This document shows positions 1 through 64,000 of a stretch of 64,000 bases of DNA, piece by piece. The stretch is taken from the NCBI RefSeq assembly GCF_910589745.1, contig NZ_OU342399.1:248001-312000 (forward strand). Reading direction: 5' to 3'. Numbering within the stretch: the first letter of the stretch is position 1; each line of letters begins with the position of its first letter. The notes beneath the pieces are model-generated. The model did no database searches, had not been told where the DNA came from, and saw only the letters and a program-made list of their open reading frames with translations. Source of the DNA: Candidatus Arcticimaribacter forsetii. Its GTDB lineage: Bacteria; Bacteroidota; Bacteroidia; Flavobacteriales; Flavobacteriaceae. A program made the translations under genes and the position numbers.

Positions 1-1151
1 ATTAAAAATCTTTTTTGAGGTCCATAATGCCATTCTGCAAAACGTAATTCTCCATCTTTATATTCGTTAAGTTTATCAAATCGTGGGATATCTGAGGAGT
101 TAGAATATTGAATGTTTAAGGTTAGAAGCTTTTCCTGAGGTAGCTTGATAATGAACTTTTGTAGGAGGTCAAATTGATCATATCCTGAATTCTTTTGAAT
201 ATTAGAATTCTTGTTTTCTGATGGTGTACTGAAATAGGTAGTTTCGTTATTTTCAGAAAAAAAAGGGACCAAACCCCATGAATCGAAACCATGTAATCTA
301 TTTTCTCCCATTTTTAAGTCCCCAAATTTCGAAATGCTAATACTGCTGTAGCTAGCCCAGTTTTTAAAACTTAATTCGGTGTCGAAGTGGTTAATTAATG
401 ATTGGTTCGAGGAGTTGTAATTAGATGAAAAACTATTACTCATCATTTTTTTACTATTGATCCGAGGGGATTTAGTAAAATAATGAACCACTCCACCAAG
501 CGCATCAGAACCATATCCAACAGAAGAAGACCCATAGACAACTTCAACCCGTTCAATTGTATTTGGATCAACGGTAATTGCATTTTGTAAATGGCCTGAC
601 CTATAAATAGCATTATTCATTCGAACGCCATCGATTACTAATAAAACTCGATTTGCTTCAAAACCTCTTAAAACAGGACTTCCTCCACCTCCTTGTGATT
701 TTTGAAGGCGAACACTAGGAGCGAGTAATAAAAGGTCTGCGCCATTTTGTGGATTGTTATTTTTTATTTCAGAAGAATTGATTACAGATACTTTTTCTGC
801 AATTTGATTTTTTTTCGATGGGGTCCTTGCAACCGATAAAATAACTTCAGACAGTTCCTTAAGTTCTATGTTGAGTGAAACTTTATATCCTTTGTTTTTT
901 AATTCTTCTTTTGAAAAATGCTGCACTTCAAATCCCATATATTGAAAAGAAATAAGATCTTCTGAAGTAAATACACTTAAAAAGCATGTTCCATCTGAAT
1001 TTGTAATTGTATTCCTGTCTTTGTTTTGATTATACAAGGTTACCCCTGACAAAGGCTCTTGAGTAAGCGCATCAATAACAGTGACTTCTTGTGAGTAGAG
1101 AAAGCCAACAAATAACATGAAAAAGGTAGTTAAACTATTAGGAAACGTCAT
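1..1151 (-). CDS. TonB-dependent outer-membrane receptor, N-terminal part (runs off the window)
   Basis: The visible 383 codons show a short signal peptide ending near LYSQ. Next comes a carboxypeptidase-like regulatory domain (about residues 23-105, with a DALTQEPLSGVTLY strand), then a TonB plug domain with SPVLRGFEANRVLLVIDGV and ERVEVVYGSSSVGYGSDALG. The start of the barrel follows. Such receptors import scarce ligands such as haem, siderophores or glycans across the outer membrane using TonB energy. The ligand cannot be told from this part. I chose the ATG at 1151, which gives a hydrophobic leader and overlaps the end of recO by 14 bases, so the gene is probably cotranscribed with recO. 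An internal ATG at 1118 is the alternative. The C-terminal barrel lies beyond position 1. Confidence 0.9.
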   Translation of the reverse strand, partial: MTFPNSLTTFFMLFVGFLYSQEVTVIDALTQEPLSGVTLYNQNKDRNTITNSDGTCFLSVFTSEDLISFQYMGFEVQHFSKEELKNKGYKVSLNIELKELSEVILSVARTPSKKNQIAEKVSVINSSEIKNNNPQNGADLLLLAPSVRLQKSQGGGGSPVLRGFEANRVLLVIDGVRMNNAIYRSGHLQNAITVDPNTIERVEVVYGSSSVGYGSDALGGVVHYFTKSPRINSKKMMSNSFSSNYNSSNQSLINHFDTELSFKNWASYSSISISKFGDLKMGENRLHGFDSWGLVPFFSENNETTYFSTPSENKNSNIQKNSGYDQFDLLQKFIIKLPQEKLLTLNIQYSNSSDIPRFDKLNEYKDGELRFAEWHYGPQKRFL

Positions 1152-1866
1152 CAAATATTTCATTGAGAATTTGCAATGATTTTGGTTTTGAAAACCCCAA
1201 CAAATGTAGCTCAAAATATTCAATTAGGGTTTCCAATAAATCGCGTCTTTTTGCTCGGTTTAATTTTCTTTTAATAGTACCACCAAAATTCATGCCTAAT
1301 AATTCTTTAAAGATCAATACTTGCTCTCCTTCAATGTGTTTTTCAAAGGGTACGACTGAACTAAAACAACCTGTTTCTAGGTTAAAATAAAGCGCTTCCG
1401 AATCATCTTCATTGGGAAAAAAACCTAAGTACTTGGTTAAGTTGATTAGGAAAACTAAATGAAAATTACTTATTTCATCATTAGAATCAAGCCATTCAAG
1501 AGCAGTTTCTAAAAAAGTAAAAAGAGAGGGGTTCTCTTCTTCTTCTAAGATCGAATTTTTTAGAATCTCTGCAAGAAATTGAGCTAAAGCATTCTTTTCT
1601 ATTCTATTAGGAATAGAAACATAAGGGTAGGTTATTTTTACCTCTTTTAGAAATTGTAGTTTTCCATTTTTTTTATGATCAAAAAGAATTTCGATTTGAG
1701 AAAGTACTTGAAATTGAGATTTTCTAATGGCACCTTTTTTAGCACTCAAAATTCCTTTAAGTATAAACGATTGTCTACCGAGCGCTTTTGTGTAACAATG
1801 TGCGATTAGACTCGAGTCACTATATTTTATTGTATTTAGGACAATGGCCTTAGTTTTCACAAGCAT
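1138..1866 (-). CDS. recO: DNA repair protein RecO
   Basis: RecO works in RecFOR recombinational repair: it binds single-stranded DNA and SSB and helps load RecA. The 242-residue product has the expected N-terminal OB-fold start (MLVKTKAIVLNTIKYSDSSL) followed by the helical C-terminal domain, at about the normal family length. The four-cysteine zinc site of some RecO proteins is not visible, as is usual in this phylum. The gene starts two bases after the gdhA stop and overlaps the downstream receptor start, so it sits in a compact minus-strand run. Assignment rests on the N-terminal pattern and length. Confidence 0.9.
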   Translation of the reverse strand: MLVKTKAIVLNTIKYSDSSLIAHCYTKALGRQSFILKGILSAKKGAIRKSQFQVLSQIEILFDHKKNGKLQFLKEVKITYPYVSIPNRIEKNALAQFLAEILKNSILEEEENPSLFTFLETALEWLDSNDEISNFHLVFLINLTKYLGFFPNEDDSEALYFNLETGCFSSVVPFEKHIEGEQVLIFKELLGMNFGGTIKRKLNRAKRRDLLETLIEYFELHLLGFSKPKSLQILNEIFDDVS

Positions 1867-1868
1867 AT

Positions 1869-3209
1869 TTATACTACTCCCTGAGCCAACATAGCATCTG
1901 CAACTTTAACAAAGCCGGCGATATTAGCACCTTTTACATAATTTACATACCCATCTTCTTGTCCATATTCAACACAAGATTGATGAATATCACTCATTAT
2001 ATTTTTTAAACGGGTGTCAACCTCATCTCGAGTCCAATTGTAGCGTAAAGAGTTTTGAGCCATTTCTAGACCTGAAACAGCTACTCCTCCTGCATTAGAT
2101 GCTTTTCCAGGAGCAAATAATATTTTATTTACAGTGAACTCATGAATAGCCTCAGGCGTAGAAGGCATATTAGCACCTTCTCCAACGCAGACACACCCAT
2201 TTTTAATGAGCATTAAGGCATCTTCTTTGTGGAGCTCGTTTTGGGTTGCACATGGTATTGCTACGTCACAAGGAATCTCCCAAGGGGTTTTTTTAGCATG
2301 AAATTCAGCCGTTGGATATTGTTTAATATATTCTTCAATTCGACCTCTTTTAATGTTTTTGAGATCCATAATATATTTTAGCTTTTCAGAATTTATACCA
2401 TCTCTGTCGTAAATGTAGCCTCCAGAATCCGAAAGAGTATTAACAATTCCCCCTAATTGAATAACTTTTTCAGCAGCATATTGTGCTACGTTACCAGAAC
2501 CTGAAAGAACTACTTTTTTACCCTCTAGGCTTGTTCCTATATTTTCAAGCATTTTTTGTGTAAAATAAACGACTCCATATCCAGTAGCTTCTGGACGAAT
2601 TAACGACCCTCCCCAGCTTACTCCTTTTCCTGTTAATACTCCAGTGAATTCATTTTTAAGACGTTTGTATTGACCAAATAAATAACCAATTTCTCTTCCT
2701 CCTACACCAATGTCTCCTGCAGGAATATCTCTGTTTGGCCCAATATGTCGAAAGAGTTCCGACATAAAACTTTGACAAAAACGCATCACTTCTTTATCGC
2801 TCTTACCTTTAGGATCAAAATCTGAACCCCCTTTACCACCTCCCATAGGAAGTGTTGTTAGGCTATTTTTGAATACTTGTTCAAATGCTAAAAATTTGAG
2901 TACACTTAAATTTACACTAGGATGAAATCTTAGACCTCCTTTATAAGGACCAATTGCTGAATTCATTTCAATCCGATACCCACGGTTTACTTTTATTTCA
3001 TTTTGGTCATCAATCCAGGGGACCCGAAAAAAAACAACCCGTTCGGGTTCTACCATTCTTAGTAAAATATTTTGACCGTAATAGATGTCGTTTTTAACAA
3101 TATAAGGGATTACATTTTCAGCAACTTCAGTTACTGCCTGCATGAATTCAGGCTCATTTTGATTTCGTTGTTTTACTTCGTCTAAAAACTGTTGTATTAT
3201 TTTTTCCAT
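1869..3209 (-). CDS. gdhA: NADP-type glutamate dehydrogenase
   Basis: Catalyses reductive amination of 2-oxoglutarate with ammonium to glutamate, a route of nitrogen assimilation in the cytoplasm. The 446 residues match the hexameric bacterial family. Visible are the substrate-binding YKGGLRFH segment (K90), the catalytic lysine region PMGGGKGGSDFDP (K126) and the dinucleotide-binding GSGNVAQYAAEK segment near residue 237. The length and the KGGSDFDPKGKSD sequence fit the NADP-dependent (GdhA) class. It is followed after two bases by recO. Confidence 0.97.
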   Translation of the reverse strand: MEKIIQQFLDEVKQRNQNEPEFMQAVTEVAENVIPYIVKNDIYYGQNILLRMVEPERVVFFRVPWIDDQNEIKVNRGYRIEMNSAIGPYKGGLRFHPSVNLSVLKFLAFEQVFKNSLTTLPMGGGKGGSDFDPKGKSDKEVMRFCQSFMSELFRHIGPNRDIPAGDIGVGGREIGYLFGQYKRLKNEFTGVLTGKGVSWGGSLIRPEATGYGVVYFTQKMLENIGTSLEGKKVVLSGSGNVAQYAAEKVIQLGGIVNTLSDSGGYIYDRDGINSEKLKYIMDLKNIKRGRIEEYIKQYPTAEFHAKKTPWEIPCDVAIPCATQNELHKEDALMLIKNGCVCVGEGANMPSTPEAIHEFTVNKILFAPGKASNAGGVAVSGLEMAQNSLRYNWTRDEVDTRLKNIMSDIHQSCVEYGQEDGYVNYVKGANIAGFVKVADAMLAQGVV

Positions 3210-3264
3210 GAGATGGGTTTTAAAAGAAAAATAAGTATTTATTTTAGTTAACTAAAGTAGTTTT

Positions 3265-4626
3265 TTATGCAAACAAAAGAGCAATAACTTCCTCTATTTT
3301 TGTTAAAGACAGGGAGTTAATTCCTTGAGTAACAACTTTATTTTTAGCGCCTTTTGAGCTGACTATGGTTTCAAACCCTAGTTTTTCTGCTTCAGTAATT
3401 CTTTGATCTAACTTAGCGACAGGGCGAAGCTCTCCAGATAAACCTATTTCAGCTGCAAAACATATTTCCTTAGGAAGAGCGATGTCATGATAGCTCGATA
3501 AAATAGCAGAAACAACTGCGAGATCAATAGCAGGGTCTTCAATGCTTATCCCTCCGGTTATATTTAGAAATACGTCCTTACTTCCTAATTGAAAACCAGC
3601 TCTTTTTTCTAGAACAGCCAAAAGCATATTAAGACGTTTGGCGTTGAAACCCGTGGTACTTCTTTGAGGGGTTCCATAAACGGCAGTGCTAACTAATGCT
3701 TGAACTTCAATCATTAGAGGTCTAACCCCTTCCATGGTTGCCGCAATTGCATGCCCGCTCATTTCTCTTTCTGTCTGAGAAATTAGTAGTTCGCTCGGGT
3801 TTGTTACAATTCTAAGACCGGTAGATAACATTTCATAAATACCTATTTCTGCCGTAGATCCAAATCTATTTTTTTGAGCGCGAATGATTCTATAAATGTG
3901 ATTTCGATCCCCTTCAAAATGTAAAACAGTATCAACCATATGCTCTAATACTTTTGGACCAGCAATAGCACCATCTTTTGTAATGTGACCTACTAAAAGG
4001 ACCGGGGTGTTTGTTTTTTTTGCAAACTGAATTAACTCAGAAGTACATTCTTTAATTTGAGAAACACTACCTGGACTACTGTCGACGTATTGTGTTTGTA
4101 GTGTTTGAATAGAATCTATTATTACAATATCTGGTTGTAAAAGTTCAATTTGTTTAAATACTTTTTGTGTTTGAGTTTCACTTAAAACAAAGCAGTTTTC
4201 GTTTTTTGACTCAATTCTTTCTGCTCTTAATTTAATTTGTTTTTGACTTTCCTCTCCAGAAACATAAAGTACTTTCCCTTTTATTTGAAGTGAAATTTGG
4301 AGTAGCAAAGTAGATTTTCCAATGCCAGGTTCTCCTCCTAATAGGGTTACAGACCCAGGAACAAGTCCACCTCCAAGCACACGATCTAATTCAGAATCGT
4401 TTGAAGTAATACGTGTTTCTTTGTCTGTTTCGATTTCTTGAATTCGAATCGGAGATGTTCCTTTTAGTTTCTGGGTTTTTGGCTCCGACCAACCCTTCTC
4501 TTTGGGTTTTTCTACAACTTCTTCGACTAGGGTATTCCATTCTTTACAGCCGTTACATTGGCCTTGCCATTTAGCATGGGGAGTTCCGCATTTTTGACAA
4601 AAAAAAGTGGTTTTAATTTTACTCAT
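3265..4626 (-). CDS. radA: DNA repair protein RadA (Sms)
   Basis: RadA is a RecA-like ATPase that promotes branch migration of recombination intermediates. The 453 residues hold all family marks in order: a four-cysteine zinc finger (C10, C13, C24, C27), Walker A GGEPGIGKST at about 97-106, the RadA-specific KNRFG motif at 252-256, and a C-terminal Lon-like domain with ISIEDPAIDLAVVSA. It lies eight bases after the esterase-like gene on the same strand, so the two may share a transcript. Confidence 0.97.
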   Translation of the reverse strand: MSKIKTTFFCQKCGTPHAKWQGQCNGCKEWNTLVEEVVEKPKEKGWSEPKTQKLKGTSPIRIQEIETDKETRITSNDSELDRVLGGGLVPGSVTLLGGEPGIGKSTLLLQISLQIKGKVLYVSGEESQKQIKLRAERIESKNENCFVLSETQTQKVFKQIELLQPDIVIIDSIQTLQTQYVDSSPGSVSQIKECTSELIQFAKKTNTPVLLVGHITKDGAIAGPKVLEHMVDTVLHFEGDRNHIYRIIRAQKNRFGSTAEIGIYEMLSTGLRIVTNPSELLISQTEREMSGHAIAATMEGVRPLMIEVQALVSTAVYGTPQRSTTGFNAKRLNMLLAVLEKRAGFQLGSKDVFLNITGGISIEDPAIDLAVVSAILSSYHDIALPKEICFAAEIGLSGELRPVAKLDQRITEAEKLGFETIVSSKGAKNKVVTQGINSLSLTKIEEVIALLFA

Positions 4627-4634
4627 TTAGGACA

Positions 4635-5768
4635 TTATTTTAGAGATTCGATTTTATTTAGAATCATTTCTTTGGATATAAAACTTATGGGTTTAAAGTT
4701 ATAAGCTCTTTCGTAGCTTTTGAGTGCTTTTTTATATTCTTCAATGATCTCGTAAGCTAATCCATTAAAATAATGCCCAATAACAGCATCAGGATACAAG
4801 TCAAGACAAAGTTCGCCTATAACAAAAAGTGATTCAGCGTCTGACTTCTGTTTCGAAGCTTCAAAAACGGCTATGATGTCATTTAAAATGATTTTTTTTT
4901 GAATACCCAATTCGTTTGTTATTTTCTGGTATTTATCGATTAGATATTGGTGAGGAACAATAGTGTCGTTTAATAAGTTTTCTTTAAATTCTTTTACACT
5001 AATGGGTTGGAATGTTCTAAACATTGTTTCAAGCGCAATGGGTATTGAATATGCTACCGATGATATTTCATCGGGATAAGAGAATAATTTATATGATTTT
5101 CGAAGCATACTGTTTTCAACTTCTTTAAAATCTTTGCTAAAATCACTTATCTTTTTACCTTGGTTTACTGGAAGATTTGCAGAATTAAACAGATGATAAT
5201 TTGTTTCATTAGTAGTGTTTTTAAGTTTTTCTATAAGAGGTTCAATAATTGCTTGGGGCATATCTGGATTAACAGCAATATAGGTAGTAAACGTATTGGA
5301 GTTGTCTAATAAAAAGTAGTTTATGAAATTAGCTCCTTTATTTTGACCAATAATTATCTTTAACTTTGAAAGAGGAAATTGAATAGAAAGCTTTCGTATG
5401 ATATCAGATTTTATAAACTGTTTAAAGTTAGCCCCTCTATTTGTTAACTGTCCTGTGCTTTTATCAAGCTCAAAATCTCTTTGTTTTTGATAATAACCCG
5501 CTTGATTAATCCCAACAACTATAGCTTTAGGCATGTAGTCATTTTCTGATAAAAACTTAACATTACTTACCACAAGGTTAAATATCTTATCGCCTTCTAG
5601 AACAACAATTAAAGGTAAAGGTTCGACATTTCCTTCTTCTATCTCTGGGATATATAAGTCTATTGTTCTTGAGTTCTCTAAAATGTTAGAGGTTATTGTT
5701 TGTGAGGTAATTTGTCCCATAAGGGAACTACTTATAAGCAAAAGCAGAAGAAATGTATTTTGTTTCAT
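4635..5768 (-). CDS. Secreted esterase-like protein with missing nucleophile and TPR-like tail
   Basis: A 377-residue protein with a signal peptide (about 1-22) and an alpha/beta-hydrolase domain of the Fes/IroE-like esterase type (PLIVVLEGD strand near 52-60, KAIVVGINQAG near 81-91). The nucleophile elbow, normally G-x-S-x-G, reads GQNKG at 141-145, so asparagine stands at position 143 in place of serine. The last ~60 residues (GHYFNGLAYEIIEEYKKALK) look like a tetratricopeptide repeat. Family members hydrolyse esters. This one is probably not catalytic, or uses other residues, and may bind a ligand or partner. It ends eight bases before radA begins. Confidence 0.75.
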   Translation of the reverse strand: MKQNTFLLLLLISSSLMGQITSQTITSNILENSRTIDLYIPEIEEGNVEPLPLIVVLEGDKIFNLVVSNVKFLSENDYMPKAIVVGINQAGYYQKQRDFELDKSTGQLTNRGANFKQFIKSDIIRKLSIQFPLSKLKIIIGQNKGANFINYFLLDNSNTFTTYIAVNPDMPQAIIEPLIEKLKNTTNETNYHLFNSANLPVNQGKKISDFSKDFKEVENSMLRKSYKLFSYPDEISSVAYSIPIALETMFRTFQPISVKEFKENLLNDTIVPHQYLIDKYQKITNELGIQKKIILNDIIAVFEASKQKSDAESLFVIGELCLDLYPDAVIGHYFNGLAYEIIEEYKKALKSYERAYNFKPISFISKEMILNKIESLK

Positions 5769-5801
5769 AATGAAGTTAAGTTTAGTACAAGTGAAAGGTA
5801 C

Positions 5802-6767
5802 TTACTTTTTTCGATTTACAAGGGGTAATGCCAAAAAGGAAAGACTGCCAAAAAGAATAACCATAACGGTTTGAGCGGACCACATTATCCAACCAAATGC
5901 TAAGCTAGATTCCTTAGAAATACCATAGCTGATTAAGACCAGAGAAACCGAGAACGGATAAATTCCAATACCTCCATTTGTTGCAGAGATTGATATAGCA
6001 CCAACTAAGAATCCGATTAAGAGGGCTTCAAAGGGTAGATCAACAGTTTCTGGAATAGAAAATTTAATAATGTAAAACATTAAAATATAGAGTCCCCAAA
6101 TCAAAAAAGTATGAAAAAGATAGGCCCATTTTTTTGGCATTTTAACAAGAGTTAAAATACCTTCTGTCAATCCATTTATTAAATGGATTATCTTTTGAGC
6201 AAAAATAGATTTTGATTTTTTAAGCATTTTTATTGAAATCCAAAAAACTACAGCAAACACTAAAACACAAACGACAGCTAAAGAAGGGTTGAACGATTGT
6301 TCTTTCAAAAAGTTCACAATAAAATCGAATTGGAGCAACAATGCGATTCCAATGACAAGAAATAGCATTAACATATCTACTAACCTTTCTGCGATCACTG
6401 TTCCAAAACTTTTTTCAAAAGGGATATTTTCATAGGTTTTCATTACCGTTGCCCTAAAAAACTCTCCAGACCTTGGAACTCCTAAGTTTGCTATATAGGT
6501 AATGAAAATTGCTAAAACATTATTTATTAATCTTGGCTTATATCCCATTGGATTTAGCATAAAGTTCCAACGATAAGCACGAGATAAATGACTGAATAAA
6601 CCAAGCGCTAAAGAAAGAAGAACGAAACTATAATCAGCATTTTTAATAGCCGCATAGATTGTTGCCCTGTCTTGTAATGTAGTGTCTTTAAGGGATAAAT
6701 AAATAAAAACAACCCCAATTAATAATGGTAAAAATATTTTCAGAAATTGGGTTAATTTATTCTTCAC
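5802..6767 (-). CDS. Flippase-like integral membrane protein (LPG synthase TM-domain / YbhN family)
   Basis: A 321-residue inner-membrane protein with about eight hydrophobic segments and the family pattern of lysylphosphatidylglycerol synthetase transmembrane-region proteins (GVPRSGEFFRATVM near 97-110, ISATNGGIGIYPFSVSL near 258-274). Members without the catalytic C-terminal domain, as here, are thought to move or sort lipids. The substrate is not known. It starts five bases after the panD stop, so it probably belongs to the panC-panD transcript. Confidence 0.8.
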   Translation of the reverse strand: MKNKLTQFLKIFLPLLIGVVFIYLSLKDTTLQDRATIYAAIKNADYSFVLLSLALGLFSHLSRAYRWNFMLNPMGYKPRLINNVLAIFITYIANLGVPRSGEFFRATVMKTYENIPFEKSFGTVIAERLVDMLMLFLVIGIALLLQFDFIVNFLKEQSFNPSLAVVCVLVFAVVFWISIKMLKKSKSIFAQKIIHLINGLTEGILTLVKMPKKWAYLFHTFLIWGLYILMFYIIKFSIPETVDLPFEALLIGFLVGAISISATNGGIGIYPFSVSLVLISYGISKESSLAFGWIMWSAQTVMVILFGSLSFLALPLVNRKK

Positions 6768-6772
6768 TAAGC

Positions 6773-7123
6773 TTATTGCAATAAGTTAGTTTCTTCGTTT
6801 GGAAATAAAAGAACAGGCTTGTAGTCTCGGGCTTTTTCAAAAGGAACTGAGCAATAGCTTATAATAATAATCATATCTCCTCTTTGAACTTTTCTAGCCG
6901 CAGGACCATTCAAAGTAATTTCTCCAGAATTTTTTTCCCCTTCGATAACATAAGTTTCAAGTCGCTCACCATTATTAATATTTACGATTTGAACCTTTTC
7001 GCCTGGCACAAGATTAGCAGCTTCAATTAAAGCGCTGTCGATGGTAATACTCCCAATATAATTAAGATCCGCTCCAGTTACTTTTACACGATGAATCTTT
7101 GACTTTAAAATTTCTATTTGCAT
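6773..7123 (-). CDS. panD: Aspartate 1-decarboxylase precursor
   Basis: Makes beta-alanine from aspartate for pantothenate and coenzyme A synthesis. The 116-residue proenzyme has the self-cleavage pair G24-S25 in YIGSITID. Cleavage gives a beta chain and an alpha chain starting with the pyruvoyl group formed from S25. Further family marks are K9, Y22 and the [12 protein letters not shown] segment. It lies directly downstream of panC, which supplies the next step. A TAnnTTTG element four bases upstream of its ATG suggests a second, leaderless transcript of its own. Confidence 0.97.
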
Positions 7124-7127
7124 TCGG

Positions 7128-7135
7128 CAAAGGTA
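7128..7135 (-). promoter_or_regulatory. Candidate -7 promoter element for panD
   Basis: On the minus strand the sequence reads TACCTTTG, matching the Bacteroidota -7 consensus TAnnTTTG, then CCGA and the panD ATG. With the usual 4-8 base distance to the transcription start, the mRNA would begin at or next to the start codon. It lies in the few bases between panC and panD. No clear -33 element was found, so this is a pattern match only. Confidence 0.4.
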
Positions 7136-7972
7136 TTAAAATTTAACATTGTCAATTAACCTTACGTCTCCAAGTTTAAGAGCAATGAATGCTCTTGTCT
7201 TTTCTCCGTTTAAGTGATTAACTTTTTGAAGTGTTTTTTCTTCAGCAACGGTAAAGTATTCAAGTTCAATTTCCGGATGCTTATTAAAGAAATCAGTAAT
7301 CCAAATTTCAATTTGTTCTAGGCTATTTTCTTCTTTTAAAGCAACTGCTTTTTGGAGTGTTTCATAAATTATTGGAGCAATTGCTCTTTGTTTATCGCTG
7401 AGGTTTGTGTTTCTGGAGCTCATTGCTAGACCGTCTTCATGTCTAATAATTGGACACGCAATTATTTTTACGGGTATCTGTTCTTGTTTAACTAAGGATG
7501 TTATTATTTGAAGTTGTTGAAAATCTTTTTCACCAAAATAAGCTTTTGTAGGTTTAAGAATTTCAAAAAGTTTTTGAACAATAGTGGCAACACCCTGGAA
7601 ATGTCCTTTTCTATGCGCTCCTTCCATAGTAGACTCTAACAAACCAAAACTATATTCTTTAGAGGTTACAGAATTACTGTAAACATCTGAAACTTCTGGC
7701 GCATAAACCCAAATATTGTTTTCTAAAGCTTTTAGCTTTAATAAGTCTGATTCTAGGGTTTTTGGATAATTTTTTAGATCATCTTGATTGTTGAATTGAG
7801 TTGGATTAATAAAAATAGATACAATGACTAATTCGTTTTCAGATAACGCCTTTTCTACCAGCGTTATATGCCCTTTGTGAAGTGCCCCCATGGTCGGAAC
7901 TAAACCGATTGACTTAGCCGACAATTTATTTTTTAAAGCATTTAGCTCTTTAGAATGGTTAAAAACCTTCAT
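7136..7972 (-). CDS. panC: Pantothenate synthetase
   Basis: Joins pantoate and beta-alanine with ATP to form pantothenate. The 278 residues fit the family. The nucleotidyl-transferase signature MGALHKGH (28-35) provides the ATP-binding histidines, and FINPTQFN, GEKDFQQL and RHEDGLAMSSRN are the other conserved blocks. The downstream panD provides the beta-alanine, so the two form a pathway pair. Upstream it diverges from the glycogen-synthase-like gene over about 100 bases. Confidence 0.97.
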   Translation of the reverse strand: MKVFNHSKELNALKNKLSAKSIGLVPTMGALHKGHITLVEKALSENELVIVSIFINPTQFNNQDDLKNYPKTLESDLLKLKALENNIWVYAPEVSDVYSNSVTSKEYSFGLLESTMEGAHRKGHFQGVATIVQKLFEILKPTKAYFGEKDFQQLQIITSLVKQEQIPVKIIACPIIRHEDGLAMSSRNTNLSDKQRAIAPIIYETLQKAVALKEENSLEQIEIWITDFFNKHPEIELEYFTVAEEKTLQKVNHLNGEKTRAFIALKLGDVRLIDNVKF

Positions 7973-8032
7973 TTTTAGAAAAGATTAACAGGCTAAAAGT
8001 ACTGTTTTTTCTAATGATCGGAAGAATTTTTG

Positions 8033-8040
8033 TAATTTTG
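8033..8040 (+). promoter_or_regulatory. Candidate -7 promoter element for the glycogen-synthase-like gene
   Basis: TAATTTTG fits TAnnTTTG and lies 35 bases before the ATG at 8076, in the intergenic space divergent from panC. No convincing -33 element was seen. Confidence 0.45.
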
Positions 8041-8075
8041 CTAAACTTTCTATTAAAGAAAGCTAAAACCGTTTT

Positions 8076-8879
8076 ATGCAAAACAAGAGAGTATTAATTA
8101 TATCATCGGAGGTAACCCCCTATTTACCTCAAACAGATCAGGCAATCAATTCATTTAAAATCCCAAAGGCAATCAACGATGCAGGTGGGCAAATAAGAAT
8201 TTTTATGCCACGTTACGGAATGATTAACGAACGAAGACATCAGTTACATGAAGTTATTCGTTTGTCAGGAATGAACATGGTTATCAATGATATGGATATG
8301 CCTTTAATTATAAAAGTTGCATCCATTCCAAAAGAAAGAATGCAAGTTTACTTCATAGATAACGAAGAGTATTTCAAAAGAAAAGCAATGCTTAAAGACG
8401 AGGATGGTGTTTTATTTCCAGACAACGATGAGCGTATGATTTTCTTTACAAAAGGAGTAATCGAAACTGTAAAAAAATTAAACTGGTCTCCAGACGTAAT
8501 CCATCTGCATGGATGGTTTGCATCTCTTTTTCCATTATACATGAAAACATATTTTTCAGAAGACCCAATTTTTGAGTCAAGTAAAATTGTAACTTCGGTT
8601 TACCCAAATGATTTTGAAGGGGAATTGTCTTCTGAGTTATTGAACAAAGTTTCTTATGATGTAAAAGATGAAGAGGCTAGAAGCACACTTAAGGAATCAA
8701 CTTATGAGAATTTAATGAATCTTGCGATTAATTATTCTGATGGAGTTGTTCTTTCCGGTGAAAATATTGCTAAAAGTATTTTATCGAAAATTGATTCCCA
8801 AAAAATTCCTACGCTAACATTTGAAGATAGCGCAAAGGAAAACTCTTATGTTGATTTTTTCAATAACCATATTATTTAA
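8076..8879 (+). CDS. Glycogen/starch synthase N-terminal-domain protein (GT5), short form
   Basis: The 267 residues align only with the N-terminal Rossmann domain of glycogen synthase: RVLIISSEVTPYLP at the start, RIFMPRYGMIN near 46-56 and DVIHLHGWFASLFP near 140-153. A full synthase has about 470 residues and a second GT-B domain. Here that domain is absent, and the ADP-glucose-binding KTGGL loop after EVTPY is replaced by PQTDQAINSFK. The protein is therefore unlikely to be a synthase by itself. It may be a regulatory relic of the family. It is followed after seven bases by the DUF4270 lipoprotein gene. Confidence 0.8.
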   Translation: MQNKRVLIISSEVTPYLPQTDQAINSFKIPKAINDAGGQIRIFMPRYGMINERRHQLHEVIRLSGMNMVINDMDMPLIIKVASIPKERMQVYFIDNEEYFKRKAMLKDEDGVLFPDNDERMIFFTKGVIETVKKLNWSPDVIHLHGWFASLFPLYMKTYFSEDPIFESSKIVTSVYPNDFEGELSSELLNKVSYDVKDEEARSTLKESTYENLMNLAINYSDGVVLSGENIAKSILSKIDSQKIPTLTFEDSAKENSYVDFFNNHII

Positions 8880-8886
8880 CCCCAAT

Positions 8887-10731
8887 ATGAATCTTAAGTT
8901 TAATATCCGAAAGAATACTATATTCTTTCTTCTGCTAACATTTGCAGTAGCTTCTTGTAATAAAGATTTTAATACTGTTGGTTATAACTTAATAGGGTCA
9001 AATGCATTTGAAACAAGCCAAGTTGAATTACCTGTAGTTTCTCATCAAAATCGTGCTATATCAGATTTTCAAGCAGACGGATTAAATACGCTCCAGTTAG
9101 GGACAATTGATATTCCAAATATTGGTGAATCTTCAGCTTATATTATTTCTCAATTAAACCTTCCCCCAACAACCTTTTTTGGAGGATTAACAAAAGAGCA
9201 AGAACAGGGTTCTGAAGATAACGCATCTTGGATTCAAGAAAACGAACAGGTTATTTCTGCCTACCTAGAAATACCTTTTTTTTATAATTCTAGAGATCGA
9301 GATGGTGACGGAGTTTATGACAGTTTAGATATTGACCCAGACAATCCAGAGAGTGATACAGATGGTGACTCAATCTCTGATGCTGTAGAAACACAAGATG
9401 GAACAAATCCGTTGAGTGACGATAGTGACGGAGATGGAATACTAGATGCAGACGACACAGATAATTCAGATTATATAATTGAAAATAAAACCTATTCTAT
9501 AGATTCCATTTTTGGAAATAAAAATTCAACATTTAATTTAAAAGTTGAAGAATTGACCTATTATTTAAATACGCTTGATCCGTCAGATAATTTTGAGTCT
9601 AACCAAGCTTTTTATTCTTCTAGAGATTTATATCAAGAAGGTTTTGTTGGCGAAACTCTCTTCGATGAGTCCTATCAATTAGACTTAGAAGAGGTTCGAA
9701 TTAATTATATTGAAGACGACCCAGAGACAGAAGATGTAGATGAAACAACCTTAATACAAAATCGTCGTTCCCCAAGAATTAAAGTCCCTTTAAACACCGA
9801 TTTTTTTCAAAGAAAATTCATCGACATTGAAGGTTCAGATTCCTTGGCAAACACTTCGGAGTTTCAGAAGTATATGAAAGGAATTTATATCCGAATGGAG
9901 AATCCTTCTGAGGATCTATACATGCTCCTTAACTTTAATTCTGCTAGTATTGTGGTTACCTATGAATACGATCGTTATAACGATAACGATACACCGGACG
10001 ACACGAGCGATTTTTCTATAGACCGGTCTAGGAGAGATTTTGCACTTACTCCCTCGATTACTATTAATCATTTGAACAATTCATATATAAACCCAGCTGT
10101 AGATGAGGCTGTAGGCCAAACTTCAGGCACAAATAATTTATATCTGAAAGGGGGTATGGGGTTAACGTCTAATATTGAGCTTTTTGGAAATCATTCAGAT
10201 GGATCTGCAGCTTCAAAATTAGACGAAATTAGAGAAAATAGTTGGTTGATTAACGAGGCTAATTTAGTTTTTTATGTTGATTCTGATTGGGTTGAGAGCT
10301 TGAATACTGAAGATATAATTGCAGATCGATTGTACCTTTATAAAGAAGGTGACGGAACTCCTTTGTTGGATTATATTGATGATCAAACGGTGGATAATAC
10401 GCAACATAATAAGTCCAAATATATTTATGGCGGTATTTTAGAATATGAAGACGGTAGGCCTTATCGTTATAAGTTCAAAATAACACAGCATGTAAATAAT
10501 CTCATTCGTAAAGATTCTACAAATGTTCCGCTGAGATTAGCAGTGTCTGCGGACATTTCAAATCAGATAGCAAAGCGTGCTTTTTTTAATGTTGGGGGTG
10601 AAGAAATTTCATATCCAACAGCAACAATATTAAATCCATTAGGAACCGTTTTAATTGGCTCAAATCCCGAAGAAGGATTTGAAAATCAAAGATTGAAACT
10701 AGAATTAATTTACACAAACTTTTCAAATTAA
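8887..10731 (+). CDS. DUF4270 lipoprotein with inserted calcium-binding repeats
   Basis: A 614-residue outer-membrane or surface lipoprotein of the DUF4270 family found across Bacteroidota. The ATG at 8887 gives a typical SPII leader ending AVASC followed by NKDF. An in-frame ATG 22 codons earlier lies inside the previous gene and would spoil the leader. Residues about 137-195 hold three acidic DxDxDG loops of thrombospondin type 3 kind (DRDGDGVYD, DTDGDSISD, DSDGDGILD), an insert between strands of the main domain. The role of the family is unknown. It sits between the GT5-like gene and glmS, five bases before the latter. Confidence 0.85.
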   Translation: MNLKFNIRKNTIFFLLLTFAVASCNKDFNTVGYNLIGSNAFETSQVELPVVSHQNRAISDFQADGLNTLQLGTIDIPNIGESSAYIISQLNLPPTTFFGGLTKEQEQGSEDNASWIQENEQVISAYLEIPFFYNSRDRDGDGVYDSLDIDPDNPESDTDGDSISDAVETQDGTNPLSDDSDGDGILDADDTDNSDYIIENKTYSIDSIFGNKNSTFNLKVEELTYYLNTLDPSDNFESNQAFYSSRDLYQEGFVGETLFDESYQLDLEEVRINYIEDDPETEDVDETTLIQNRRSPRIKVPLNTDFFQRKFIDIEGSDSLANTSEFQKYMKGIYIRMENPSEDLYMLLNFNSASIVVTYEYDRYNDNDTPDDTSDFSIDRSRRDFALTPSITINHLNNSYINPAVDEAVGQTSGTNNLYLKGGMGLTSNIELFGNHSDGSAASKLDEIRENSWLINEANLVFYVDSDWVESLNTEDIIADRLYLYKEGDGTPLLDYIDDQTVDNTQHNKSKYIYGGILEYEDGRPYRYKFKITQHVNNLIRKDSTNVPLRLAVSADISNQIAKRAFFNVGGEEISYPTATILNPLGTVLIGSNPEEGFENQRLKLELIYTNFSN

Positions 10732-10736
10732 TTATT

Positions 10737-12584
10737 ATGTGCGGAATTGTAGCCTACATAGGAAATCAACAAGCAGCACCAATTATTATTAAAGGTCTTA
10801 AAAGACTTGAATACCGAGGTTATGACAGTACCGGTGTTTCTTTATTTAATGGTTCTGAATTGTATACAATTAAAACAAAAGGAAAAGTTAGTGAGTTGGA
10901 GCTGAAGCTTGAAGATCAAAATTCAATTGACGCACAAGTTGGCCTCGGACATACCCGCTGGGCAACCCACGGAATACCAAATGATAAAAATGCGCACCCC
11001 CAAGCTTCAAATTCAAGTAATTTGGTGTTGGTTCATAACGGAATCATTGAGAATTACGCGTCATTAAAAGAAGAATTGATTCAACGTGGTTACACTTTTA
11101 CATCGGATACAGATACCGAGGTATTAGTTAACTTAATAGAAGACATTCAAAAGAAAGAAAAAGTAAAACTTGGGAAAGCAGTTCAAATTGCACTAACTCA
11201 AGTAATAGGGGCTTATGCAATTGTGGTTTTTGATCGCAGAAAGCCAAACGAACTCATCGCGGCAAGACTTGGAAGTCCTTTGGCTATCGGTGTAGGTGAA
11301 AATGAGTTTTTTGTAGCTTCAGATGCAACTCCATTTATTGAGTATACAAAAAACGTAATTTATTTAGAAGAGGAGCATTTAGCAATTATTCGTAGTAATC
11401 GAGACATTGCAATTCGAAAAATTAAAACAGACAAAGTAATTAAGCCTTATGTTGAAGAGCTTCAAATGAGCTTAGAGAACATTCAAAAAGGCGGATATGA
11501 ACACTTCATGCTCAAGGAGATATTTGAGCAGCCTCAGGCTATTAGAGACACCTTAAGGGGGCGTTTGCTTTCTAACGAAGGAAAGATAACCCTCTCCAGT
11601 TTAAGAGATCATGAAAATAAATTTTTAAAAGCAAAAAGAATCCTAATAGTTGCTTGTGGTACCTCATGGCACGCTGGATTAGTTGCCGAATATTTAATTG
11701 AAAAATTCACTCGTATTCCGGTTGAGGTTGAGTACGCCTCTGAGTTTAGATACCGTGATCCAATAATTTTTCAAGACGATATAATCATTGCAATTTCTCA
11801 ATCTGGAGAAACAGCAGACACTTTAGCAGCTATTAAAATAGCTAAGGAACGTGGTGCATTCGTTTACGGTGTTTGTAATGTAGTAGGATCTTCTATTTCT
11901 AGAATGACCGACACGGGTTGTTATACCCATGCCGGGCCAGAAATTGGAGTTGCATCTACTAAAGCATTTACTACTCAAATTACAGTTTTTTCTTTATTGG
12001 CTCTTCATTTAGGGATGTTAAAAGGGTCTTTATCTCGATCAGAATACCAACAGCATCTTGCAGAGTTAGAATCTTTACCAGATAAAGTTTCGGAAATTTT
12101 AAAGCAGGAAACTTTAATTAAAGAAGTCGCTTCTTCTTTTAATGACACTAACAATTGTATTTATTTAGGTAGAGGTTATAATTTCCCAGTAGCACTAGAA
12201 GGTGCTTTAAAACTTAAAGAAATTTCATACATCCATGCAGAAGGATATCCTGCAGCGGAGATGAAACATGGTCCGATTGCATTAATAGACGAACAAATGC
12301 CTGTGGTTGTAATTGCAACCAAAAAAGGGCATTATGATAAAGTGGTTAGTAATATCCAAGAAATCAAATCAAGAAAGGGACGTATAATTGCAGTTGTAAG
12401 CGAAGGAGATGTACGTGTTAAAGAACTAGCCGATTATTGTATTGAAGTCCCAGAATCTTTGGAATGTTTCACCCCTATTTTAACTACAATTCCATTACAA
12501 CTTTTATCTTATTATATAGCAGTTCAAAGAGGATGTAATGTTGATCAACCTAGGAATTTAGCGAAATCGGTTACTGTGGAATAA
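10737..12584 (+). CDS. glmS: Glutamine-fructose-6-phosphate aminotransferase (isomerizing)
   Basis: Makes glucosamine 6-phosphate from fructose 6-phosphate and glutamine, the entry step to peptidoglycan and lipopolysaccharide amino sugars. The 615 residues begin MCGIVAYIG, with C2 as the N-terminal nucleophile of the class II glutaminase domain (HTRWATHG, HNGIIENY). Two SIS sugar-isomerase domains follow (CGTSWHAG, SQSGETADT, GRGYNFPVALEGALKLKE) and the end is the conserved PRNLAKSVTVE. It follows the DUF4270 gene by five bases. Confidence 0.98.
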   Translation: MCGIVAYIGNQQAAPIIIKGLKRLEYRGYDSTGVSLFNGSELYTIKTKGKVSELELKLEDQNSIDAQVGLGHTRWATHGIPNDKNAHPQASNSSNLVLVHNGIIENYASLKEELIQRGYTFTSDTDTEVLVNLIEDIQKKEKVKLGKAVQIALTQVIGAYAIVVFDRRKPNELIAARLGSPLAIGVGENEFFVASDATPFIEYTKNVIYLEEEHLAIIRSNRDIAIRKIKTDKVIKPYVEELQMSLENIQKGGYEHFMLKEIFEQPQAIRDTLRGRLLSNEGKITLSSLRDHENKFLKAKRILIVACGTSWHAGLVAEYLIEKFTRIPVEVEYASEFRYRDPIIFQDDIIIAISQSGETADTLAAIKIAKERGAFVYGVCNVVGSSISRMTDTGCYTHAGPEIGVASTKAFTTQITVFSLLALHLGMLKGSLSRSEYQQHLAELESLPDKVSEILKQETLIKEVASSFNDTNNCIYLGRGYNFPVALEGALKLKEISYIHAEGYPAAEMKHGPIALIDEQMPVVVIATKKGHYDKVVSNIQEIKSRKGRIIAVVSEGDVRVKELADYCIEVPESLECFTPILTTIPLQLLSYYIAVQRGCNVDQPRNLAKSVTVE

Positions 12585-12725
12585 ATTTAATTGACAATTC
12601 ATCTTCCCGTTTAAAAAGACTTGTAAGATTTTCATTTTCAGAAGCTAGCATAATGTTGTAGAAACCGAACTGTTTTATGATTTTTAAGTAACTATTAGAA
12701 AACTTATTCTTTACTTGTTTTCAAT

Positions 12726-12733
12726 TATCTTTG
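12726..12733 (+). promoter_or_regulatory. Candidate -7 promoter element for the CDGSH gene
   Basis: TATCTTTG fits TAnnTTTG and ends 16 bases before the ATG at 12750. The spacing to the nearest upstream TTG is too short for a classic -33 element. Confidence 0.4.
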
Positions 12734-12749
12734 TGTAAAGAAATGAATT

Positions 12750-12926
12750 ATGCAAAACGAAAGAACAAAAATTATAGTAAAACCAAACGGTCAATTTGTT
12801 ATTCAAGGCCCTGTAGACCTTGTAGATATTGAGGGTAATGAAATAGAGCATGGACCAAGGTTTACACTATGTGGATGTTCCAAATCAGACAATAAACCTT
12901 TTTGTGACGGAGCTCATAAAGGATAA
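12750..12926 (+). CDS. CDGSH iron-sulfur domain protein
   Basis: A 58-residue protein. The C-terminal half carries the mitoNEET-type [2Fe-2S] ligand set C-x-C-x(8)-C-x(3)-H: CGCSKSDNKPFCDGAH at residues 41-56, with C41, C43, C52 and H56. The N-terminal half (VKPNGQFVIQGPVDLVD) is the usual short beta segment. Single-CDGSH proteins form redox-active homodimers. The bacterial role is not settled. It stands alone after glmS with its own candidate promoter. Confidence 0.92.
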   Translation: MQNERTKIIVKPNGQFVIQGPVDLVDIEGNEIEHGPRFTLCGCSKSDNKPFCDGAHKG

Positions 12927-12989
12927 GAGTTTATCATTTTTCTTTGGGTCACCTTTTTGATTGTATAGAACAAATTCTACACACACGAT

Positions 12990-13178
12990 TTAATTAAGAT
13001 ATTCTTTAATAACAAAACAGTTTTTTCTTTTTATCTTAAATTTTTTTGGTTCAAGAGAAGAGAAGAACATTTCGACATAGCTCAGTCTTCGGATATAATT
13101 CCATCCGTTGCGAAGTTGATAAGGTATAATAACCTTAACGAAGTTTTGGCAGCTGTTCAGTAAGTCAGGTTGATCCAT
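12990..13178 (-). CDS. Hypothetical small protein (doubtful)
   Basis: A 62-codon open frame on the minus strand starting MDQPDLLNSCQNFVKV and ending in a lysine-rich tail. I do not recognise a family. The mix of aromatic and charged residues is protein-like, and otherwise the ~300 bases between the CDGSH gene and the lipid kinase would be empty. No promoter element was seen before its ATG. It could equally be a chance frame in AT-rich DNA. Confidence 0.3.
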   Translation of the reverse strand: MDQPDLLNSCQNFVKVIIPYQLRNGWNYIRRLSYVEMFFSSLEPKKFKIKRKNCFVIKEYLN

Positions 13179-13222
13179 CTTTTGTGTTTAATTATTCCGG
13201 ATGGGAATACACTTTTTTATAA

Positions 13223-13348
13223 ATGAAGAATATATTTGTATTTAAAGAGGAAAAGGATCAAAGCAATGAATTCTTTCGAGATAAAGACATGATGTATTTG
13301 CAAGATTATAGTAAACAGATTGAAATCAGAGCTCTTGAAGCTGATTAA
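13223..13348 (+). CDS. Hypothetical 41-residue protein upstream of the lipid kinase
   Basis: An open frame starting MKNIFVFKEEKDQSNEFF and ending IEIRALEAD, highly charged and with no hydrophobic segment. It stops two bases before the lipid kinase ATG, the spacing expected for a translationally coupled leader gene. A TATATTTG sequence at 13231-13238 inside it could instead be the promoter of the kinase, which would make this frame non-coding. No family is recognised. Confidence 0.35.
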   Translation: MKNIFVFKEEKDQSNEFFRDKDMMYLQDYSKQIEIRALEAD

Positions 13349-13350
13349 AG

Positions 13351-14241
13351 ATGAAGGAAAAAATACATTTTATTATAAACTCTAGATCAGAGAAGGCAAA
13401 ATTAATTTTAAAAAAACAAATTGACACCACTTCTTTTTGGCATAATAATTTTGATGTTTTTATGTGGGAATCGCTCTATAAAGGTCACGCATTAGAACTT
13501 ACTCAAAAAGCAATATCAGACAAATCTAGCACAATAGTAGCTTGCGGCGGAGACGGAACAATCAATGAAGTTGCTAGATATGTCATAGAAACAGACATTC
13601 CTTTGGGAATTGTTCCATTAGGTTCTGGAAATGGTCTAGCAAGACATTTTAAAATTCCACTCCACATAAAAGGTGCTCTTCAGGTAATAAAGACTAGGAA
13701 TATAGTCCAAATGAATGCAGGATTAGCAAATCAAAATTTCTTCCTGTGTAACACGGGAGTAAGTTTTGACACTCATTTTATAAATGCATATCAAAACATT
13801 CCTTCAAGAGGTTTTTTCTCTTATTTTAAGTCTTTAAAGGCTGCTTTCACCTCTTTTTCAGTTCAAAAGCACACCTTAGAATTTGACTCACAAAAGAGAG
13901 TGGTAACTCCTTTTTTGTTAATGATCTGCAACACCAACCAGTTTGGATATGATTTTTCGCTTACACCAAACGCTTCCGTTTCTGACGGAAAATTTGAGAT
14001 GATTATTTATAATAAATCTTCTTATTGGTCCCTTTTTAAGTTATTTTTAGACAGTCGTTTTGACTTAAATCTAAGCAGTAGTTTTTTAGAAACTTTATTG
14101 GTTTCTGAGGTAACAATTACATCTGAATCAGATCAAACCGTAATCCAATACGATGGTGAAATTAATCACAGCCCCACTAATGAATTACAAGTACGACTAC
14201 ACCCCAAAAACTTAGGAATTATAGTCCCCAAACAAAAATAA
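13351..14241 (+). CDS. Diacylglycerol/sphingosine kinase-family lipid kinase (YegS/DagK-like)
   Basis: The 296 residues contain the kinase nucleotide-binding GGDGT (66-70) and the GSGNGLAR loop (91-98), followed by the beta-sandwich C-terminal domain that carries the lipid-binding part. Family members phosphorylate diacylglycerol or related lipids at the inner membrane face. The substrate cannot be told from sequence alone. It is followed after six bases by the DinB-family gene on the same strand. Confidence 0.9.
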   Translation: MKEKIHFIINSRSEKAKLILKKQIDTTSFWHNNFDVFMWESLYKGHALELTQKAISDKSSTIVACGGDGTINEVARYVIETDIPLGIVPLGSGNGLARHFKIPLHIKGALQVIKTRNIVQMNAGLANQNFFLCNTGVSFDTHFINAYQNIPSRGFFSYFKSLKAAFTSFSVQKHTLEFDSQKRVVTPFLLMICNTNQFGYDFSLTPNASVSDGKFEMIIYNKSSYWSLFKLFLDSRFDLNLSSSFLETLLVSEVTITSESDQTVIQYDGEINHSPTNELQVRLHPKNLGIIVPKQK

Positions 14242-14247
14242 ACCAAC

Positions 14248-14703
14248 ATGAAACAACATCTTTCAATTTTAGCTCACAACAGAGCAATTTATTCACAATT
14301 TTTAAAGAAATTTACTTTAGATCAACTCAATAAAGTGCCCGACGGATTTAACAACAATATTCTTTGGAATGTTGCGCATTCCCTTGTTACACAACAGCTT
14401 TTAATCTATTCTCTGTCGGGGGTTAAACCACTAGTTCCAGAATCGTGGATAGATTCTTATAGAAAAGGAACAAAGCCAGAAGTTGAGGTAACTCAGGAAT
14501 TTGTTGACGCATTAGACGCAGCTCTTTTTTCAACACATAATCAATTGGAAGCGGATTTAGATTCTGGAGTATTTAAAGAATTTAATCCTTACACTACTTC
14601 CACAAAAATGCATATAGATTCTCTTGAAACTGCACTTTCATTTGTTTTATTCCACGATGGAATTCATATAGGTTCTGTTTTAGCACTAGCTAAACTGGTT
14701 TAA
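14248..14703 (+). CDS. DinB-family protein
   Basis: A 151-residue four-helix protein of the DinB/YfiT superfamily. Possible metal-ligand histidines are visible in NVAHSLVTQQLL (near 46-57) and FHDGIHIGSVL (near 134-144). Members are metal-dependent hydrolases or thiol-S-transferases, some using bacillithiol. The convergent neighbour is a YpdA-type bacillithiol disulfide reductase, which fits a thiol link, though this is inference. The stop codon shares TTAA with the stop of that gene. Confidence 0.8.
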   Translation: MKQHLSILAHNRAIYSQFLKKFTLDQLNKVPDGFNNNILWNVAHSLVTQQLLIYSLSGVKPLVPESWIDSYRKGTKPEVEVTQEFVDALDAALFSTHNQLEADLDSGVFKEFNPYTTSTKMHIDSLETALSFVLFHDGIHIGSVLALAKLV

Positions 14704-15659
14704 GCCTCTGAAATTGCACTAACAATTTGTTTCGCGTGTACTCTAGAGTTTTCTATAAACCATTTGTTAGTTTTTAAACCTCCACAAACGACCCCCGCAA
14801 GGTATACTCCTGGTTGAGAAGACTCCATTGTTTTTTCGTTGTATTTAGGAGTACTAAATTCGTCTGAATTAAATCCAACACCCAGAGACTCAAGAAGTGT
14901 AAAGTCGGGTTGGTACCCTGTCATTGCAAGAACAAAATCATTTGGGATTTCGATCGTTTCTTCAGAAGTTTGAATCACAACACTATTGGGTTTGATTTCT
15001 ACTAAGCTTGATTCAAAATAAGCAGGAATACTTCCTTCTTCAATTCGGTTTACAATATCAGGTCTTGCCCAGTACTTTACGTTTGCACCAATTTGTTTTT
15101 CTCTAACAACCAGCGTAACGCTTTTAGCTCCTTTTCTGTAGGTTTCAAGAGCAACATCAACTGCAGAATTAGCGGCGCCTATTACCACGATGTCCATGCC
15201 AAAATATGGATGAGATTCTTTGTAGTAATGAGATACTTTCTCAAGTTCTTCTCCCGGGATATTTAGCTTATAAGGGAGGTCGTAAAACCCAGTTGCTAAA
15301 ACAATATTTTTTGTCTGATAGGTGTTTTTGGTTGTTTTGATTGTGAACCCTTTTTTAATTCTAGAAAATTCAACCACACCTTCATATAGTTTTACATTTA
15401 GGTTCCAAGTTGAGGTAACTCTTCTGTAATATTCTAATGCTTCTGCTCTGGTTGGTTTTGGGTTGTGGGAGATGAATGGGATTTCCCCAATTTCTAATCG
15501 ATCTGAAGTCGAAAAGAAGGTCATGTTTTGCGGGTAATGATAAATGGAGTTTACTAACATACCTTTCTCAATGATTGTATAAGAAAGCCCTTTTTTTTCA
15601 GCTTCTATACCACAAGCCAATCCAATGGGCCCCGCTCCAATAATGATTAAATCTTCCAT
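14700..15659 (-). CDS. ypdA: YpdA-type bacillithiol disulfide reductase
   Basis: An FAD/NAD(P)H flavoprotein of 319 residues. It has an N-terminal FAD-binding GAGPIGLACG (about 8-17) and a second dinucleotide fold with VIGAANSAVDVALE (about 160-173). There is no CxxC redox pair, which separates it from thioredoxin reductase and fits YpdA (Bdr), which recycles oxidised bacillithiol. The family also contains closely related ferredoxin-NADP reductases, so the substrate is inferred. Its four-base overlap with the DinB gene makes the pair strictly convergent. A -7 element four bases before its ATG suggests a leaderless mRNA. Confidence 0.88.
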   Translation of the reverse strand: MEDLIIIGAGPIGLACGIEAEKKGLSYTIIEKGMLVNSIYHYPQNMTFFSTSDRLEIGEIPFISHNPKPTRAEALEYYRRVTSTWNLNVKLYEGVVEFSRIKKGFTIKTTKNTYQTKNIVLATGFYDLPYKLNIPGEELEKVSHYYKESHPYFGMDIVVIGAANSAVDVALETYRKGAKSVTLVVREKQIGANVKYWARPDIVNRIEEGSIPAYFESSLVEIKPNSVVIQTSEETIEIPNDFVLAMTGYQPDFTLLESLGVGFNSDEFSTPKYNEKTMESSQPGVYLAGVVCGGLKTNKWFIENSRVHAKQIVSAISEA

Positions 15660-15663
15660 GATT

Positions 15664-15671
15664 CAAAAGTA
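15664..15671 (-). promoter_or_regulatory. Candidate -7 promoter element for ypdA (leaderless)
   Basis: Minus-strand TACTTTTG, then AATC, then the ypdA ATG. The distance puts the expected transcription start on or beside the start codon. No clear -33 element was identified. Confidence 0.4.
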
Positions 15672-15839
15672 AATAAACGAATTAATAACCTCATAAATTG
15701 AAGCTATATTTTAATTTTATAATAAATAATGATTAATATTTTTTTAATATCAGATTTAACTATCATATTATATAAATAGTTCTTTTTTAAAGCCTAAATG
15801 TTCCTTTAGATAAATCTATTATAAGATTTTATTATGATT

Positions 15840-16883
15840 TTATTTATTAGATGACAATAATTCTTGTCTAAGAAATAAAGACACCATAAATCCAACTATA
15901 ATAAGTAGTGAAAGGTATATGCTTACAAAATAAATGAGGCTAAAAAATAGAATAATCCACCATAAAACGAATATTATGAGCCCAATTAGGTGTTTTACGC
16001 CGTTATGAAATACTTTATCGGGAAATAAATTAAGTATTCTGCTTATAACAAGCAAAGGAAATGTGTTTGGTAAGCTGAAAAAGAAAATTAAAGTTCGTTT
16101 TAAGATTGTAGGTTCAGGAAGCTGATTGAGAGAGTTTGGATTTGAATTTACGATTTCTTTCAGTTTGTAAAATCCTAATTTGGCATTCTTATGGTTTATG
16201 AATTTCTTTTTTTCGTAGTAAGTCTCGTCTTCCTCTTCGATCCATAAGCAATCTTTCATATTAATTTCAAGCGTTTCCCTTAATTTATTGAGAGTAACAC
16301 TGGGTTCGTTTTTATAAGAACTGGTGAAGTCACGAATTGATATTGGAATCCCATATACGATATGAACCTCCTGTCTAGGTCGATTATGATGACTGTAATT
16401 AATTCCGACTGGAATTAGATAAATATTTTTATGGGCACTTTTTATTTGTGCATCTAAAGCAAGTCGACTACTGCCCTTGGAAATTCTTTTTAAAAAATAC
16501 TCATTGTGATGAAGTCCTTCAGAAAACATAATTAGGTTCTTTCCCTGCGCAAGAAGTTCATGACATTTTTCAAATACACTTTTGTTTTTTTTGAGGCTGC
16601 TATATCCATCTCTTATTCTATAAACAGGCAGCATTTTTAAGGCGTCAAGAAACCATTGTAGTCGACCTCCAAACACGTCACTCCTTGTGAGTGAGTGAAA
16701 CTCAAACCCACAGGTCGTTGCAACTAGAATTGGATCTAAGAAAGATCCTTGGTGGTTTGGTGAGAAAATAAGACTTCCGTCTTTTGGAATATTTTCTTGA
16801 CCATACACTCGCACTTTTTTAAAGTAAAAAGGATTATACAGCTTTAGAAGTAAAAGGATTGTTTTAAAAAAAAATATTTTCAT
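15840..16883 (-). CDS. 1-acylglycerol-3-phosphate acyltransferase-family protein (PlsC domain)
   Basis: A 347-residue membrane acyltransferase. The catalytic block NHQGSFLD (43-50) has the HX5D spacing seen in a Bacteroidota branch of the family, in place of the common HX4D. A second conserved block is MFSEGLHH near 118-125. Two or three hydrophobic segments lie in the C-terminal 90 residues. Members transfer acyl chains to glycerolipids at the inner membrane. The exact acceptor is unknown. It stands alone between ypdA and the divergent atpD. Confidence 0.85.
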   Translation of the reverse strand: MKIFFFKTILLLLKLYNPFYFKKVRVYGQENIPKDGSLIFSPNHQGSFLDPILVATTCGFEFHSLTRSDVFGGRLQWFLDALKMLPVYRIRDGYSSLKKNKSVFEKCHELLAQGKNLIMFSEGLHHNEYFLKRISKGSSRLALDAQIKSAHKNIYLIPVGINYSHHNRPRQEVHIVYGIPISIRDFTSSYKNEPSVTLNKLRETLEINMKDCLWIEEEDETYYEKKKFINHKNAKLGFYKLKEIVNSNPNSLNQLPEPTILKRTLIFFFSLPNTFPLLVISRILNLFPDKVFHNGVKHLIGLIIFVLWWIILFFSLIYFVSIYLSLLIIVGFMVSLFLRQELLSSNK

Positions 16884-17066
16884 TTATCTGCAATTTTACG
16901 CTGTAAAATATGGAATAACAAACAGAATTACCGCTTGAAAATAAGTAATAAATCTTACTGTCTAAACCTGCGGACTTTAGCATTCTAAATGTACTCTTTT
17001 GAAGGTCCTTTGAACATAAAAAACAAAGTAATGTTTTTTTTAACAAAAACTTGAATTTAGTTAGGG

Positions 17067-17093
17067 TTGTTTTTTGTGGAAACCCTATATTTG
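17067..17093 (+). promoter_or_regulatory. Promoter for atpDC
   Basis: TTG at 17067-17069 and TATATTTG at 17086-17093 are 16 bases apart, a fair Bacteroidota -33/-7 pair. The -7 element ends 42 bases before the atpD ATG. Confidence 0.6.
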
Positions 17094-17114
17094 CATGCGA
17101 AATAAAAGACTTAA

Positions 17115-18647
<1,533 letters not shown>

Positions 18648-18652
18648 TAAAT

Positions 18653-18931
18653 ATGTATTTAGAAATAATATCTCCTGAAGCAACCCTATATACGGGTAAC
18701 ATTGACACTTTAACTGTGCCTGGAGCCAACGGTTCTTTTCAAGTTTTAGAAAATCACGCTGCAATTGTTTCGAATTTAGTTTCCGGGACCGTCGAATTTA
18801 AAGGTACATTTGATGCTTCAAATACTTTTGAAGCTCCATTCGAAAAGATAGATTCAAATATAGTTCAACTTAAAGTTTCCTCAGGAACTTTAGAGTTACA
18901 AGACAATAAATTAATCTTATTAGTAGATTAA
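18653..18931 (+). CDS. atpC: ATP synthase F1 subunit epsilon (short form)
   Basis: A 92-residue epsilon subunit containing only the N-terminal beta-sandwich (LEIISPEATLYTGNI near the start, PGANGSFQVLENHAAIVS in the middle). The C-terminal helical hairpin that inhibits ATP hydrolysis in longer homologues is missing. This is usual in the phylum. It follows atpD by five bases and ends just before a strong hairpin. Confidence 0.95.
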   Translation: MYLEIISPEATLYTGNIDTLTVPGANGSFQVLENHAAIVSNLVSGTVEFKGTFDASNTFEAPFEKIDSNIVQLKVSSGTLELQDNKLILLVD

Positions 18932-18950
18932 TGCTTTATCAATAAAACTT

Positions 18951-18987
18951 AAACGCCTGTAAATTAATAACATAATTACAGGTGTTT
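18951..18987 (+). terminator. Terminator after atpDC
   Basis: A 12-bp stem (AAACGCCTGTAA pairing with TTACAGGTGTTT, one G-T pair) around a short loop, ending in a T-run, 19 bases after the atpC stop. Confidence 0.8.
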
Positions 18988-19013
18988 TTGGTTTATTCAA
19001 AAATGTAATTTTT

Positions 19014-20846
19014 ATGAAAAATTCAATTTTTATTTTTCTATCTATTTTTTCATTCAGTACTTTGTTTTCACAGACAGACTCCTTAAGTCTAAAAACAAAT
19101 AAACTTGAAGAAGTGGTTCTTAATTCAACTCGTATTGATTTACCATTATCTCTAAATTCAAGAACAATTCAGGTAATTACTGCAACAGACATTAAGAATT
19201 CTGGGTTAACAAACGTTGTTGCTTTGTTACAGCAAATATCGGGAGTAGATATTAGACGAAGAGGAGTAGAAGGAATGCAGGCAGATTTATATATCCGTGG
19301 AGGTAGTTTTGATCAAACACTCCTTTTAATTGACGGGATCAAACTGGAAGATGCTCAGACAGGACACCACACACTTAACCTTTTACCACCTGTTGATTTA
19401 ATCGAACGAATCGAGGTTCTTAAAGGTCCCGCTGCAAGAATCTATGGGCAAAATGCATTTACGGGTGCAATTAATATTGTGACAAAAGATGCGGGAGAAG
19501 GGTCAAGTAGAATTTCTGTTCAGGCGGGTTCTTATGATCAAAAACAAATCCGATCTACGCTTCAAGCTAAAGGAACTAAAGGAGGATTATTAGGACACTT
19601 TTCTTATAATACGTCAAACGGTTATAGACATAACACAGATTTTATAAACAGAAATTATTTTGTAAAAGGAAACTTTAATGTAAATGAAATACCGGTTCAA
19701 TTCTTAGGATATTTTTCAGACCGTGAGTTTGGTGCTAATGGTTTTTATGCTACACCAACCGCAACAGAACAATATGAAGAAACGGAAGGGAGTTTAGTAG
19801 CACTCTCTAGTGTAATTAAAAATGAAAAATCTGTAATTAAACCAAGAATTTATTGGAGAAGAAGCCAAGATATGTATGTCTATCTTAGACACAATCCAAG
19901 TGTTTATAGAAACTTACATATCACAAACAAAGCAGGAGTTGCTGTAGATTATAGTTTATTTTCTTCTTTAGGAACAACAGGAGTGGGTATTGATTTCTCT
20001 AGAGTAAACATTAGTAGTAATAACCTAGGAGAGCATGATCGTTTAATGACAAATTTATTTTTAGAACACCGTTTTCTTCTTTTAGATCAAAAATTAGATA
20101 TTACCCCTGGTATTGCATTTAATGATTACTCTGATTTTGGAACTCATTTTTTCCCGGGAATAGATTTCGGATATGCATTTAACTCTCAAATAAGAGTTTA
20201 CGGTAACATTGGTAATACCTATAGAATCCCTACCTATACCGATCTTTATTACAATGACAGAACAACTCTTGGAAATCCAGACCTAAAGCCAGAAAGTGCT
20301 TTAGCGTTAGAACTAGGAGCTCGATATATTAATACAAACTTTTCATTTAGTGCTGCATACTTCAATCGTAATTCAGAGAATTTAATTGATTATGTTAAAG
20401 ACACTGAAGATGCTTTGTGGGAGGCTAATAATATTCAAGAGGTCACTACAAGTGGTTTTGAGTTTGAATCTAATATAAGTTACTCGATTAGTAAGCAACC
20501 ACAATCATTACGAATTGGATATACTTATATTAATGATGATGTAAAAGGAGTTACAGAATATAATTTTTCTAGATATTCAATTAATTCATTGAAGAATCAT
20601 TTTACAATTAGCTCTTTTAACCAGTGGTCAAATAACATATCGTCAGGTATTGTGTTAAAGCAAGCTGAACGAAGTTTAGGAGATCCTTATACGGTCTTAG
20701 ATTTAAATACTCAATGGATTTCAACCAACAAAAAATTCAGGGTTACTCTTTTAGCAAATAACATTTTCAATGAAGTGTACACAGAAACTAATCTAGTTCC
20801 TATGCCTGAGGCGAACGGGAGTGTCAGTTTTGAATATTCGTTCTAG
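19014..20846 (+). CDS. TonB-dependent receptor, BtuB-like
   Basis: A 610-residue outer-membrane receptor. It has a signal peptide ending LFSQ, a plug domain (near 45-150, with RRRGVEGMQADLYIRGGSFD and DLIERIEVLKGPAARIYG) and a 22-strand-type barrel ending in SFEYSF with terminal phenylalanine. It has no N-terminal carboxypeptidase-like domain, so it is the compact type related to cobalamin receptors. The ligand is uncertain and no cobalamin riboswitch was recognised upstream. Its 3' end has a decayed copy about 500 bases downstream. Confidence 0.88.
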   Translation: MKNSIFIFLSIFSFSTLFSQTDSLSLKTNKLEEVVLNSTRIDLPLSLNSRTIQVITATDIKNSGLTNVVALLQQISGVDIRRRGVEGMQADLYIRGGSFDQTLLLIDGIKLEDAQTGHHTLNLLPPVDLIERIEVLKGPAARIYGQNAFTGAINIVTKDAGEGSSRISVQAGSYDQKQIRSTLQAKGTKGGLLGHFSYNTSNGYRHNTDFINRNYFVKGNFNVNEIPVQFLGYFSDREFGANGFYATPTATEQYEETEGSLVALSSVIKNEKSVIKPRIYWRRSQDMYVYLRHNPSVYRNLHITNKAGVAVDYSLFSSLGTTGVGIDFSRVNISSNNLGEHDRLMTNLFLEHRFLLLDQKLDITPGIAFNDYSDFGTHFFPGIDFGYAFNSQIRVYGNIGNTYRIPTYTDLYYNDRTTLGNPDLKPESALALELGARYINTNFSFSAAYFNRNSENLIDYVKDTEDALWEANNIQEVTTSGFEFESNISYSISKQPQSLRIGYTYINDDVKGVTEYNFSRYSINSLKNHFTISSFNQWSNNISSGIVLKQAERSLGDPYTVLDLNTQWISTNKKFRVTLLANNIFNEVYTETNLVPMPEANGSVSFEYSF

Positions 20847-21092
20847 GAAAATTGTATTTAATAACCGCCTTGATTTATTATTAAATCATCAACTTTTCAT
20901 AGATTACTTGCCTGCTATTTCTACATTATATTAAATTCAACAGGATCTCATTTATTTGGATAATTTCAATAAATGACTTGTAGGATCATTGAGTAGCATT
21001 TGGCGTAAACTTTAACACACTAATTCTAAATTTTAACTCAGTATAGTGTAACACTTGATTTCTTAAACCGTCTTATACATAAATTATAAGAT

Positions 21093-21209
21093 ATGAAAAT
21101 CAGCCCTGTTTTAGTATTATTATCTTTTATTTCTTTTGCGCAAAATAAACTTCCAACCTTTGATGGAGTAGTCAATTCCGAAGAGTGGAGCCTGGTTAAA
21201 TTGCTTTGA
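21093..21209 (+). pseudogene. Remnant: signal peptide and first residues of a secreted protein
   Basis: A 38-codon frame with a perfect lipid-facing leader (MKISPVLVLLSFISFAQ) followed by KLPTFDGVVNSEEW and then an early stop. The FDGVVNSEEW segment resembles the start of DUF5916/CBM9-type surface proteins, which are hundreds of residues long. No continuation is found in any frame before the next remnant at 21266. This looks like the 5' stub of a lost gene. Confidence 0.5.
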
Positions 21210-21265
21210 AACTAGTGGAACGTTTATCTAGGAAAATTCCATACGATTAGTGTTTTAGAATCACT

Positions 21266-21377
21266 CTATTGAGGTTACGTTTTTATTAAATACTCTTTTT
21301 TAAAGGTGTACACAGAAACTAATCTAGTTCCTATAACTGAGGCGAACGGGAGTATATTATTTGAGTTTTCTTTTTAA
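21266..21377 (+). pseudogene. Frameshifted 3' remnant of a TonB-dependent receptor
   Basis: From 21306 to 21377 the sequence encodes VYTETNLVP-I-TEANGSILFEFSF and a stop, almost matching the end of the receptor at 20775-20846. Upstream, 21268-21300 still resembles the same gene (IEVTFLLNTLF against VTLLANNIFNE) but in another frame, so a one- or two-base deletion separates the parts. It is a decayed partial duplicate or the tail of a lost paralogue. Confidence 0.75.
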
Positions 21378-21384
21378 AAGAAAA

Positions 21385-21855
21385 TCATCTTTTATTGTTG
21401 ATTGCCTGGTAGATTAATTCTTTTTCCCAACCACGATATTGTAATCGGTCGTGTACCTTTTTTTGGCATTTAATCATTCCCAAATGTTCATATTCTTTCC
21501 AAAATTTTTCAAAAAGGAAATCAAAGGTATCCAAGTACTCCTCGGGATCGATTTCTTGCATAGCTTTTTTGATATTCCATGCACTAATACCACGAAATTT
21601 TAATTGGTTTAAAATCCGAACTTTCCCCCATTTTTTTATTCTAAATTTCCCTCGGGCAAAACTTTGTGCAAAACGAGTTTCGTTTAGATAATTATCGGTT
21701 ATGAGTTTACCTATTATCTGATCTATAGCAGCCGGAATCATATGCATTGATTTAAGCTTTTCTTCTACTTCTTTGTGGCAACGTTCTTGGTAAGCACAAT
21801 AGTGTTCAAGTTTTTGTTGAGCTTCGTCTACTGTGTATGATTTTGTATTGTGCAT
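21385..21855 (-). CDS. recX: RecX-family regulatory protein
   Basis: RecX binds RecA filaments and limits recombination. The product is about 156 residues of three-helix repeats, including LEHYCAYQERCHKEVEEKL near the start, the LITDNYLNETRFAQSFARGKFR block and WGKVRILNQLKFRGIS. The start is taken as the ATG at 21855. A TTG two codons earlier gives a slightly longer frame but lies inside the promoter element. No recA is adjacent. Confidence 0.9.
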   Translation of the reverse strand: MHNTKSYTVDEAQQKLEHYCAYQERCHKEVEEKLKSMHMIPAAIDQIIGKLITDNYLNETRFAQSFARGKFRIKKWGKVRILNQLKFRGISAWNIKKAMQEIDPEEYLDTFDFLFEKFWKEYEHLGMIKCQKKVHDRLQYRGWEKELIYQAINNKR

Positions 21856-21858
21856 AGT

Positions 21859-21866
21859 CAAAAGTA
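21859..21866 (-). promoter_or_regulatory. Candidate -7 promoter element for recX (leaderless)
   Basis: Minus-strand TACTTTTG, then ACT, then ATG at 21855. Transcription would start at about the first codon. Confidence 0.4.
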
Positions 21867-21936
21867 CATTTTTAAAATCATTTTTTAGAGTACTAAATAA
21901 ACTCTGGGTTTTGTTTAAGGATTTTTTAAAATAAAA

Positions 21937-21965
21937 AAAGCGACCCTCGTTAAGAAGGTCGCTTT
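21937..21965 (-). terminator. Terminator after the RNase G/E gene
   Basis: A 9-bp perfect stem (AAAGCGACC with GGTCGCTTT, 11-base loop) followed on the minus strand by a T-run, eight bases beyond the RNase G/E stop. Confidence 0.85.
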
Positions 21966-21972
21966 AATAATT

Positions 21973-23529
21973 CTATTGAACACGAATCGGCTTTTTCTTA
22001 TGATCGAAAAAACGATAGTGTAAATATTGATAAGCATCTCGGGGTATAATTTTAACCCGTTTTTTATGCTTTAATAACCATTTGGTTCGGACGGAAGGGA
22101 ACCCCTGGTTTAAATAAGCAGCAATAAAAGGATGAATGTGTAATTCAATTTTCTTTTTTTGATGCTCTGCGTTGTTAACAATTTTGTTAAGATCTGCGTT
22201 GATTTTGTCAAGTAAAACGATTGGAGCTTCAACCTCACCGTTAAGATTTGGATTAGGCTCTTTTGTTTTGATTTTCATTACAGGTCTAACCCGTTGTCGG
22301 GTGATCTGAATGAGACCAAATTTACTAGGTGGAAGAATTTTATGTTTAGTTCTATCAGAACTCATTTCTTTCTTTAAATGTTCAAATAGAATACGTCTAT
22401 TATCACTAGAAGCGAGATCAATAAAGTCTACAACAACAATTCCTCCCATATCACGAAGGCGTAATTGGCGAGCAACCTCTGTAGCAGAAATCATATTGAC
22501 TTCCATGGCTGTCTCTTCTTGGTTTCTCGATTTATTCGATCGGTTACCACTGTTTACATCAATTACATGTAATGCTTCCGTATGTTCTATAACTAAATAA
22601 GCTCCCTTTTGCATGGAAACTGTTTTCCCAAAGGCTGTTTTGATTTGTCGTTCAACTCCAAACTTTTCAAAGATGGGTAACGAATCGGTATAATGTTTAA
22701 GTATACCTGCCTTTTTGGGTGCAATGGTTTGAATATAATCACCTATTTCACCGAATAACTCTTTGTCATCTACGTGAATTCCTGTGAAAGAATCATCAAA
22801 AATATCTCTTAATATAGAGGAAGAACGATCTATTTCGCTCAACACTTTTGTTGGATATTTGTTGATCTTAGAGAGTCGTGCACACATGTTTTTCCAACGC
22901 TGTATTAGCTGTTGTAAATCTGCGTCTAGCTCTGCTACTTTTTTGTCTTTAGCTACTGTTCTTACAATAACACCAAACCCTTTCGGTTTAATGCTTTGTA
23001 CAAGACGCTTTAGACGATTTTTTTCTTCCCGGTCTTCTATTTTTTGTGAGATGGATATTCTATCAGAAAATGGAACAAGAACCATATAGCGTCCAGCTAG
23101 CGAGAGCTCTGAGCTAATTCGTGGTCCTTTTGTGGATATGGGCTCTTTAACAACTTGAACCAAAATCTGTTGGTTCGAGCTAATGGCATCACTAATTACT
23201 CCATTTTTTTCAATATCTTCTTCAAAACGAAAGTTTTTTAATAAATAATCTTTTGTTTTACCTGTACTTACCTGTTTAATAAATTTCAATAAAGTGGGTA
23301 GTTTCGGACCCAGATCATGATAGTGTAAAAAACCATCTTTTTCGTGGCCTACATTTACAAATGCAGCGTTTAGCCCTCCAACAGATTTTCTAACTTTGGC
23401 GAAGAATATGTCTCCAACCGAAAATTTGTTGTCATCTACCTCTTTATTGAGCTCAATTAGTTTTCCGTCCTTGAGTAATGCGAAATCAACTGCAGAGGAA
23501 TTCGATCGTATAATCAATTCTTTATTCAC
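21973..23529 (-). CDS. rng: Ribonuclease G/E family protein
   Basis: An endoribonuclease for rRNA and mRNA processing, 518 residues. It has an N-terminal S1 domain (GDIFFAKVRKSVGGLNAAFVN near 43-63), the catalytic magnesium site in HVIDVNSGNR (about 323-332) and IVVVDFIDL (about 361-369), then QITRQRVRP. The zinc-link cysteines that join subunits in E. coli RNase E/G are replaced by NPNLNGE. The start is a GTG at 23529, supported by the conserved MNKELIIRS start. The long C-terminal scaffold of RNase E is absent. A 137-base leader with two hairpins separates it from the upstream small basic gene. Confidence 0.95.
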   Translation of the reverse strand: MNKELIIRSNSSAVDFALLKDGKLIELNKEVDDNKFSVGDIFFAKVRKSVGGLNAAFVNVGHEKDGFLHYHDLGPKLPTLLKFIKQVSTGKTKDYLLKNFRFEEDIEKNGVISDAISSNQQILVQVVKEPISTKGPRISSELSLAGRYMVLVPFSDRISISQKIEDREEKNRLKRLVQSIKPKGFGVIVRTVAKDKKVAELDADLQQLIQRWKNMCARLSKINKYPTKVLSEIDRSSSILRDIFDDSFTGIHVDDKELFGEIGDYIQTIAPKKAGILKHYTDSLPIFEKFGVERQIKTAFGKTVSMQKGAYLVIEHTEALHVIDVNSGNRSNKSRNQEETAMEVNMISATEVARQLRLRDMGGIVVVDFIDLASSDNRRILFEHLKKEMSSDRTKHKILPPSKFGLIQITRQRVRPVMKIKTKEPNPNLNGEVEAPIVLLDKINADLNKIVNNAEHQKKKIELHIHPFIAAYLNQGFPSVRTKWLLKHKKRVKIIPRDAYQYLHYRFFDHKKKPIRVQ

Positions 23530-23586
23530 TCTGAGTAGTATTGTGTCAATACATAAAAATGTATTAACGATTAAACAATAATTTTT

Positions 23587-23628
23587 CAGGATTTATCCTG
23601 TGAAACGCAACCTTAATGGTGCGTTTCA
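23587..23628 (-). promoter_or_regulatory. Two adjacent hairpins in the RNase G/E leader
   Basis: One dyad is CAGGAT-TT-ATCCTG at 23587-23600. Next to it a 9-bp perfect stem pairs TGAAACGCA (23601-23609) with TGCGTTTCA (23620-23628), extended by ACC/GGT with a bulge. There is no T-run on either strand, so it is not a classic terminator. It lies between the small basic protein gene and the RNase start, where a structured leader could be a processing or autoregulatory site. Confidence 0.5.
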
Positions 23629-23666
23629 TTTCAAAGAACAATGAATTTTTTTAAGTGTATTCTACA

Positions 23667-23756
23667 CTATTTTTTCTTGTGACGGTTAGCTCTACGTCTT
23701 TTCTTACGCTTGTGAGTAGCTACCTTATGTCTTTTACGTTTTTTACCGCTTGGCAT
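23667..23756 (-). CDS. Tiny basic ribosomal-type protein (bL38-like)
   Basis: A 29-residue protein starting MPSGKKRKRHKVATHKRKK, with about two thirds of its residues Lys, Arg or His. Short proteins of this kind are conserved in Flavobacteriia beside the RNase G/E and HU genes. I recall it matching bL38, a large-subunit protein described from the Flavobacterium ribosome, but cannot check this here. It lies 21 bases downstream of HU on the same strand and is too short for most gene finders. Confidence 0.75.
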   Translation of the reverse strand: MPSGKKRKRHKVATHKRKKRRRANRHKKK

Positions 23757-23777
23757 AATGTGTGTTTTATTAGTTAA

Positions 23778-24068
23778 TTATTTTACTGGTACGCTCGACT
23801 TGATACCTTCAACAAATATTTTTGCTGGTTTAAATGCTGGGATATTATGAGCAGGGATTTTAACAGCAGTGTTTTTAGAAATGTTTCTTCCTGTCTTTTC
23901 AGCTCTTGTTTTTACAACAAAACTTCCAAATCCTCTTAAATAAACATTTTCGTTTTTCTCAAGAGAATTTTTCACCTCAGACATAAACTTTTCTACAGTT
24001 GCCTGTACATCACCTTTGTCAATTCCTAATTGTTCCGATATGTTCGAAACGATTTCCGCTTTCGTCAT
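23778..24068 (-). CDS. HU/IHF-family DNA-binding protein
   Basis: A 96-residue histone-like protein. MTKAEIVSNISEQLG is the typical start, then VYLRGFGSFVVKTRAEKTGRN is the start of the DNA-binding arm, and KIPAHNIPAFKPAK completes the family. It bends DNA as a dimer. It is probably cotranscribed with the tiny basic gene just downstream, from a TATATTTG promoter 41 bases before its ATG. Confidence 0.96.
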   Translation of the reverse strand: MTKAEIVSNISEQLGIDKGDVQATVEKFMSEVKNSLEKNENVYLRGFGSFVVKTRAEKTGRNISKNTAVKIPAHNIPAFKPAKIFVEGIKSSVPVK

Positions 24069-24109
24069 GATTAATTATAAATTATAGTTTTTCTAAATTT
24101 TGGAGATTG

Positions 24110-24117
24110 CAAATATA
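24110..24117 (-). promoter_or_regulatory. Candidate -7 promoter element for HU
   Basis: Minus-strand TATATTTG, matching TAnnTTTG, 41 bases before the HU ATG. No -33 element was seen. Confidence 0.5.
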
Positions 24118-24187
24118 TAAATTTAATATTAGAAATATATTAGGCTAATCCATTAATATTTACCTTTTTAAATCGGGTACTAAGCAT

Positions 24188-24195
24188 TACTTTTG
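24188..24195 (+). promoter_or_regulatory. Candidate -7 promoter element for mutY (near-leaderless)
   Basis: TACTTTTG followed by CAAGTA and the ATG at 24202, so transcription would begin near the start codon. Confidence 0.4.
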
Positions 24196-24201
24196 CAAGT
24201 A

Positions 24202-25251
24202 ATGACTTGGACAAATCTATTAATGGCTTGGTATAAGACACATAAGAGGTCTTTTCCTTGGCGAAAGACACGTGATCCATATAAAATATGGCTCTCTGAA
24301 ATAATTTTACAACAAACTAGAATTGCACAAGGCACTCCTTATTATAAAGCTTTTGTAAAAGCTTTTCCAACAGTTAACGAATTGGCTGCCGCAGACGAAG
24401 AAGCTGTTTTGAAACTATGGCAGGGTTTGGGGTATTATTCTAGAGCTAGAAACTTACATCATACTGCAAAGTATATAGTTTCGGAATTTAATTCCGTTTT
24501 CCCCGATAATTTTAAAGAGCTAGTAACGCTTAAAGGAGTTGGTGATTATACTGCTAGTGCAATTTCTTCGATCTGTTTTAAAGAACCTCAGGCGGTAGTT
24601 GATGGAAATGTTTATCGACTTTTATCACGATATTTTGGCAAAAACACCCCCATTGATGCTTCTTATGCTTTAAAGGAATTCAAAAGTCTAGCTTCAGATT
24701 TAATGGGCAACGAGGATCCAGGTGATTTTAATCAAGCCCTTATGGAATTCGGAGCATTACAATGCGTACCCAAAAATCCAGTATGTTCGAATTGTCCTTT
24801 TCAAAACAATTGTATTGCTTTCAATCAAAATCTGATTTCTCAATTACCATTTAAGAAAGGAAAGATTAAGGTAACCTCAAAGTATTTCAATTATCTTGTT
24901 TTTGTAACTCCAAAAAAGGAAACTATTTTAACTCAAAGAACAGCTAAAGGGATTTGGCAGCAACTATATGAATTTCCCTTATTAGAAAGCTCAGGGATAA
25001 TTGAAGAAACCGATATCGCTAATGATCCATTACTTTTAAAGTATACAAACCCTGAAGGTATTCAAATTATAAAATTGAACGAAAAACCAATTAAGCACAA
25101 ATTATCGCATCAACAATTGTATATTACGTTTTGGAAAGTTAAAACAAAAGATATTTTAGGGCCTTTGATTTTAGAAAAAAATATACGTAACTATCCGGTT
25201 CCCATTGTTTTAGGTAACTTTATTGAAAACTTTTACCTCTCTAACCAATGA
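24202..25251 (+). CDS. mutY: A/G-specific adenine glycosylase
   Basis: Removes adenine mispaired with 8-oxoguanine. The 349 residues show the glutamate-bearing LSEIILQQTRIAQG, the helix-hairpin-helix LKGVGDYTASAI, the catalytic aspartate in AVVDGNVYRLL, the [4Fe-4S] ligand set in CVPKNPVCSNCPFQNNC, and a C-terminal NUDIX-like 8-oxoG recognition domain. The ATG at 24202 is preferred over a TTG three codons earlier because that TTG lies inside the promoter element. It is divergent from HU and 43 bases ahead of ssb. Confidence 0.96.
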   Translation: MTWTNLLMAWYKTHKRSFPWRKTRDPYKIWLSEIILQQTRIAQGTPYYKAFVKAFPTVNELAAADEEAVLKLWQGLGYYSRARNLHHTAKYIVSEFNSVFPDNFKELVTLKGVGDYTASAISSICFKEPQAVVDGNVYRLLSRYFGKNTPIDASYALKEFKSLASDLMGNEDPGDFNQALMEFGALQCVPKNPVCSNCPFQNNCIAFNQNLISQLPFKKGKIKVTSKYFNYLVFVTPKKETILTQRTAKGIWQQLYEFPLLESSGIIEETDIANDPLLLKYTNPEGIQIIKLNEKPIKHKLSHQQLYITFWKVKTKDILGPLILEKNIRNYPVPIVLGNFIENFYLSNQ

Positions 25252-25257
25252 CTTTAT

Positions 25258-25265
25258 TATATTTG
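25258..25265 (+). promoter_or_regulatory. Candidate -7 promoter element for ssb
   Basis: TATATTTG, 29 bases before the ssb ATG and just after the mutY stop. It may drive ssb-gldE-gldD. Confidence 0.5.
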
Positions 25266-25294
25266 AATATGTTTAACCCTATAAATCTATCATT

Positions 25295-25708
25295 ATGAGT
25301 GGAAGCCTTAATAAAGTTATGTTAATTGGACATCTTGGAGATGACCTGAAAATGCATTATTTCGAAGGTGGAGGATCAATCGGAAGATTTCCTTTAGCTA
25401 CAAACGAAACCTACACAAAAAAAGCAACTGGTGAGAAAGTAACAAACACTGATTGGCACAATGTTGTTGTAAGAAACAAAGCTGCAGAAATTTGCGAAAA
25501 GTACCTTAGTAAAGGTGATCGAATTTATGTGGAAGGAAAAATTAAAACACGGAAGTGGCAAGCTGAGGATGGTACTGATCGATACAGTACTGAAGTCATT
25601 GTTGATGATTTTACATTTTTAACAACAAAGAAAAACTCTAGCGAAGGAATACCCCCTTCGCAACCACCTACACAAGAATCTTCTAAAGAAGAAGATCTAC
25701 CTTTTTAA
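25295..25708 (+). CDS. ssb: Single-stranded DNA-binding protein
   Basis: Protects single-stranded DNA in replication and repair. The 137 residues form one OB-fold (MSGSLNKVMLIGHLGDD, TDWHNVVVRNKAAEI, YVEGKIKTRKW), followed by a short proline/glutamine linker and the acidic partner-binding tail EEDLPF. It is the first of the ssb-gldE-gldD group, an order known from gliding Flavobacteriia. Confidence 0.96.
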   Translation: MSGSLNKVMLIGHLGDDLKMHYFEGGGSIGRFPLATNETYTKKATGEKVTNTDWHNVVVRNKAAEICEKYLSKGDRIYVEGKIKTRKWQAEDGTDRYSTEVIVDDFTFLTTKKNSSEGIPPSQPPTQESSKEEDLPF

Positions 25709-25724
25709 TTTAAACTCAATTTAA

Positions 25725-27032
25725 TTGGACCCAGAACCCTTAAGCATCTTTAATTTATTAATTTCTATTGAACCTATTATTGGTTTAAAATTTTTATTAC
25801 TTGCCTGTTTGCTAATAAGTTCAGCGTTAATTTCTGGGGCAGAGGTTGCCTTCTTTTCTTTAACCCCCTCTATTTTAGAGGAACAAAAAGAAGCCTACCC
25901 CAAGAAAATTGAAAGAATTGAAAATTTACTTCAAAAGCCTAAAAGGTTATTAGCTACTATACTAGTAGCTAATAACTTCATTAATATTGGAATAGTATTA
26001 TTATTTGCTTCTTTGGGGAATTTGTTTTTTGCAAATATTGAAAGTGAATTTCTTAGATTATTTATAGAAATCGGAATTATAACTTTTACTATACTTCTCT
26101 TTGGAGAGATTCTACCAAAAATTTATGCCAATAAGAACAGCTTACTTTTTTCAAAATTTATGTCTGGAATAATCTATTTTTTAGATCGTAAATTACTTTC
26201 AGTAATTACAATTCCAATGAGTAGTATAACTGTATTTTTAGAGCGTAATTTTGGACAGAAGTCTAACAATTTTTCAGTAGATACCCTTTCTCAGGCACTA
26301 GAATTTACAGAGCAAAAAGATACAACTAAGCAAGAAGATCTAATTTTGCAAGGAATTATAAATTTTGGAGCAACAGACACAAAACAGGTAATGTGTCCTA
26401 GAATCGATGTGTTTGCTCTTGAAAAAGAAATGGCTTTTGATGAAATATTACCTTTAATTATAGAAAAGGGATTTTCTAGAATTCCAGTTTATAATGATAC
26501 AATGGATCAAATTGACGGTATCTTATACGTTAAAGATTTGATGCCTAATATTAATACACCTAATTTTGACTGGATCCAACTTCTTAGAGAGCCTTATTAT
26601 GTTCCTGAAAACAAAAAGCTAGACGATTTGTTGAATGAATTTAAAACTAAAAAAATACATTTAGCTGTTGTTGTCGACGAATACGGAGGAACTTCTGGGA
26701 TTGTTACTCTAGAAGATTTAATAGAAGAGATAGTTGGAGATATATCGGATGAATTTGATGAAGATGAATTGGAGTTTTCTAAAATTGATTCTAAAAACTT
26801 TGTGATTAATGCAAAAGTTAGTCTTAAAGATTTTTATCGAATAATTAATCTTAAAGACTTCGAGGCTTTTGAAAAAGCAAAGGGTGAGGCTGAAACACTT
26901 GCAGGGTTTATTCTTGAAATAGCTAGACAACTTCCTGTTTATGGCCAAGAAATTGTATTTGAAGAAATTATATTTAAAATTGAATTAGTTGATAGAAAGA
27001 GAATTAAACAGATTAAGGTTACTCTTCCTTAA
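25725..27032 (+). CDS. gldE: Gliding motility-associated membrane protein GldE
   Basis: A 435-residue inner-membrane protein of the CNNM/CorC type: an N-terminal DUF21 region with about four membrane segments (to ~190), two CBS domains (near 215-335, with VMCPRIDVFALEK and HLAVVVDEYGGTSGIVTLEDL) and a C-terminal CorC/HlyC domain. In gliding Bacteroidota GldE acts with GldD. The start is a TTG at 25725, because the next ATG falls deep in the membrane part. It lies 16 bases after ssb and just before gldD. Confidence 0.9.
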   Translation: MDPEPLSIFNLLISIEPIIGLKFLLLACLLISSALISGAEVAFFSLTPSILEEQKEAYPKKIERIENLLQKPKRLLATILVANNFINIGIVLLFASLGNLFFANIESEFLRLFIEIGIITFTILLFGEILPKIYANKNSLLFSKFMSGIIYFLDRKLLSVITIPMSSITVFLERNFGQKSNNFSVDTLSQALEFTEQKDTTKQEDLILQGIINFGATDTKQVMCPRIDVFALEKEMAFDEILPLIIEKGFSRIPVYNDTMDQIDGILYVKDLMPNINTPNFDWIQLLREPYYVPENKKLDDLLNEFKTKKIHLAVVVDEYGGTSGIVTLEDLIEEIVGDISDEFDEDELEFSKIDSKNFVINAKVSLKDFYRIINLKDFEAFEKAKGEAETLAGFILEIARQLPVYGQEIVFEEIIFKIELVDRKRIKQIKVTLP

Positions 27033-27051
27033 CTTAAACTATCTTTATTCT

Positions 27052-27606
27052 ATGAAGCAGACGTTATTAATTGGTTTTATTATATTATGTTTAATTGGTT
27101 GTCAAGACAGTACCTTACCAAAGCCCAAAGCATATTTTAGTTTAAATTATCCTAATCCAGTGTATGAAAAAATTGAACACGACTGCCCTTATACTTTTGA
27201 TATAAATAAAAGAGCTGAATTGGTTTCTCAAAAAAAATGTTGGAATAAGATCTCATATCCAGAGATGAAAGCAACCGTATATCTTTCTTATGTTCCCATA
27301 AAAAACAATCTTGATTCTCTTTTGTATGATGCCTATCAAATGCCCAGTAAGCATGTTATAAAGGCAGAAGAAATTCCGGAGCGGGTGTTCCAAAATGAAA
27401 AAGAAAGAGTTTATGGAACTCTTTTCCGAGTGGTGGGAGAAGCAGCTTCTCAGGTACAGTTTTTTTTAACAGACAGCACAGACCACTTTCTAGTTGGATC
27501 TTTATATTTTTATACAAGACCAAATTACGATTCACTTATGCCAGCTGCTCAGTACGTTGAAAACGACATGATGCGCTTGATGGAATCTTTTGAATGGAAA
27601 GATTAG
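27052..27606 (+). CDS. gldD: Gliding motility lipoprotein GldD
   Basis: A 184-residue lipoprotein required for gliding and T9SS export in Flavobacterium. The SPII leader is MKQTLLIGFIILCLIGC with the lipidated cysteine at 17. The YFSLNYPNPVYEKIEHDCPYTF block is the GldD signature. The ATG at 27052 is chosen because it gives this leader. A longer frame from inside gldE would not. Its position after ssb and gldE is the conserved one. Confidence 0.92.
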   Translation: MKQTLLIGFIILCLIGCQDSTLPKPKAYFSLNYPNPVYEKIEHDCPYTFDINKRAELVSQKKCWNKISYPEMKATVYLSYVPIKNNLDSLLYDAYQMPSKHVIKAEEIPERVFQNEKERVYGTLFRVVGEAASQVQFFLTDSTDHFLVGSLYFYTRPNYDSLMPAAQYVENDMMRLMESFEWKD

Positions 27607-27610
27607 AAAG

Positions 27611-27991
27611 TTACTTGGAGGTTAAATCCTTAAAAGAAGTAACACGTTCATTTTGAATTACTGTGTAAGCATCACCTACACTTTTAACGATTGTATCTAA
27701 TGCTTTTTCTTGAATAAAGTTAGGGTCAAATACGATTTGAGCAATAGAACTTTCAAAGTCTACTAGAGCAGACTCAATTCCTGGAGTTGAATTTAATTTC
27801 TTTTGAATTGCTGCAGCACATCCAATTGCACAGGTCATACCAGTTATTTTCAATTCGTTTTTTACTAAATTTTCTTGATTTAGTTCAATCTTTTCTGGAA
27901 CAATTGTTTCTATAACTTTAACTTCAGCACTCTTTTGTTTACAGGAAGTTAAGGATAGAATACAACTTAGTAGGATAAGGATGTTTTTCAT
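27611..27991 (-). CDS. Lipoprotein with heavy-metal-associated (HMA) domain
   Basis: A 126-residue lipoprotein (leader MKNILILLSCILSLTSC) with a single HMA fold. The metal-binding loop reads GMTCAIGC, that is C-x3-C, where classic HMA domains have C-x2-C, and GIESALVDFESSIAQIVFDP completes the domain. It may bind or hand over a metal in the periplasm or outer membrane. No P-type ATPase is adjacent. A minus-strand TATTTTTG at 28003-28010 is a fair promoter element. Confidence 0.82.
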   Translation of the reverse strand: MKNILILLSCILSLTSCKQKSAEVKVIETIVPEKIELNQENLVKNELKITGMTCAIGCAAAIQKKLNSTPGIESALVDFESSIAQIVFDPNFIQEKALDTIVKSVGDAYTVIQNERVTSFKDLTSK

Positions 27992-28002
27992 CTCTTTTTT
28001 TT

Positions 28003-28010
28003 CAAAAATA
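28003..28010 (-). promoter_or_regulatory. Candidate -7 promoter element for the HMA lipoprotein
   Basis: Minus-strand TATTTTTG, 11 bases before the ATG at 27991, fitting TAnnTTTG. A -33 element is not evident. Confidence 0.4.
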
Positions 28011-28067
28011 CTGATTAATTAGGAAATCAATTCTATAAAATTCATCACATTTGTAAAAAGAAATTTC

Positions 28068-28952
28068 ATGTCAATATCCTTTAAGAAATGGGCGTATTTA
28101 TTTTCGCTTTCACTAATTTGGGGGAGTTCGTATATTTTAATTAAAAAAGGACTCATAGGACTTACTCCACTTCAGTTAGGTTCTTTCAGGATTTTGTTTA
28201 CAACTGTTATCTTGTTGTTATTTGGATCAAAGTCGCTTAAAGGTTTGACCAAAACCCAATGGAAATGGCTCGCTTACACTGGCTTTTATGGTACTTTTTT
28301 TCCTGCATTCCTTTTTGCATTTGCAGAAACTGAAGTAAATAGTTCTGTAGCCTCTGTACTCAACGGATTAACCCCATTATTTACATTAATATTTGCCTTC
28401 TTTTTTTATCAGATTAAAATTGTAAAAAAGCAAGTCTTAGGAGTTTTAGTAGGTTTTTGTGGGACTCTTTTACTTGTAATTCAAGAATTTTCTATCAGTA
28501 CTTCAAATGACCCTAGGTATTCTTTACTCGTTGTTTGTTCTTCTGTTTTTTATGGAATTAATGTTAACATTCTTAAAAAGAAACTCTCCGATGTTTCTCC
28601 AATGGCTATTGCTTTAGGTAACTTTTTAATGATTGCACCACCCGCTTTAGTAATTTTGATCTTTTCTAAATTTAACTGGTTAGGTTTTTATCAGGAAGAA
28701 GCTACAATTACTTCATTAGGATATATTCTAATTCTTTCTCTATTTGGGACAGCACTTGCAAAAGTTATGTTTAATAAATTGCTCGATTTATCATCCCCTG
28801 TATTTGCTGTTTCAATAACATATTTACTACCTATTGTTGCCATTGGATGGGGTTTAATTGACGGTGAGGAATTTGGCGGGTTACAATGGATTGCAGCCTT
28901 GTTAATTATTGGAGGTGTATATTTGGTAACAGAAACAAAAAAAGCACCTTAA
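28068..28952 (+). CDS. DMT-family (EamA) transporter
   Basis: A 294-residue inner-membrane protein of ten hydrophobic helices in two EamA halves. The first has LSLIWGSSYILIKKGL and the second ends in IGGVYLVTETKK. The drug/metabolite transporter superfamily exports diverse metabolites and the substrate is not predictable. It stands alone and ends in a bidirectional terminator facing the M16 pair. Confidence 0.88.
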   Translation: MSISFKKWAYLFSLSLIWGSSYILIKKGLIGLTPLQLGSFRILFTTVILLLFGSKSLKGLTKTQWKWLAYTGFYGTFFPAFLFAFAETEVNSSVASVLNGLTPLFTLIFAFFFYQIKIVKKQVLGVLVGFCGTLLLVIQEFSISTSNDPRYSLLVVCSSVFYGINVNILKKKLSDVSPMAIALGNFLMIAPPALVILIFSKFNWLGFYQEEATITSLGYILILSLFGTALAKVMFNKLLDLSSPVFAVSITYLLPIVAIGWGLIDGEEFGGLQWIAALLIIGGVYLVTETKKAP

Positions 28953-28964
28953 TAAGGTGCTTTT
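28940..28964. terminator. Bidirectional terminator
   Basis: An 11-bp perfect stem (AAAAGCACCTT with AAGGTGCTTTT, three-base loop) overlaps the transporter stop and lies 22 bases from the convergent M16 gene stop. A and T runs flank both sides, so it can serve both genes. Confidence 0.9.
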
Positions 28965-28985
28965 AAAGTGAATTATTGATATTTA

Positions 28986-31052
28986 TTATTCAAATTTTGA
29001 ACTATCTACAGCTCCGTTTAATTCAATTGACTGAGTAATAAAGTCTATTGATTGCGGTCCAAAAGATTGAGTTACTTTATGAGGAAATAAAACTCCTTCG
29101 ACTGTTTTGTAGTCTCCTATCAAAGTTTCTTGAGTAATTGTATTTCCCTGCATTTCTTGAGTTTCTGAAATTTTTATCTTCAAAAAGGTTTCTTGAGAGT
29201 AAAAGAATGATTTAGTGGGAGACACTGCTAATTCGTATGCAGCTTCTCCGTTTACATCAGCTACACTAGCTTTTATGTTCGCTGAATCTAAACCTAGTTC
29301 TGCAAAAATTTGACTCTCTGCTATAGCAGTTGCTAACTCATCTCCGCTGAGGTCGATTTTTTGACCTTGAGCTTCCATATATCCTTTGTCTTTATTAACG
29401 ACTTGTTTTTGCATTACATTTCCCATCATACTTATTTCTAAAGAAGACTGGTTCTGATTTGTTTTTGTAGATACAATTTGAAGTGTCATACCTTGCATAC
29501 TTCCCTGAGCAACTTCTTTTTTAGAGGATATGCTTTTTAATTTATCGAGACCACCTATAGCATCTATATAGTTTCCTAATATTGATGCAGAAGTAACACC
29601 TTCTGGCAGCATACTTGAATAGTCTGGACGCTCAGTAGATGCACCATATTTATCGTAAAAGGAGATTTTGAGAGGTTTTCCAAAAGGAGAAACTTTTTCT
29701 AAGTTTTCAAGAACTTCACTTCCTTTTCCAGTAACAAATATTCGTGCATTATCAAGTTTGATATGTTTTTTGGTTGCTGCCAAAACATCTTCAACGGTAA
29801 CCGCATTAATTTTCTGAAGGTATGTTTTATAAAAATCCTCAGGGAGGTTTTCAGTTTTAATACTTAAAGCATATCGAGCAATAGTTCTTGGACTTTCTAG
29901 TGCTAAAACAAAATCACCAACATATTTAGCTTTTGCTTTGTCTAATTCTGCTTGTGTAACTTCTTCAACTCTAATCTTATCTAGTTCTTTAACTAACTCA
30001 ACAACCGAACTATCGGTAACTGCATTCCGAACAGAAGCAAAGGCTTTAATTCTAGCACGTGTATATTTATTGGTTTGCATTCTTGAATAAGAACCATAGG
30101 TAAATCCTTTGTCTTCTCTAAGGTTTAAGAACAAACGAGCTTCTCCTCCTCCTCCAAGGATGCTGTTTCCTAAAAGCATTGGGAAGTAATCAGGATGTGT
30201 TTTTTTAATGTTATTTGTAAACCCAACGGAAACTTCCGATTGAACAGCATTAGGCATTTCAGTAAAATGAATTTCCAATTCGGAACTGTTTTTAGCAGGT
30301 TCAAACTCATAAGCATCAGGGGCATCCCCTTTCCATTTTTTAAAAAGACGAGTAACTTGTTTTTTTATTGTTTTAAAATCTACATCACCAATAATTACTA
30401 AGTATGCATTTTTGGGATTGTAATTTGAATCGTAGTATTTTTTTACATTATCTAAAGTTAAGTTTGCTACTGTTTCAACTTTAGTGAATTCCCCATAAGG
30501 GTGATTTGCACCATAAGTAATTAAGTTTTCTACACGAGCAGCTGCAGCAGGTACACTTTTTTCGTCCGATTTAAGACCTTCGATTAGTTTTTCTTTTTCT
30601 TTTTCAAACTCTTCTTGTAAGAAATTAGGGTTTAGAGCTGCGTCGGCTAATAACTCTAAAACTCTTGGGAAATATCTCGATAAAGACGAAGCAAAAGCAC
30701 TTGAAGAACCAAAACTGAGAGAAGCTCCCATGAAGTCGATTTCTTCTTCAAAATCATTTTTAGAAATACTTAAAGATCCTTTGCCAAGCATGCTTCCAAG
30801 CAAACTGTTAGCACCAGCATAATCCCCTTCAAAAATAGGAGGGTTGTCAATATTTAGTGTTACCGCTGCTCTTGGAAGTTTATGGTTTTCAACAACCATT
30901 ACTGTCATTCCATTTTTTAGGGTAAAGGTTTGAGGTTCGTCTAATTGTATAACAGGAGCTGGTCCTGGAGTTGGTTGTACGCTTCTATCGATCTGAGCCG
31001 CAAGACTAGAAATGCTAAAAAGCGCTATATAGAGGATGTATATTTTTTTCAT
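28986..31052 (-). CDS. M16 peptidase family, inactive partner subunit
   Basis: A 688-residue secreted protein with two M16 domains. The position of the zinc motif HxxEH is taken by LLGSMLGKGS, so it lacks the metal site. The GGGGEARLFLNLRE segment with Arg and Tyr downstream is the substrate-binding part kept by inactive partners. The last ~200 residues form an extra domain seen in Bacteroidota M16 partners. The ATG at 31052 gives a clean signal peptide ending SLAAQ. It follows the active subunit by 13 bases, and the two probably form a heterodimeric periplasmic peptidase. Confidence 0.9.
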   Translation of the reverse strand: MKKIYILYIALFSISSLAAQIDRSVQPTPGPAPVIQLDEPQTFTLKNGMTVMVVENHKLPRAAVTLNIDNPPIFEGDYAGANSLLGSMLGKGSLSISKNDFEEEIDFMGASLSFGSSSAFASSLSRYFPRVLELLADAALNPNFLQEEFEKEKEKLIEGLKSDEKSVPAAAARVENLITYGANHPYGEFTKVETVANLTLDNVKKYYDSNYNPKNAYLVIIGDVDFKTIKKQVTRLFKKWKGDAPDAYEFEPAKNSSELEIHFTEMPNAVQSEVSVGFTNNIKKTHPDYFPMLLGNSILGGGGEARLFLNLREDKGFTYGSYSRMQTNKYTRARIKAFASVRNAVTDSSVVELVKELDKIRVEEVTQAELDKAKAKYVGDFVLALESPRTIARYALSIKTENLPEDFYKTYLQKINAVTVEDVLAATKKHIKLDNARIFVTGKGSEVLENLEKVSPFGKPLKISFYDKYGASTERPDYSSMLPEGVTSASILGNYIDAIGGLDKLKSISSKKEVAQGSMQGMTLQIVSTKTNQNQSSLEISMMGNVMQKQVVNKDKGYMEAQGQKIDLSGDELATAIAESQIFAELGLDSANIKASVADVNGEAAYELAVSPTKSFFYSQETFLKIKISETQEMQGNTITQETLIGDYKTVEGVLFPHKVTQSFGPQSIDFITQSIELNGAVDSSKFE

Positions 31053-31065
31053 TTTAAAAGAGTTT

Positions 31066-32379
31066 TTATTTAGATGATTCTGGTAAATAATCAAGAACTA
31101 AACGTTGATTTGGGTTAAGATATTTTTTAGCAACTTCTTGAATTTCTTCTCTACTAATAGATCGATAAATTTCTATTTCAGAGTTAATTAAATTAGTGTC
31201 TCCAAAAAAGGCATAATACTCAGCTAAAGAGTTTGCAATTCCCTCAACAGATGAATTTGAATCAACAAAATTCGCTTCAAATTTGTTTTGAAGTTTTTGA
31301 TAGTCCTTTTCAGAAATTAATTCTTTTTGAATTTTAACTACCTCTTCATCAATTCCGCTTATAATACTTTTAAGAGGAGTGTCACCCAATGGTAATCCAA
31401 ATATTAAATACATTCCATAATCTTCTTGACTAACATTGAATGCACCAACTTGAAGAGCCATTTTTTCTTCATCTACCATTTTACGGTATAACTTAGAAGA
31501 GTTTCCATCAGTTAAATAAGCAGAGATCATGTCTAAAACTCGTGAATCTCTAGTTTTAATAGAAGGCATTCTATAAGCTGCAACTACAGCTGGAATTTGA
31601 ATGTTAGAATCATATGCCTTAGCAGTGATAGGCTCAGTAATTGGCTCCTCTTTTGCTAATGTTCGAACAACTTCTGCACCTCTTGGGATCTCGCTAAAGT
31701 AGTCCGAAATCATTTTTTTAGTTTCATCAATTTGAATATCCCCTGCTACCACAAGAATTGCGTTATTAGGAACATAATATTTTTTATTAAAAGCTAAAAA
31801 CTCATCCAGTGTTGCATCATCTAAATGTTGCATTTCTCCGATTGTAGTGTGTTTGTATGGATGATTAACGAAAAGATTTTTCTTAACATTTTCGAAAAAT
31901 TTACCATAAGGACTATTATCTACCCGAAGTCTTTTTTCTTCCTTAACAACTTCATTTTGGGTGTCTACACCTATTTTATTAATTACAGGGTGTAACATTC
32001 GCTCAGATTCAAGCCATAGAGCTAATTTTACATTGTTTGATGGAAAAACCTCATAGTAATAGGTATAGTCATCGTTGGTATATGCATTGTTTTTTCCTCC
32101 GTTAGAGGAAACAATACTGAACCATTCTCCTCTTTCAATATTTTTGGTTCCTTCAAATAATAAATGTTCAAAGAAATGAGCAAAACCAGTGCGGTCAGCT
32201 AGTTCGTCTTTTGCACCTACATGATACAAAACAGAGGTTGTTACTACAGGAGCGGTGTTGTCTTGGTGTAAGATAACATGAAGCCCATTGTCTAAATCAT
32301 ATTCTGTAAACGAAACTTCTTGAGCCTGAACACCTACTACAAATAGACTGATTAATAGATAAGAGATGTATTCTTTCAT
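31066..32379 (-). CDS. M16 zinc metallopeptidase, active subunit
   Basis: A 437-residue secreted peptidase with signal peptide MKEYISYLLISLFVVGVQAQ. The inverted zinc motif is complete: H68-F-F-E71-H72, with the distal glutamate in NEVVKEEKR near 147. M16 enzymes cut peptides of moderate length inside a clam-shell chamber. The next gene encodes its inactive partner. Confidence 0.93.
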   Translation of the reverse strand: MKEYISYLLISLFVVGVQAQEVSFTEYDLDNGLHVILHQDNTAPVVTTSVLYHVGAKDELADRTGFAHFFEHLLFEGTKNIERGEWFSIVSSNGGKNNAYTNDDYTYYYEVFPSNNVKLALWLESERMLHPVINKIGVDTQNEVVKEEKRLRVDNSPYGKFFENVKKNLFVNHPYKHTTIGEMQHLDDATLDEFLAFNKKYYVPNNAILVVAGDIQIDETKKMISDYFSEIPRGAEVVRTLAKEEPITEPITAKAYDSNIQIPAVVAAYRMPSIKTRDSRVLDMISAYLTDGNSSKLYRKMVDEEKMALQVGAFNVSQEDYGMYLIFGLPLGDTPLKSIISGIDEEVVKIQKELISEKDYQKLQNKFEANFVDSNSSVEGIANSLAEYYAFFGDTNLINSEIEIYRSISREEIQEVAKKYLNPNQRLVLDYLPESSK

Positions 32380-32489
32380 GATTTTAAATTTATTAAGTAC
32401 AATATAAGACGTTATAAAACTAATAAAGTTACAACAGTAAATAAATTAAATAAAATAGGTACTTCAAATATACTGCAACCGTTATTCTA

Positions 32490-32517
32490 TTTGTTTTATA
32501 AAATGACATTATATTTG
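32490..32517 (+). promoter_or_regulatory. Promoter before the thiolase remnant and T9SS adhesin pair
   Basis: TTTG at 32490-32493 and TATATTTG at 32510-32517 are 16 bases apart, a canonical Bacteroidota promoter, 30 bases before the thiolase ATG. Because the next genes follow with minimal gaps, it may drive them all. Confidence 0.6.
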
Positions 32518-32547
32518 TTCTGTTTATTGAAACCAAAAACACCATAA

Positions 32548-32910
32548 ATGAAAATAAGTAAGGCTGTAATTGTATCTGCAAAGAGAACTCCTTTAGGTAA
32601 ATTTATGGGTGGTTTGTCAACTATCACTGCTTCTAAATTAGGTTCAATTGCAATTCAAGGAGCACTTGAATCAATTGAACTTAAAGCATCCGAAGTTGAT
32701 GAGGCTTTCATGGGAAATACACTCCAAGCTGGTCTTGGTCAGGCTCCAGCAAAGCAAGCCGCTATTTATGCTGGAATCCCCGATACAGTTCCCTCTACTA
32801 CTGTAAATAAGGTTTGCTCTTCAGGTATGAAAACGAATAATGTAACCCTTGGTGCTGCTGCAATTTGTAATGGAGGTGGTGGAGCTTCTGCAATAATTTT
32901 TAAAAGATAA
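32548..32910 (+). pseudogene. Acetyl-CoA acetyltransferase (thiolase) with internal deletion
   Basis: The frame encodes 120 residues. Residues 1-95 are the normal start of a thiolase, including the active-site cysteine in NKVCSSGMK. The last ~20 residues (LGAAAICNGGGGASAIIF) are the normal end of a thiolase, which carries the second catalytic cysteine. About 270 middle residues, including the GHP histidine, are missing, yet the frame stays open. The product cannot be an active thiolase. It is an in-frame internal deletion or an assembly fault. The PorP/SprF gene starts one base after its stop. Confidence 0.85.
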
Positions 32911-32911
32911 T

Positions 32912-33832
32912 TTGAAGAATTTTTATATTATACTTGTCTTATTATTATCTCTTGACAGTTACGCTCAAGAAGCTCATATTCTATTTAATAGAGTAAATAT
33001 GGGAGTTTATAATCCAGCCTTTACTGGGACACAAGGAAGTTTTGTTTCTTTCAATAGCCGTTCACAGTGGACTGGAATTAAAGATGCACCGCGAACAAAT
33101 TATCTCCTTTATTATTTGCCGAAAAAGAAAAATGTTCATTTAGGGTTTACAGCACAAAATGATCAGGTTTTTATAGAAGACAAAACTTTAGTTACTATTG
33201 ACTATAATTATCAAATTAAAATATCTGAAACTCAAAATATCTTTTTAGGATTAAAAGGGGGAGGTTTTTATAACCATATTGACGTTACTCGGCTCAATAG
33301 ATTAACCTTAGCCAACAACCCTGCTCTTGCACCCGTCGACAGCTATTTCACTCCAATTCTTGGAGTTGGAATCCAATGGCAAACACCCAAATATTTTTTA
33401 GGTTTAGGAATCCCAAGTTTATTTGATAATAAACGATTCATAGATAATGGAAGTTTCATTACAAAAGCTAATGACAAATCGTTTCTTTATTTTTCTGGAG
33501 GGGCTTCATTTGTTTTGAGTGAAGATTTTTCACTCCAACCTGTTTTAGTCTACAGATCAATAAAAGACAGCCCAGATTTATTTACAACAACAATTGCCTT
33601 AGAAATACAAAACCAATTTACGATCGGAACCGGTTTTTCAAATAACCAAAACCTTGCATTTTTCTTTTCAACTAAAGGCATAAAAGGCATAGAATTAGGT
33701 TATGGTTACGAAATTATGAATCGCGGAGATAAAACAGCGATTCAAATGGGGACCCATGAATTGATGTTACGCTTTAAGTTAGCTGAAAAAGAGGAATCAC
33801 AAATAAAGGAAGAAAATGGTCAAAGAGATTAA
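32912..33832 (+). CDS. PorP/SprF-family type IX secretion membrane protein
   Basis: A 306-residue outer-membrane protein of the PorP/SprF family. It has a signal peptide ending DSYAQ and the typical NRVNMGVYNPAFTGTQGS segment, followed by a beta-rich barrel. In Flavobacterium, SprF is needed to place the type B substrate SprB on the surface, and such genes sit next to their substrate. Here the downstream gene encodes a giant type B substrate and overlaps by 17 bases. The start is a TTG one base after the thiolase remnant stop. Confidence 0.9.
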   Translation: MKNFYIILVLLLSLDSYAQEAHILFNRVNMGVYNPAFTGTQGSFVSFNSRSQWTGIKDAPRTNYLLYYLPKKKNVHLGFTAQNDQVFIEDKTLVTIDYNYQIKISETQNIFLGLKGGGFYNHIDVTRLNRLTLANNPALAPVDSYFTPILGVGIQWQTPKYFLGLGIPSLFDNKRFIDNGSFITKANDKSFLYFSGGASFVLSEDFSLQPVLVYRSIKDSPDLFTTTIALEIQNQFTIGTGFSNNQNLAFFFSTKGIKGIELGYGYEIMNRGDKTAIQMGTHELMLRFKLAEKEESQIKEENGQRD

Positions 33833-36800
33833 GCATGTTTTTTTATTGATTTCTATCTTTTTAATAGGATTAACCACCCAAGCACAAACTACCGCAGTAG
33901 CACCAACTGGTTCTGGAACTTCTTCAGATCCCTATTTAATTAGTTCTCTTGCAAATTTGTTGTATGTAAGCGAAAATTCATACATGTGGGCGCAAGGTAT
34001 TTATATAGAACAAACTGCTGATATTGATGCTTTTGAAACCCAGTATTGGGATGATAATGATGACGATGGTGACGGAAATGCTTTCAATGACACTAACGAT
34101 ACAACTTCTGATGGAAATAATGAAGGTTGGTTACCTATAGCTACTGGAGGAAGTGGGGGTTTTAAAGCAAATTATAATGGCGGTTATTACCGTATAATAG
34201 GACTAACAATCAATCGAGATTCTTCAGACAATGTTGGTTTTATAGCGGACACCAATGGAGGTACAAATGCTGGAATTTCTAGCCTTGGGTTATTGGAAGC
34301 AAACTTTACGGTGAACTCTACATCTATTTATCACGAAATCGGAGGAATTATTGGAAGAGTAAATAACTCATCGAGCGATTTTAATTTAGATGAAGTATTT
34401 TTCGAGGGAACTATTAATATTTCTGGTGGCGTTTTTGTTTCGGGCATTTACAATTCCTGGATTGGAGGAATTGTAGGTTCTGTAGCCTCAGCGGGAGGAT
34501 CTAAATTATCGAGTTCTTATTTCAAAGGGACCATCTCTTCCACCACCAATGGATCGCAACAAATAGGAGGTTTAATAGGCTATAATTCCGGTTATGGGGT
34601 TGAAAACAGTTATTTCATTGGGAAAATTGTCGGTAATGATGGAAGTTCGGGTTCAGGATACACCAAGATTGGGAGTATTTATTTTCAAACCCGGCCAGAA
34701 TCAAATAACTATATTGTTGAAAACGTATACGCTTCTGCTACTTTTGAAAATATCAGCACAAATAGTTCTACCAAACAAGGATATTTAGTTGGAGAAGCAA
34801 ATTATTATGGCTCGAATACAGCTACCTATACTAATATTTACTACGACACAACAAAGACCTCAGGATTAGATGCTTTTGATTATAGAGATACTTCAACACA
34901 TATTTTAGATAATGTAATAGGGAAAACTTCAGCAGAATTAACAGCAGACCCCTTAGACGACTTAGACGGTTTCAAAAATTCGCCTTTTTGGAGTCATAAT
35001 TCTGCAGTTAATGACGGATATCCTTACTTAAGTGTTTGGACTGATCTTTCTTTAAGTTCTTATAATGTAACTGATACTTCAATCTCTGGAACTACAATTG
35101 GTTCTCTATCAATTTTAGACTCAAATTCTTTAACAACAGCGAATTTTTCTTTACCAGCTGGCCAAAAGGAAAATAATAAATTTGATATCGGTAGTGATGG
35201 AACTTCTTTGAATATTAATGCTACAGGAGTCCAAGATATAGCTCCCGATAAAGTTTTTAGTGTTCGTGTTCAAATGGATACTTCAGATTCAAGAACGTAT
35301 TTACGTAATTTTTCTTTACCGGTTATTTGCCCAACGGTTGCTTCTTTACCTTCTGGAACGGGTACTTCCTCGGACCCTTATTTAATATCCAATTTATCTG
35401 AGCTGCTGTGGATTTCAGAAAACTCCTCTTCATGGTCAAGTTATTTTAAACAAACTGCGGATATTGACGCCAGTAAGACGCAATTTTGGGATGATTCGGA
35501 TGATGATGGAAATGGGAATAAATACGATGACCCTAACGACTGTAATTCTGATGGAGACAATGATGGATGGCTACCTGTAGCTTTTGGAGGGGGTGTATTT
35601 AAAGGAAACTATAATGGAGCAGAATATAAAATATCCAACCTTACTTTAAACCGAGATTCGGACAATTTAGGATTTATTTCTCAAGCAAATACAGGAGAAA
35701 TTGCCAAATTAACCCTAGAGAATGTTGACTATTCCGATTCTTCAGGTGGAAAATATGTTGGAGGAGCTATTGGCTCAGCTTCAGGATCTTTCAGAATTTA
35801 TGAAGTAAGAGTAACGGGAACAATTGACGGTTCCGATTCAGGCACAGAATATTTAGGAGGATTAGCTGGTTATATGTCAGATTCATCTACAATTTATGAT
35901 TCGTCATTTAAAGGAGATGTAATCGGAAGTAGAACATTAAGTAATTATGTAGGGGGTATTGTTGGACAATATAGCTCTGAAAAAGAACTAGATCTTTGTA
36001 TTGTTTATGGTAATTCTTCCATTACTGGAGCAAACTATACAGGTGGAATAGCGGGTAAAATAGACAACGTAGATGACGGTAAATCACTCAAATTATTGGC
36101 TTCGATTGCAGATGTAACCGGGAAAGATTTCGTCGGTGGAATTGCAGGAGAAATTACCGGTACCAATTCGAATTTCAATGTAGAGTACAATTATGTTTCT
36201 GGTAATATTATAGGAGAAAACACCGTAGGTGGGATGCTGGGTAAATTCGATGATTTTTCTGGATATGTTGTTCAGTATAACGTAGTAACTTCCATTGCCT
36301 CGTCAACAAATGGTTTTGGAGAAGTTGACCCTAGTGTAGAACAACCTTGGAGTTCAGTTGGATTAACCACATATTTTGATAATGAACGCGCATTAGAATC
36401 GTCTTCCCAAGCGGCGACAGGGAAGTCTACAGCCGATATGAAAGACCGTAATACTTTTATTAACGGATGGGGAGGAACACACTTTACCGATAATTTCACA
36501 ATCGATGCCGATATAAATGAGGGTTATCCTTTGCCTCGAGGTTCCTTTTTTGATTTTTCACCACCAACACTTAGCATAAGTTCGTTGCTTAGTTCACCAA
36601 CAGATACCAATCCAATTATTTTGACGGCAACTTCAAATGAAAATATTACTGGACTTACACTAAGTGATTTTGTGTGTAATGGATGTACAATCGAAAGTTT
36701 TTCTGGGAGTGGGACCAGCTATTCTTTGACGGTTTCCCCTACCTCTTCGGATGTTTTGGTTGAAGTTACAGTTGCAACTAATACCTTCGATGATCTTGCA

Positions 36801-39800
36801 GGAATTAGCAATACAGCTTCTGCTTCTTTTGCAATTAAATATAATGAACTTCCTACTGTAGAGTTGATAAACTCGGACAGTGACAACTTAATTAGTTCTT
36901 CACAGTTAGTAACCATAACAGCTACTTTTTCAGAAGCCATGCAAGCTTCGCCTACAATTACTATTCCGGGCATAGTTTCTAATACGGATATGTCTCTCAC
37001 GACCTCAGCAACTGTTTGGAGTTATTTGTGGGACAGTAGAGGTGCTTCAGCTGGAAGTTATGCAATAACAGTAGCCGGAACAGATACTTCTGGAGGAGCC
37101 TACACAGGAACAGATAGCACAACAATTACGTTAGACGCTACTTCACCATCGGTATCTCTATCAAGTGATGACGCAGATTTTAGGTTAGATGTATCTCAAG
37201 ATGTAACTATTACTGCTGTTTTTTCAGAGGCTATGACAGCCACTCCAATAATTTCCATATCAGGAATAGGCACATCGACTATGTCTTATGTTTCAGGAAG
37301 TACTTATACTTACTTGTGGGATGTAGATTCTGGAGGGGTTCCTTCTAATGAGATTTATGAAGTTACTGTAACAGGATCAGATATCGCTGGGAATTTATAC
37401 TCAGGAACCGATTCCTTAGTCTTTGTTGTAGATGTAACTTCGCCTACAGTAATTTTGTTAGATACGGACGAAAACAACTATTTGAATGCTAGTGATGTGG
37501 TCACTATCACAGCTATTTTTTCTGAAGATATGACGGCGACACCTACCCTTTCAATCTCGGGCTTGGTTACAGATGTTCTTATGGATAAATCCACGGATGG
37601 TAATGTGCAAATGGGGACTGAATTGACACAACAATTAACTTCACCTTATTTTCAGCAAAATGAAACTCCAATTGCGATCAGCGACGATGGTACTCATTTA
37701 GTAATTGGTGAAGGGACTTATAACTCCAATAGGGGAGCTGCTCGTATTTATGAATGGACAGGTCAAGATTGGTCTCAAAAAGGATCGGATATCATCGGAA
37801 TATCTTCTAACGATTTTACAGGAAATACCGTTGCGTTAAATAAAGACGGCTCAAGAGTTCTCGTTGCCTCCCCTAAGAAATCTTTAGGTGATGTAAGTAT
37901 CGGATATATCCGTATTTATGACTGGAATGGCTCTGCTTGGACACAGGTTGGAGCTGATGTTGAAGGTGAAAACAACTACGAATCATTTGGTTTTTCTGCT
38001 CAATTGAGCGGAGATGGAAACACCCTTGTTGCGAGTTTGAATACTATAAATAGTAGTGGCCTGCCAAGAATTAATGAAAATGGGTCTGTTCGGGTATATC
38101 GATGGGATGGTTCAAGTTGGAATAAGTTAGGGTCAGATATTGTAGGACAGAGCGCTAATGATCAATTTGGTAGTTCGACAGATATTAGTAACGATGGAAA
38201 TATAATTGCCATAGGAGGAAATAGGCACGACAGTGTAAAAGGACATGTTCAGGTGTATGAATGGAATGGGTCTACATGGACTCAAAAAGGGGTTGATATT
38301 GATGGAGTAAGTGCTGACGATAAAAACGGCTGGTCTGTTGCTTTAAATGACGCAGGGGGAAGGCTAGCAATTGGAGCTCCAGAAAATGATACGAATGGTT
38401 CTAATTCTGGTCAGGTTCGCGTATTCGATTGGAATGGATCAAGTTGGCAGCAGGTGGGTGCTGACATAGATGGAGAAGCAGCTGGAGATCAATCAGGTTA
38501 TTCGGTTGGATTGAGCGGAAACGGACAACGTTTGGCTATAGGTGCGCCCGAAAATGATGGAAATGGATCTAATTCGGGTCATGTTAGAATTTTTGACTGG
38601 GATGGGACTGCATGGCAACAAGCTGGAATTGATTTGGATGGTGATGCATCTGGATACGAAAGTGGTCAAATTTTAGCTTTAAATGGCAATGGAAATAAAC
38701 TTGCAGTAGGAGCACCAAATAATAACGCAGGTCAAGTTAAGGTTTACGCTTTAGATTCTTATTATTATTTCTGGGATGTAGACTCCCCATCTACACCTTC
38801 AGATGGAGAATATAAAGCCACTGTTTCCGGTTCAGACCTTGTTGGAAACATATATTCTGATACAACGAGTATTACTTTTATAATAGATACTACACCCTCG
38901 ACTGTTGTTTCGGTTACTTCTTCAAACCCAGATGGGACCTACACAGCCAGTGAAACAATTAATATTTTGTTGCTTTTTGATGAAATTGTTAATATTACCT
39001 CATCAGGAACATCTCCTACAATTTTTGTAGAGTATGAGGATAGCTCTTCTCTTGCTAGAGAAGCAACTTACGTGTCTGGATCTGGAACTAATAGTTTAAC
39101 TTTTTTTTATGTCGTTCAAGCAGGAGATGATAAAATTGATTTTAGTACCAGTCAAACTACACCTACAATTAATTTGAATGGCTCTACTATTCAAGATTTC
39201 GCTGGAAACAATGCTTCATTAAACCTTCCTACTTCAATTTCACCGAATTCCTTAAGTTCTTTAAAAAACATAACCTTAGATTCTAATCCTCCGGAGATAC
39301 TCACTGTTCGATCGGATACTGTTACAGGTACTTTTGGGATAAATCAAAATATTGACTTGTATGTTTTATTAGATGAGGCAATAAACGTGACAGGGACACC
39401 AACTTTGTTGCTTAATGTAGGAAATGGAAATACTCGAATTGTTGATTATACTTCAGTAGAAAACTCAGGAGGAACAGGAAAAATTATATTTACATATACT
39501 GTTCAAACTGGAGATGAAATTACACCTTTAGAGTATGTAGATCAAAACAGCCTCTCTTTAAATGGAGGAAGTATAACTGATCTTGCAAATAATTCATTGG
39601 TAAGTACTCAACTTCCAGCTTTAGGTTCAATTAATACTATTTCTGCAAATACAACACTAACAATAGATGGAGTTCAGCCTGTAATTTCTAATATAACATT
39701 GAGTAGCTCTAATACGGTTACCAGTACAAGAGCAAAATCAGGTGATATAATAACGTTAGGCTTTACATTTAGTGAAACAGTGACAGATGTAACTGTCGCA

Positions 39801-42800
39801 GATGTAGGATTTACAGTAGCAAATTCGATTCCTACAGCTTATACAAATGCATCTACAATAACTTCATTAGGAGGAAACTCTTACGAAGCTCAAATAATAT
39901 TTACAGGATCAAATACAAGTTCGGATAGTCATAATATATGGTACACAATAGATCCAAGTGGAATAAGAGATTTAGCTGGAAATAACTTTACTGGATCAGG
40001 TAGTGAATCAAATTCAACACCGAGTGGAGATTTTATAATTTATGATACGGTAAGTCCAACTTTAATTTCAGTTGATATTATATCAAACTCTTCATTTGAT
40101 GTTTTTAAAGCGAATGACGGTAATTACATTTCATTAAGTGTAATTGGAGACGAATGGATTAATATTAACACTGCAAGCGTTACTATATTCAATCAACAGC
40201 CAACAGCAATAAACGCAACTTCATTATTTAGCCCTCTTACGGATTGGGAGATAACTTCCCCTGTAATAACATCTTCAGACCCTTCAGGGACAGTAAGTTT
40301 TTCTATAGAGTATTATGATATGGCAGGGCATATAGGTTCTGTTGTAGTTAATACTACCAATGGAAGTTATGTTGAAATCGATCGAACAGCCCCAATAATT
40401 AGCCCAATTTCAATGTATTCAAACAATGCATCTACTACTTTGGCAAAGGTAGGAGATGTAGTGTCTTTAGAATTTGGTTTAAGTGAAAGTTTTAATTCTA
40501 ATGGTCCAGCAGGTACAATTAACGGGAATGTACTTACTCAAGACGATTTCACCTTAGTATCTACAAATACTTTTAGATTCGATTATACCTTGACTGCTAG
40601 TGATCCAGAAGGTTTGGTAAGCTTTAGCTTAAGCGCTACCGACACGGCTAATAATCCATCTTCTACATATACTGCAGTAACTACAGGAACCGCAGTTTAC
40701 TTTGATAAGACTGCACCGACGGTTACAACAGTAAGGACTTCATCCGCATTAGGAACGTATACTGATGATGATAACGACCCAGCAAACAGTGATACTATTT
40801 CTATACAAGTTAACTTTAGTGAGGTAATATATGTAAGTGGAAGTATTCCAACTTTGGAAATGGAAACAGGTTCTACAGATCGCTTAGCTTCTTATAGTTC
40901 AGGGTCAGGTTCCAATACTCTTACTTTTATTTATACAGTTCAAGATGGAGATTTTACTTCCCCTTTAAATTACACAAGTACCGCTGCGTTATCAGAAAAT
41001 GGTGCAATAATAATAGATGGTTCAGGAAATTCTACAGATTTATCACTTCCAGCAACTACTGAAGCTGCTTCTATGCAAGGAGCGACTCCAATTCAGATAG
41101 ATGCAGAAAATCCAACTTTTAATTTTTCATCAACCACAAGCAATGCTTCAAGTACTAGTTTCGCAAAAGATGGAGAATTAGTAAGTTATACAGTTATTGC
41201 ATCTGAGGAATTAGATGCCTCTAGTTTGGTTGCAACAATTACAAATTTTTCACCACCACGTATTTTAAATTTCACTCAAAACGGAACATCAACGTTTAGC
41301 TATACCACATCATTTACAGTACAATCTTCTGATCCAGAAGGAGCAATTGCTATTGAAATTGCAGGGTCTGACACGGCAACTAGTGCCTTAATTGGAAGCG
41401 GAAATCCTTCTCCATTATATAGCACATCGTCTTCTACGAATCCTATATCTGAAACGATAACAATAGATAGAACACCGCCAAGTTTTGTTAATTCATCTAC
41501 TACAAGTATTAATGAAAATTCAACTACTGCGTTTCAAATAGAAATAACTGAAATTGCTCAAATAGTTATTTCAGGAGGTCCAGATGCAGCTCTTTTTAGT
41601 GCTAACGACTTTACTTCAATGACAAGTCCTTTTACAAACCTTTTAACTTTTACAACTGCACCTGATTATGAAAACCCTCAAGATTCAAATACAGACAATA
41701 TTTATGAGGTTACTTTAACAGCTATAGATCAAGCTTCTAATTCAATAATTCAAACAGTTTACATAACGGTTTTAGATGTTGATGAAACGATGGATACCGA
41801 TGGTGATGGAACTTTAGATTATTTAGATGATTTCCCTTTAGACCCTTCAGAAGATACGGATACCGATGGTGACGGAACAGGTAATAATTCGGATACGGAC
41901 GATGACAATGATGGTGTAAGCGATGCTGATGAAGCTGCTGACGGAACAGACCCACTCGACGCTGATACCGACGGTGACGGAACTCCAGATAATACAGATG
42001 ATTTTCCATTAGATCCTTCAGAAGATACGGACACCGATGGTGACGGAACAGGCAATAATTCGGATACGGACGATGACAATGATGGTGTAAGCGATGCTGA
42101 TGAAGCTGCTGACGGAACAGACCCACTCGACGCTGATACCGACGGTGACGGAACTCCAGATAATACAGATGACTTCCCATTAGATCCTTCAGAAGATACG
42201 GACACCGATGGTGACGGAACAGGCAATAATTCGGATACGGACGATGACAATGATGGTGTAAGCGATGCTGATGAAACTACTGACGGAACGGACCCTTTAG
42301 ATTCCGATACTGACAATGATGGGTTATCTGATTCAGAAGAAATAATTGAAGGAACAGACCCACTTGATCCAGATACCGACGGCGATGGAATGACAGATAG
42401 TACAGATGAGTCCCCTTTAGATCCCTCTTCTGGAGGAGAAACAGATACAGACGGTGATGGTATAGGAGATAGTTCGGATACGGATGATGATAATGATGGT
42501 GTGAGTGATGCTGATGAGGTGAACAATGGAACAGACCCACTCGATTCTGATACCGATGGTGATGGAACTCCAGACAATACGGATGAATTTCCATTGGATC
42601 CCTTGGAAGATACCGATACCGATGGAGATGGTATTGGAGACAATTCGGATGCGGATGATGATAACGATGGTATAAGTGATGTTGATGAAACTATGGATGG
42701 AACAGACCCTTTAAATGCTGATTCAGACAGTGACGGGTTATCTGATTCAGAAGAAATAATTGAAGGAACAGACCCACTCGATTCTGATACCGATGGTGAT

Positions 42801-44084
42801 GGAACTCCAGACAATACGGATGAATTTCCATTGGATCCCTTGGAAGATACCGATACCGATGGAGATGGTATTGGAGACAATTCGGATGCGGATGATGATA
42901 ACGATGGTATAAGTGATGTTGATGAAACTATGGATGGAACAGACCCTTTAAATGCTGATTCAGACAGTGACGGGTTATCTGATTCAGAAGAAATAATTGA
43001 AGGAACAGACCCACTCGATTCTGATACCGATGGCGATGGAACTCCAGACAATACGGATGAATTTCCACTGGATCCCTCGGAAGATACTGATACCGATGGA
43101 GATGGTATTGGAAATAATACCGATCCCGATGATGATGATGATGGGCTAAGTGATCTTGAAGAAGCAGAAATAGGAACCAATCCATTAGTTTCAGATACCG
43201 ATGGAGATGGTGTAAACGACCTGGAAGATGATTATCCTTTAGATCCATCTGAACAGTTCGATACCGACGAAGATGGTGTTCCAGACAACCAAGATAATGA
43301 CGATGACGATGATGGGGTTCCTGATGCTGAAGATGCATTTCCTTTGGACGCAACAGAAAATTTAGACACAGATGGAGATGGTATTGGGAATAACGAAGAT
43401 CCTGATGATGATGGTGATGGGGTTGAAGATGTTCAGATTATTATCAATTTGGATTTGCTAAATACAGAAAGTGTAACGGTAACTTTAGATAGTTTCCCAC
43501 TAGATCCAACCGAACAATCTGATTCAGATAACGATGGAATTGGGGATAATGCTGATCTAGACGATGATAACGATGGGGTTTTAGATGTTGATGATATTTT
43601 TCCAAACAATCCAAATGAATTTATTGATACGGATGGCGATGGAATAGGAAATGTTACCGATTTAGACGATGATGGTGACGGTTATAGCGATCTTATTGAA
43701 GCACAAATAGGAACGGATCCATTAGATTACACCAGTACTCCACCTGATATTGATAACGATTTCATTCCAGATGCATTCGATATAGATAACAATGGAGATG
43801 GTTTTGACGATAGGCAGATTTTTGTTTCGGAAGTATTAACTCCGAACACCTATAGCTCAGAAAGCCAATGGAGGGTGGTTAATATTGAACAATATCCTGC
43901 TTCTGTTGTTGAAATTTTCAACAGAAACGGACAGCGTGTGTTTAGAATGAACAATTATCAGAATGATTGGTCCGGAATATATGAAAAAACAGGGGGCTTA
44001 CTCCCAGTTGGTTCTTATTATTATAGAATAGACTTAGGCGATGGTTCTGAAATTATAGACGGTTGGATTTATTTAACCTACTAG
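33816..44084 (+). CDS. Giant multidomain surface protein with T9SS type B sorting domain
   Basis: A 3422-residue surface protein. In order: signal peptide (1-24); GLUG-type module (about 30-430); cadherin-like segment (about 435-500); second GLUG-type module (about 505-905); Ig-like domains from about 910. The third domain of a repeat set (about 1208-1250 plus 1648-1695) is interrupted by a seven-unit FG-GAP-like propeller. More Ig-like domains follow to about 2545, then a cadherin-like domain, TSP3-type calcium-binding repeats (about 2651-3330) and a CHU_C domain (about 3334-3422, FNRNGQRVFRMNN, LPVGSYYYRI). The last directs secretion and attachment by T9SS, probably with the overlapping PorP/SprF partner. 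Likely an adhesin, by analogy with SprB. Confidence 0.9.
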   Translation: MVKEIKHVFLLISIFLIGLTTQAQTTAVAPTGSGTSSDPYLISSLANLLYVSENSYMWAQGIYIEQTADIDAFETQYWDDNDDDGDGNAFNDTNDTTSDGNNEGWLPIATGGSGGFKANYNGGYYRIIGLTINRDSSDNVGFIADTNGGTNAGISSLGLLEANFTVNSTSIYHEIGGIIGRVNNSSSDFNLDEVFFEGTINISGGVFVSGIYNSWIGGIVGSVASAGGSKLSSSYFKGTISSTTNGSQQIGGLIGYNSGYGVENSYFIGKIVGNDGSSGSGYTKIGSIYFQTRPESNNYIVENVYASATFENISTNSSTKQGYLVGEANYYGSNTATYTNIYYDTTKTSGLDAFDYRDTSTHILDNVIGKTSAELTADPLDDLDGFKNSPFWSHNSAVNDGYPYLSVWTDLSLSSYNVTDTSISGTTIGSLSILDSNSLTTANFSLPAGQKENNKFDIGSDGTSLNINATGVQDIAPDKVFSVRVQMDTSDSRTYLRNFSLPVICPTVASLPSGTGTSSDPYLISNLSELLWISENSSSWSSYFKQTADIDASKTQFWDDSDDDGNGNKYDDPNDCNSDGDNDGWLPVAFGGGVFKGNYNGAEYKISNLTLNRDSDNLGFISQANTGEIAKLTLENVDYSDSSGGKYVGGAIGSASGSFRIYEVRVTGTIDGSDSGTEYLGGLAGYMSDSSTIYDSSFKGDVIGSRTLSNYVGGIVGQYSSEKELDLCIVYGNSSITGANYTGGIAGKIDNVDDGKSLKLLASIADVTGKDFVGGIAGEITGTNSNFNVEYNYVSGNIIGENTVGGMLGKFDDFSGYVVQYNVVTSIASSTNGFGEVDPSVEQPWSSVGLTTYFDNERALESSSQAATGKSTADMKDRNTFINGWGGTHFTDNFTIDADINEGYPLPRGSFFDFSPPTLSISSLLSSPTDTNPIILTATSNENITGLTLSDFVCNGCTIESFSGSGTSYSLTVSPTSSDVLVEVTVATNTFDDLAGISNTASASFAIKYNELPTVELINSDSDNLISSSQLVTITATFSEAMQASPTITIPGIVSNTDMSLTTSATVWSYLWDSRGASAGSYAITVAGTDTSGGAYTGTDSTTITLDATSPSVSLSSDDADFRLDVSQDVTITAVFSEAMTATPIISISGIGTSTMSYVSGSTYTYLWDVDSGGVPSNEIYEVTVTGSDIAGNLYSGTDSLVFVVDVTSPTVILLDTDENNYLNASDVVTITAIFSEDMTATPTLSISGLVTDVLMDKSTDGNVQMGTELTQQLTSPYFQQNETPIAISDDGTHLVIGEGTYNSNRGAARIYEWTGQDWSQKGSDIIGISSNDFTGNTVALNKDGSRVLVASPKKSLGDVSIGYIRIYDWNGSAWTQVGADVEGENNYESFGFSAQLSGDGNTLVASLNTINSSGLPRINENGSVRVYRWDGSSWNKLGSDIVGQSANDQFGSSTDISNDGNIIAIGGNRHDSVKGHVQVYEWNGSTWTQKGVDIDGVSADDKNGWSVALNDAGGRLAIGAPENDTNGSNSGQVRVFDWNGSSWQQVGADIDGEAAGDQSGYSVGLSGNGQRLAIGAPENDGNGSNSGHVRIFDWDGTAWQQAGIDLDGDASGYESGQILALNGNGNKLAVGAPNNNAGQVKVYALDSYYYFWDVDSPSTPSDGEYKATVSGSDLVGNIYSDTTSITFIIDTTPSTVVSVTSSNPDGTYTASETINILLLFDEIVNITSSGTSPTIFVEYEDSSSLAREATYVSGSGTNSLTFFYVVQAGDDKIDFSTSQTTPTINLNGSTIQDFAGNNASLNLPTSISPNSLSSLKNITLDSNPPEILTVRSDTVTGTFGINQNIDLYVLLDEAINVTGTPTLLLNVGNGNTRIVDYTSVENSGGTGKIIFTYTVQTGDEITPLEYVDQNSLSLNGGSITDLANNSLVSTQLPALGSINTISANTTLTIDGVQPVISNITLSSSNTVTSTRAKSGDIITLGFTFSETVTDVTVADVGFTVANSIPTAYTNASTITSLGGNSYEAQIIFTGSNTSSDSHNIWYTIDPSGIRDLAGNNFTGSGSESNSTPSGDFIIYDTVSPTLISVDIISNSSFDVFKANDGNYISLSVIGDEWININTASVTIFNQQPTAINATSLFSPLTDWEITSPVITSSDPSGTVSFSIEYYDMAGHIGSVVVNTTNGSYVEIDRTAPIISPISMYSNNASTTLAKVGDVVSLEFGLSESFNSNGPAGTINGNVLTQDDFTLVSTNTFRFDYTLTASDPEGLVSFSLSATDTANNPSSTYTAVTTGTAVYFDKTAPTVTTVRTSSALGTYTDDDNDPANSDTISIQVNFSEVIYVSGSIPTLEMETGSTDRLASYSSGSGSNTLTFIYTVQDGDFTSPLNYTSTAALSENGAIIIDGSGNSTDLSLPATTEAASMQGATPIQIDAENPTFNFSSTTSNASSTSFAKDGELVSYTVIASEELDASSLVATITNFSPPRILNFTQNGTSTFSYTTSFTVQSSDPEGAIAIEIAGSDTATSALIGSGNPSPLYSTSSSTNPISETITIDRTPPSFVNSSTTSINENSTTAFQIEITEIAQIVISGGPDAALFSANDFTSMTSPFTNLLTFTTAPDYENPQDSNTDNIYEVTLTAIDQASNSIIQTVYITVLDVDETMDTDGDGTLDYLDDFPLDPSEDTDTDGDGTGNNSDTDDDNDGVSDADEAADGTDPLDADTDGDGTPDNTDDFPLDPSEDTDTDGDGTGNNSDTDDDNDGVSDADEAADGTDPLDADTDGDGTPDNTDDFPLDPSEDTDTDGDGTGNNSDTDDDNDGVSDADETTDGTDPLDSDTDNDGLSDSEEIIEGTDPLDPDTDGDGMTDSTDESPLDPSSGGETDTDGDGIGDSSDTDDDNDGVSDADEVNNGTDPLDSDTDGDGTPDNTDEFPLDPLEDTDTDGDGIGDNSDADDDNDGISDVDETMDGTDPLNADSDSDGLSDSEEIIEGTDPLDSDTDGDGTPDNTDEFPLDPLEDTDTDGDGIGDNSDADDDNDGISDVDETMDGTDPLNADSDSDGLSDSEEIIEGTDPLDSDTDGDGTPDNTDEFPLDPSEDTDTDGDGIGNNTDPDDDDDGLSDLEEAEIGTNPLVSDTDGDGVNDLEDDYPLDPSEQFDTDEDGVPDNQDNDDDDDGVPDAEDAFPLDATENLDTDGDGIGNNEDPDDDGDGVEDVQIIINLDLLNTESVTVTLDSFPLDPTEQSDSDNDGIGDNADLDDDNDGVLDVDDIFPNNPNEFIDTDGDGIGNVTDLDDDGDGYSDLIEAQIGTDPLDYTSTPPDIDNDFIPDAFDIDNNGDGFDDRQIFVSEVLTPNTYSSESQWRVVNIEQYPASVVEIFNRNGQRVFRMNNYQNDWSGIYEKTGGLLPVGSYYYRIDLGDGSEIIDGWIYLTY
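37655..38757 (+). other. Seven-unit FG-GAP-like propeller inserted in an Ig-like domain
   Basis: Seven repeats of about 50-60 residues, each with a DGxxLAIGAP-type strand, a GxVRVYxW strand and a WNGSxWxQxGxDIxG turn. The neighbouring Ig-like repeats run SISGI...YLWDVDS without a break. In this one SISGL and YYFWDVDS are about 390 residues apart with the propeller between them. Confidence 0.8.
41844..42356 (+). repeat. 171-bp tandem repeat coding for TSP3-type units
   Basis: Copies begin at 41844, 42015 and 42186, each 171 bp (57 codons), with only a few base changes between the first copies and a diverging third. Each unit encodes DTDGDGTxxNSDTDDDNDGVSDADE-type calcium loops ending in a DxFPLDPSED spacer. 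Confidence 0.9.
42541..43100 (+). repeat. 237-bp exact tandem duplication in the TSP3 region
   Basis: 42541-42777 and 42778-43014 appear identical base for base, and a third partial copy starts at 43015 and diverges after about 85 bases. The unit is 79 codons, so the frame is kept. This points to recent expansion by slippage or unequal exchange. Confidence 0.9.
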
Positions 44085-44141
44085 CTTATTAAAAGAATGC
44101 CTTATATTTAATTTAAAATTAAATGTAAAAGCAATTTTATA

Positions 44142-44534
44142 ATGAAGTACAGGTTTTTATTATTATTCTTATTTAGTAGTTTTTCATATGCTCAATTTTC
44201 TTTTTTAAAACCCTATGAAATTGAATTCACCTCTGATTTTGCCTTCGAATATTTAAGCTCTGAAAAAGATCAATTGAAACTAGGGCTTGAAGCGCAAGAG
44301 TGGTCTGTTGAGATTTTGAAATATTGGCTGAATGAAATGCGTAAAAACCGATTTATTTCTGGAGACCAGAAAATTAATTTTATACTTTATGACAGTCAAA
44401 GAAAGAGAAAAATAGTCATTCAAATTCCTGTTAAATCGAATATAGTTACCGCTTTTAAAACCGAAACTGGGTTTCGAGAAAATTATATTGGTTTTATAAA
44501 CGATACTTACGAGTGGATTTTAGAGAATCTTTAG
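44142..44534 (+). CDS. Hypothetical secreted protein
   Basis: A 130-residue protein with a signal peptide (MKYRFLLLFLFSSFSYAQ) and a mixed alpha/beta body containing an amphipathic helix near 45-70. No family is recognised. It starts 57 bases after the giant adhesin on the same strand and may be read from the same transcript, as no strong terminator lies between. A link to the adhesin is only positional. Confidence 0.7.
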   Translation: MKYRFLLLFLFSSFSYAQFSFLKPYEIEFTSDFAFEYLSSEKDQLKLGLEAQEWSVEILKYWLNEMRKNRFISGDQKINFILYDSQRKRKIVIQIPVKSNIVTAFKTETGFRENYIGFINDTYEWILENL

Positions 44535-44543
44535 CTCCTGTTT

Positions 44544-44810
44544 TTACTCTGAACAATACTCGTCTCCAACATTAAAGGACTCATAAATATTCTGAGTTAC
44601 TTCCCCACTAACAGAATTATCAGGGACGTATGAATCTATTCCACTGTTGTTGTTTGTATTGAAAATATCACTCCCTGCATCCATTATAAAGTAAAACTTC
44701 CCATTTACAATTTGCTTTTCAATTATATCACCACATCTAGTGTTATCAGAAGAACAACTAGTTCCAAGATTAGAAAGAAGCACAAGAAAGATTAGTAAAC
44801 GGAAATTCAT
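44544..44810 (-). CDS. Hypothetical small lipoprotein
   Basis: An 88-residue lipoprotein with leader MNFRLLIFLVLLSNLGTSC and mature start SSDNTRC. The short acidic body has two further cysteines (RCGD and EYCSE) that could form a disulfide. No family is recognised. It ends convergent with the previous gene, nine bases away. Confidence 0.65.
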   Translation of the reverse strand: MNFRLLIFLVLLSNLGTSCSSDNTRCGDIIEKQIVNGKFYFIMDAGSDIFNTNNNSGIDSYVPDNSVSGEVTQNIYESFNVGDEYCSE

Positions 44811-44866
44811 TTTAAAATATTTCTTACAAAAATAAACTAAAAATAAACATAGAGAATCAACAAGAA

Positions 44867-46528
44867 TTATGGTTTTCTTATATCGTCTATCATAAGTTGA
44901 ACATCTAAAGGTGGAGCAGTAGTTTTCGACGAAACAATAATTGCTACAATAATATTAGCACACATGGCTAAAGTTCCAAAACCTTCTGGAGAAACACCAA
45001 ACCACCAATCATTTGCAGTTCCACCACCGAATAAACCAAGTTTAAACTTCATCATATAAAAAAGCATAAGTGTTATTCCAACAACCATCCCACTAATTAC
45101 ACCTTCCTTATTCATACGTTTACTAAAAATACCCATTACAATAGCAGGGAAAAAAGATGCTGCAGCTAGTCCAAAGGCAAGTGCAACAGTTGCTGCGACA
45201 AAATCAGGAGGGTTGACCCCGAAATATCCAGCTAAAACAACTGCAAAAAAAGAAGCTATTCTTGCAGCTACTAATTCACCTTTTTCAGAGATGTCTGGTT
45301 TTATAATTTTTTTAAGTAAATCGTGAGAGACAGATGAAGAGATTACTAACAAAAGTCCTGCAGCAGTAGAAAGAGCAGCTGCAAGAGCCCCAGCCGCCAT
45401 AAGTCCAATAACCCAATTAGGGAGATTTGCTATTTCAGGATTTGCCATTACAATTATGTCCTTATCAATTTCCAATTCATTATTCAATGGGTCTCCCACA
45501 TACTGAACAAGACCATCCTCATTTTTGTCTTCAAAAACCAGTAATCCGGTAGTTTCCCAATTCGAAAACCACTCTGGAAGTGTTTCGTAGGGTTGGTTAC
45601 TTACGGTTTGAATTAAATTTGTTCTTGCAAACACTGCAATAGCAGGGGCAGTGGTATATAAGATTGCTATAAAGAGTAAAGCCCATCCTGCAGATTTACG
45701 GGCATCACGTACTTTTTTTACTGTGAAAAACCGCACAATTACATGTGGCAGCCCCGCTGTCCCTAACATTAAAGCAGCGGTTATAAGAAATACGTCCAGT
45801 TTAGACTTTGACCCAGTAGTATAGAGGTGAAATCCTAATTCTTTGTGTAAACCATCTAGTTTTTCTAATAAATGTATGCCCTCTGTACCCTCAGACCCCA
45901 TTCCAATTTGAGGAATAGCAATCCCTGTCATCATCATAGAAATAAAGATTGCAGGAACTAAAAAAGCAAAAATTAGAACACAGTATTGAGCAACTTGAGT
46001 GTAAGTTATTCCTTTCATTCCTCCAAGAATCGCATAAAACAGAACAATACCCATTCCAATAAATACACCTGTGTTTATATCCACTGAGAGGTATCTTGAA
46101 AAAACCAATCCAACCCCTCGCATTTGACCCGCTATGTATGTAAAAGAAACAATTAAAGCACAAAAAACGGCAACGGCTCTTGCTGTATTTGAATAATAAC
46201 GGTCACCAATAAAATCGGGAACCGTAAATTTCCCAAACTTTCTCAAATAAGGAGCCAATAAAAGGGCTAGTAAAACATAACCCCCAGTCCATCCCATTAA
46301 ATAAACGGAACCGTCATAACCTGAAAATGAAATAATTCCAGCCATAGATATGAATGAAGCCGCCGACATCCAATCAGCAGCTGTGGCCATACCATTGGCA
46401 ATAGGCGAAACTCCCCCTCCAGCGACATAGAACTCCTTAGTTGAGGAAGCTCTTGACCAAATAGCAATTCCTATATAAAGCGAAAAGGTTATTCCAACAA
46501 TTGCCCAAATCCAAATTTGTTGTTCCAT
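44867..46528 (-). CDS. Sodium:solute symporter, acetate-permease (ActP) type
   Basis: A 553-residue inner-membrane symporter of the SSS family with about 13 helices. Conserved segments include GMATAADWMSAASFISMAG near 45-63, YVLLALLLAPYLRKFGKFT, and the sodium-site region ALAAALSTAAGLLLVISSSVSHD. A soluble insert near 325-362 (EDKNEDGLVQYVGD) is acidic. Pairing with the DUF4212 small protein just upstream marks the subfamily that carries acetate or other short carboxylates. The substrate is inferred. Confidence 0.88.
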   Translation of the reverse strand: MEQQIWIWAIVGITFSLYIGIAIWSRASSTKEFYVAGGGVSPIANGMATAADWMSAASFISMAGIISFSGYDGSVYLMGWTGGYVLLALLLAPYLRKFGKFTVPDFIGDRYYSNTARAVAVFCALIVSFTYIAGQMRGVGLVFSRYLSVDINTGVFIGMGIVLFYAILGGMKGITYTQVAQYCVLIFAFLVPAIFISMMMTGIAIPQIGMGSEGTEGIHLLEKLDGLHKELGFHLYTTGSKSKLDVFLITAALMLGTAGLPHVIVRFFTVKKVRDARKSAGWALLFIAILYTTAPAIAVFARTNLIQTVSNQPYETLPEWFSNWETTGLLVFEDKNEDGLVQYVGDPLNNELEIDKDIIVMANPEIANLPNWVIGLMAAGALAAALSTAAGLLLVISSSVSHDLLKKIIKPDISEKGELVAARIASFFAVVLAGYFGVNPPDFVAATVALAFGLAAASFFPAIVMGIFSKRMNKEGVISGMVVGITLMLFYMMKFKLGLFGGGTANDWWFGVSPEGFGTLAMCANIIVAIIVSSKTTAPPLDVQLMIDDIRKP

Positions 46529-46530
46529 AA

Positions 46531-46779
46531 TTATTCTAGAGTTTCATCATCCAAGCGATTCATTAAAAAAACATAAACAAAAATTAAAATAACAAAGACA
46601 TAAATAGATCCTTGTTGAGCAAACCAAAACCCAAGTTTAAAACCTCCGATTTGGAATTGATTCATAAAATCAACAAATAAAATTCCAAATCCAAAAGAAA
46701 CTAAAAACCAAACACTTAACAGTATTCCTAAATATTTTAGATTTGTTTTCCAATAATTTTTGATCCTTGAATTTTTCAT
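46531..46779 (-). CDS. DUF4212 small membrane subunit of the SSS transporter
   Basis: An 82-residue protein with two membrane segments (YLGILLSVWFLVSFGFGILF and IYVFVILIFVYVFLM) joined by the conserved GGFKLGFWFAQQGS loop. The family nearly always sits directly before an acetate-type SSS gene, and here the gap is two bases. It is likely the small partner subunit. Confidence 0.9.
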   Translation of the reverse strand: MKNSRIKNYWKTNLKYLGILLSVWFLVSFGFGILFVDFMNQFQIGGFKLGFWFAQQGSIYVFVILIFVYVFLMNRLDDETLE

Positions 46780-46912
46780 TTACTAATTTTAAAAAGTTAT
46801 TTTAGTGAAACCAAAAAGCACATTTTCAATATAACATTTGGATTTCTATTTTATAGTGTAATACTTTAAAGTTAAATTTATAATACAACACGAACTATTA
46901 AAACTAAACGTT

Positions 46913-47569
46913 ATGAAAAACAAGATACTATATTTATTGATAAGCATTCTACACTTAAATCTAAAAGCACAGGTTTTTAATTTCACAAGTGAAGAGGAGG
47001 GCAAATCAATCACTCATAAAGTGTTATTGGATTCAGAATATTTCATAGAAACCCAGTATGTAACAGATTCAAATGAATTTATAAGTACACGAGGTGGTTT
47101 TTATGAATTAAAAGAAGGTGTTTATTCTGTAAATTTTGAATTTAACTCAAACTATAGTTCCGATAGTTTAAAAACAAAAGCTTTTAAATCCTCTGATTGG
47201 CAACTAGCGGCAGCTTTAAAACAAGAGCATTCTGGTAAATGGCTAATGGCAGGAAGAGTAAGAGATGGTGTGGAGAAGAGAAGAAGTACAACTGGAGCTC
47301 GAAAAACATTAAAATTTTTAATTGACGGTCATTTTCAATGGACAGCTTTCAATACAGAAACCTTTAAGTTTTTTGGATCAGGAGGTGGAACGTACACTGC
47401 CAAAAATGGGACCTACATAGAAACCTTAACCTATTTCTCTCGAGACAATTCAAGAGTTGGAGCTGTATTACCTTTTGATTATTCGATAAAAGAAAATGAT
47501 TGGCATCACCAAGGGAACAACAGTAAAGGAAAACCTATGTATGAAATATGGACGTTGAGAATAAATTAA
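46913..47569 (+). CDS. Hypothetical secreted protein, conserved in Bacteroidota
   Basis: A 218-residue protein with a signal peptide (MKNKILYLLISILHLNLKAQ) and a beta-rich body in which FKFFGSGGGTYTAKNGTYIE and FLIDGHFQWTAFN stand out. Similar proteins appear as secreted proteins of unknown role. Its stop shares the TTAA at 47566-47569 with the convergent thioesterase gene. Confidence 0.65.
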   Translation: MKNKILYLLISILHLNLKAQVFNFTSEEEGKSITHKVLLDSEYFIETQYVTDSNEFISTRGGFYELKEGVYSVNFEFNSNYSSDSLKTKAFKSSDWQLAAALKQEHSGKWLMAGRVRDGVEKRRSTTGARKTLKFLIDGHFQWTAFNTETFKFFGSGGGTYTAKNGTYIETLTYFSRDNSRVGAVLPFDYSIKENDWHHQGNNSKGKPMYEIWTLRIN

Positions 47570-47928
47570 ATTTTAGACTTTTTACCATCTTCGTCGATAG
47601 CAACAAACACAATATCGCAGGCGCAATTTTGTTTTTTGATCTTATCAATTAAATTTTCACTTGATACATTAACATGAATTCGAATAGACGTCTTTCCGAC
47701 TTTTGTGATTTTAGCATCAAGGAGAACCAAATCTCCAATATGGATTGGTTCTAGGAACTCAATATCGTCAACAAATTTGGTTACACAATATTTCCCCGCA
47801 TACTGAACAGATAGAGCATAACCTACTTCATCTATCCATTTCATTACTTTTCCTCCGTGCACATTTCCTCGGTAGTTAGCATCCGATGGTTCTGCTAAAA
47901 ACGACATTTTCAGTTTCATTTTTTCCAT
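47566..47928 (-). CDS. Acyl-CoA thioesterase, hotdog fold (YciA-like)
   Basis: Hydrolyses acyl-CoA esters to free acids and CoA. The 120 residues show the YciA/BACH-type block NVHGGKVMKWIDEVGY (22-37) with the catalytic aspartate, FLEPIHIGDLVLLDAKI and a final beta strand. It is slightly shorter than most members at the C-terminus. Its stop overlaps that of the convergent secreted-protein gene by four bases. Confidence 0.9.
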   Translation of the reverse strand: MEKMKLKMSFLAEPSDANYRGNVHGGKVMKWIDEVGYALSVQYAGKYCVTKFVDDIEFLEPIHIGDLVLLDAKITKVGKTSIRIHVNVSSENLIDKIKKQNCACDIVFVAIDEDGKKSKI

Positions 47929-48021
47929 ACTTATAGATATAGTTTTTCATTAAGTTATATATGCTTATTGCTGTCTAAAAACAAAAACACTAAATTTTGA
48001 ATTTTATATCTTTACTTATAA

Positions 48022-48570
48022 ATGAAACAGACTATTTTAATATTTCTTTTCCCATGGATTCTTATGGCACAAACTGAAGAGCAATCGTATGAACTTATTG
48101 AAACCAGATCTAATTTTGAAATCAGATATTACCCTCCAGTGATGATGGTAGAATACGATTCTAATGAAAGCGGATCTTCGGGCTTTAGGTCTCTATTCCG
48201 TTATATTTCTGGGTCAAATAATGAAGAAATAAAAATTGCCATGACTACACCGGTACATATGGAAAAAAAGGAAGGTAAAAGTTCTATGGCGTTTGTATTA
48301 CCTAAAAAATTTGATCCTTCTTCAGCTCCAGAACCCAAAGAAAAAAACGTTCGAGTTTATCAATCTGAAGCGGGGTTTTACGCAACCATTCGTTATTCAG
48401 GATACACTAATCCAAATAAAGAAAAAAGTTATACCGAAAAGCTAATAAAACTTCTTGAAGAAGAAGGAATTAAAAGAATCGGATCTGCTAAGGTTTTTGT
48501 TTATGACGCTCCCTATAATTTTATAAATCGCCGTAACGAAATTTCAATACCAATTGATTGGAAGCAATAA
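48022..48570 (+). CDS. SOUL-family haem-binding protein
   Basis: A 182-residue secreted protein (leader ending WILMAQ) of the SOUL/HBP family: YELIETRSNFEIRYYPPVMM near the start, KIAMTTPVHMEKK near 73-85, and FYATIRYSGYTNPNKEKSY later. SOUL proteins bind haem or tetrapyrroles on a beta-barrel surface. The bacterial role is not settled. It lies convergent with the SSS transporter gene. Confidence 0.9.
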   Translation: MKQTILIFLFPWILMAQTEEQSYELIETRSNFEIRYYPPVMMVEYDSNESGSSGFRSLFRYISGSNNEEIKIAMTTPVHMEKKEGKSSMAFVLPKKFDPSSAPEPKEKNVRVYQSEAGFYATIRYSGYTNPNKEKSYTEKLIKLLEEEGIKRIGSAKVFVYDAPYNFINRRNEISIPIDWKQ

Positions 48571-48581
48571 CTCCTATTTTT

Positions 48582-50123
48582 CTAATGAAAAAAAGCATGA
48601 GTAATGAGTAAGCTAAGTAAAAGCATGAAGCCCCAAAATTTATGTTTTACAGAAGCCGCTTCAAATAATAAAATAATTGAATTTAATTTCTTCCTATTCC
48701 CTAAAAGAGCTATTAAAAGTCCAGTGAAAATAACCCAAAAAGCACGCACAAAGTAATTCATTTCTGGAAAATAAAAGAGCATAAAAACATTTACAGGAAC
48801 GGTAATTAAGAAAGCCGTTAACATAACTTTTTGGTTAGGTTTAATGATTAAAATCGCTCCACAAATTAGAACTACAATTCCGCAGTTTATAAAATATCTT
48901 AGATTATTTAGGGTATGAGTAAATGCAGATTCCGGATTTTCGAATTTAAGATACAATAAAATAAGTCCCATTAATAAAGCAGTTCCTAAACTAAATATAA
49001 TTGCTTTTTGTCCTGCATTAATTTTATCGGAGTCGTTTGCTTTAGGATTTATATAAGTTGCATAAATATCGACCGACCAAAGCGTTGCAAGTGAATTAAA
49101 TGTAGAGTCTACCGTACTCATAAGAGAAGCAAATAAACCACATAATATGACCCCCTTAACTCCTACCGGTAAATACGTTTTAACCAAATAAGGAAACGCT
49201 AAATCAGGTTCTCCGAGGCTGTCACCTAAGATTCCATAAAGAGCAATGCCAGGAACCACAATTATTACTGCCATTAAATATTTAATTAACCCTCCAACCA
49301 TTAAACCAGTCTGTGCATGAGCAATATTTTTAGCTGCAAGCGCTCGTTGCATTACCGTTTGATTTGCACACCAGTAATTAATGTTTAAAAAAAACAAACC
49401 AAAGAGATGTGTCCAGGGTAATGTTTCATGGGATGAGGGTAAATGTAGATGCATTTTGTCGGGGGTTTTAATATAAAGCTGTTCCCATCCCCCTAAATGA
49501 TAAATTGCAGTTAAACAAACGACAATCCCTCCAATTAATAAGACGCCAAATTGCACAACATCTGTTTTCACAACCGCAGATAATCCTCCAAAATAGGTGT
49601 ATATCGCAGAGAATATTCCTAATATTAAAATCAATATTGCAATTCTTACTATCCTATCCGGATGAATAAAAGCAAGTTGCTCTCCAAAAACCATATCTGC
49701 AGCATATGCGCCCCAGAATAGAGCTGCTCCAAGCGTAACTGTTGCAAATAAGCCAATGTTTGCGAGCGAGTAAAAAAGAGCTACACGCGCACCTATTTTT
49801 AATTTAATATATTGAGTAATTGTTGTTATTTTTTCTTTTAAAAAAACGGGAACAAAAACAAAGGTTCCAATTAAAATTCCCTGGATAGCGTTAATTTCTA
49901 AATTAGCTTGTGCTAAACCATATAAATATGCAGACCCCATCATTCCTAAGAATTGATACCCTTGAATGTTGGTCGCAATAGTTGAAACTGCAATTGAGTA
50001 CCAAGGAAGATTTCTTGAACTCAAGAAGTAATCATCGGAAGTTGTTTTACTATTAATTTTCCCTTTTAAGGCAATAAAAAGAATCAAGCAGAAATATCCA
50101 ATAACAATAACAAAGTCTAACAT
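48582..50123 (-). CDS. Sodium:solute symporter (SSS family)
   Basis: A 513-residue inner-membrane symporter with about 13-14 helices, including TTSDDYFLSSRNLPWYSIAVS near 25-45 and LFASLMSTVDSTFNSLATLWSVD near 329-351, which holds sodium-site serines. It resembles the SGLT-type branch and differs from the acetate-type gene at 44867. It follows the LLM monooxygenase gene by four bases, so the two are very likely cotranscribed and the transporter may bring in the oxidoreductase substrate or a related solute. Confidence 0.88.
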   Translation of the reverse strand: MLDFVIVIGYFCLILFIALKGKINSKTTSDDYFLSSRNLPWYSIAVSTIATNIQGYQFLGMMGSAYLYGLAQANLEINAIQGILIGTFVFVPVFLKEKITTITQYIKLKIGARVALFYSLANIGLFATVTLGAALFWGAYAADMVFGEQLAFIHPDRIVRIAILILILGIFSAIYTYFGGLSAVVKTDVVQFGVLLIGGIVVCLTAIYHLGGWEQLYIKTPDKMHLHLPSSHETLPWTHLFGLFFLNINYWCANQTVMQRALAAKNIAHAQTGLMVGGLIKYLMAVIIVVPGIALYGILGDSLGEPDLAFPYLVKTYLPVGVKGVILCGLFASLMSTVDSTFNSLATLWSVDIYATYINPKANDSDKINAGQKAIIFSLGTALLMGLILLYLKFENPESAFTHTLNNLRYFINCGIVVLICGAILIIKPNQKVMLTAFLITVPVNVFMLFYFPEMNYFVRAFWVIFTGLLIALLGNRKKLNSIILLFEAASVKHKFWGFMLLLSLLITHAFFH

Positions 50124-50127
50124 TGCT

Positions 50128-51288
50128 TTATTTTCTTGGTCCTCTTTCGAGAGGTGTATTTGGTTTCTCCTTTGGAATTCTTCCCATTACTTCAGGAAGA
50201 GAAACTGTTTTTAATCTAGGTAAAACAAGTTTAGCAAAATATTCGGCCTCTTGTTTATGAGGGTATCCTGAAAAAATAAAAGATTGAATTCCCATTTTGA
50301 TGTAGTCTTGAATTTTATTATGAACTTGATCTGGATTACCCACTATAGCTGCTCCACATCCCGATCGTGCCAATCCAATTCCAGTCCATAAATGTGGTTC
50401 TACAAAATAGTCTTCATCTGCAGATTTTCTTAATTCAGATTGTCTCGAAACACCCAATGAATTAGCATCTTGAGCACGATTTCTTATTTCATCCCCTTGA
50501 TCTAGATCTAAATTAGAAATCAGAAATTTAGCATATTCTTTTGCTTCTTGTTCTGTTTCTCGAACAATTACGTGCACCCGTAAACCAAACAAAACTTTTC
50601 TCCCAAAACCAGCAGCTTTTTCAGTCATGTTATTCATTAGACCTTTTAATTTATCTATTGTTTCGGGCCACATTAAATAAACATCGCAATGTTCTGCACA
50701 AAGGGAAACCCCGTCTGGAGAATAACCGCCAAAATATAATAAAGGCCCCCCATTTTGTTGGTATGGTTTTACAGGGTCCGTACGCAATTTAATATTGTAA
50801 AATGTACCTTTAAAATCTATTTCATCTTGAGTCCATCCTTGTTTTAAAATTTCAATTACTTCCCTAGAACGTGCATATCTTTCTTTTGAAGAAAGAACGC
50901 TTCCGGGTAAGTCAGAGGAGATAATGTTTAAGGTTAAGCGTCCCTTTAAAATATGGTCAAGTGTTGCTATTGCTCTCCCTAACATGGGAGGATGAACTTC
51001 TCCGCAACGGATTGCGGTTAAAAGATTTATTTGTTTTGTAAGTGGCCCTATAGCTGAAGCAAAAGTTAGGGTATCTTGTCCAACTTGATAAGAAGATGGG
51101 CATAAAACATTTCGAAATCCAAAAGAGTCAGCACTTTTTACTATTTCAGAAGTGTTTTCCCAGCTACTTTTAAACATTGAATTTCGATTTCCCATAAAAT
51201 CATCATCGCCGTCACACAAAGGGGCAAACCATGAAATTTCTGCACCCTCAAAAACAGGTAAATCCAAAATATTTTTTTCTATACTCAT
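50128..51288 (-). CDS. LLM-class flavin-dependent monooxygenase (SsuD-like)
   Basis: A 386-residue flavin monooxygenase of the bacterial luciferase-like fold. Visible are ISWFAPLCDGDDDF at the start, FRNVLCPSSYQVGQDTLTF near 58-76, LTLNIISSDLPGS near 117-129, and SGYPHKQEAEYF near 354-365. It resembles alkanesulfonate and related monooxygenases that use reduced FMN from a separate reductase. No reductase gene lies close by. It heads a two-gene unit with the SSS transporter. Confidence 0.85.
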   Translation of the reverse strand: MSIEKNILDLPVFEGAEISWFAPLCDGDDDFMGNRNSMFKSSWENTSEIVKSADSFGFRNVLCPSSYQVGQDTLTFASAIGPLTKQINLLTAIRCGEVHPPMLGRAIATLDHILKGRLTLNIISSDLPGSVLSSKERYARSREVIEILKQGWTQDEIDFKGTFYNIKLRTDPVKPYQQNGGPLLYFGGYSPDGVSLCAEHCDVYLMWPETIDKLKGLMNNMTEKAAGFGRKVLFGLRVHVIVRETEQEAKEYAKFLISNLDLDQGDEIRNRAQDANSLGVSRQSELRKSADEDYFVEPHLWTGIGLARSGCGAAIVGNPDQVHNKIQDYIKMGIQSFIFSGYPHKQEAEYFAKLVLPRLKTVSLPEVMGRIPKEKPNTPLERGPRK

Positions 51289-51366
51289 TAGTTTTTTAGT
51301 AATAAACCGGACAATAGATATTAAATCTAATCAAAATTTGATAATGAGGAGCAGTAACGTAATAGC

Positions 51367-51564
51367 TTATTTCTTTTCGAAAAGAAAAATCTTTTCAATA
51401 GGGAGTTTAAATAAATCAGAAATCAAAAAAGAAGTCGGTAAGCTGGGATCAAACTTTTCTTTTTCAATTGCGTTAATTGTTTGCCGAGATACCCCAATAA
51501 TTTTAGCCAATTCTTCTTGAGTCATTTTTCTTTCAGATCTCAATTCTTTTAATCTATTTTTCAT
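51367..51564 (-). CDS. Small HTH (XRE/Cro-type) transcriptional regulator
   Basis: A 65-residue regulator that is almost only a helix-turn-helix: MTQEELAKIIGVSRQTINAIE (14-34) is the core, with a C-terminal FLISDLFKLPIEKIF dimer part. Its start overlaps the stop of the upstream membrane-protein gene by four bases (ATGA-type overlap), so both come from one mRNA. Two TGTAAA-N6-TTTACA sites in that mRNA's promoter are probable autorepression operators. Confidence 0.9.
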   Translation of the reverse strand: MKNRLKELRSERKMTQEELAKIIGVSRQTINAIEKEKFDPSLPTSFLISDLFKLPIEKIFLFEKK

Positions 51565-51938
51565 TGGTATTTTCTGTTATTAAAGAAAATAGCTCCTAAA
51601 TAAGTAATTCCCATAAACCCGACTAAAAAGCCAATTTCTGCATCTATTGGAATTAGATTTTTTTGATCCAATAAAGAAAATGAGAGGCCAAAAATTACCG
51701 ATAATCCCAGACTAAGCGCTAGAGATTCTAATTGAATCTTTTTTTGTAATTCATCTAAAGATTGAATATAGTTTTTAGTAATAAGAACCCATTTTACTCC
51801 TAAAACTAGGTTTAACGTAATCCCAATTACAGTTAAAATAGATTTATTGTTCCAAAGATATTCCGGTCCAAAAGTAGCAATAGCCATTGATAAAACCCAT
51901 ATAAAGTTCCAAAGGGCAAGTTTTTTTGTTTGTGTCAT
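51561..51938 (-). CDS. Small membrane protein paired with the HTH regulator
   Basis: A 125-residue protein with four predicted membrane segments (FIWVLSMAIATFG, ILTVIGITLNLVLGVKWVL, LALSLGLSVIFGLSFSLL, IGFLVGFMGITYLGAIFF). The ATG at 51938 (MTQTKK) is chosen. A longer frame to 51974 would cross the promoter and operator. Membrane/HTH pairs of this size are common and the membrane partner is of unknown role. It could sense a stress or a small molecule. Confidence 0.75.
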   Translation of the reverse strand: MTQTKKLALWNFIWVLSMAIATFGPEYLWNNKSILTVIGITLNLVLGVKWVLITKNYIQSLDELQKKIQLESLALSLGLSVIFGLSFSLLDQKNLIPIDAEIGFLVGFMGITYLGAIFFNNRKYQ

Positions 51939-51944
51939 AATATT

Positions 51945-51968
51945 TTTTGTAAAGTTTACTTTACAAAA
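51945..51968. promoter_or_regulatory. Operator 1 over the -7 element of the HTH/membrane pair
   Basis: A perfect inverted repeat of 11-bp arms (TTTTGTAAAGT and ACTTTACAAAA) around two bases, containing TGTAAA-N6-TTTACA. It overlaps a minus-strand TACTTTTG -7 element at 51964-51971 and ends six bases before the ATG at 51938. Confidence 0.8.
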
Positions 51969-51971
51969 GTA
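51964..51971 (-). promoter_or_regulatory. Candidate -7 promoter element for the HTH/membrane pair
   Basis: Minus-strand TACTTTTG, 25 bases before the ATG at 51938, partly inside operator 1. Confidence 0.55.
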
Positions 51972-51983
51972 CATTAATTTTTG

Positions 51984-52001
51984 TGTAAATAAGACTTTAC
52001 A
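51984..52001. promoter_or_regulatory. Operator 2 near the -33 region of the HTH/membrane pair
   Basis: TGTAAA-TAAGAC-TTTACA, the same half-sites and same six-base spacing as operator 1, whose core begins 36 bases away. Its place matches where the -33 contact would be. Confidence 0.75.
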
Positions 52002-52021
52002 TTTAGTTTTTTATTACAAAA

Positions 52022-52047
52022 AAACCCTTCTTTTTACAGAAGGGTTT
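52022..52047 (-). terminator. Hairpin terminator, minus strand
   Basis: A perfect 10-bp stem (AAACCCTTCT with AGAAGGGTTT, six-base loop) with a T-run on the minus-strand side. No minus-strand gene lies to its right, only about 330 bases of unassigned sequence, so the transcript it ends is unknown. Confidence 0.7.
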
Positions 52048-52063
52048 AGGTTTTGTTATAATA

Positions 52064-52114
52064 TAGCGGTAAGCCAAGCTTATAATTAAAATATTAATCT
52101 GGCACAATATAACT
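52064..52114 (-). repeat. Terminator-linked sequence, copy A
   Basis: TAGCGGTAAGC at 52064-52074, then about 35 bases and ATAACT at 52109-52114. The same two blocks in the same order follow another hairpin at 55207. On the minus strand they precede the hairpin. Confidence 0.45.
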
Positions 52115-52322
52115 CATTTAAATTAAAATTCTTGTTGTTTTTTAATTTTTTCTATAAATATTAGTCCTAATTCATTCAAGTATTGACCTACAAATAGAAG
52201 ATGTTATACTTGTGAAATATATTTTCATAAAAATTATTTGTACAATAATTATTTAGGAGACTATTTTGTTTTGGATAAAGTGGAACTGTTTTAAGGGAAC
52301 AAGTTTTTGAAAATGACCTAAT

Positions 52323-52330
52323 TAACTTTG
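52323..52330 (+). promoter_or_regulatory. Candidate -7 promoter element for glpD
   Basis: TAACTTTG, 50 bases before the ATG at 52381. A second near-match (TAACTTTA) lies closer. The nearest upstream TTTG gives a short 13-base spacing. Confidence 0.35.
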
Positions 52331-52380
52331 TTTTTTAGTTAACTTTACAAGGCATTACTTTTAATTCCTCAAAATACTAT

Positions 52381-54078
52381 ATGGAAGAGAATCTCGGAAA
52401 AAATACGGTACGTTTTTCAATTTTAGATCGAGCAAATCAAATTAGTAAAGCGAAATCTGTAGAATTTGATCTTGTCATTATCGGTGGTGGTGTAACCGGA
52501 GCAGGGATTGCTCTAGACGCTTCTTCTAGAGGACTTAATGTATGCTTGATTGAAAAGAATGACTTTGCATCTGGGACGAGTAATAAATCGACAAAACTCA
52601 TTCATGGGGGGTTGCGTTATTTAAAGCAATTTGAAGTTGGTTTGGTCCGAGAATCGGGTTCTGAGCGAGCAATAGTTCACGATTTAGTACCCCATCTGGT
52701 GGTTCCTGAAAAAATGCTATTACCTTTAATTAAGGGAGGCACCTATGGTAAATGGATGACCTCTATAGGACTTTTTGTATATGACTTTTTGGCAAATGTT
52801 ACTGGAAGAGATCGCCGAAGAATGCTTAATAAAAAGCAAACATTGATAAAAGAACCCCTTTTAAATGAACAGTCAGTGCTTGGTAGCGGTTATTATGCTG
52901 AATACAGAACAGATGACGGAAGGTTAACTCTTGAAATTCTTAAAAAAGCAAATGAGTTTGGTGCAACAATAATTAACTATTGTGAAATGAAGTCATTTGA
53001 TTATGATGAAAATTCTAAAATATCTGGATTGCAATGTAAAGACTATAACACAGGAACTACTTTTCAGATAAAAGCAAAGACTTATGTTTCTGCTACTGGA
53101 CCTTGGGTTGATATGGTTCGTAAAAAAGACAACTCAATTAATGATAAATACCTTCATCTTACCAAGGGTATCCATATTGTTTTTCCACATGAAAAACTCC
53201 CCATTAAACAGTCTCTTTATTTTGATGTAAACGATGGTAGAATGATTTTTGCAATTCCGAGAGGAAGAACAACTTATGTTGGAACAACAGACACAAATTA
53301 TTACGGAAGTTTAGACCGAGTTGTTGCTACAAAAGCGGATGCACATTATTTACTAAACGCACTCAATCACACCTTTCAATCGGTTAATTTGACAATAGAG
53401 GACATAGAGTCGAACTGGACAGGACTTCGTCCTTTAATTCATGAAATCGACAAAGACCCTTCTGAATTATCAAGAAAAGATGAACTTTTTATATCGAATA
53501 GTGGTTTAATTTCCATTGCAGGCGGAAAACTAACCGGATATCGTAAAATGGCTGATCGTGTTATAAATGCTGTGCTTAAACAAGTTTCTCCCGATTTAAA
53601 AAGAAAATTAAAAAGATCCAGAACAAAAAAAATATTTTTAGTTACTCCTTTAATTAAAACAGACAAGGAGGTTCAACTTTATCAAGAAAGACTTAAAAAT
53701 AGACTCGAGTCTTACGGAAATACAGATTCTTATTATGCAGCCTATTTATGCAATACTTATGGAAGAAACTCCGATTTAATATTAGACCATAGTTCTACTT
53801 TTAAAAAAGGCACAGTTGAAGAAAAATTAATACGTTCTGAACTCTGGTATTGTTTGAATTATGAAATGACAAACAGTTTGGCTGATTTTTTTGTTAGAAG
53901 AACCGCTCGTTTGTATTTTAATATAGGTAGTATTTCTAAACACCTTGAGGTTGTTTTAAAAGATTGTAAAACCTTTTTAAGTTGGGACGACAAAAAGGTT
54001 TTAGACGAACGAAAATTAATGAATGAATTAGTTCAAGATGCAACAAATTACTACGATCAGGAATTTGAAAGACTATAA
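52381..54078 (+). CDS. glpD: Aerobic glycerol-3-phosphate dehydrogenase
   Basis: An FAD enzyme that oxidises glycerol 3-phosphate to dihydroxyacetone phosphate at the inner membrane and passes electrons to quinone. The 565 residues show the FAD-binding GGGVTGAGIALDASSRG (35-51), the family block TSNKSTKLIHGGLRYLKQFE, and the later IFAIPRGRTTYVGTTDT and SIAGGKLTGYRKMADR. A C-terminal helical domain completes it. No glpK or glpF is adjacent. Confidence 0.95.
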   Translation: MEENLGKNTVRFSILDRANQISKAKSVEFDLVIIGGGVTGAGIALDASSRGLNVCLIEKNDFASGTSNKSTKLIHGGLRYLKQFEVGLVRESGSERAIVHDLVPHLVVPEKMLLPLIKGGTYGKWMTSIGLFVYDFLANVTGRDRRRMLNKKQTLIKEPLLNEQSVLGSGYYAEYRTDDGRLTLEILKKANEFGATIINYCEMKSFDYDENSKISGLQCKDYNTGTTFQIKAKTYVSATGPWVDMVRKKDNSINDKYLHLTKGIHIVFPHEKLPIKQSLYFDVNDGRMIFAIPRGRTTYVGTTDTNYYGSLDRVVATKADAHYLLNALNHTFQSVNLTIEDIESNWTGLRPLIHEIDKDPSELSRKDELFISNSGLISIAGGKLTGYRKMADRVINAVLKQVSPDLKRKLKRSRTKKIFLVTPLIKTDKEVQLYQERLKNRLESYGNTDSYYAAYLCNTYGRNSDLILDHSSTFKKGTVEEKLIRSELWYCLNYEMTNSLADFFVRRTARLYFNIGSISKHLEVVLKDCKTFLSWDDKKVLDERKLMNELVQDATNYYDQEFERL

Positions 54079-54122
54079 GCTTTTTCCTGAATCATCAAAC
54101 AATAAAATCTAATTTTAAATCC

Positions 54123-54614
54123 ATGAAACAATTACTCTTTCTATTTTTATTTTTTTATTCTTTTTCCTCTTTTTCACAAGAACTTACAACCTATTATTTG
54201 GTTCGACACGCTGAAAAAGATCGTACAGATAAGTCAAATTCAAACCCGGAATTAACAGAAATAGGTTTTGAAAGAGCTGTAAAATGGAGTACAGTTTTCG
54301 AAAATGTTAGGTTTGATGCTATATATTCTACAAACTATAAAAGAACCATTTCAACAGCAATTCCGACGGCTAAGTCACAGGATTTAGAGGTTCAATATTA
54401 TAATCCCAGAATCCCTTTTTCTGAAGAATTTCAAAAAGCTACAATTGGTAAAACGGTATTGATTGTTGGTCATTCTAATACTACACCGCAATTTGTAAAC
54501 GTAATTTTGGGAGAGAAAAAATACCCCCAAATTGAAGATGACAATAATTCTAACTTATACATTGTATCCTTAGTTAATAATTCAAAATTTTCAGTTCTTT
54601 TAAAGATTGAATGA
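54123..54614 (+). CDS. Secreted histidine phosphatase (phosphoglycerate-mutase-like)
   Basis: A 163-residue protein with a signal peptide (ending SFSQ) and the RHG-type motif YLVRHAEKDRT near 26-36, a second histidine in LIVGHSNTTP near 116-125, and YSTNYKRTISTA between. It belongs to the SixA-like branch of the superfamily. The exported location means its substrate is a periplasmic phosphoester. It follows glpD by 44 bases. Confidence 0.88.
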   Translation: MKQLLFLFLFFYSFSSFSQELTTYYLVRHAEKDRTDKSNSNPELTEIGFERAVKWSTVFENVRFDAIYSTNYKRTISTAIPTAKSQDLEVQYYNPRIPFSEEFQKATIGKTVLIVGHSNTTPQFVNVILGEKKYPQIEDDNNSNLYIVSLVNNSKFSVLLKIE

Positions 54615-54714
54615 CTTTCTTGTATTTTATCAATTGAACAACTAACTTAGATTTATGGTAGTGTATTTATTTTATTGATATTCACATGTTTAAAATTTTA
54701 TTGTAAATTCAGAT

Positions 54715-55134
54715 ATGAAAAAATGTCTAATTCTATTTCTTTTTATTGCATGTAATTATGTTTTTGCTCAGCGCCCAACAACCGGCGAAAAGATATTTAA
54801 TAATAAATATCCAGCGGAACAGATTAATACAGTTTCTTTCTCATCCCTAACAGTGTCTAACACGATTAAAGATGATGTAATAGTTACGTTGCGTGATGGA
54901 GGAAGGCATTACATATCTCATGCTTACATACGAGCACACGAGCACTATACATTCGAAAACTTACCTGTAGGGCATTTTGTTTATCAATATCATAATCTTA
55001 AAACCTATTACGAATCTCCAAAACGGATTCCAATTTATTTAAACACAGAAGAGTTTTTACACTTTTATTATTCTGCTGGCGCAAAAAAAATTATCGGGTT
55101 TGAAATATCTCAAGAAGAGTTCTTTAAAGAATAA
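54715..55134 (+). CDS. Hypothetical secreted protein
   Basis: A 139-residue protein with a signal peptide (MKKCLILFLFIACNYVFAQ) and a compact beta-rich body (VIVTLRDGGRHYISHAYI, YTFENLPVGHFVYQYH) resembling small immunoglobulin- or transthyretin-like carrier domains. No exact family is recognised. It follows the phosphatase by 100 bases on the same strand. Confidence 0.65.
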   Translation: MKKCLILFLFIACNYVFAQRPTTGEKIFNNKYPAEQINTVSFSSLTVSNTIKDDVIVTLRDGGRHYISHAYIRAHEHYTFENLPVGHFVYQYHNLKTYYESPKRIPIYLNTEEFLHFYYSAGAKKIIGFEISQEEFFKE

Positions 55135-55206
55135 AAATGATAATTTATTAAGTACTTAAAAACAGCCTCATACTTTATTTGATTCAGCTCATTTAACCGC
55201 AAGAAA

Positions 55207-55234
55207 AAACCCCTTACATTACTGTAAAGGGTTT
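55207..55234 (-). terminator. Hairpin terminator, minus strand
   Basis: A 12-bp stem with one mismatch (AAACCCCTTACA with TGTAAAGGGTTT, four-base loop) and a T-run on the minus side, about 120 bases after the stop of the gene at 55358. It may also end the plus-strand gene at 55134. Confidence 0.75.
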
Positions 55235-55251
55235 AATTAAAATGAAAATTG

Positions 55252-55297
55252 TAGCGGTAAGCTAGCTCCCCCTGTTATTCAAAGTTGCAGCATAACT
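55252..55297 (-). repeat. Terminator-linked sequence, copy B
   Basis: TAGCGGTAAGC at 55252-55262 and ATAACT at 55292-55297, the same blocks and nearly the same spacing as copy A at 52064. The gap between hairpin and motif is 17 bases here and 16 there. Confidence 0.45.
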
Positions 55298-55357
55298 AAA
55301 TCTTTTTATGAATTAATTGATCGATTTTAAGCGTATACATATTGTCTATTGCTTCTC

Positions 55358-56074
55358 CTAATTGGTAGAGACTGTTCTTTCCAGATAAATAGAGATTTCA
55401 CTCATACTCTGAGTGTACTTTTTCATCAATTCTTTATAGAAATAAACTCTTTTTTCGGCGTTACTGAGGTAACCTAGAAATTCAGAGTCTTCGAACAGAG
55501 TTTTCGGGATTTTGTAGTCATAAATAATGGTATTAATACTTACCGAGTTATCTAATTCTTCAATCCTAACTCTGTAATTCAATTTATCTAATAAAGCCTT
55601 GTCAAAGCTTTCAGCGAAGAAATCAAATTTTAAATCTGCCGCATTTTTTCTATCCTCGAGATGCTCGTACAAATCAGAGATTCTTCTCCTAAACTGACGG
55701 TCTTCAATTAGTTCAAATGAATTTGTGTTAATAAGCTGTTTGTAGACCCCTTTTTGAGGAAAAAATGAAATGGCCACTTTAGCAGAAACGTTAGAGATAT
55801 GGTAGGCCAATAATGAATCATTTAATGTTTTTTCTTTCGTTTGTTCAAACAATATGTTTATTGAATTTAAACTGTCATCTAGGGTACCATTTACAATTTC
55901 AAGTTGTCTTAAATCTTCATTAATTGAAAGATTTAATTCATCTAAAAGGGTGTTTTTCTCATTAATTCTTTGAGCATTCTTTAAGTAATTATCAATTCCA
56001 AAGGATGATAGTATTCCTATAAATACAACTAGAAATTCTAAGGAATATTTTTTTAAATTGCTGTTTTTACTCAT
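55358..56074 (-). CDS. DUF6090-like membrane-anchored protein
   Basis: A 238-residue protein with one N-terminal membrane segment (YSLEFLVVFIGILSSFGIDNYL, about 9-30, described here only by its ends) and a long helical, probably coiled-coil body rich in Leu, Asn and Glu. This matches the DUF6090 pattern common in Flavobacteriia, whose role is unknown. It is the last gene of a minus-strand group and follows the SMP-30-like lipoprotein by 32 bases. Confidence 0.65.
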   Translation of the reverse strand: MSKNSNLKKYSLEFLVVFIGILSSFGIDNYLKNAQRINEKNTLLDELNLSINEDLRQLEIVNGTLDDSLNSINILFEQTKEKTLNDSLLAYHISNVSAKVAISFFPQKGVYKQLINTNSFELIEDRQFRRRISDLYEHLEDRKNAADLKFDFFAESFDKALLDKLNYRVRIEELDNSVSINTIIYDYKIPKTLFEDSEFLGYLSNAEKRVYFYKELMKKYTQSMSEISIYLERTVSTN

Positions 56075-56106
56075 AGGTATATTGAGATAGGGAAACTTTT
56101 TATTTA

Positions 56107-57126
56107 CTAATTCATTTTAATTCTAAAGAGCTTGGGGTTGTTTAAAAAACCTGTTACGTATAAGTATGACTCATCATCATTAAATGTACAATTAGTGATT
56201 TGTCCAGTATTTATTCTAGCCATTAACTCACCATCTGGAGAAATAACAAGTAACCCTCCTGGGCCTGATGTAAAGATATGTCCACTAGAATGAACATCCA
56301 TTCCGTCAAAGTCAGTTCCATCGCTATATTTTGCAACTAAATCATTACCATTAAATAGGGTCTCTGATTGATTAGTGTTCACGTTTATTTTTAGTATTTC
56401 AGAATCAGAATTTGAAAAAGGAGCCCCCATTTTATTTACATAAAGAAACTTTTCATCTGGAGATAATCCTAACCCATTTGGGACTCCTGGACCATCATCA
56501 AGTGCCACTAATTGTTGATTATCTTTAGCTAGCTTAAACACTCCATTGAAATTTAACTCTCTTAATTCGCTATCTACAAACTCAAATTTTTGTGGGTCAA
56601 AGAAGGCGAAAGCAGGATCAGTAAAATAGATATCTCCGCTCTTAGAAATGATTACGTCATTCGGACTATTAAGTCTTTTTTCTTGGTAACTATCCACAAC
56701 TGTTGTAAACTCTTGTCTATTTGAAGAACTAATTACTGTCTTAGCTATTCTTCTGTCACCAACTTGACAGATAAAGAGATTATCATTATCATCAAGAGCT
56801 AGTCCATTAGGTCCAAGTAGACCGCTTCCTAGGTTTGGAGCATATCCAGTATTACCCGCTTCTAAAATGTAATCTTGAACACCATCAATTTCGCTCCAAC
56901 TTAAAACTTTGTTTTGTAGGTTATCTACAAACAGTAATTCATTCGATTTCTTACTCCACACAGGCCCTTCAGGCAGTAATAAGGAATCAGCTAAAACCTC
57001 TATTTTAGTGTAAATATCTAGCACAGAGTTTATTTCATTATTGTATACTTCAATTAAAGGATTAGCTTTTTTTTGAGTACATCCAATGTTTAGGACAAGA
57101 GCGAAAACAAATAAAAATTTTTTCAT
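56107..57126 (-). CDS. SMP-30/gluconolactonase-family lipoprotein
   Basis: A 339-residue lipoprotein (leader MKKFLFVFALVLNIGC) with the six-bladed propeller of the SMP-30/gluconolaconase/LRE family. Metal-ligand segments are LLPEGPVWSKKSNELLFVD near 51-69, RLNSPNDVIISKSGDIYFTDP near 151-171, and KYSDGTDFDGMDVHSSGHIF near 265-284. Members hydrolyse lactones with a divalent metal. The substrate here is unknown. It lies between the NTF2-like lipoprotein genes and the DUF6090-like gene. Confidence 0.9.
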   Translation of the reverse strand: MKKFLFVFALVLNIGCTQKKANPLIEVYNNEINSVLDIYTKIEVLADSLLLPEGPVWSKKSNELLFVDNLQNKVLSWSEIDGVQDYILEAGNTGYAPNLGSGLLGPNGLALDDNDNLFICQVGDRRIAKTVISSSNRQEFTTVVDSYQEKRLNSPNDVIISKSGDIYFTDPAFAFFDPQKFEFVDSELRELNFNGVFKLAKDNQQLVALDDGPGVPNGLGLSPDEKFLYVNKMGAPFSNSDSEILKINVNTNQSETLFNGNDLVAKYSDGTDFDGMDVHSSGHIFTSGPGGLLVISPDGELMARINTGQITNCTFNDDESYLYVTGFLNNPKLFRIKMN

Positions 57127-57253
57127 AAAAATAAATTTTCTTCAATTTAAAACAATCTAGTTCTAGTGCTAATGAATCTAGAAATTATAGAGTCATCAAG
57201 AATTGATGGCGCTATAATTAATACAAAATTGATGTTGAGAAAAAAGAAATGAA

Positions 57254-57766
57254 TTATTCCGTTGATAATTCACTTATTTTGTTAAATAAACCTGAAACAT
57301 CCATGTACTCGTCGACTTCAATGATTTTATTATTTTCATTGAATTTAAAAACTTCATAAGCTTTGATTCCCTTCATGGAATTATCTCCTAAGTCAGCGCT
57401 CCAGTTTGCATAAATCCGAACACCACCATCAGGCATAAAATGCTCATCAACTGTTGGGTAGAAATCTCTATCATTAGCTTTTATGTTATTGAATAATTGT
57501 AGAAAACCATTATAGTTGTCAAGTATTTCTTTTTTATTCAAATCTTTACCTCCATAAGCTGGGGGATTAAATTTTGCATCCTCAGCAAAAAAAGATGATG
57601 CTGTTTCTAAATCTTCATTTTCCAAAGAATCGAATAATGCATGTACAGTTTTGGCGTTTTGGTCATAGAGAGCCATTGCCGCTTCCATTTGTTGTTCTTT
57701 TTGAGTTTTTTGATTACATGAAATAAGAGTCCCGGTAAGCAGTAATAGTAAATGTAGTTTCTTCAT
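57254..57766 (-). CDS. NTF2-like (SnoaL-type) lipoprotein
   Basis: A 170-residue lipoprotein (leader MKKLHLLLLLTGTLISC) with one NTF2-like domain: LFDSLENEDLETASSFFAED near 44-63 and NKIIEVDEYMDVSGLFNKI near 146-164. NTF2-like domains act as small-ligand pockets or isomerases. Its end resembles the middle of the next gene (WRYMDPAGLNKEV), so the two are paralogous in part. The gap between them is 48 bases. Confidence 0.82.
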   Translation of the reverse strand: MKKLHLLLLLTGTLISCNQKTQKEQQMEAAMALYDQNAKTVHALFDSLENEDLETASSFFAEDAKFNPPAYGGKDLNKKEILDNYNGFLQLFNNIKANDRDFYPTVDEHFMPDGGVRIYANWSADLGDNSMKGIKAYEVFKFNENNKIIEVDEYMDVSGLFNKISELSTE

Positions 57767-57814
57767 TTTTTTGGTTTAAATAAATTCAATAGTTTATATT
57801 TTATGGAATTAGGA

Positions 57815-58702
57815 TTAATTTATCCATCCACCAACTTGAGGTCTTAATTCTGCCTCATAGGCCTTCGCTTTCGCTTTAAGTTCATCTGAGGCATCTCCGG
57901 CAATGATTACTTTATCTAACGTAAAAAGCGTCATAAATTCTTTGGCATATTCGCTCTGCTCGAAATTATTTAAGTGGTGAACGAAGTCGGAGGAGGTGTA
58001 GTATTTTTCTACCAGATTAACTTTTTTTCCGTCGGAGGAAATAAAGTAACCAAAATCATAAGTTCCGGGTTCAGTTTTTCTTATAAATCTGCTAAATCTT
58101 ACTAAAAATTCTTTGATGTTCGCCGGCGAAAATCCCGGATTAACCTTTAATTCAGCTAAGCCTATAACTTTTTGTGAATTGTTATTGACACCTTCGAAAG
58201 CTGTGACTTCTTTATTTAATCCAGCCGGATCCATATATCGCCATATTTTGGTTATTTGATTCCCTTCCCATAGACTAATACAATAAAAAGGAAGTGTCAT
58301 TTTTTCACCAGAAAAATTGCCTTCTCCTGACCACATCGACCAAAAAGCAGTATAAGTTTTGCCATCGTTCATTTGGTATGTACTGATTTTATCGGTTGTA
58401 AGCTGTATTTCACTAAATAGAACATGCGTAAATTTATCAGCGTCAATTAAACCTTGTCTTCCTTCAGGATTAGGAATTGTACTATTATTTTCTTGGTTAT
58501 TAACGAACTGATCGTAAATAATTAAATCTTGACTAAATAGAGTTTGAGCTACACTTGAATCGTTGTTCATGTAAGCTTCTAAATGTCTCTTTACGTTTTC
58601 TGATTTTGCATCGTTTTTAAGTATAGTACCTGAAGAGTTTGTATTAGTCTGACAAGAATAAATTCCTACACTTAAAATTAGAAATAGAAGTATTTTTTTC
58701 AT
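57815..58702 (-). CDS. Lipoprotein with NTF2-like and ABM-like domains
   Basis: A 295-residue lipoprotein (leader MKKILLFLILSVGIYSC). Residues about 35-170 form an NTF2-like domain (HLEAYMNNDSSVAQTLFSQD, WRYMDPAGLNKEV). Residues about 185-290 look like an antibiotic-biosynthesis-monooxygenase (ABM) ferredoxin-like domain (LAELKVNPGFSP, FVHHLNNFEQSEYAKEF). Such a fusion suggests binding or oxidation of a small aromatic or lipid-derived compound outside the cytoplasm. This is inference. It is the first gene of the minus-strand group. Confidence 0.75.
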   Translation of the reverse strand: MKKILLFLILSVGIYSCQTNTNSSGTILKNDAKSENVKRHLEAYMNNDSSVAQTLFSQDLIIYDQFVNNQENNSTIPNPEGRQGLIDADKFTHVLFSEIQLTTDKISTYQMNDGKTYTAFWSMWSGEGNFSGEKMTLPFYCISLWEGNQITKIWRYMDPAGLNKEVTAFEGVNNNSQKVIGLAELKVNPGFSPANIKEFLVRFSRFIRKTEPGTYDFGYFISSDGKKVNLVEKYYTSSDFVHHLNNFEQSEYAKEFMTLFTLDKVIIAGDASDELKAKAKAYEAELRPQVGGWIN

Positions 58703-59032
58703 TTGTAATTGTTTATAGTTTGTGTAGGTACAATTTAATATTTTTAATTGTAAAATGCAATATAAATTAAATAATAGAATTTTGTGTACTATTATAATGT
58801 TTTACGTTATATGGGTCAGGCAGGTCGACTTTGCAATTTTTTTCTTTACGTATTTGAAAAAGTATTTTATGATATTAGTTAAAAATGATTTTATTACACT
58901 CAAATAGGAGAATGGTCACAACTTCATCTTTTGAAATACAATTTATTCAGTATTACTTAATTACAAATATTAAAACGGTATTATCGAATCTATTATGTTG
59001 GCCAGTAAGGTTTTAAAAAGTGGTAAAAAAAA
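58703..59032. other. Non-coding stretch
   Basis: About 330 AT-rich bases between the lipoprotein group and the tRNA terminator. I see no coding frame of note, no repeats and no clear promoter for the group to its left. Confidence 0.5.
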
Positions 59033-59058
59033 ACAAGAGGTCAAAAATGACCTCTTGT
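59033..59058 (-). terminator. Terminator after tRNA-Asn
   Basis: An 11-bp perfect stem (ACAAGAGGTCA with TGACCTCTTGT, four-base loop) followed by a run of nine T on the minus strand, starting seven bases after the tRNA 3' end. Confidence 0.92.
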
Positions 59059-59064
59059 CTAATA

Positions 59065-59141
59065 TGGCTCCTCCTCTTAGGCTCGAACTAAGGACCCTCT
59101 GATTAACAGTCAGATGCTCTAACCAACTGAGCTAAGGAGGA
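59065..59141 (-). tRNA. tRNA-Asn (anticodon GTT)
   Basis: On the minus strand a full cloverleaf of 77 bases including an encoded CCA. The acceptor stem is TCCTCCT/AGGAGGA. The D arm contains AGTTGGTTAGA. The anticodon stem is TCTGA/TCAGA with loop CTGTTAA. The T arm is CTTAG-TTCGAGC-CTAAG. The discriminator base is G. Confidence 0.97.
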
Positions 59142-59207
59142 ATGTTTCCATTTGGATGGCAAATATATATAAATTTAGATTATTCCCAAGCGCAAAGAAT
59201 ATTTTTT

Positions 59208-59657
59208 TTAAGAATTTATTGCCTCTGGTTCTTTGTCTTTTTCTACCTCAAGGAATTCACTTTCTTCCTCGTCCCATTCTGATTTGGTAGTAACCTTTTC
59301 AGACTTAGGATTATAGTATACTTTTAGGTATTTAAGACGAGTTTTATCTTTTAATTTTACTTGAACGATAAAGGTGTGTTTGTGGTAAATATCGTAAGGG
59401 CTTAAAAAAGTTTCATAAGAATCCCAGATGATATTTCTAGTGTAATCAACTATGACAAATTTTTCTTCAATGAAAAACTTTATTTTTTTATTGATTTCTT
59501 TATTATTCAATGGTTTAATTTCTCCATCATCATTAATTTCAAAATTATTGTGTTCAGTTATGAAATCATCAATAGATACTTTTTTTTCTTGAGCTGAAAG
59601 GTTTGCAACCTGCAAACTTAGAAAGCTTATTAGTAGAAGTGTTATGTAATTTTTCAT
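59208..59657 (-). CDS. Hypothetical secreted protein
   Basis: A 149-residue protein with a signal peptide (ending NLSAQ), an acidic C-terminal tail (EEESEFLEVEKDKEPEAINS) and no recognised domain. Its middle (YDIYHKHTFIVQVKLKDKTR) is probably beta-stranded. It lies downstream of rseP on the same strand, 101 bases away, with its own candidate promoter. Confidence 0.65.
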   Translation of the reverse strand: MKNYITLLLISFLSLQVANLSAQEKKVSIDDFITEHNNFEINDDGEIKPLNNKEINKKIKFFIEEKFVIVDYTRNIIWDSYETFLSPYDIYHKHTFIVQVKLKDKTRLKYLKVYYNPKSEKVTTKSEWDEEESEFLEVEKDKEPEAINS

Positions 59658-59683
59658 AGTGGTGTTTTTAGATATAGTTAGTT

Positions 59684-59691
59684 CAAATATA
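59684..59691 (-). promoter_or_regulatory. Candidate -7 promoter element for the gene at 59657
   Basis: Minus-strand TATATTTG, 26 bases before the ATG at 59657. No -33 element was seen. Confidence 0.45.
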
Positions 59692-59758
59692 AAAAGAAGT
59701 TTTGCTTTTAGAGGATATTTATTAATAAAACCAGGCGAACCTAGAAATAATTTGATAT

Positions 59759-61117
59759 TTATCCGAAAATTGCCCTATAAATATCGTTCCCATTTGCTAG
59801 AATTAAAACAGCTAGTAATAAGAAAAATCCAAACATCTGAGCGTATTCCATGAAGCGATCATTCGGCTTTCTCCCACTTATAATCTCGTAGAGTAAGAAC
59901 ATTACATGCCCACCATCTAAAGCAGGGATTGGTAATATATTCATAAATGCAAGAATAATTGATATCAATGCAGTACTAGACCAAAAGCCTCTCCAGTTCC
60001 ATGTTTCAGGGAATAGGTTTCCAATTGCAGCAAAACCTCCTACTTGACTAGCTCCTTTTTTTGTGAATACATATTTAAATTGAGCTGCATAATCATATAA
60101 AGTCCAATACCCATAGGAGAATCCTGCAGCTATGCTTTCAGATAAATCAAGATCAACATGAGTAAATTCTATAGAATTATTAAAAAATTGAATTCCGATT
60201 GTTCCATCCTCACGAGGCAGAACACTTTTTGTTATTAATCCTTCACCGTCTCTTTTTATTTCTAGAGAAAGCGTATCATATTTTTGTTCTCTTAAGTGAT
60301 TAACAAGAAAAGAAAAGCTGTTTATGGCAACTCCATTTGTACTAATAATAACATCTCCTTTTAATAATCCTGCAGCTTCAGCTGGTGTATTGGGTTGTAC
60401 TTCAATGGATGGCGGTCGAAGAACATTAAATGGTTTTAAATCACCATTTTCGAACATTTGGGTTCCAAAATCTTCAGGTACTTTAATGGTTTCTTTTACA
60501 CCATTTGGGTGTTGAACTAAAACCTCTTTAACAGATCTCATGAATAAAAATCGATTGATATCTAAAACTACATCAAGCGATTGTCCATCTACTTCTAATA
60601 TTTTATCACCATTTTCGAAGCCAATAGATTCAGCTAGTTTAGAAACAGCCATTCCGTTAGGAACAGCCTCTGTCGTGAGTGTTTCTTTTCCCCAAACAAA
60701 ATGAATCATCATATAAATCATAAACCCTAAAACTAGGTTTACAAAAACACCTCCAAGCATAATAATAAGTCTCTGCCATGCTGGTTTTGATCTAAATTCC
60801 CAAGGTTGTGGAGGAAGCTTCATTTGCTCAGTATCCATGCTTTCATCGATCATTCCGGAGATTTTTACATACCCCCCTAATGGAAGCCATCCTATTCCAT
60901 ATTCAGTACCACCAATTTTTTTCTTGAAAAGAGAAAACTTAACGTCAAAAAATAAATAAAACTTTTCGACACGGGTTTTAAATAATTTGGCCGGGATAAA
61001 ATGTCCTAGTTCATGGAGAACAACTAACAACGATAAACTTAGAAGTAATTGTATTCCTTTAATTATAATTGGGCTCATAAGTGAAATTAAAATAATTTCA
61101 AAAATACTAATTTCCAT
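59759..61117 (-). CDS. rseP: Site-2 intramembrane zinc protease RseP
   Basis: Cuts membrane-anchored substrates such as anti-sigma factors within the inner membrane. The 452 residues hold the zinc motif HELGH (35-39), a central PDZ region (PNTPAEAAGLLKGDVI near 232-247) and the third ligand in NILPIPALDGGHVMF in the last quarter. Four membrane segments are evident. The Bacteroidota form has an extra region between the PDZ parts. It is divergent from the SCO-family gene. Confidence 0.93.
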   Translation of the reverse strand: MEISIFEIILISLMSPIIIKGIQLLLSLSLLVVLHELGHFIPAKLFKTRVEKFYLFFDVKFSLFKKKIGGTEYGIGWLPLGGYVKISGMIDESMDTEQMKLPPQPWEFRSKPAWQRLIIMLGGVFVNLVLGFMIYMMIHFVWGKETLTTEAVPNGMAVSKLAESIGFENGDKILEVDGQSLDVVLDINRFLFMRSVKEVLVQHPNGVKETIKVPEDFGTQMFENGDLKPFNVLRPPSIEVQPNTPAEAAGLLKGDVIISTNGVAINSFSFLVNHLREQKYDTLSLEIKRDGEGLITKSVLPREDGTIGIQFFNNSIEFTHVDLDLSESIAAGFSYGYWTLYDYAAQFKYVFTKKGASQVGGFAAIGNLFPETWNWRGFWSSTALISIILAFMNILPIPALDGGHVMFLLYEIISGRKPNDRFMEYAQMFGFFLLLAVLILANGNDIYRAIFG

Positions 61118-61171
61118 GGGCTAAGCTTACATTCATTACAATTTTAATTTCTTTTAACATAAATAAGACTG

Positions 61172-61179
61172 TACCTTTG
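61172..61179 (+). promoter_or_regulatory. Candidate -7 promoter element for the SCO-family gene
   Basis: TACCTTTG, 15 bases before the ATG at 61195, in the space divergent from rseP. Confidence 0.4.
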
Positions 61180-61194
61180 TTTTGAAATTGAAAT

Positions 61195-61878
61195 ATGAAA
61201 GAGATTTTTAAAACATATAAAACGTTTTTAAGCATATTTGGACTCCTGTCAATAGGCATTCTTATTCTTTTTTATAATGCACTAAAGCCCAAAAGGATTT
61301 TGCCAATATACCAACCTGCTGAGGTTAGTTTCGAATTAGTGGATAGTACATTACAACACATAAAGACGAGACATCGAGTCTCTGATTTTAGGTTAATGAA
61401 TCAAAATGGGAACATCATAACTCAGCGTGATTACAAAGATAAAATTGTAGTTGTCGATTTTTTCTTTACAACCTGTCCTTCTATTTGTCCAATAATGACT
61501 GATAATATGGGTTTAATTCAAGAAAAGATTAAAAATCAAAATCAGATAAAACTCCTGTCTTTTAGTGTTACTCCAAAGATTGATTCAGTCGCTCAATTAA
61601 AAAAATATGCCATCGAAAAAGGGGTTATAGACAAACACTGGAATTTGCTTACTGGTGATAAAAAAGAAATTTATAAGTTGGCTCGTAAATCTTATTTTGT
61701 TGTAAAAGAAGACGGTGATGGAGGTCCATTTGATATGATACATACAGAAAACTTTGTACTAGTTGACCCGGACAGAAGAATCAGAGGGTATTATGATGGA
61801 ACAAATTTAGAAGAAATGGAAACCTTATGGGAAGATATTCAGGTGCTCAAACAGGAGTATCCCATTCAATTAAATTAA
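61195..61878 (+). CDS. SCO1/SenC-family copper/thiol protein
   Basis: A 227-residue membrane-anchored thioredoxin-fold protein (anchor about 10-28). The copper/thiol site is complete: C94 and C98 in TCPSICP and the histidine in MIHTENFVLVDP near 182-193. SCO proteins deliver copper to the Cu-A site of cytochrome oxidase or act as thiol reductases. No oxidase genes are nearby. It lies 67 bases before feoA. Confidence 0.92.
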   Translation: MKEIFKTYKTFLSIFGLLSIGILILFYNALKPKRILPIYQPAEVSFELVDSTLQHIKTRHRVSDFRLMNQNGNIITQRDYKDKIVVVDFFFTTCPSICPIMTDNMGLIQEKIKNQNQIKLLSFSVTPKIDSVAQLKKYAIEKGVIDKHWNLLTGDKKEIYKLARKSYFVVKEDGDGGPFDMIHTENFVLVDPDRRIRGYYDGTNLEEMETLWEDIQVLKQEYPIQLN

Positions 61879-61890
61879 AACCTTACTCTT

Positions 61891-61922
61891 TTTGGCATCG
61901 CTCTCTTTTTTAGTTACTTTTG
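61891..61922 (+). promoter_or_regulatory. Promoter for feoAB
   Basis: TTTG at 61891-61894 and TACTTTTG at 61915-61922 are 20 bases apart, a very good -33/-7 pair, 23 bases before the feoA ATG. No clear Fur box was recognised. Confidence 0.65.
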
Positions 61923-61945
61923 CTTCTTTAAAATCATTCTAAATA

Positions 61946-62170
61946 ATGATCACTTTAGATCTCATTAAAAAAAATCAACGCGGTAGAATTGTAAACATTG
62001 ATACTGACGAGCTGCCGCTTAAATTAATTGAGATGGGTTGTTTACCAGGGAATGAAGTTCACTTAGAGCAACTCGCTCCAATGAAAGATCCGATGTACCT
62101 CGTAATTGATGGCTGCCACTTAGCTATTAGAACAGAAACAGCTAAGAACATAACCATAGAACTAATTTAA
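61946..62170 (+). CDS. feoA: Ferrous iron transport protein FeoA
   Basis: A 74-residue SH3-like protein (KLIEMGCLPGNEVHLEQLAP, DPMYLVIDGCHLAIRTETA) that acts with FeoB in ferrous iron uptake. It ends directly before the feoB ATG. Confidence 0.93.
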   Translation: MITLDLIKKNQRGRIVNIDTDELPLKLIEMGCLPGNEVHLEQLAPMKDPMYLVIDGCHLAIRTETAKNITIELI

Positions 62171-64000
62171 ATGAGCAAAACCATTAATGTTGCATTAATA
62201 GGAAATCCTAACACAGGAAAAACATCTGTGTTTAATGCCATTACTGGGCTCAATCAAAAAGTAGGAAACTATCCAGGAATTACAGTCGAAAAGAAACAAG
62301 GAATTTGTCGATTAGATAGAACTACCAAAGCTCACATAATTGATTTGCCAGGTACTTATAGTCTTAACGCTTCTTCGATGGACGAGAGTGTGGTGATTGA
62401 ATTACTTCTTAATAAAAACGACAAAGACTATCCGGACGTTGCAGTCGTAGTTTCTGACATAGAAAACCTAAAAAGAAATCTTCTTCTTTTTACACAAATC
62501 AAAGATTTAGAGATACCAACTCTTTTAGTGATTAATATGTCTGATAGGATGAAAAGTAAAGGGATATCAATTGACATACCCTTGTTAGAAGAAAAGCTGA
62601 AAACTAGAATTTGCTTAATTAGTACAAGAGAAAATAAGGGTATAGATCATCTAAAAAGTATCTTGCTGGATTATAGATTATTATCTAATGCGAAATGTAC
62701 CAATATCAAACAAATCGACGAAGCTTATTTCGAAAAGCTCGAAAAAGTTTTTCCAGATCAATCTCTTTATAAATTATGGTTAGTAATTACGCAGGATGTG
62801 AATTTTGCAAAACTCGATCGTAAAAAAGTAGAAGATGCAACAGAATACAAGACCCAATCCATTTCAAACTTAAAGCGTCTTCAGCAAAAAGAAACCATAA
62901 AGCGGTATCAATACATTAACCAGTCACTAAAAGAAACGTATAAAGTAGATCAATCTAAGGCTACGGATTATCGGTCTAGATTAGATCGAATTTTAATTCA
63001 TCGTTTTTGGGGGTATATTATTTTCTTTATGATTTTACTCACCATCTTCCAAGTAATTTTTGATTGGAGTAGTGTTCCAATGGATTTTATTGATGAAAGC
63101 TTTTCAAATTTGAGTGAAATTACAAAGCAAACATTACCTACTGGTTTATTTACTAATTTACTTGCAGAAGGAATAATTTCTGGATTGGGAGGGATCGTAA
63201 TTTTCATTCCTCAAATAGCATTTTTGTTTCTTTTTATTTCCGTTCTCGAAGAGACGGGTTATATGAGTCGAGTGGTGTTTTTAATGGACCGTGGTTTAAG
63301 AAAATATGGTCTTAGTGGTAAAAGTGTAATCCCGTTAATTTCTGGAACAGCTTGTGCAATTCCAGCAGTAATGGCAACTCGGAATATTGAAAACTGGAAA
63401 GAACGTCTGATAACTATTTTGGTAACTCCTTTTACTACTTGTTCTGCTCGTTTGCCTGTTTATTTAATTTTAATTTCATTAGTAATTCCAGAAGGCTCTT
63501 TTTTAGGTATGGGTTACCAAGGACTTACACTTATGGGTCTTTATTTATTAGGTTTTATAATGGCATTATTATCGGCTGCTTTATTAAACAAATTACTAAA
63601 AATTCAATCGAAGACTTATTTTGTAGTAGAAATGCCCAATTATAAACTACCTCTTATTAAGAATGTGGCGATTACCGTATTCGAAAAAACAAAATCTTTT
63701 GTAGTTGAAGCAGGACGAATTATTTTAGCCATTTCTATTTTACTTTGGCTAATGGCTTCTTTTGGTCCAGGGGAAGATTTTAACAATGCGGAAGAAATTG
63801 TAACCAACCAACCGGCTAGCCAAAATTATACTCCTCAAGAATTAGAAACAGAAATTGCTTCTTACAAACTAGAACATTCTTTCATTGGAATTCTTGGAAA
63901 ATCTATAGAACCTGCAATTGCCCCCCTAGGATTTGATTGGAAAATTGGAATAGCATTAATTAGTTCTTTTGCTGCTCGTGAGGTTTTTGTCGGAACATTA
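62171..64000 (+). CDS. feoB: Ferrous iron transport protein FeoB, N-terminal part (runs off the window)
   Basis: The visible 610 codons cover the cytoplasmic G domain and the first membrane region. G motifs: G1 GNPNTGKT (11-18), G3 DLPG (58-61), G4 NMSD (122-125), and the switch-region PGITVEKKQG near 35-44. The membrane part has the paired gate motifs VFLMDRGLRKYG and CAIPAVMATR. The ATG directly follows the feoA stop. The frame stays open to the last base, so the C-terminal part is beyond 64000. Confidence 0.97.
   Translation, partial: MSKTINVALIGNPNTGKTSVFNAITGLNQKVGNYPGITVEKKQGICRLDRTTKAHIIDLPGTYSLNASSMDESVVIELLLNKNDKDYPDVAVVVSDIENLKRNLLLFTQIKDLEIPTLLVINMSDRMKSKGISIDIPLLEEKLKTRICLISTRENKGIDHLKSILLDYRLLSNAKCTNIKQIDEAYFEKLEKVFPDQSLYKLWLVITQDVNFAKLDRKKVEDATEYKTQSISNLKRLQQKETIKRYQYINQSLKETYKVDQSKATDYRSRLDRILIHRFWGYIIFFMILLTIFQVIFDWSSVPMDFIDESFSNLSEITKQTLPTGLFTNLLAEGIISGLGGIVIFIPQIAFLFLFISVLEETGYMSRVVFLMDRGLRKYGLSGKSVIPLISGTACAIPAVMATRNIENWKERLITILVTPFTTCSARLPVYLILISLVIPEGSFLGMGYQGLTLMGLYLLGFIMALLSAALLNKLLKIQSKTYFVVEMPNYKLPLIKNVAITVFEKTKSFVVEAGRIILAISILLWLMASFGPGEDFNNAEEIVTNQPASQNYTPQELETEIASYKLEHSFIGILGKSIEPAIAPLGFDWKIGIALISSFAAREVFVGTL

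Follow-up and report, generated by a model that had tools for sequence, protein, structure and literature searches.

The window analysed here, a 64,000-nucleotide stretch of the Candidatus Arcticimaribacter forsetii genome with a G+C content of 34%, contains a compact two-gene unit on its minus strand. The leading gene (51561–51938) encodes P0002, a 125-residue membrane protein, and the second (51367–51564) encodes P0001, a 65-residue HTH regulator. A first-pass annotation, made from the letters alone, had proposed these two products, and its description stands. Both frames are correct, the AlphaFold model of P0002 has four helices (mean pLDDT 90.9), and the HTH gene overlaps the stop of the membrane gene by the four bases ATGA at 51561–51564. 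The pairing into one unit also holds, with the HTH gene adjoining the membrane gene in all 53 related loci. A terminator-like hairpin at 52022–52047, called twice (once per strand) against a mean of 0.3 in shuffled sequence, parts the unit from the upstream sequence. Downstream, on the same strand, lie genes for a luciferase-like monooxygenase (50128–51288; Pfam, 6.4e-51) and a sodium:solute symporter (48582–50123; Pfam, 1.7e-40).

The promoter region carries two exact copies of the palindrome TGTAAA-N6-TTTACA, as previously annotated. Operator 1, the promoter-proximal site, occupies 51948–51965 and operator 2, the distal one, 51984–52001. The two 18-bp sites start 36 bp apart, and both are aligned in 48 distinct related promoters. 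A -7 element, TACTTTTG (51964–51971, minus strand), fits TAHHTTTG, the F. johnsoniae consensus for primary (sigma-A type) flavobacterial promoters, which a section of PMC6847099 places at -12 to -5 with its G at -5. By this numbering, transcription would start near 51959 on the minus strand, five bases past the G, leaving a leader of 21 bases. An alternative in-frame ATG at 51974, which would extend P0002 to 137 residues, lies upstream of this predicted start and is thus unlikely to be used. Operator 1 spans about -6 to +12 and overlaps both the -7 element and the predicted start site; the final two bases of the box are the first two of the site, in agreement with the overlap claimed earlier. 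Operator 2 spans about -25 to -42. The claim that it lies at the -33 contact is right and can be refined: the minus strand at 51993–51991 reads CTT, not TTG. Hence, the -33 element is degenerate in the window genome, whose promoter has the TAHHTTTG box and lacks the TTG or TTTG of a primary flavobacterial promoter at -33. The spacer to the -7 box is 15 bases, versus 18–20 in relatives. Given this spacing and a degenerate -33 element, the promoter could be a weak one, or the two sites could work in another way. On the predicted geometry, both operators cover polymerase contacts.

Within its own genome (one contig of 2,034,069 bases, ~2.03 Mb), the exact palindrome occurs at these two positions and nowhere else. 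A dinucleotide Markov model trained on the window gives an expectation of 0.90 exact sites per 2.03 Mb, and none of 73 simulated genomes contained a pair within 60 bp. A lone site is therefore at chance level, whereas the pair is not. The genome search for a wider regulon that the first-pass annotation had suggested returned no second site pair in this genome. The best profile match after the known pair reached E = 0.049, and a relaxed one-mismatch scan for single sites gave 58 matches versus 41 in the control, again with no second target pair. A lone TGTCAATTTCTTTTGACA palindrome at G000:C1:140621–140638 is the sole other exact match to the relaxed consensus. The genome also holds a second membrane-HTH unit at 1765233–1765858 (locus L125, 2734–3359), in which a DUF6249 membrane gene precedes a small HTH gene. 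It resembles the module in gene order and in a related palindrome (TGTTAAGTTTGCGTTACA) located 15 bp before its first gene. However, this site is single and degenerate, the HTH protein is 35% identical to P0001, and the membrane protein belongs to another family.

Relatives of P0002 were found in 29 of 299 family genomes (the G099 copy is broken), at 24 loci from 85 candidate stretches in a second collection, and in 12 of 296 genomes of a wider phylum set. The first two sources together supply the 53 related loci. A script recovered the operator pair with a TAnnTTTG promoter at 50 of these (48 distinct, two duplicates), missing L030 and L049, two copies of a single locus, together with the alphaproteobacterial L055. 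On inspection, L049 retains both sites, with a -7 box that departs from the consensus. Locus L055 (2418–3467, on a Kordiimonadales contig) carries two small membrane frames and a related HTH gene in a row, with no operator pair. Across the 48 distinct promoters, operator starts are 34–43 bp apart (40–42 in 38), and the -7 element begins 6 or 8 bases ahead of operator 1. In 43 promoters, 18–20 bases separate the -7 box from the right half of operator 2. The invariant alignment columns lie within the half-sites and the -7 box, and just two of the upstream sites score as low as 9/12. Moreover, 23 of the 48 relatives have TTG in the right half-site of operator 2 (TTGACA or TTGTCA), which places the -33 element within the operator. 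A third, weaker site lies ~21 bp downstream in 21. In the phylum set, eight of 12 loci (L113–L120) have at least two upstream sites scoring at least 10/12 and resembling the operator pair; L114 and L115 among them repeat loci counted before. No clear pair is found at L121–L124, although L123 and L124 have a single good site apiece. Two loci of this set have unusual layouts. L113 (G404) carries three operators in 20-bp steps over one promoter, about 426–466 bp upstream of the HTH gene, and at L122 (G331) partial HTH-gene starts lie upstream of the intact copy, flanking a membrane-protein gene, as if duplicated. No conserved neighbours surround the module across most loci.

The distribution of the operator indicates which of the two genes it accompanies. 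The exact paired-site pattern occurs in 18 of 299 family genomes (16 times at this operon), and a reversed control pattern in 1 of 299; these 16 are drawn from the 29 genomes that carry the membrane gene. The two remaining genomes have the pair elsewhere. In G187, three sites lie directly ahead of a lone HTH gene with no membrane gene, and in G151 the pair belongs to a three-gene unit with two membrane genes, both different from P0002, and an HTH gene. A profile built from operator DNA alone matches 88 of 299 genomes at E <= 0.01. All 29 that carry the membrane gene are among these, although 28 of the 29 served as training loci and match by construction. We inspected 34 secondary profile matches, leaving out one below E 0.004 (G055). 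A small HTH gene lies downstream in 19 of the 34, CylR2-like in 17 cases, and in all of the best nine by E-value; the 15 matches that lack one are mostly weak. The profile thus also picks up promoters of paralogous small HTH genes that have other small membrane proteins encoded ahead of them. At L049, a close relative of the window locus (HTH proteins 80% identical), the membrane gene no longer encodes helices 1 and 2 and is interrupted by stops, yet the HTH frame and the operators remain. The cases of G187, G151 and the others, together with L049, argue that it is the HTH gene, not the membrane gene, that the operators track. The L049 break further implies that the HTH-operator unit is separable from the membrane protein, whose presence is not always needed; the break is in keeping with a lost sensor, with a lost toxin, or with a unit kept for the sake of downstream genes. 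As judged from sequence, the travel of the paired operator with this HTH family across Bacteroidota is strong indirect evidence for its putative binding by the HTH protein.

P0001 itself is an HTH_3 protein (Pfam, 1.6e-15), with no LytTR domain among the 25 of 31 Pfam matches listed. Below 1e-4, the PDB offers only 9k3w, a solved 65-residue regulator labelled as PbsX family, and CylR2 entries. The best match is 9k3w (E 9.6e-16, residues 2–61), and CylR2 is the closest among named solved structures, aligned over residues 3–63 (E 2e-12) with almost the same recognition helix (VSRQTIN-IEK). Matches of P0001 in PADLOC (best HTH_VI, 8e-13) amount to generic HTH similarity, and a defence function was discarded.

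Hydropathy and charge place both termini of P0002 inside, together with the loop of residues 54–72 between helices 2 and 3. The best conserved stretch of the protein lies in this loop, at codons 62–68 (DELQKKI; 51735–51755, minus strand). D62, E63, L64, Q65, K67 and I68 are invariant in alignment A3 (24 sequences), and D62, L64 and I68 in alignment A2 (23 sequences). P0002 has no family match in PADLOC, PHROG, NCBIfam or, among the matches listed, curated Pfam; a Pfam match to Jagunal (E 0.013) fell below the cut-off and was taken as chance. A PDB structure search with the model gave 24 matches, none at E <= 0.001.

A comparable loop is present in other membrane partners. When aligned, six further partners of differing sequence all show the same EDE, with L, R, S and A behind it at constant distances, and the second protein of L084 carries DERDDMIN. 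Three proteins, representing two families, were examined for the position of the motif, and in each it occupies the helix 2–3 loop, where P0002 also has it. An hhalign comparison of the P0002 family with the other partner family gave a weak match (probability 11.8%, E 0.0025) that aligned exactly the loop region; with a match of this weakness, a common docking loop is treated as a hypothesis. The DE-x4-[I/L] cytoplasmic loop is a candidate contact with the HTH protein. In the DUF6249 partner of the window genome, no such motif was visible by eye. A match to MotA_ExbB is limited to the first membrane protein of the three-gene unit at L084.

Taken together, we consider it likely that the pair works as a self-controlled membrane-to-DNA switch of two genes, similar to CylR1/CylR2 and operating without a phosphorelay. 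A dimer of the HTH protein would bind each of the two palindromic operators, operator 2 over the -33 contact and operator 1 over the -7 element and start site. With these positions covered, RNA polymerase would be shut out and the pair made at a low level only. The membrane gene would be translated just upstream of the HTH gene, coupled to it through the ATGA overlap. The four-helix protein is the probable signal input and would most likely sense a membrane or envelope condition. Its cytoplasmic DELQ(K/R)KI loop would then alter the hold of the HTH protein on DNA and so derepress the operon. We infer that the HTH protein binds and represses here and that it contacts the membrane protein directly, as well as which way the signal runs; autorepression by the HTH protein is read from operator position. 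The first-pass annotation had predicted autorepression by a dimer bound twice, an interpretation that conservation supports well. This reading builds on observed sites, geometry, conservation and linkage to the HTH family. Counting against it are the degenerate -33 element with its short spacer, the persistence of the HTH gene and operators at L049 without an intact partner, the failure of the scans to find a second target and the weak loop profile match. A broader proposal, with somewhat less than an even chance of holding, is that the module represents a Bacteroidota-wide class of phosphorelay-free switches, in which a fixed CylR2-like repressor and a tandem operator over the promoter would be combined with exchangeable four-helix inputs, docked to the repressor by the shared DE-x4-[I/L] loop.

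Other arrangements could produce a similar locus. A toxin-antitoxin-like pair, with the membrane protein as growth inhibitor and the HTH protein as autorepressing antitoxin, would account for the gene overlap, the autorepressor layout, the patchy spread (29 of 299 family genomes) and the mostly unconserved neighbours. L049, with its HTH gene kept and its membrane gene broken, is also what would be expected if a toxin were lost first. Nonetheless, P0002 has none of the database families sought above, its conservation peaks in a cytoplasmic loop rather than in a helix or tail, and CylR2, the nearest studied relative of P0001, acts in signalling; we regard this explanation as improbable. The opposite sign of control is conceivable as well, with the HTH protein as an activator that the membrane protein restrains until a signal arrives, resulting in positive feedback. 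LytTR regulatory systems, as outlined in part of PMC6193735, consist of autoregulated two-gene operons in which the partner of a DNA-binding protein is a transmembrane inhibitor. Their sites, according to the same part of that source, are direct repeats upstream of -35, whereas those found here are palindromes on the core promoter, one of them over the -7 box and start, which is the position of a repressor. P0001 moreover has an HTH_3 domain instead of LytTR, and activation is likewise improbable.

A further possibility concerns the output, and is compatible with the switch. In the clade of the window, promoter and repressor might mainly control the monooxygenase and symporter genes by read-through. 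The window, L032 and L049 all preserve the order module, monooxygenase, symporter, and none of the three has a TAHHTTTG match between the HTH and monooxygenase genes. In the window, no terminator-like hairpin was found in the same interval. Read-through would also explain why L049 kept promoter and HTH gene after loss of the membrane gene. The missing -7 match is weak evidence, however, since such a match is also absent at most loci without the module. Furthermore, of 298 family genomes, 17 contain the monooxygenase, and at only two of these 17 loci, both from the genus of the window, does the HTH gene adjoin it. This role is therefore an unlikely, if still appreciable, addition to the preferred switch.

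Regarding known systems, no description of the module was found in the literature searched, a search that left most subscription journals outside its range, and the only family name that such small membrane-protein/HTH pairs drew in this analysis was generic HTH. The main text of a 2025 survey of XRE palindromes (PMC12565409), as far as available, contains no GTAAA or TTTAC string, and in the available portion of a Caulobacter XRE paper (PMC10688885) membrane partners go unmentioned. For 9k3w, the closest solved sequence to P0001, the literature search found no paper. LytTR systems such as HdrRM and BrsRM are similar in combining DNA-binding and transmembrane proteins in a self-controlled two-gene unit, but differ, as far as the accessible account goes, in their LytTR domain, direct repeats upstream of -35, activation and a regulator gene that comes first. 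The closest parallel is CylR1/CylR2 of Enterococcus faecalis. As summarised in a section of PMC3709268, CylR2 is a repressor that binds the cytolysin promoter, its membrane partner CylR1, with three predicted helices, is required for induction, and no phosphorelay has been proposed. A passage of PMC11343131 reports related R1/R2 pairs next to bibacillin genes and states that the quorum-sensing system has so far been described for cytolysin only.

The signalling step from CylR1 to CylR2 has long been open, to judge from the same section of PMC3709268, and dozens of intact homologues make the question testable. The tandem operator that holds the -33 and -7 contacts, together with one conserved cytoplasmic loop, supplies concrete residues and DNA positions for such work, and the operator profile offers a way to find switches of this kind from DNA alone. 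With the Cyl pair, the present unit shares a small membrane protein encoded together with a stand-alone CylR2-like HTH protein (about 65 residues here, a repressor of about 66 there), a nearly identical recognition helix and the absence of a proposed phosphorelay. It differs in having four helices rather than the three predicted for CylR1, and in its two operators. The Cyl pair acts, by way of overlapping promoters, on a divergent toxin operon, whereas here the own operon is the only paired target found. No neighbouring peptide-toxin operon was seen under its control; neighbouring frames vary among loci, and those of the window are metabolic genes. Because the sequence comparison concerns CylR2 and no toxin operon is linked, we claim that the unit works like CylR1/CylR2, by virtue of its HTH protein and the presence of a partner, and not full membership. 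Its elements are familiar, and what is added is how widely they occur, the tandem arrangement of the operator and the loop that partners share.
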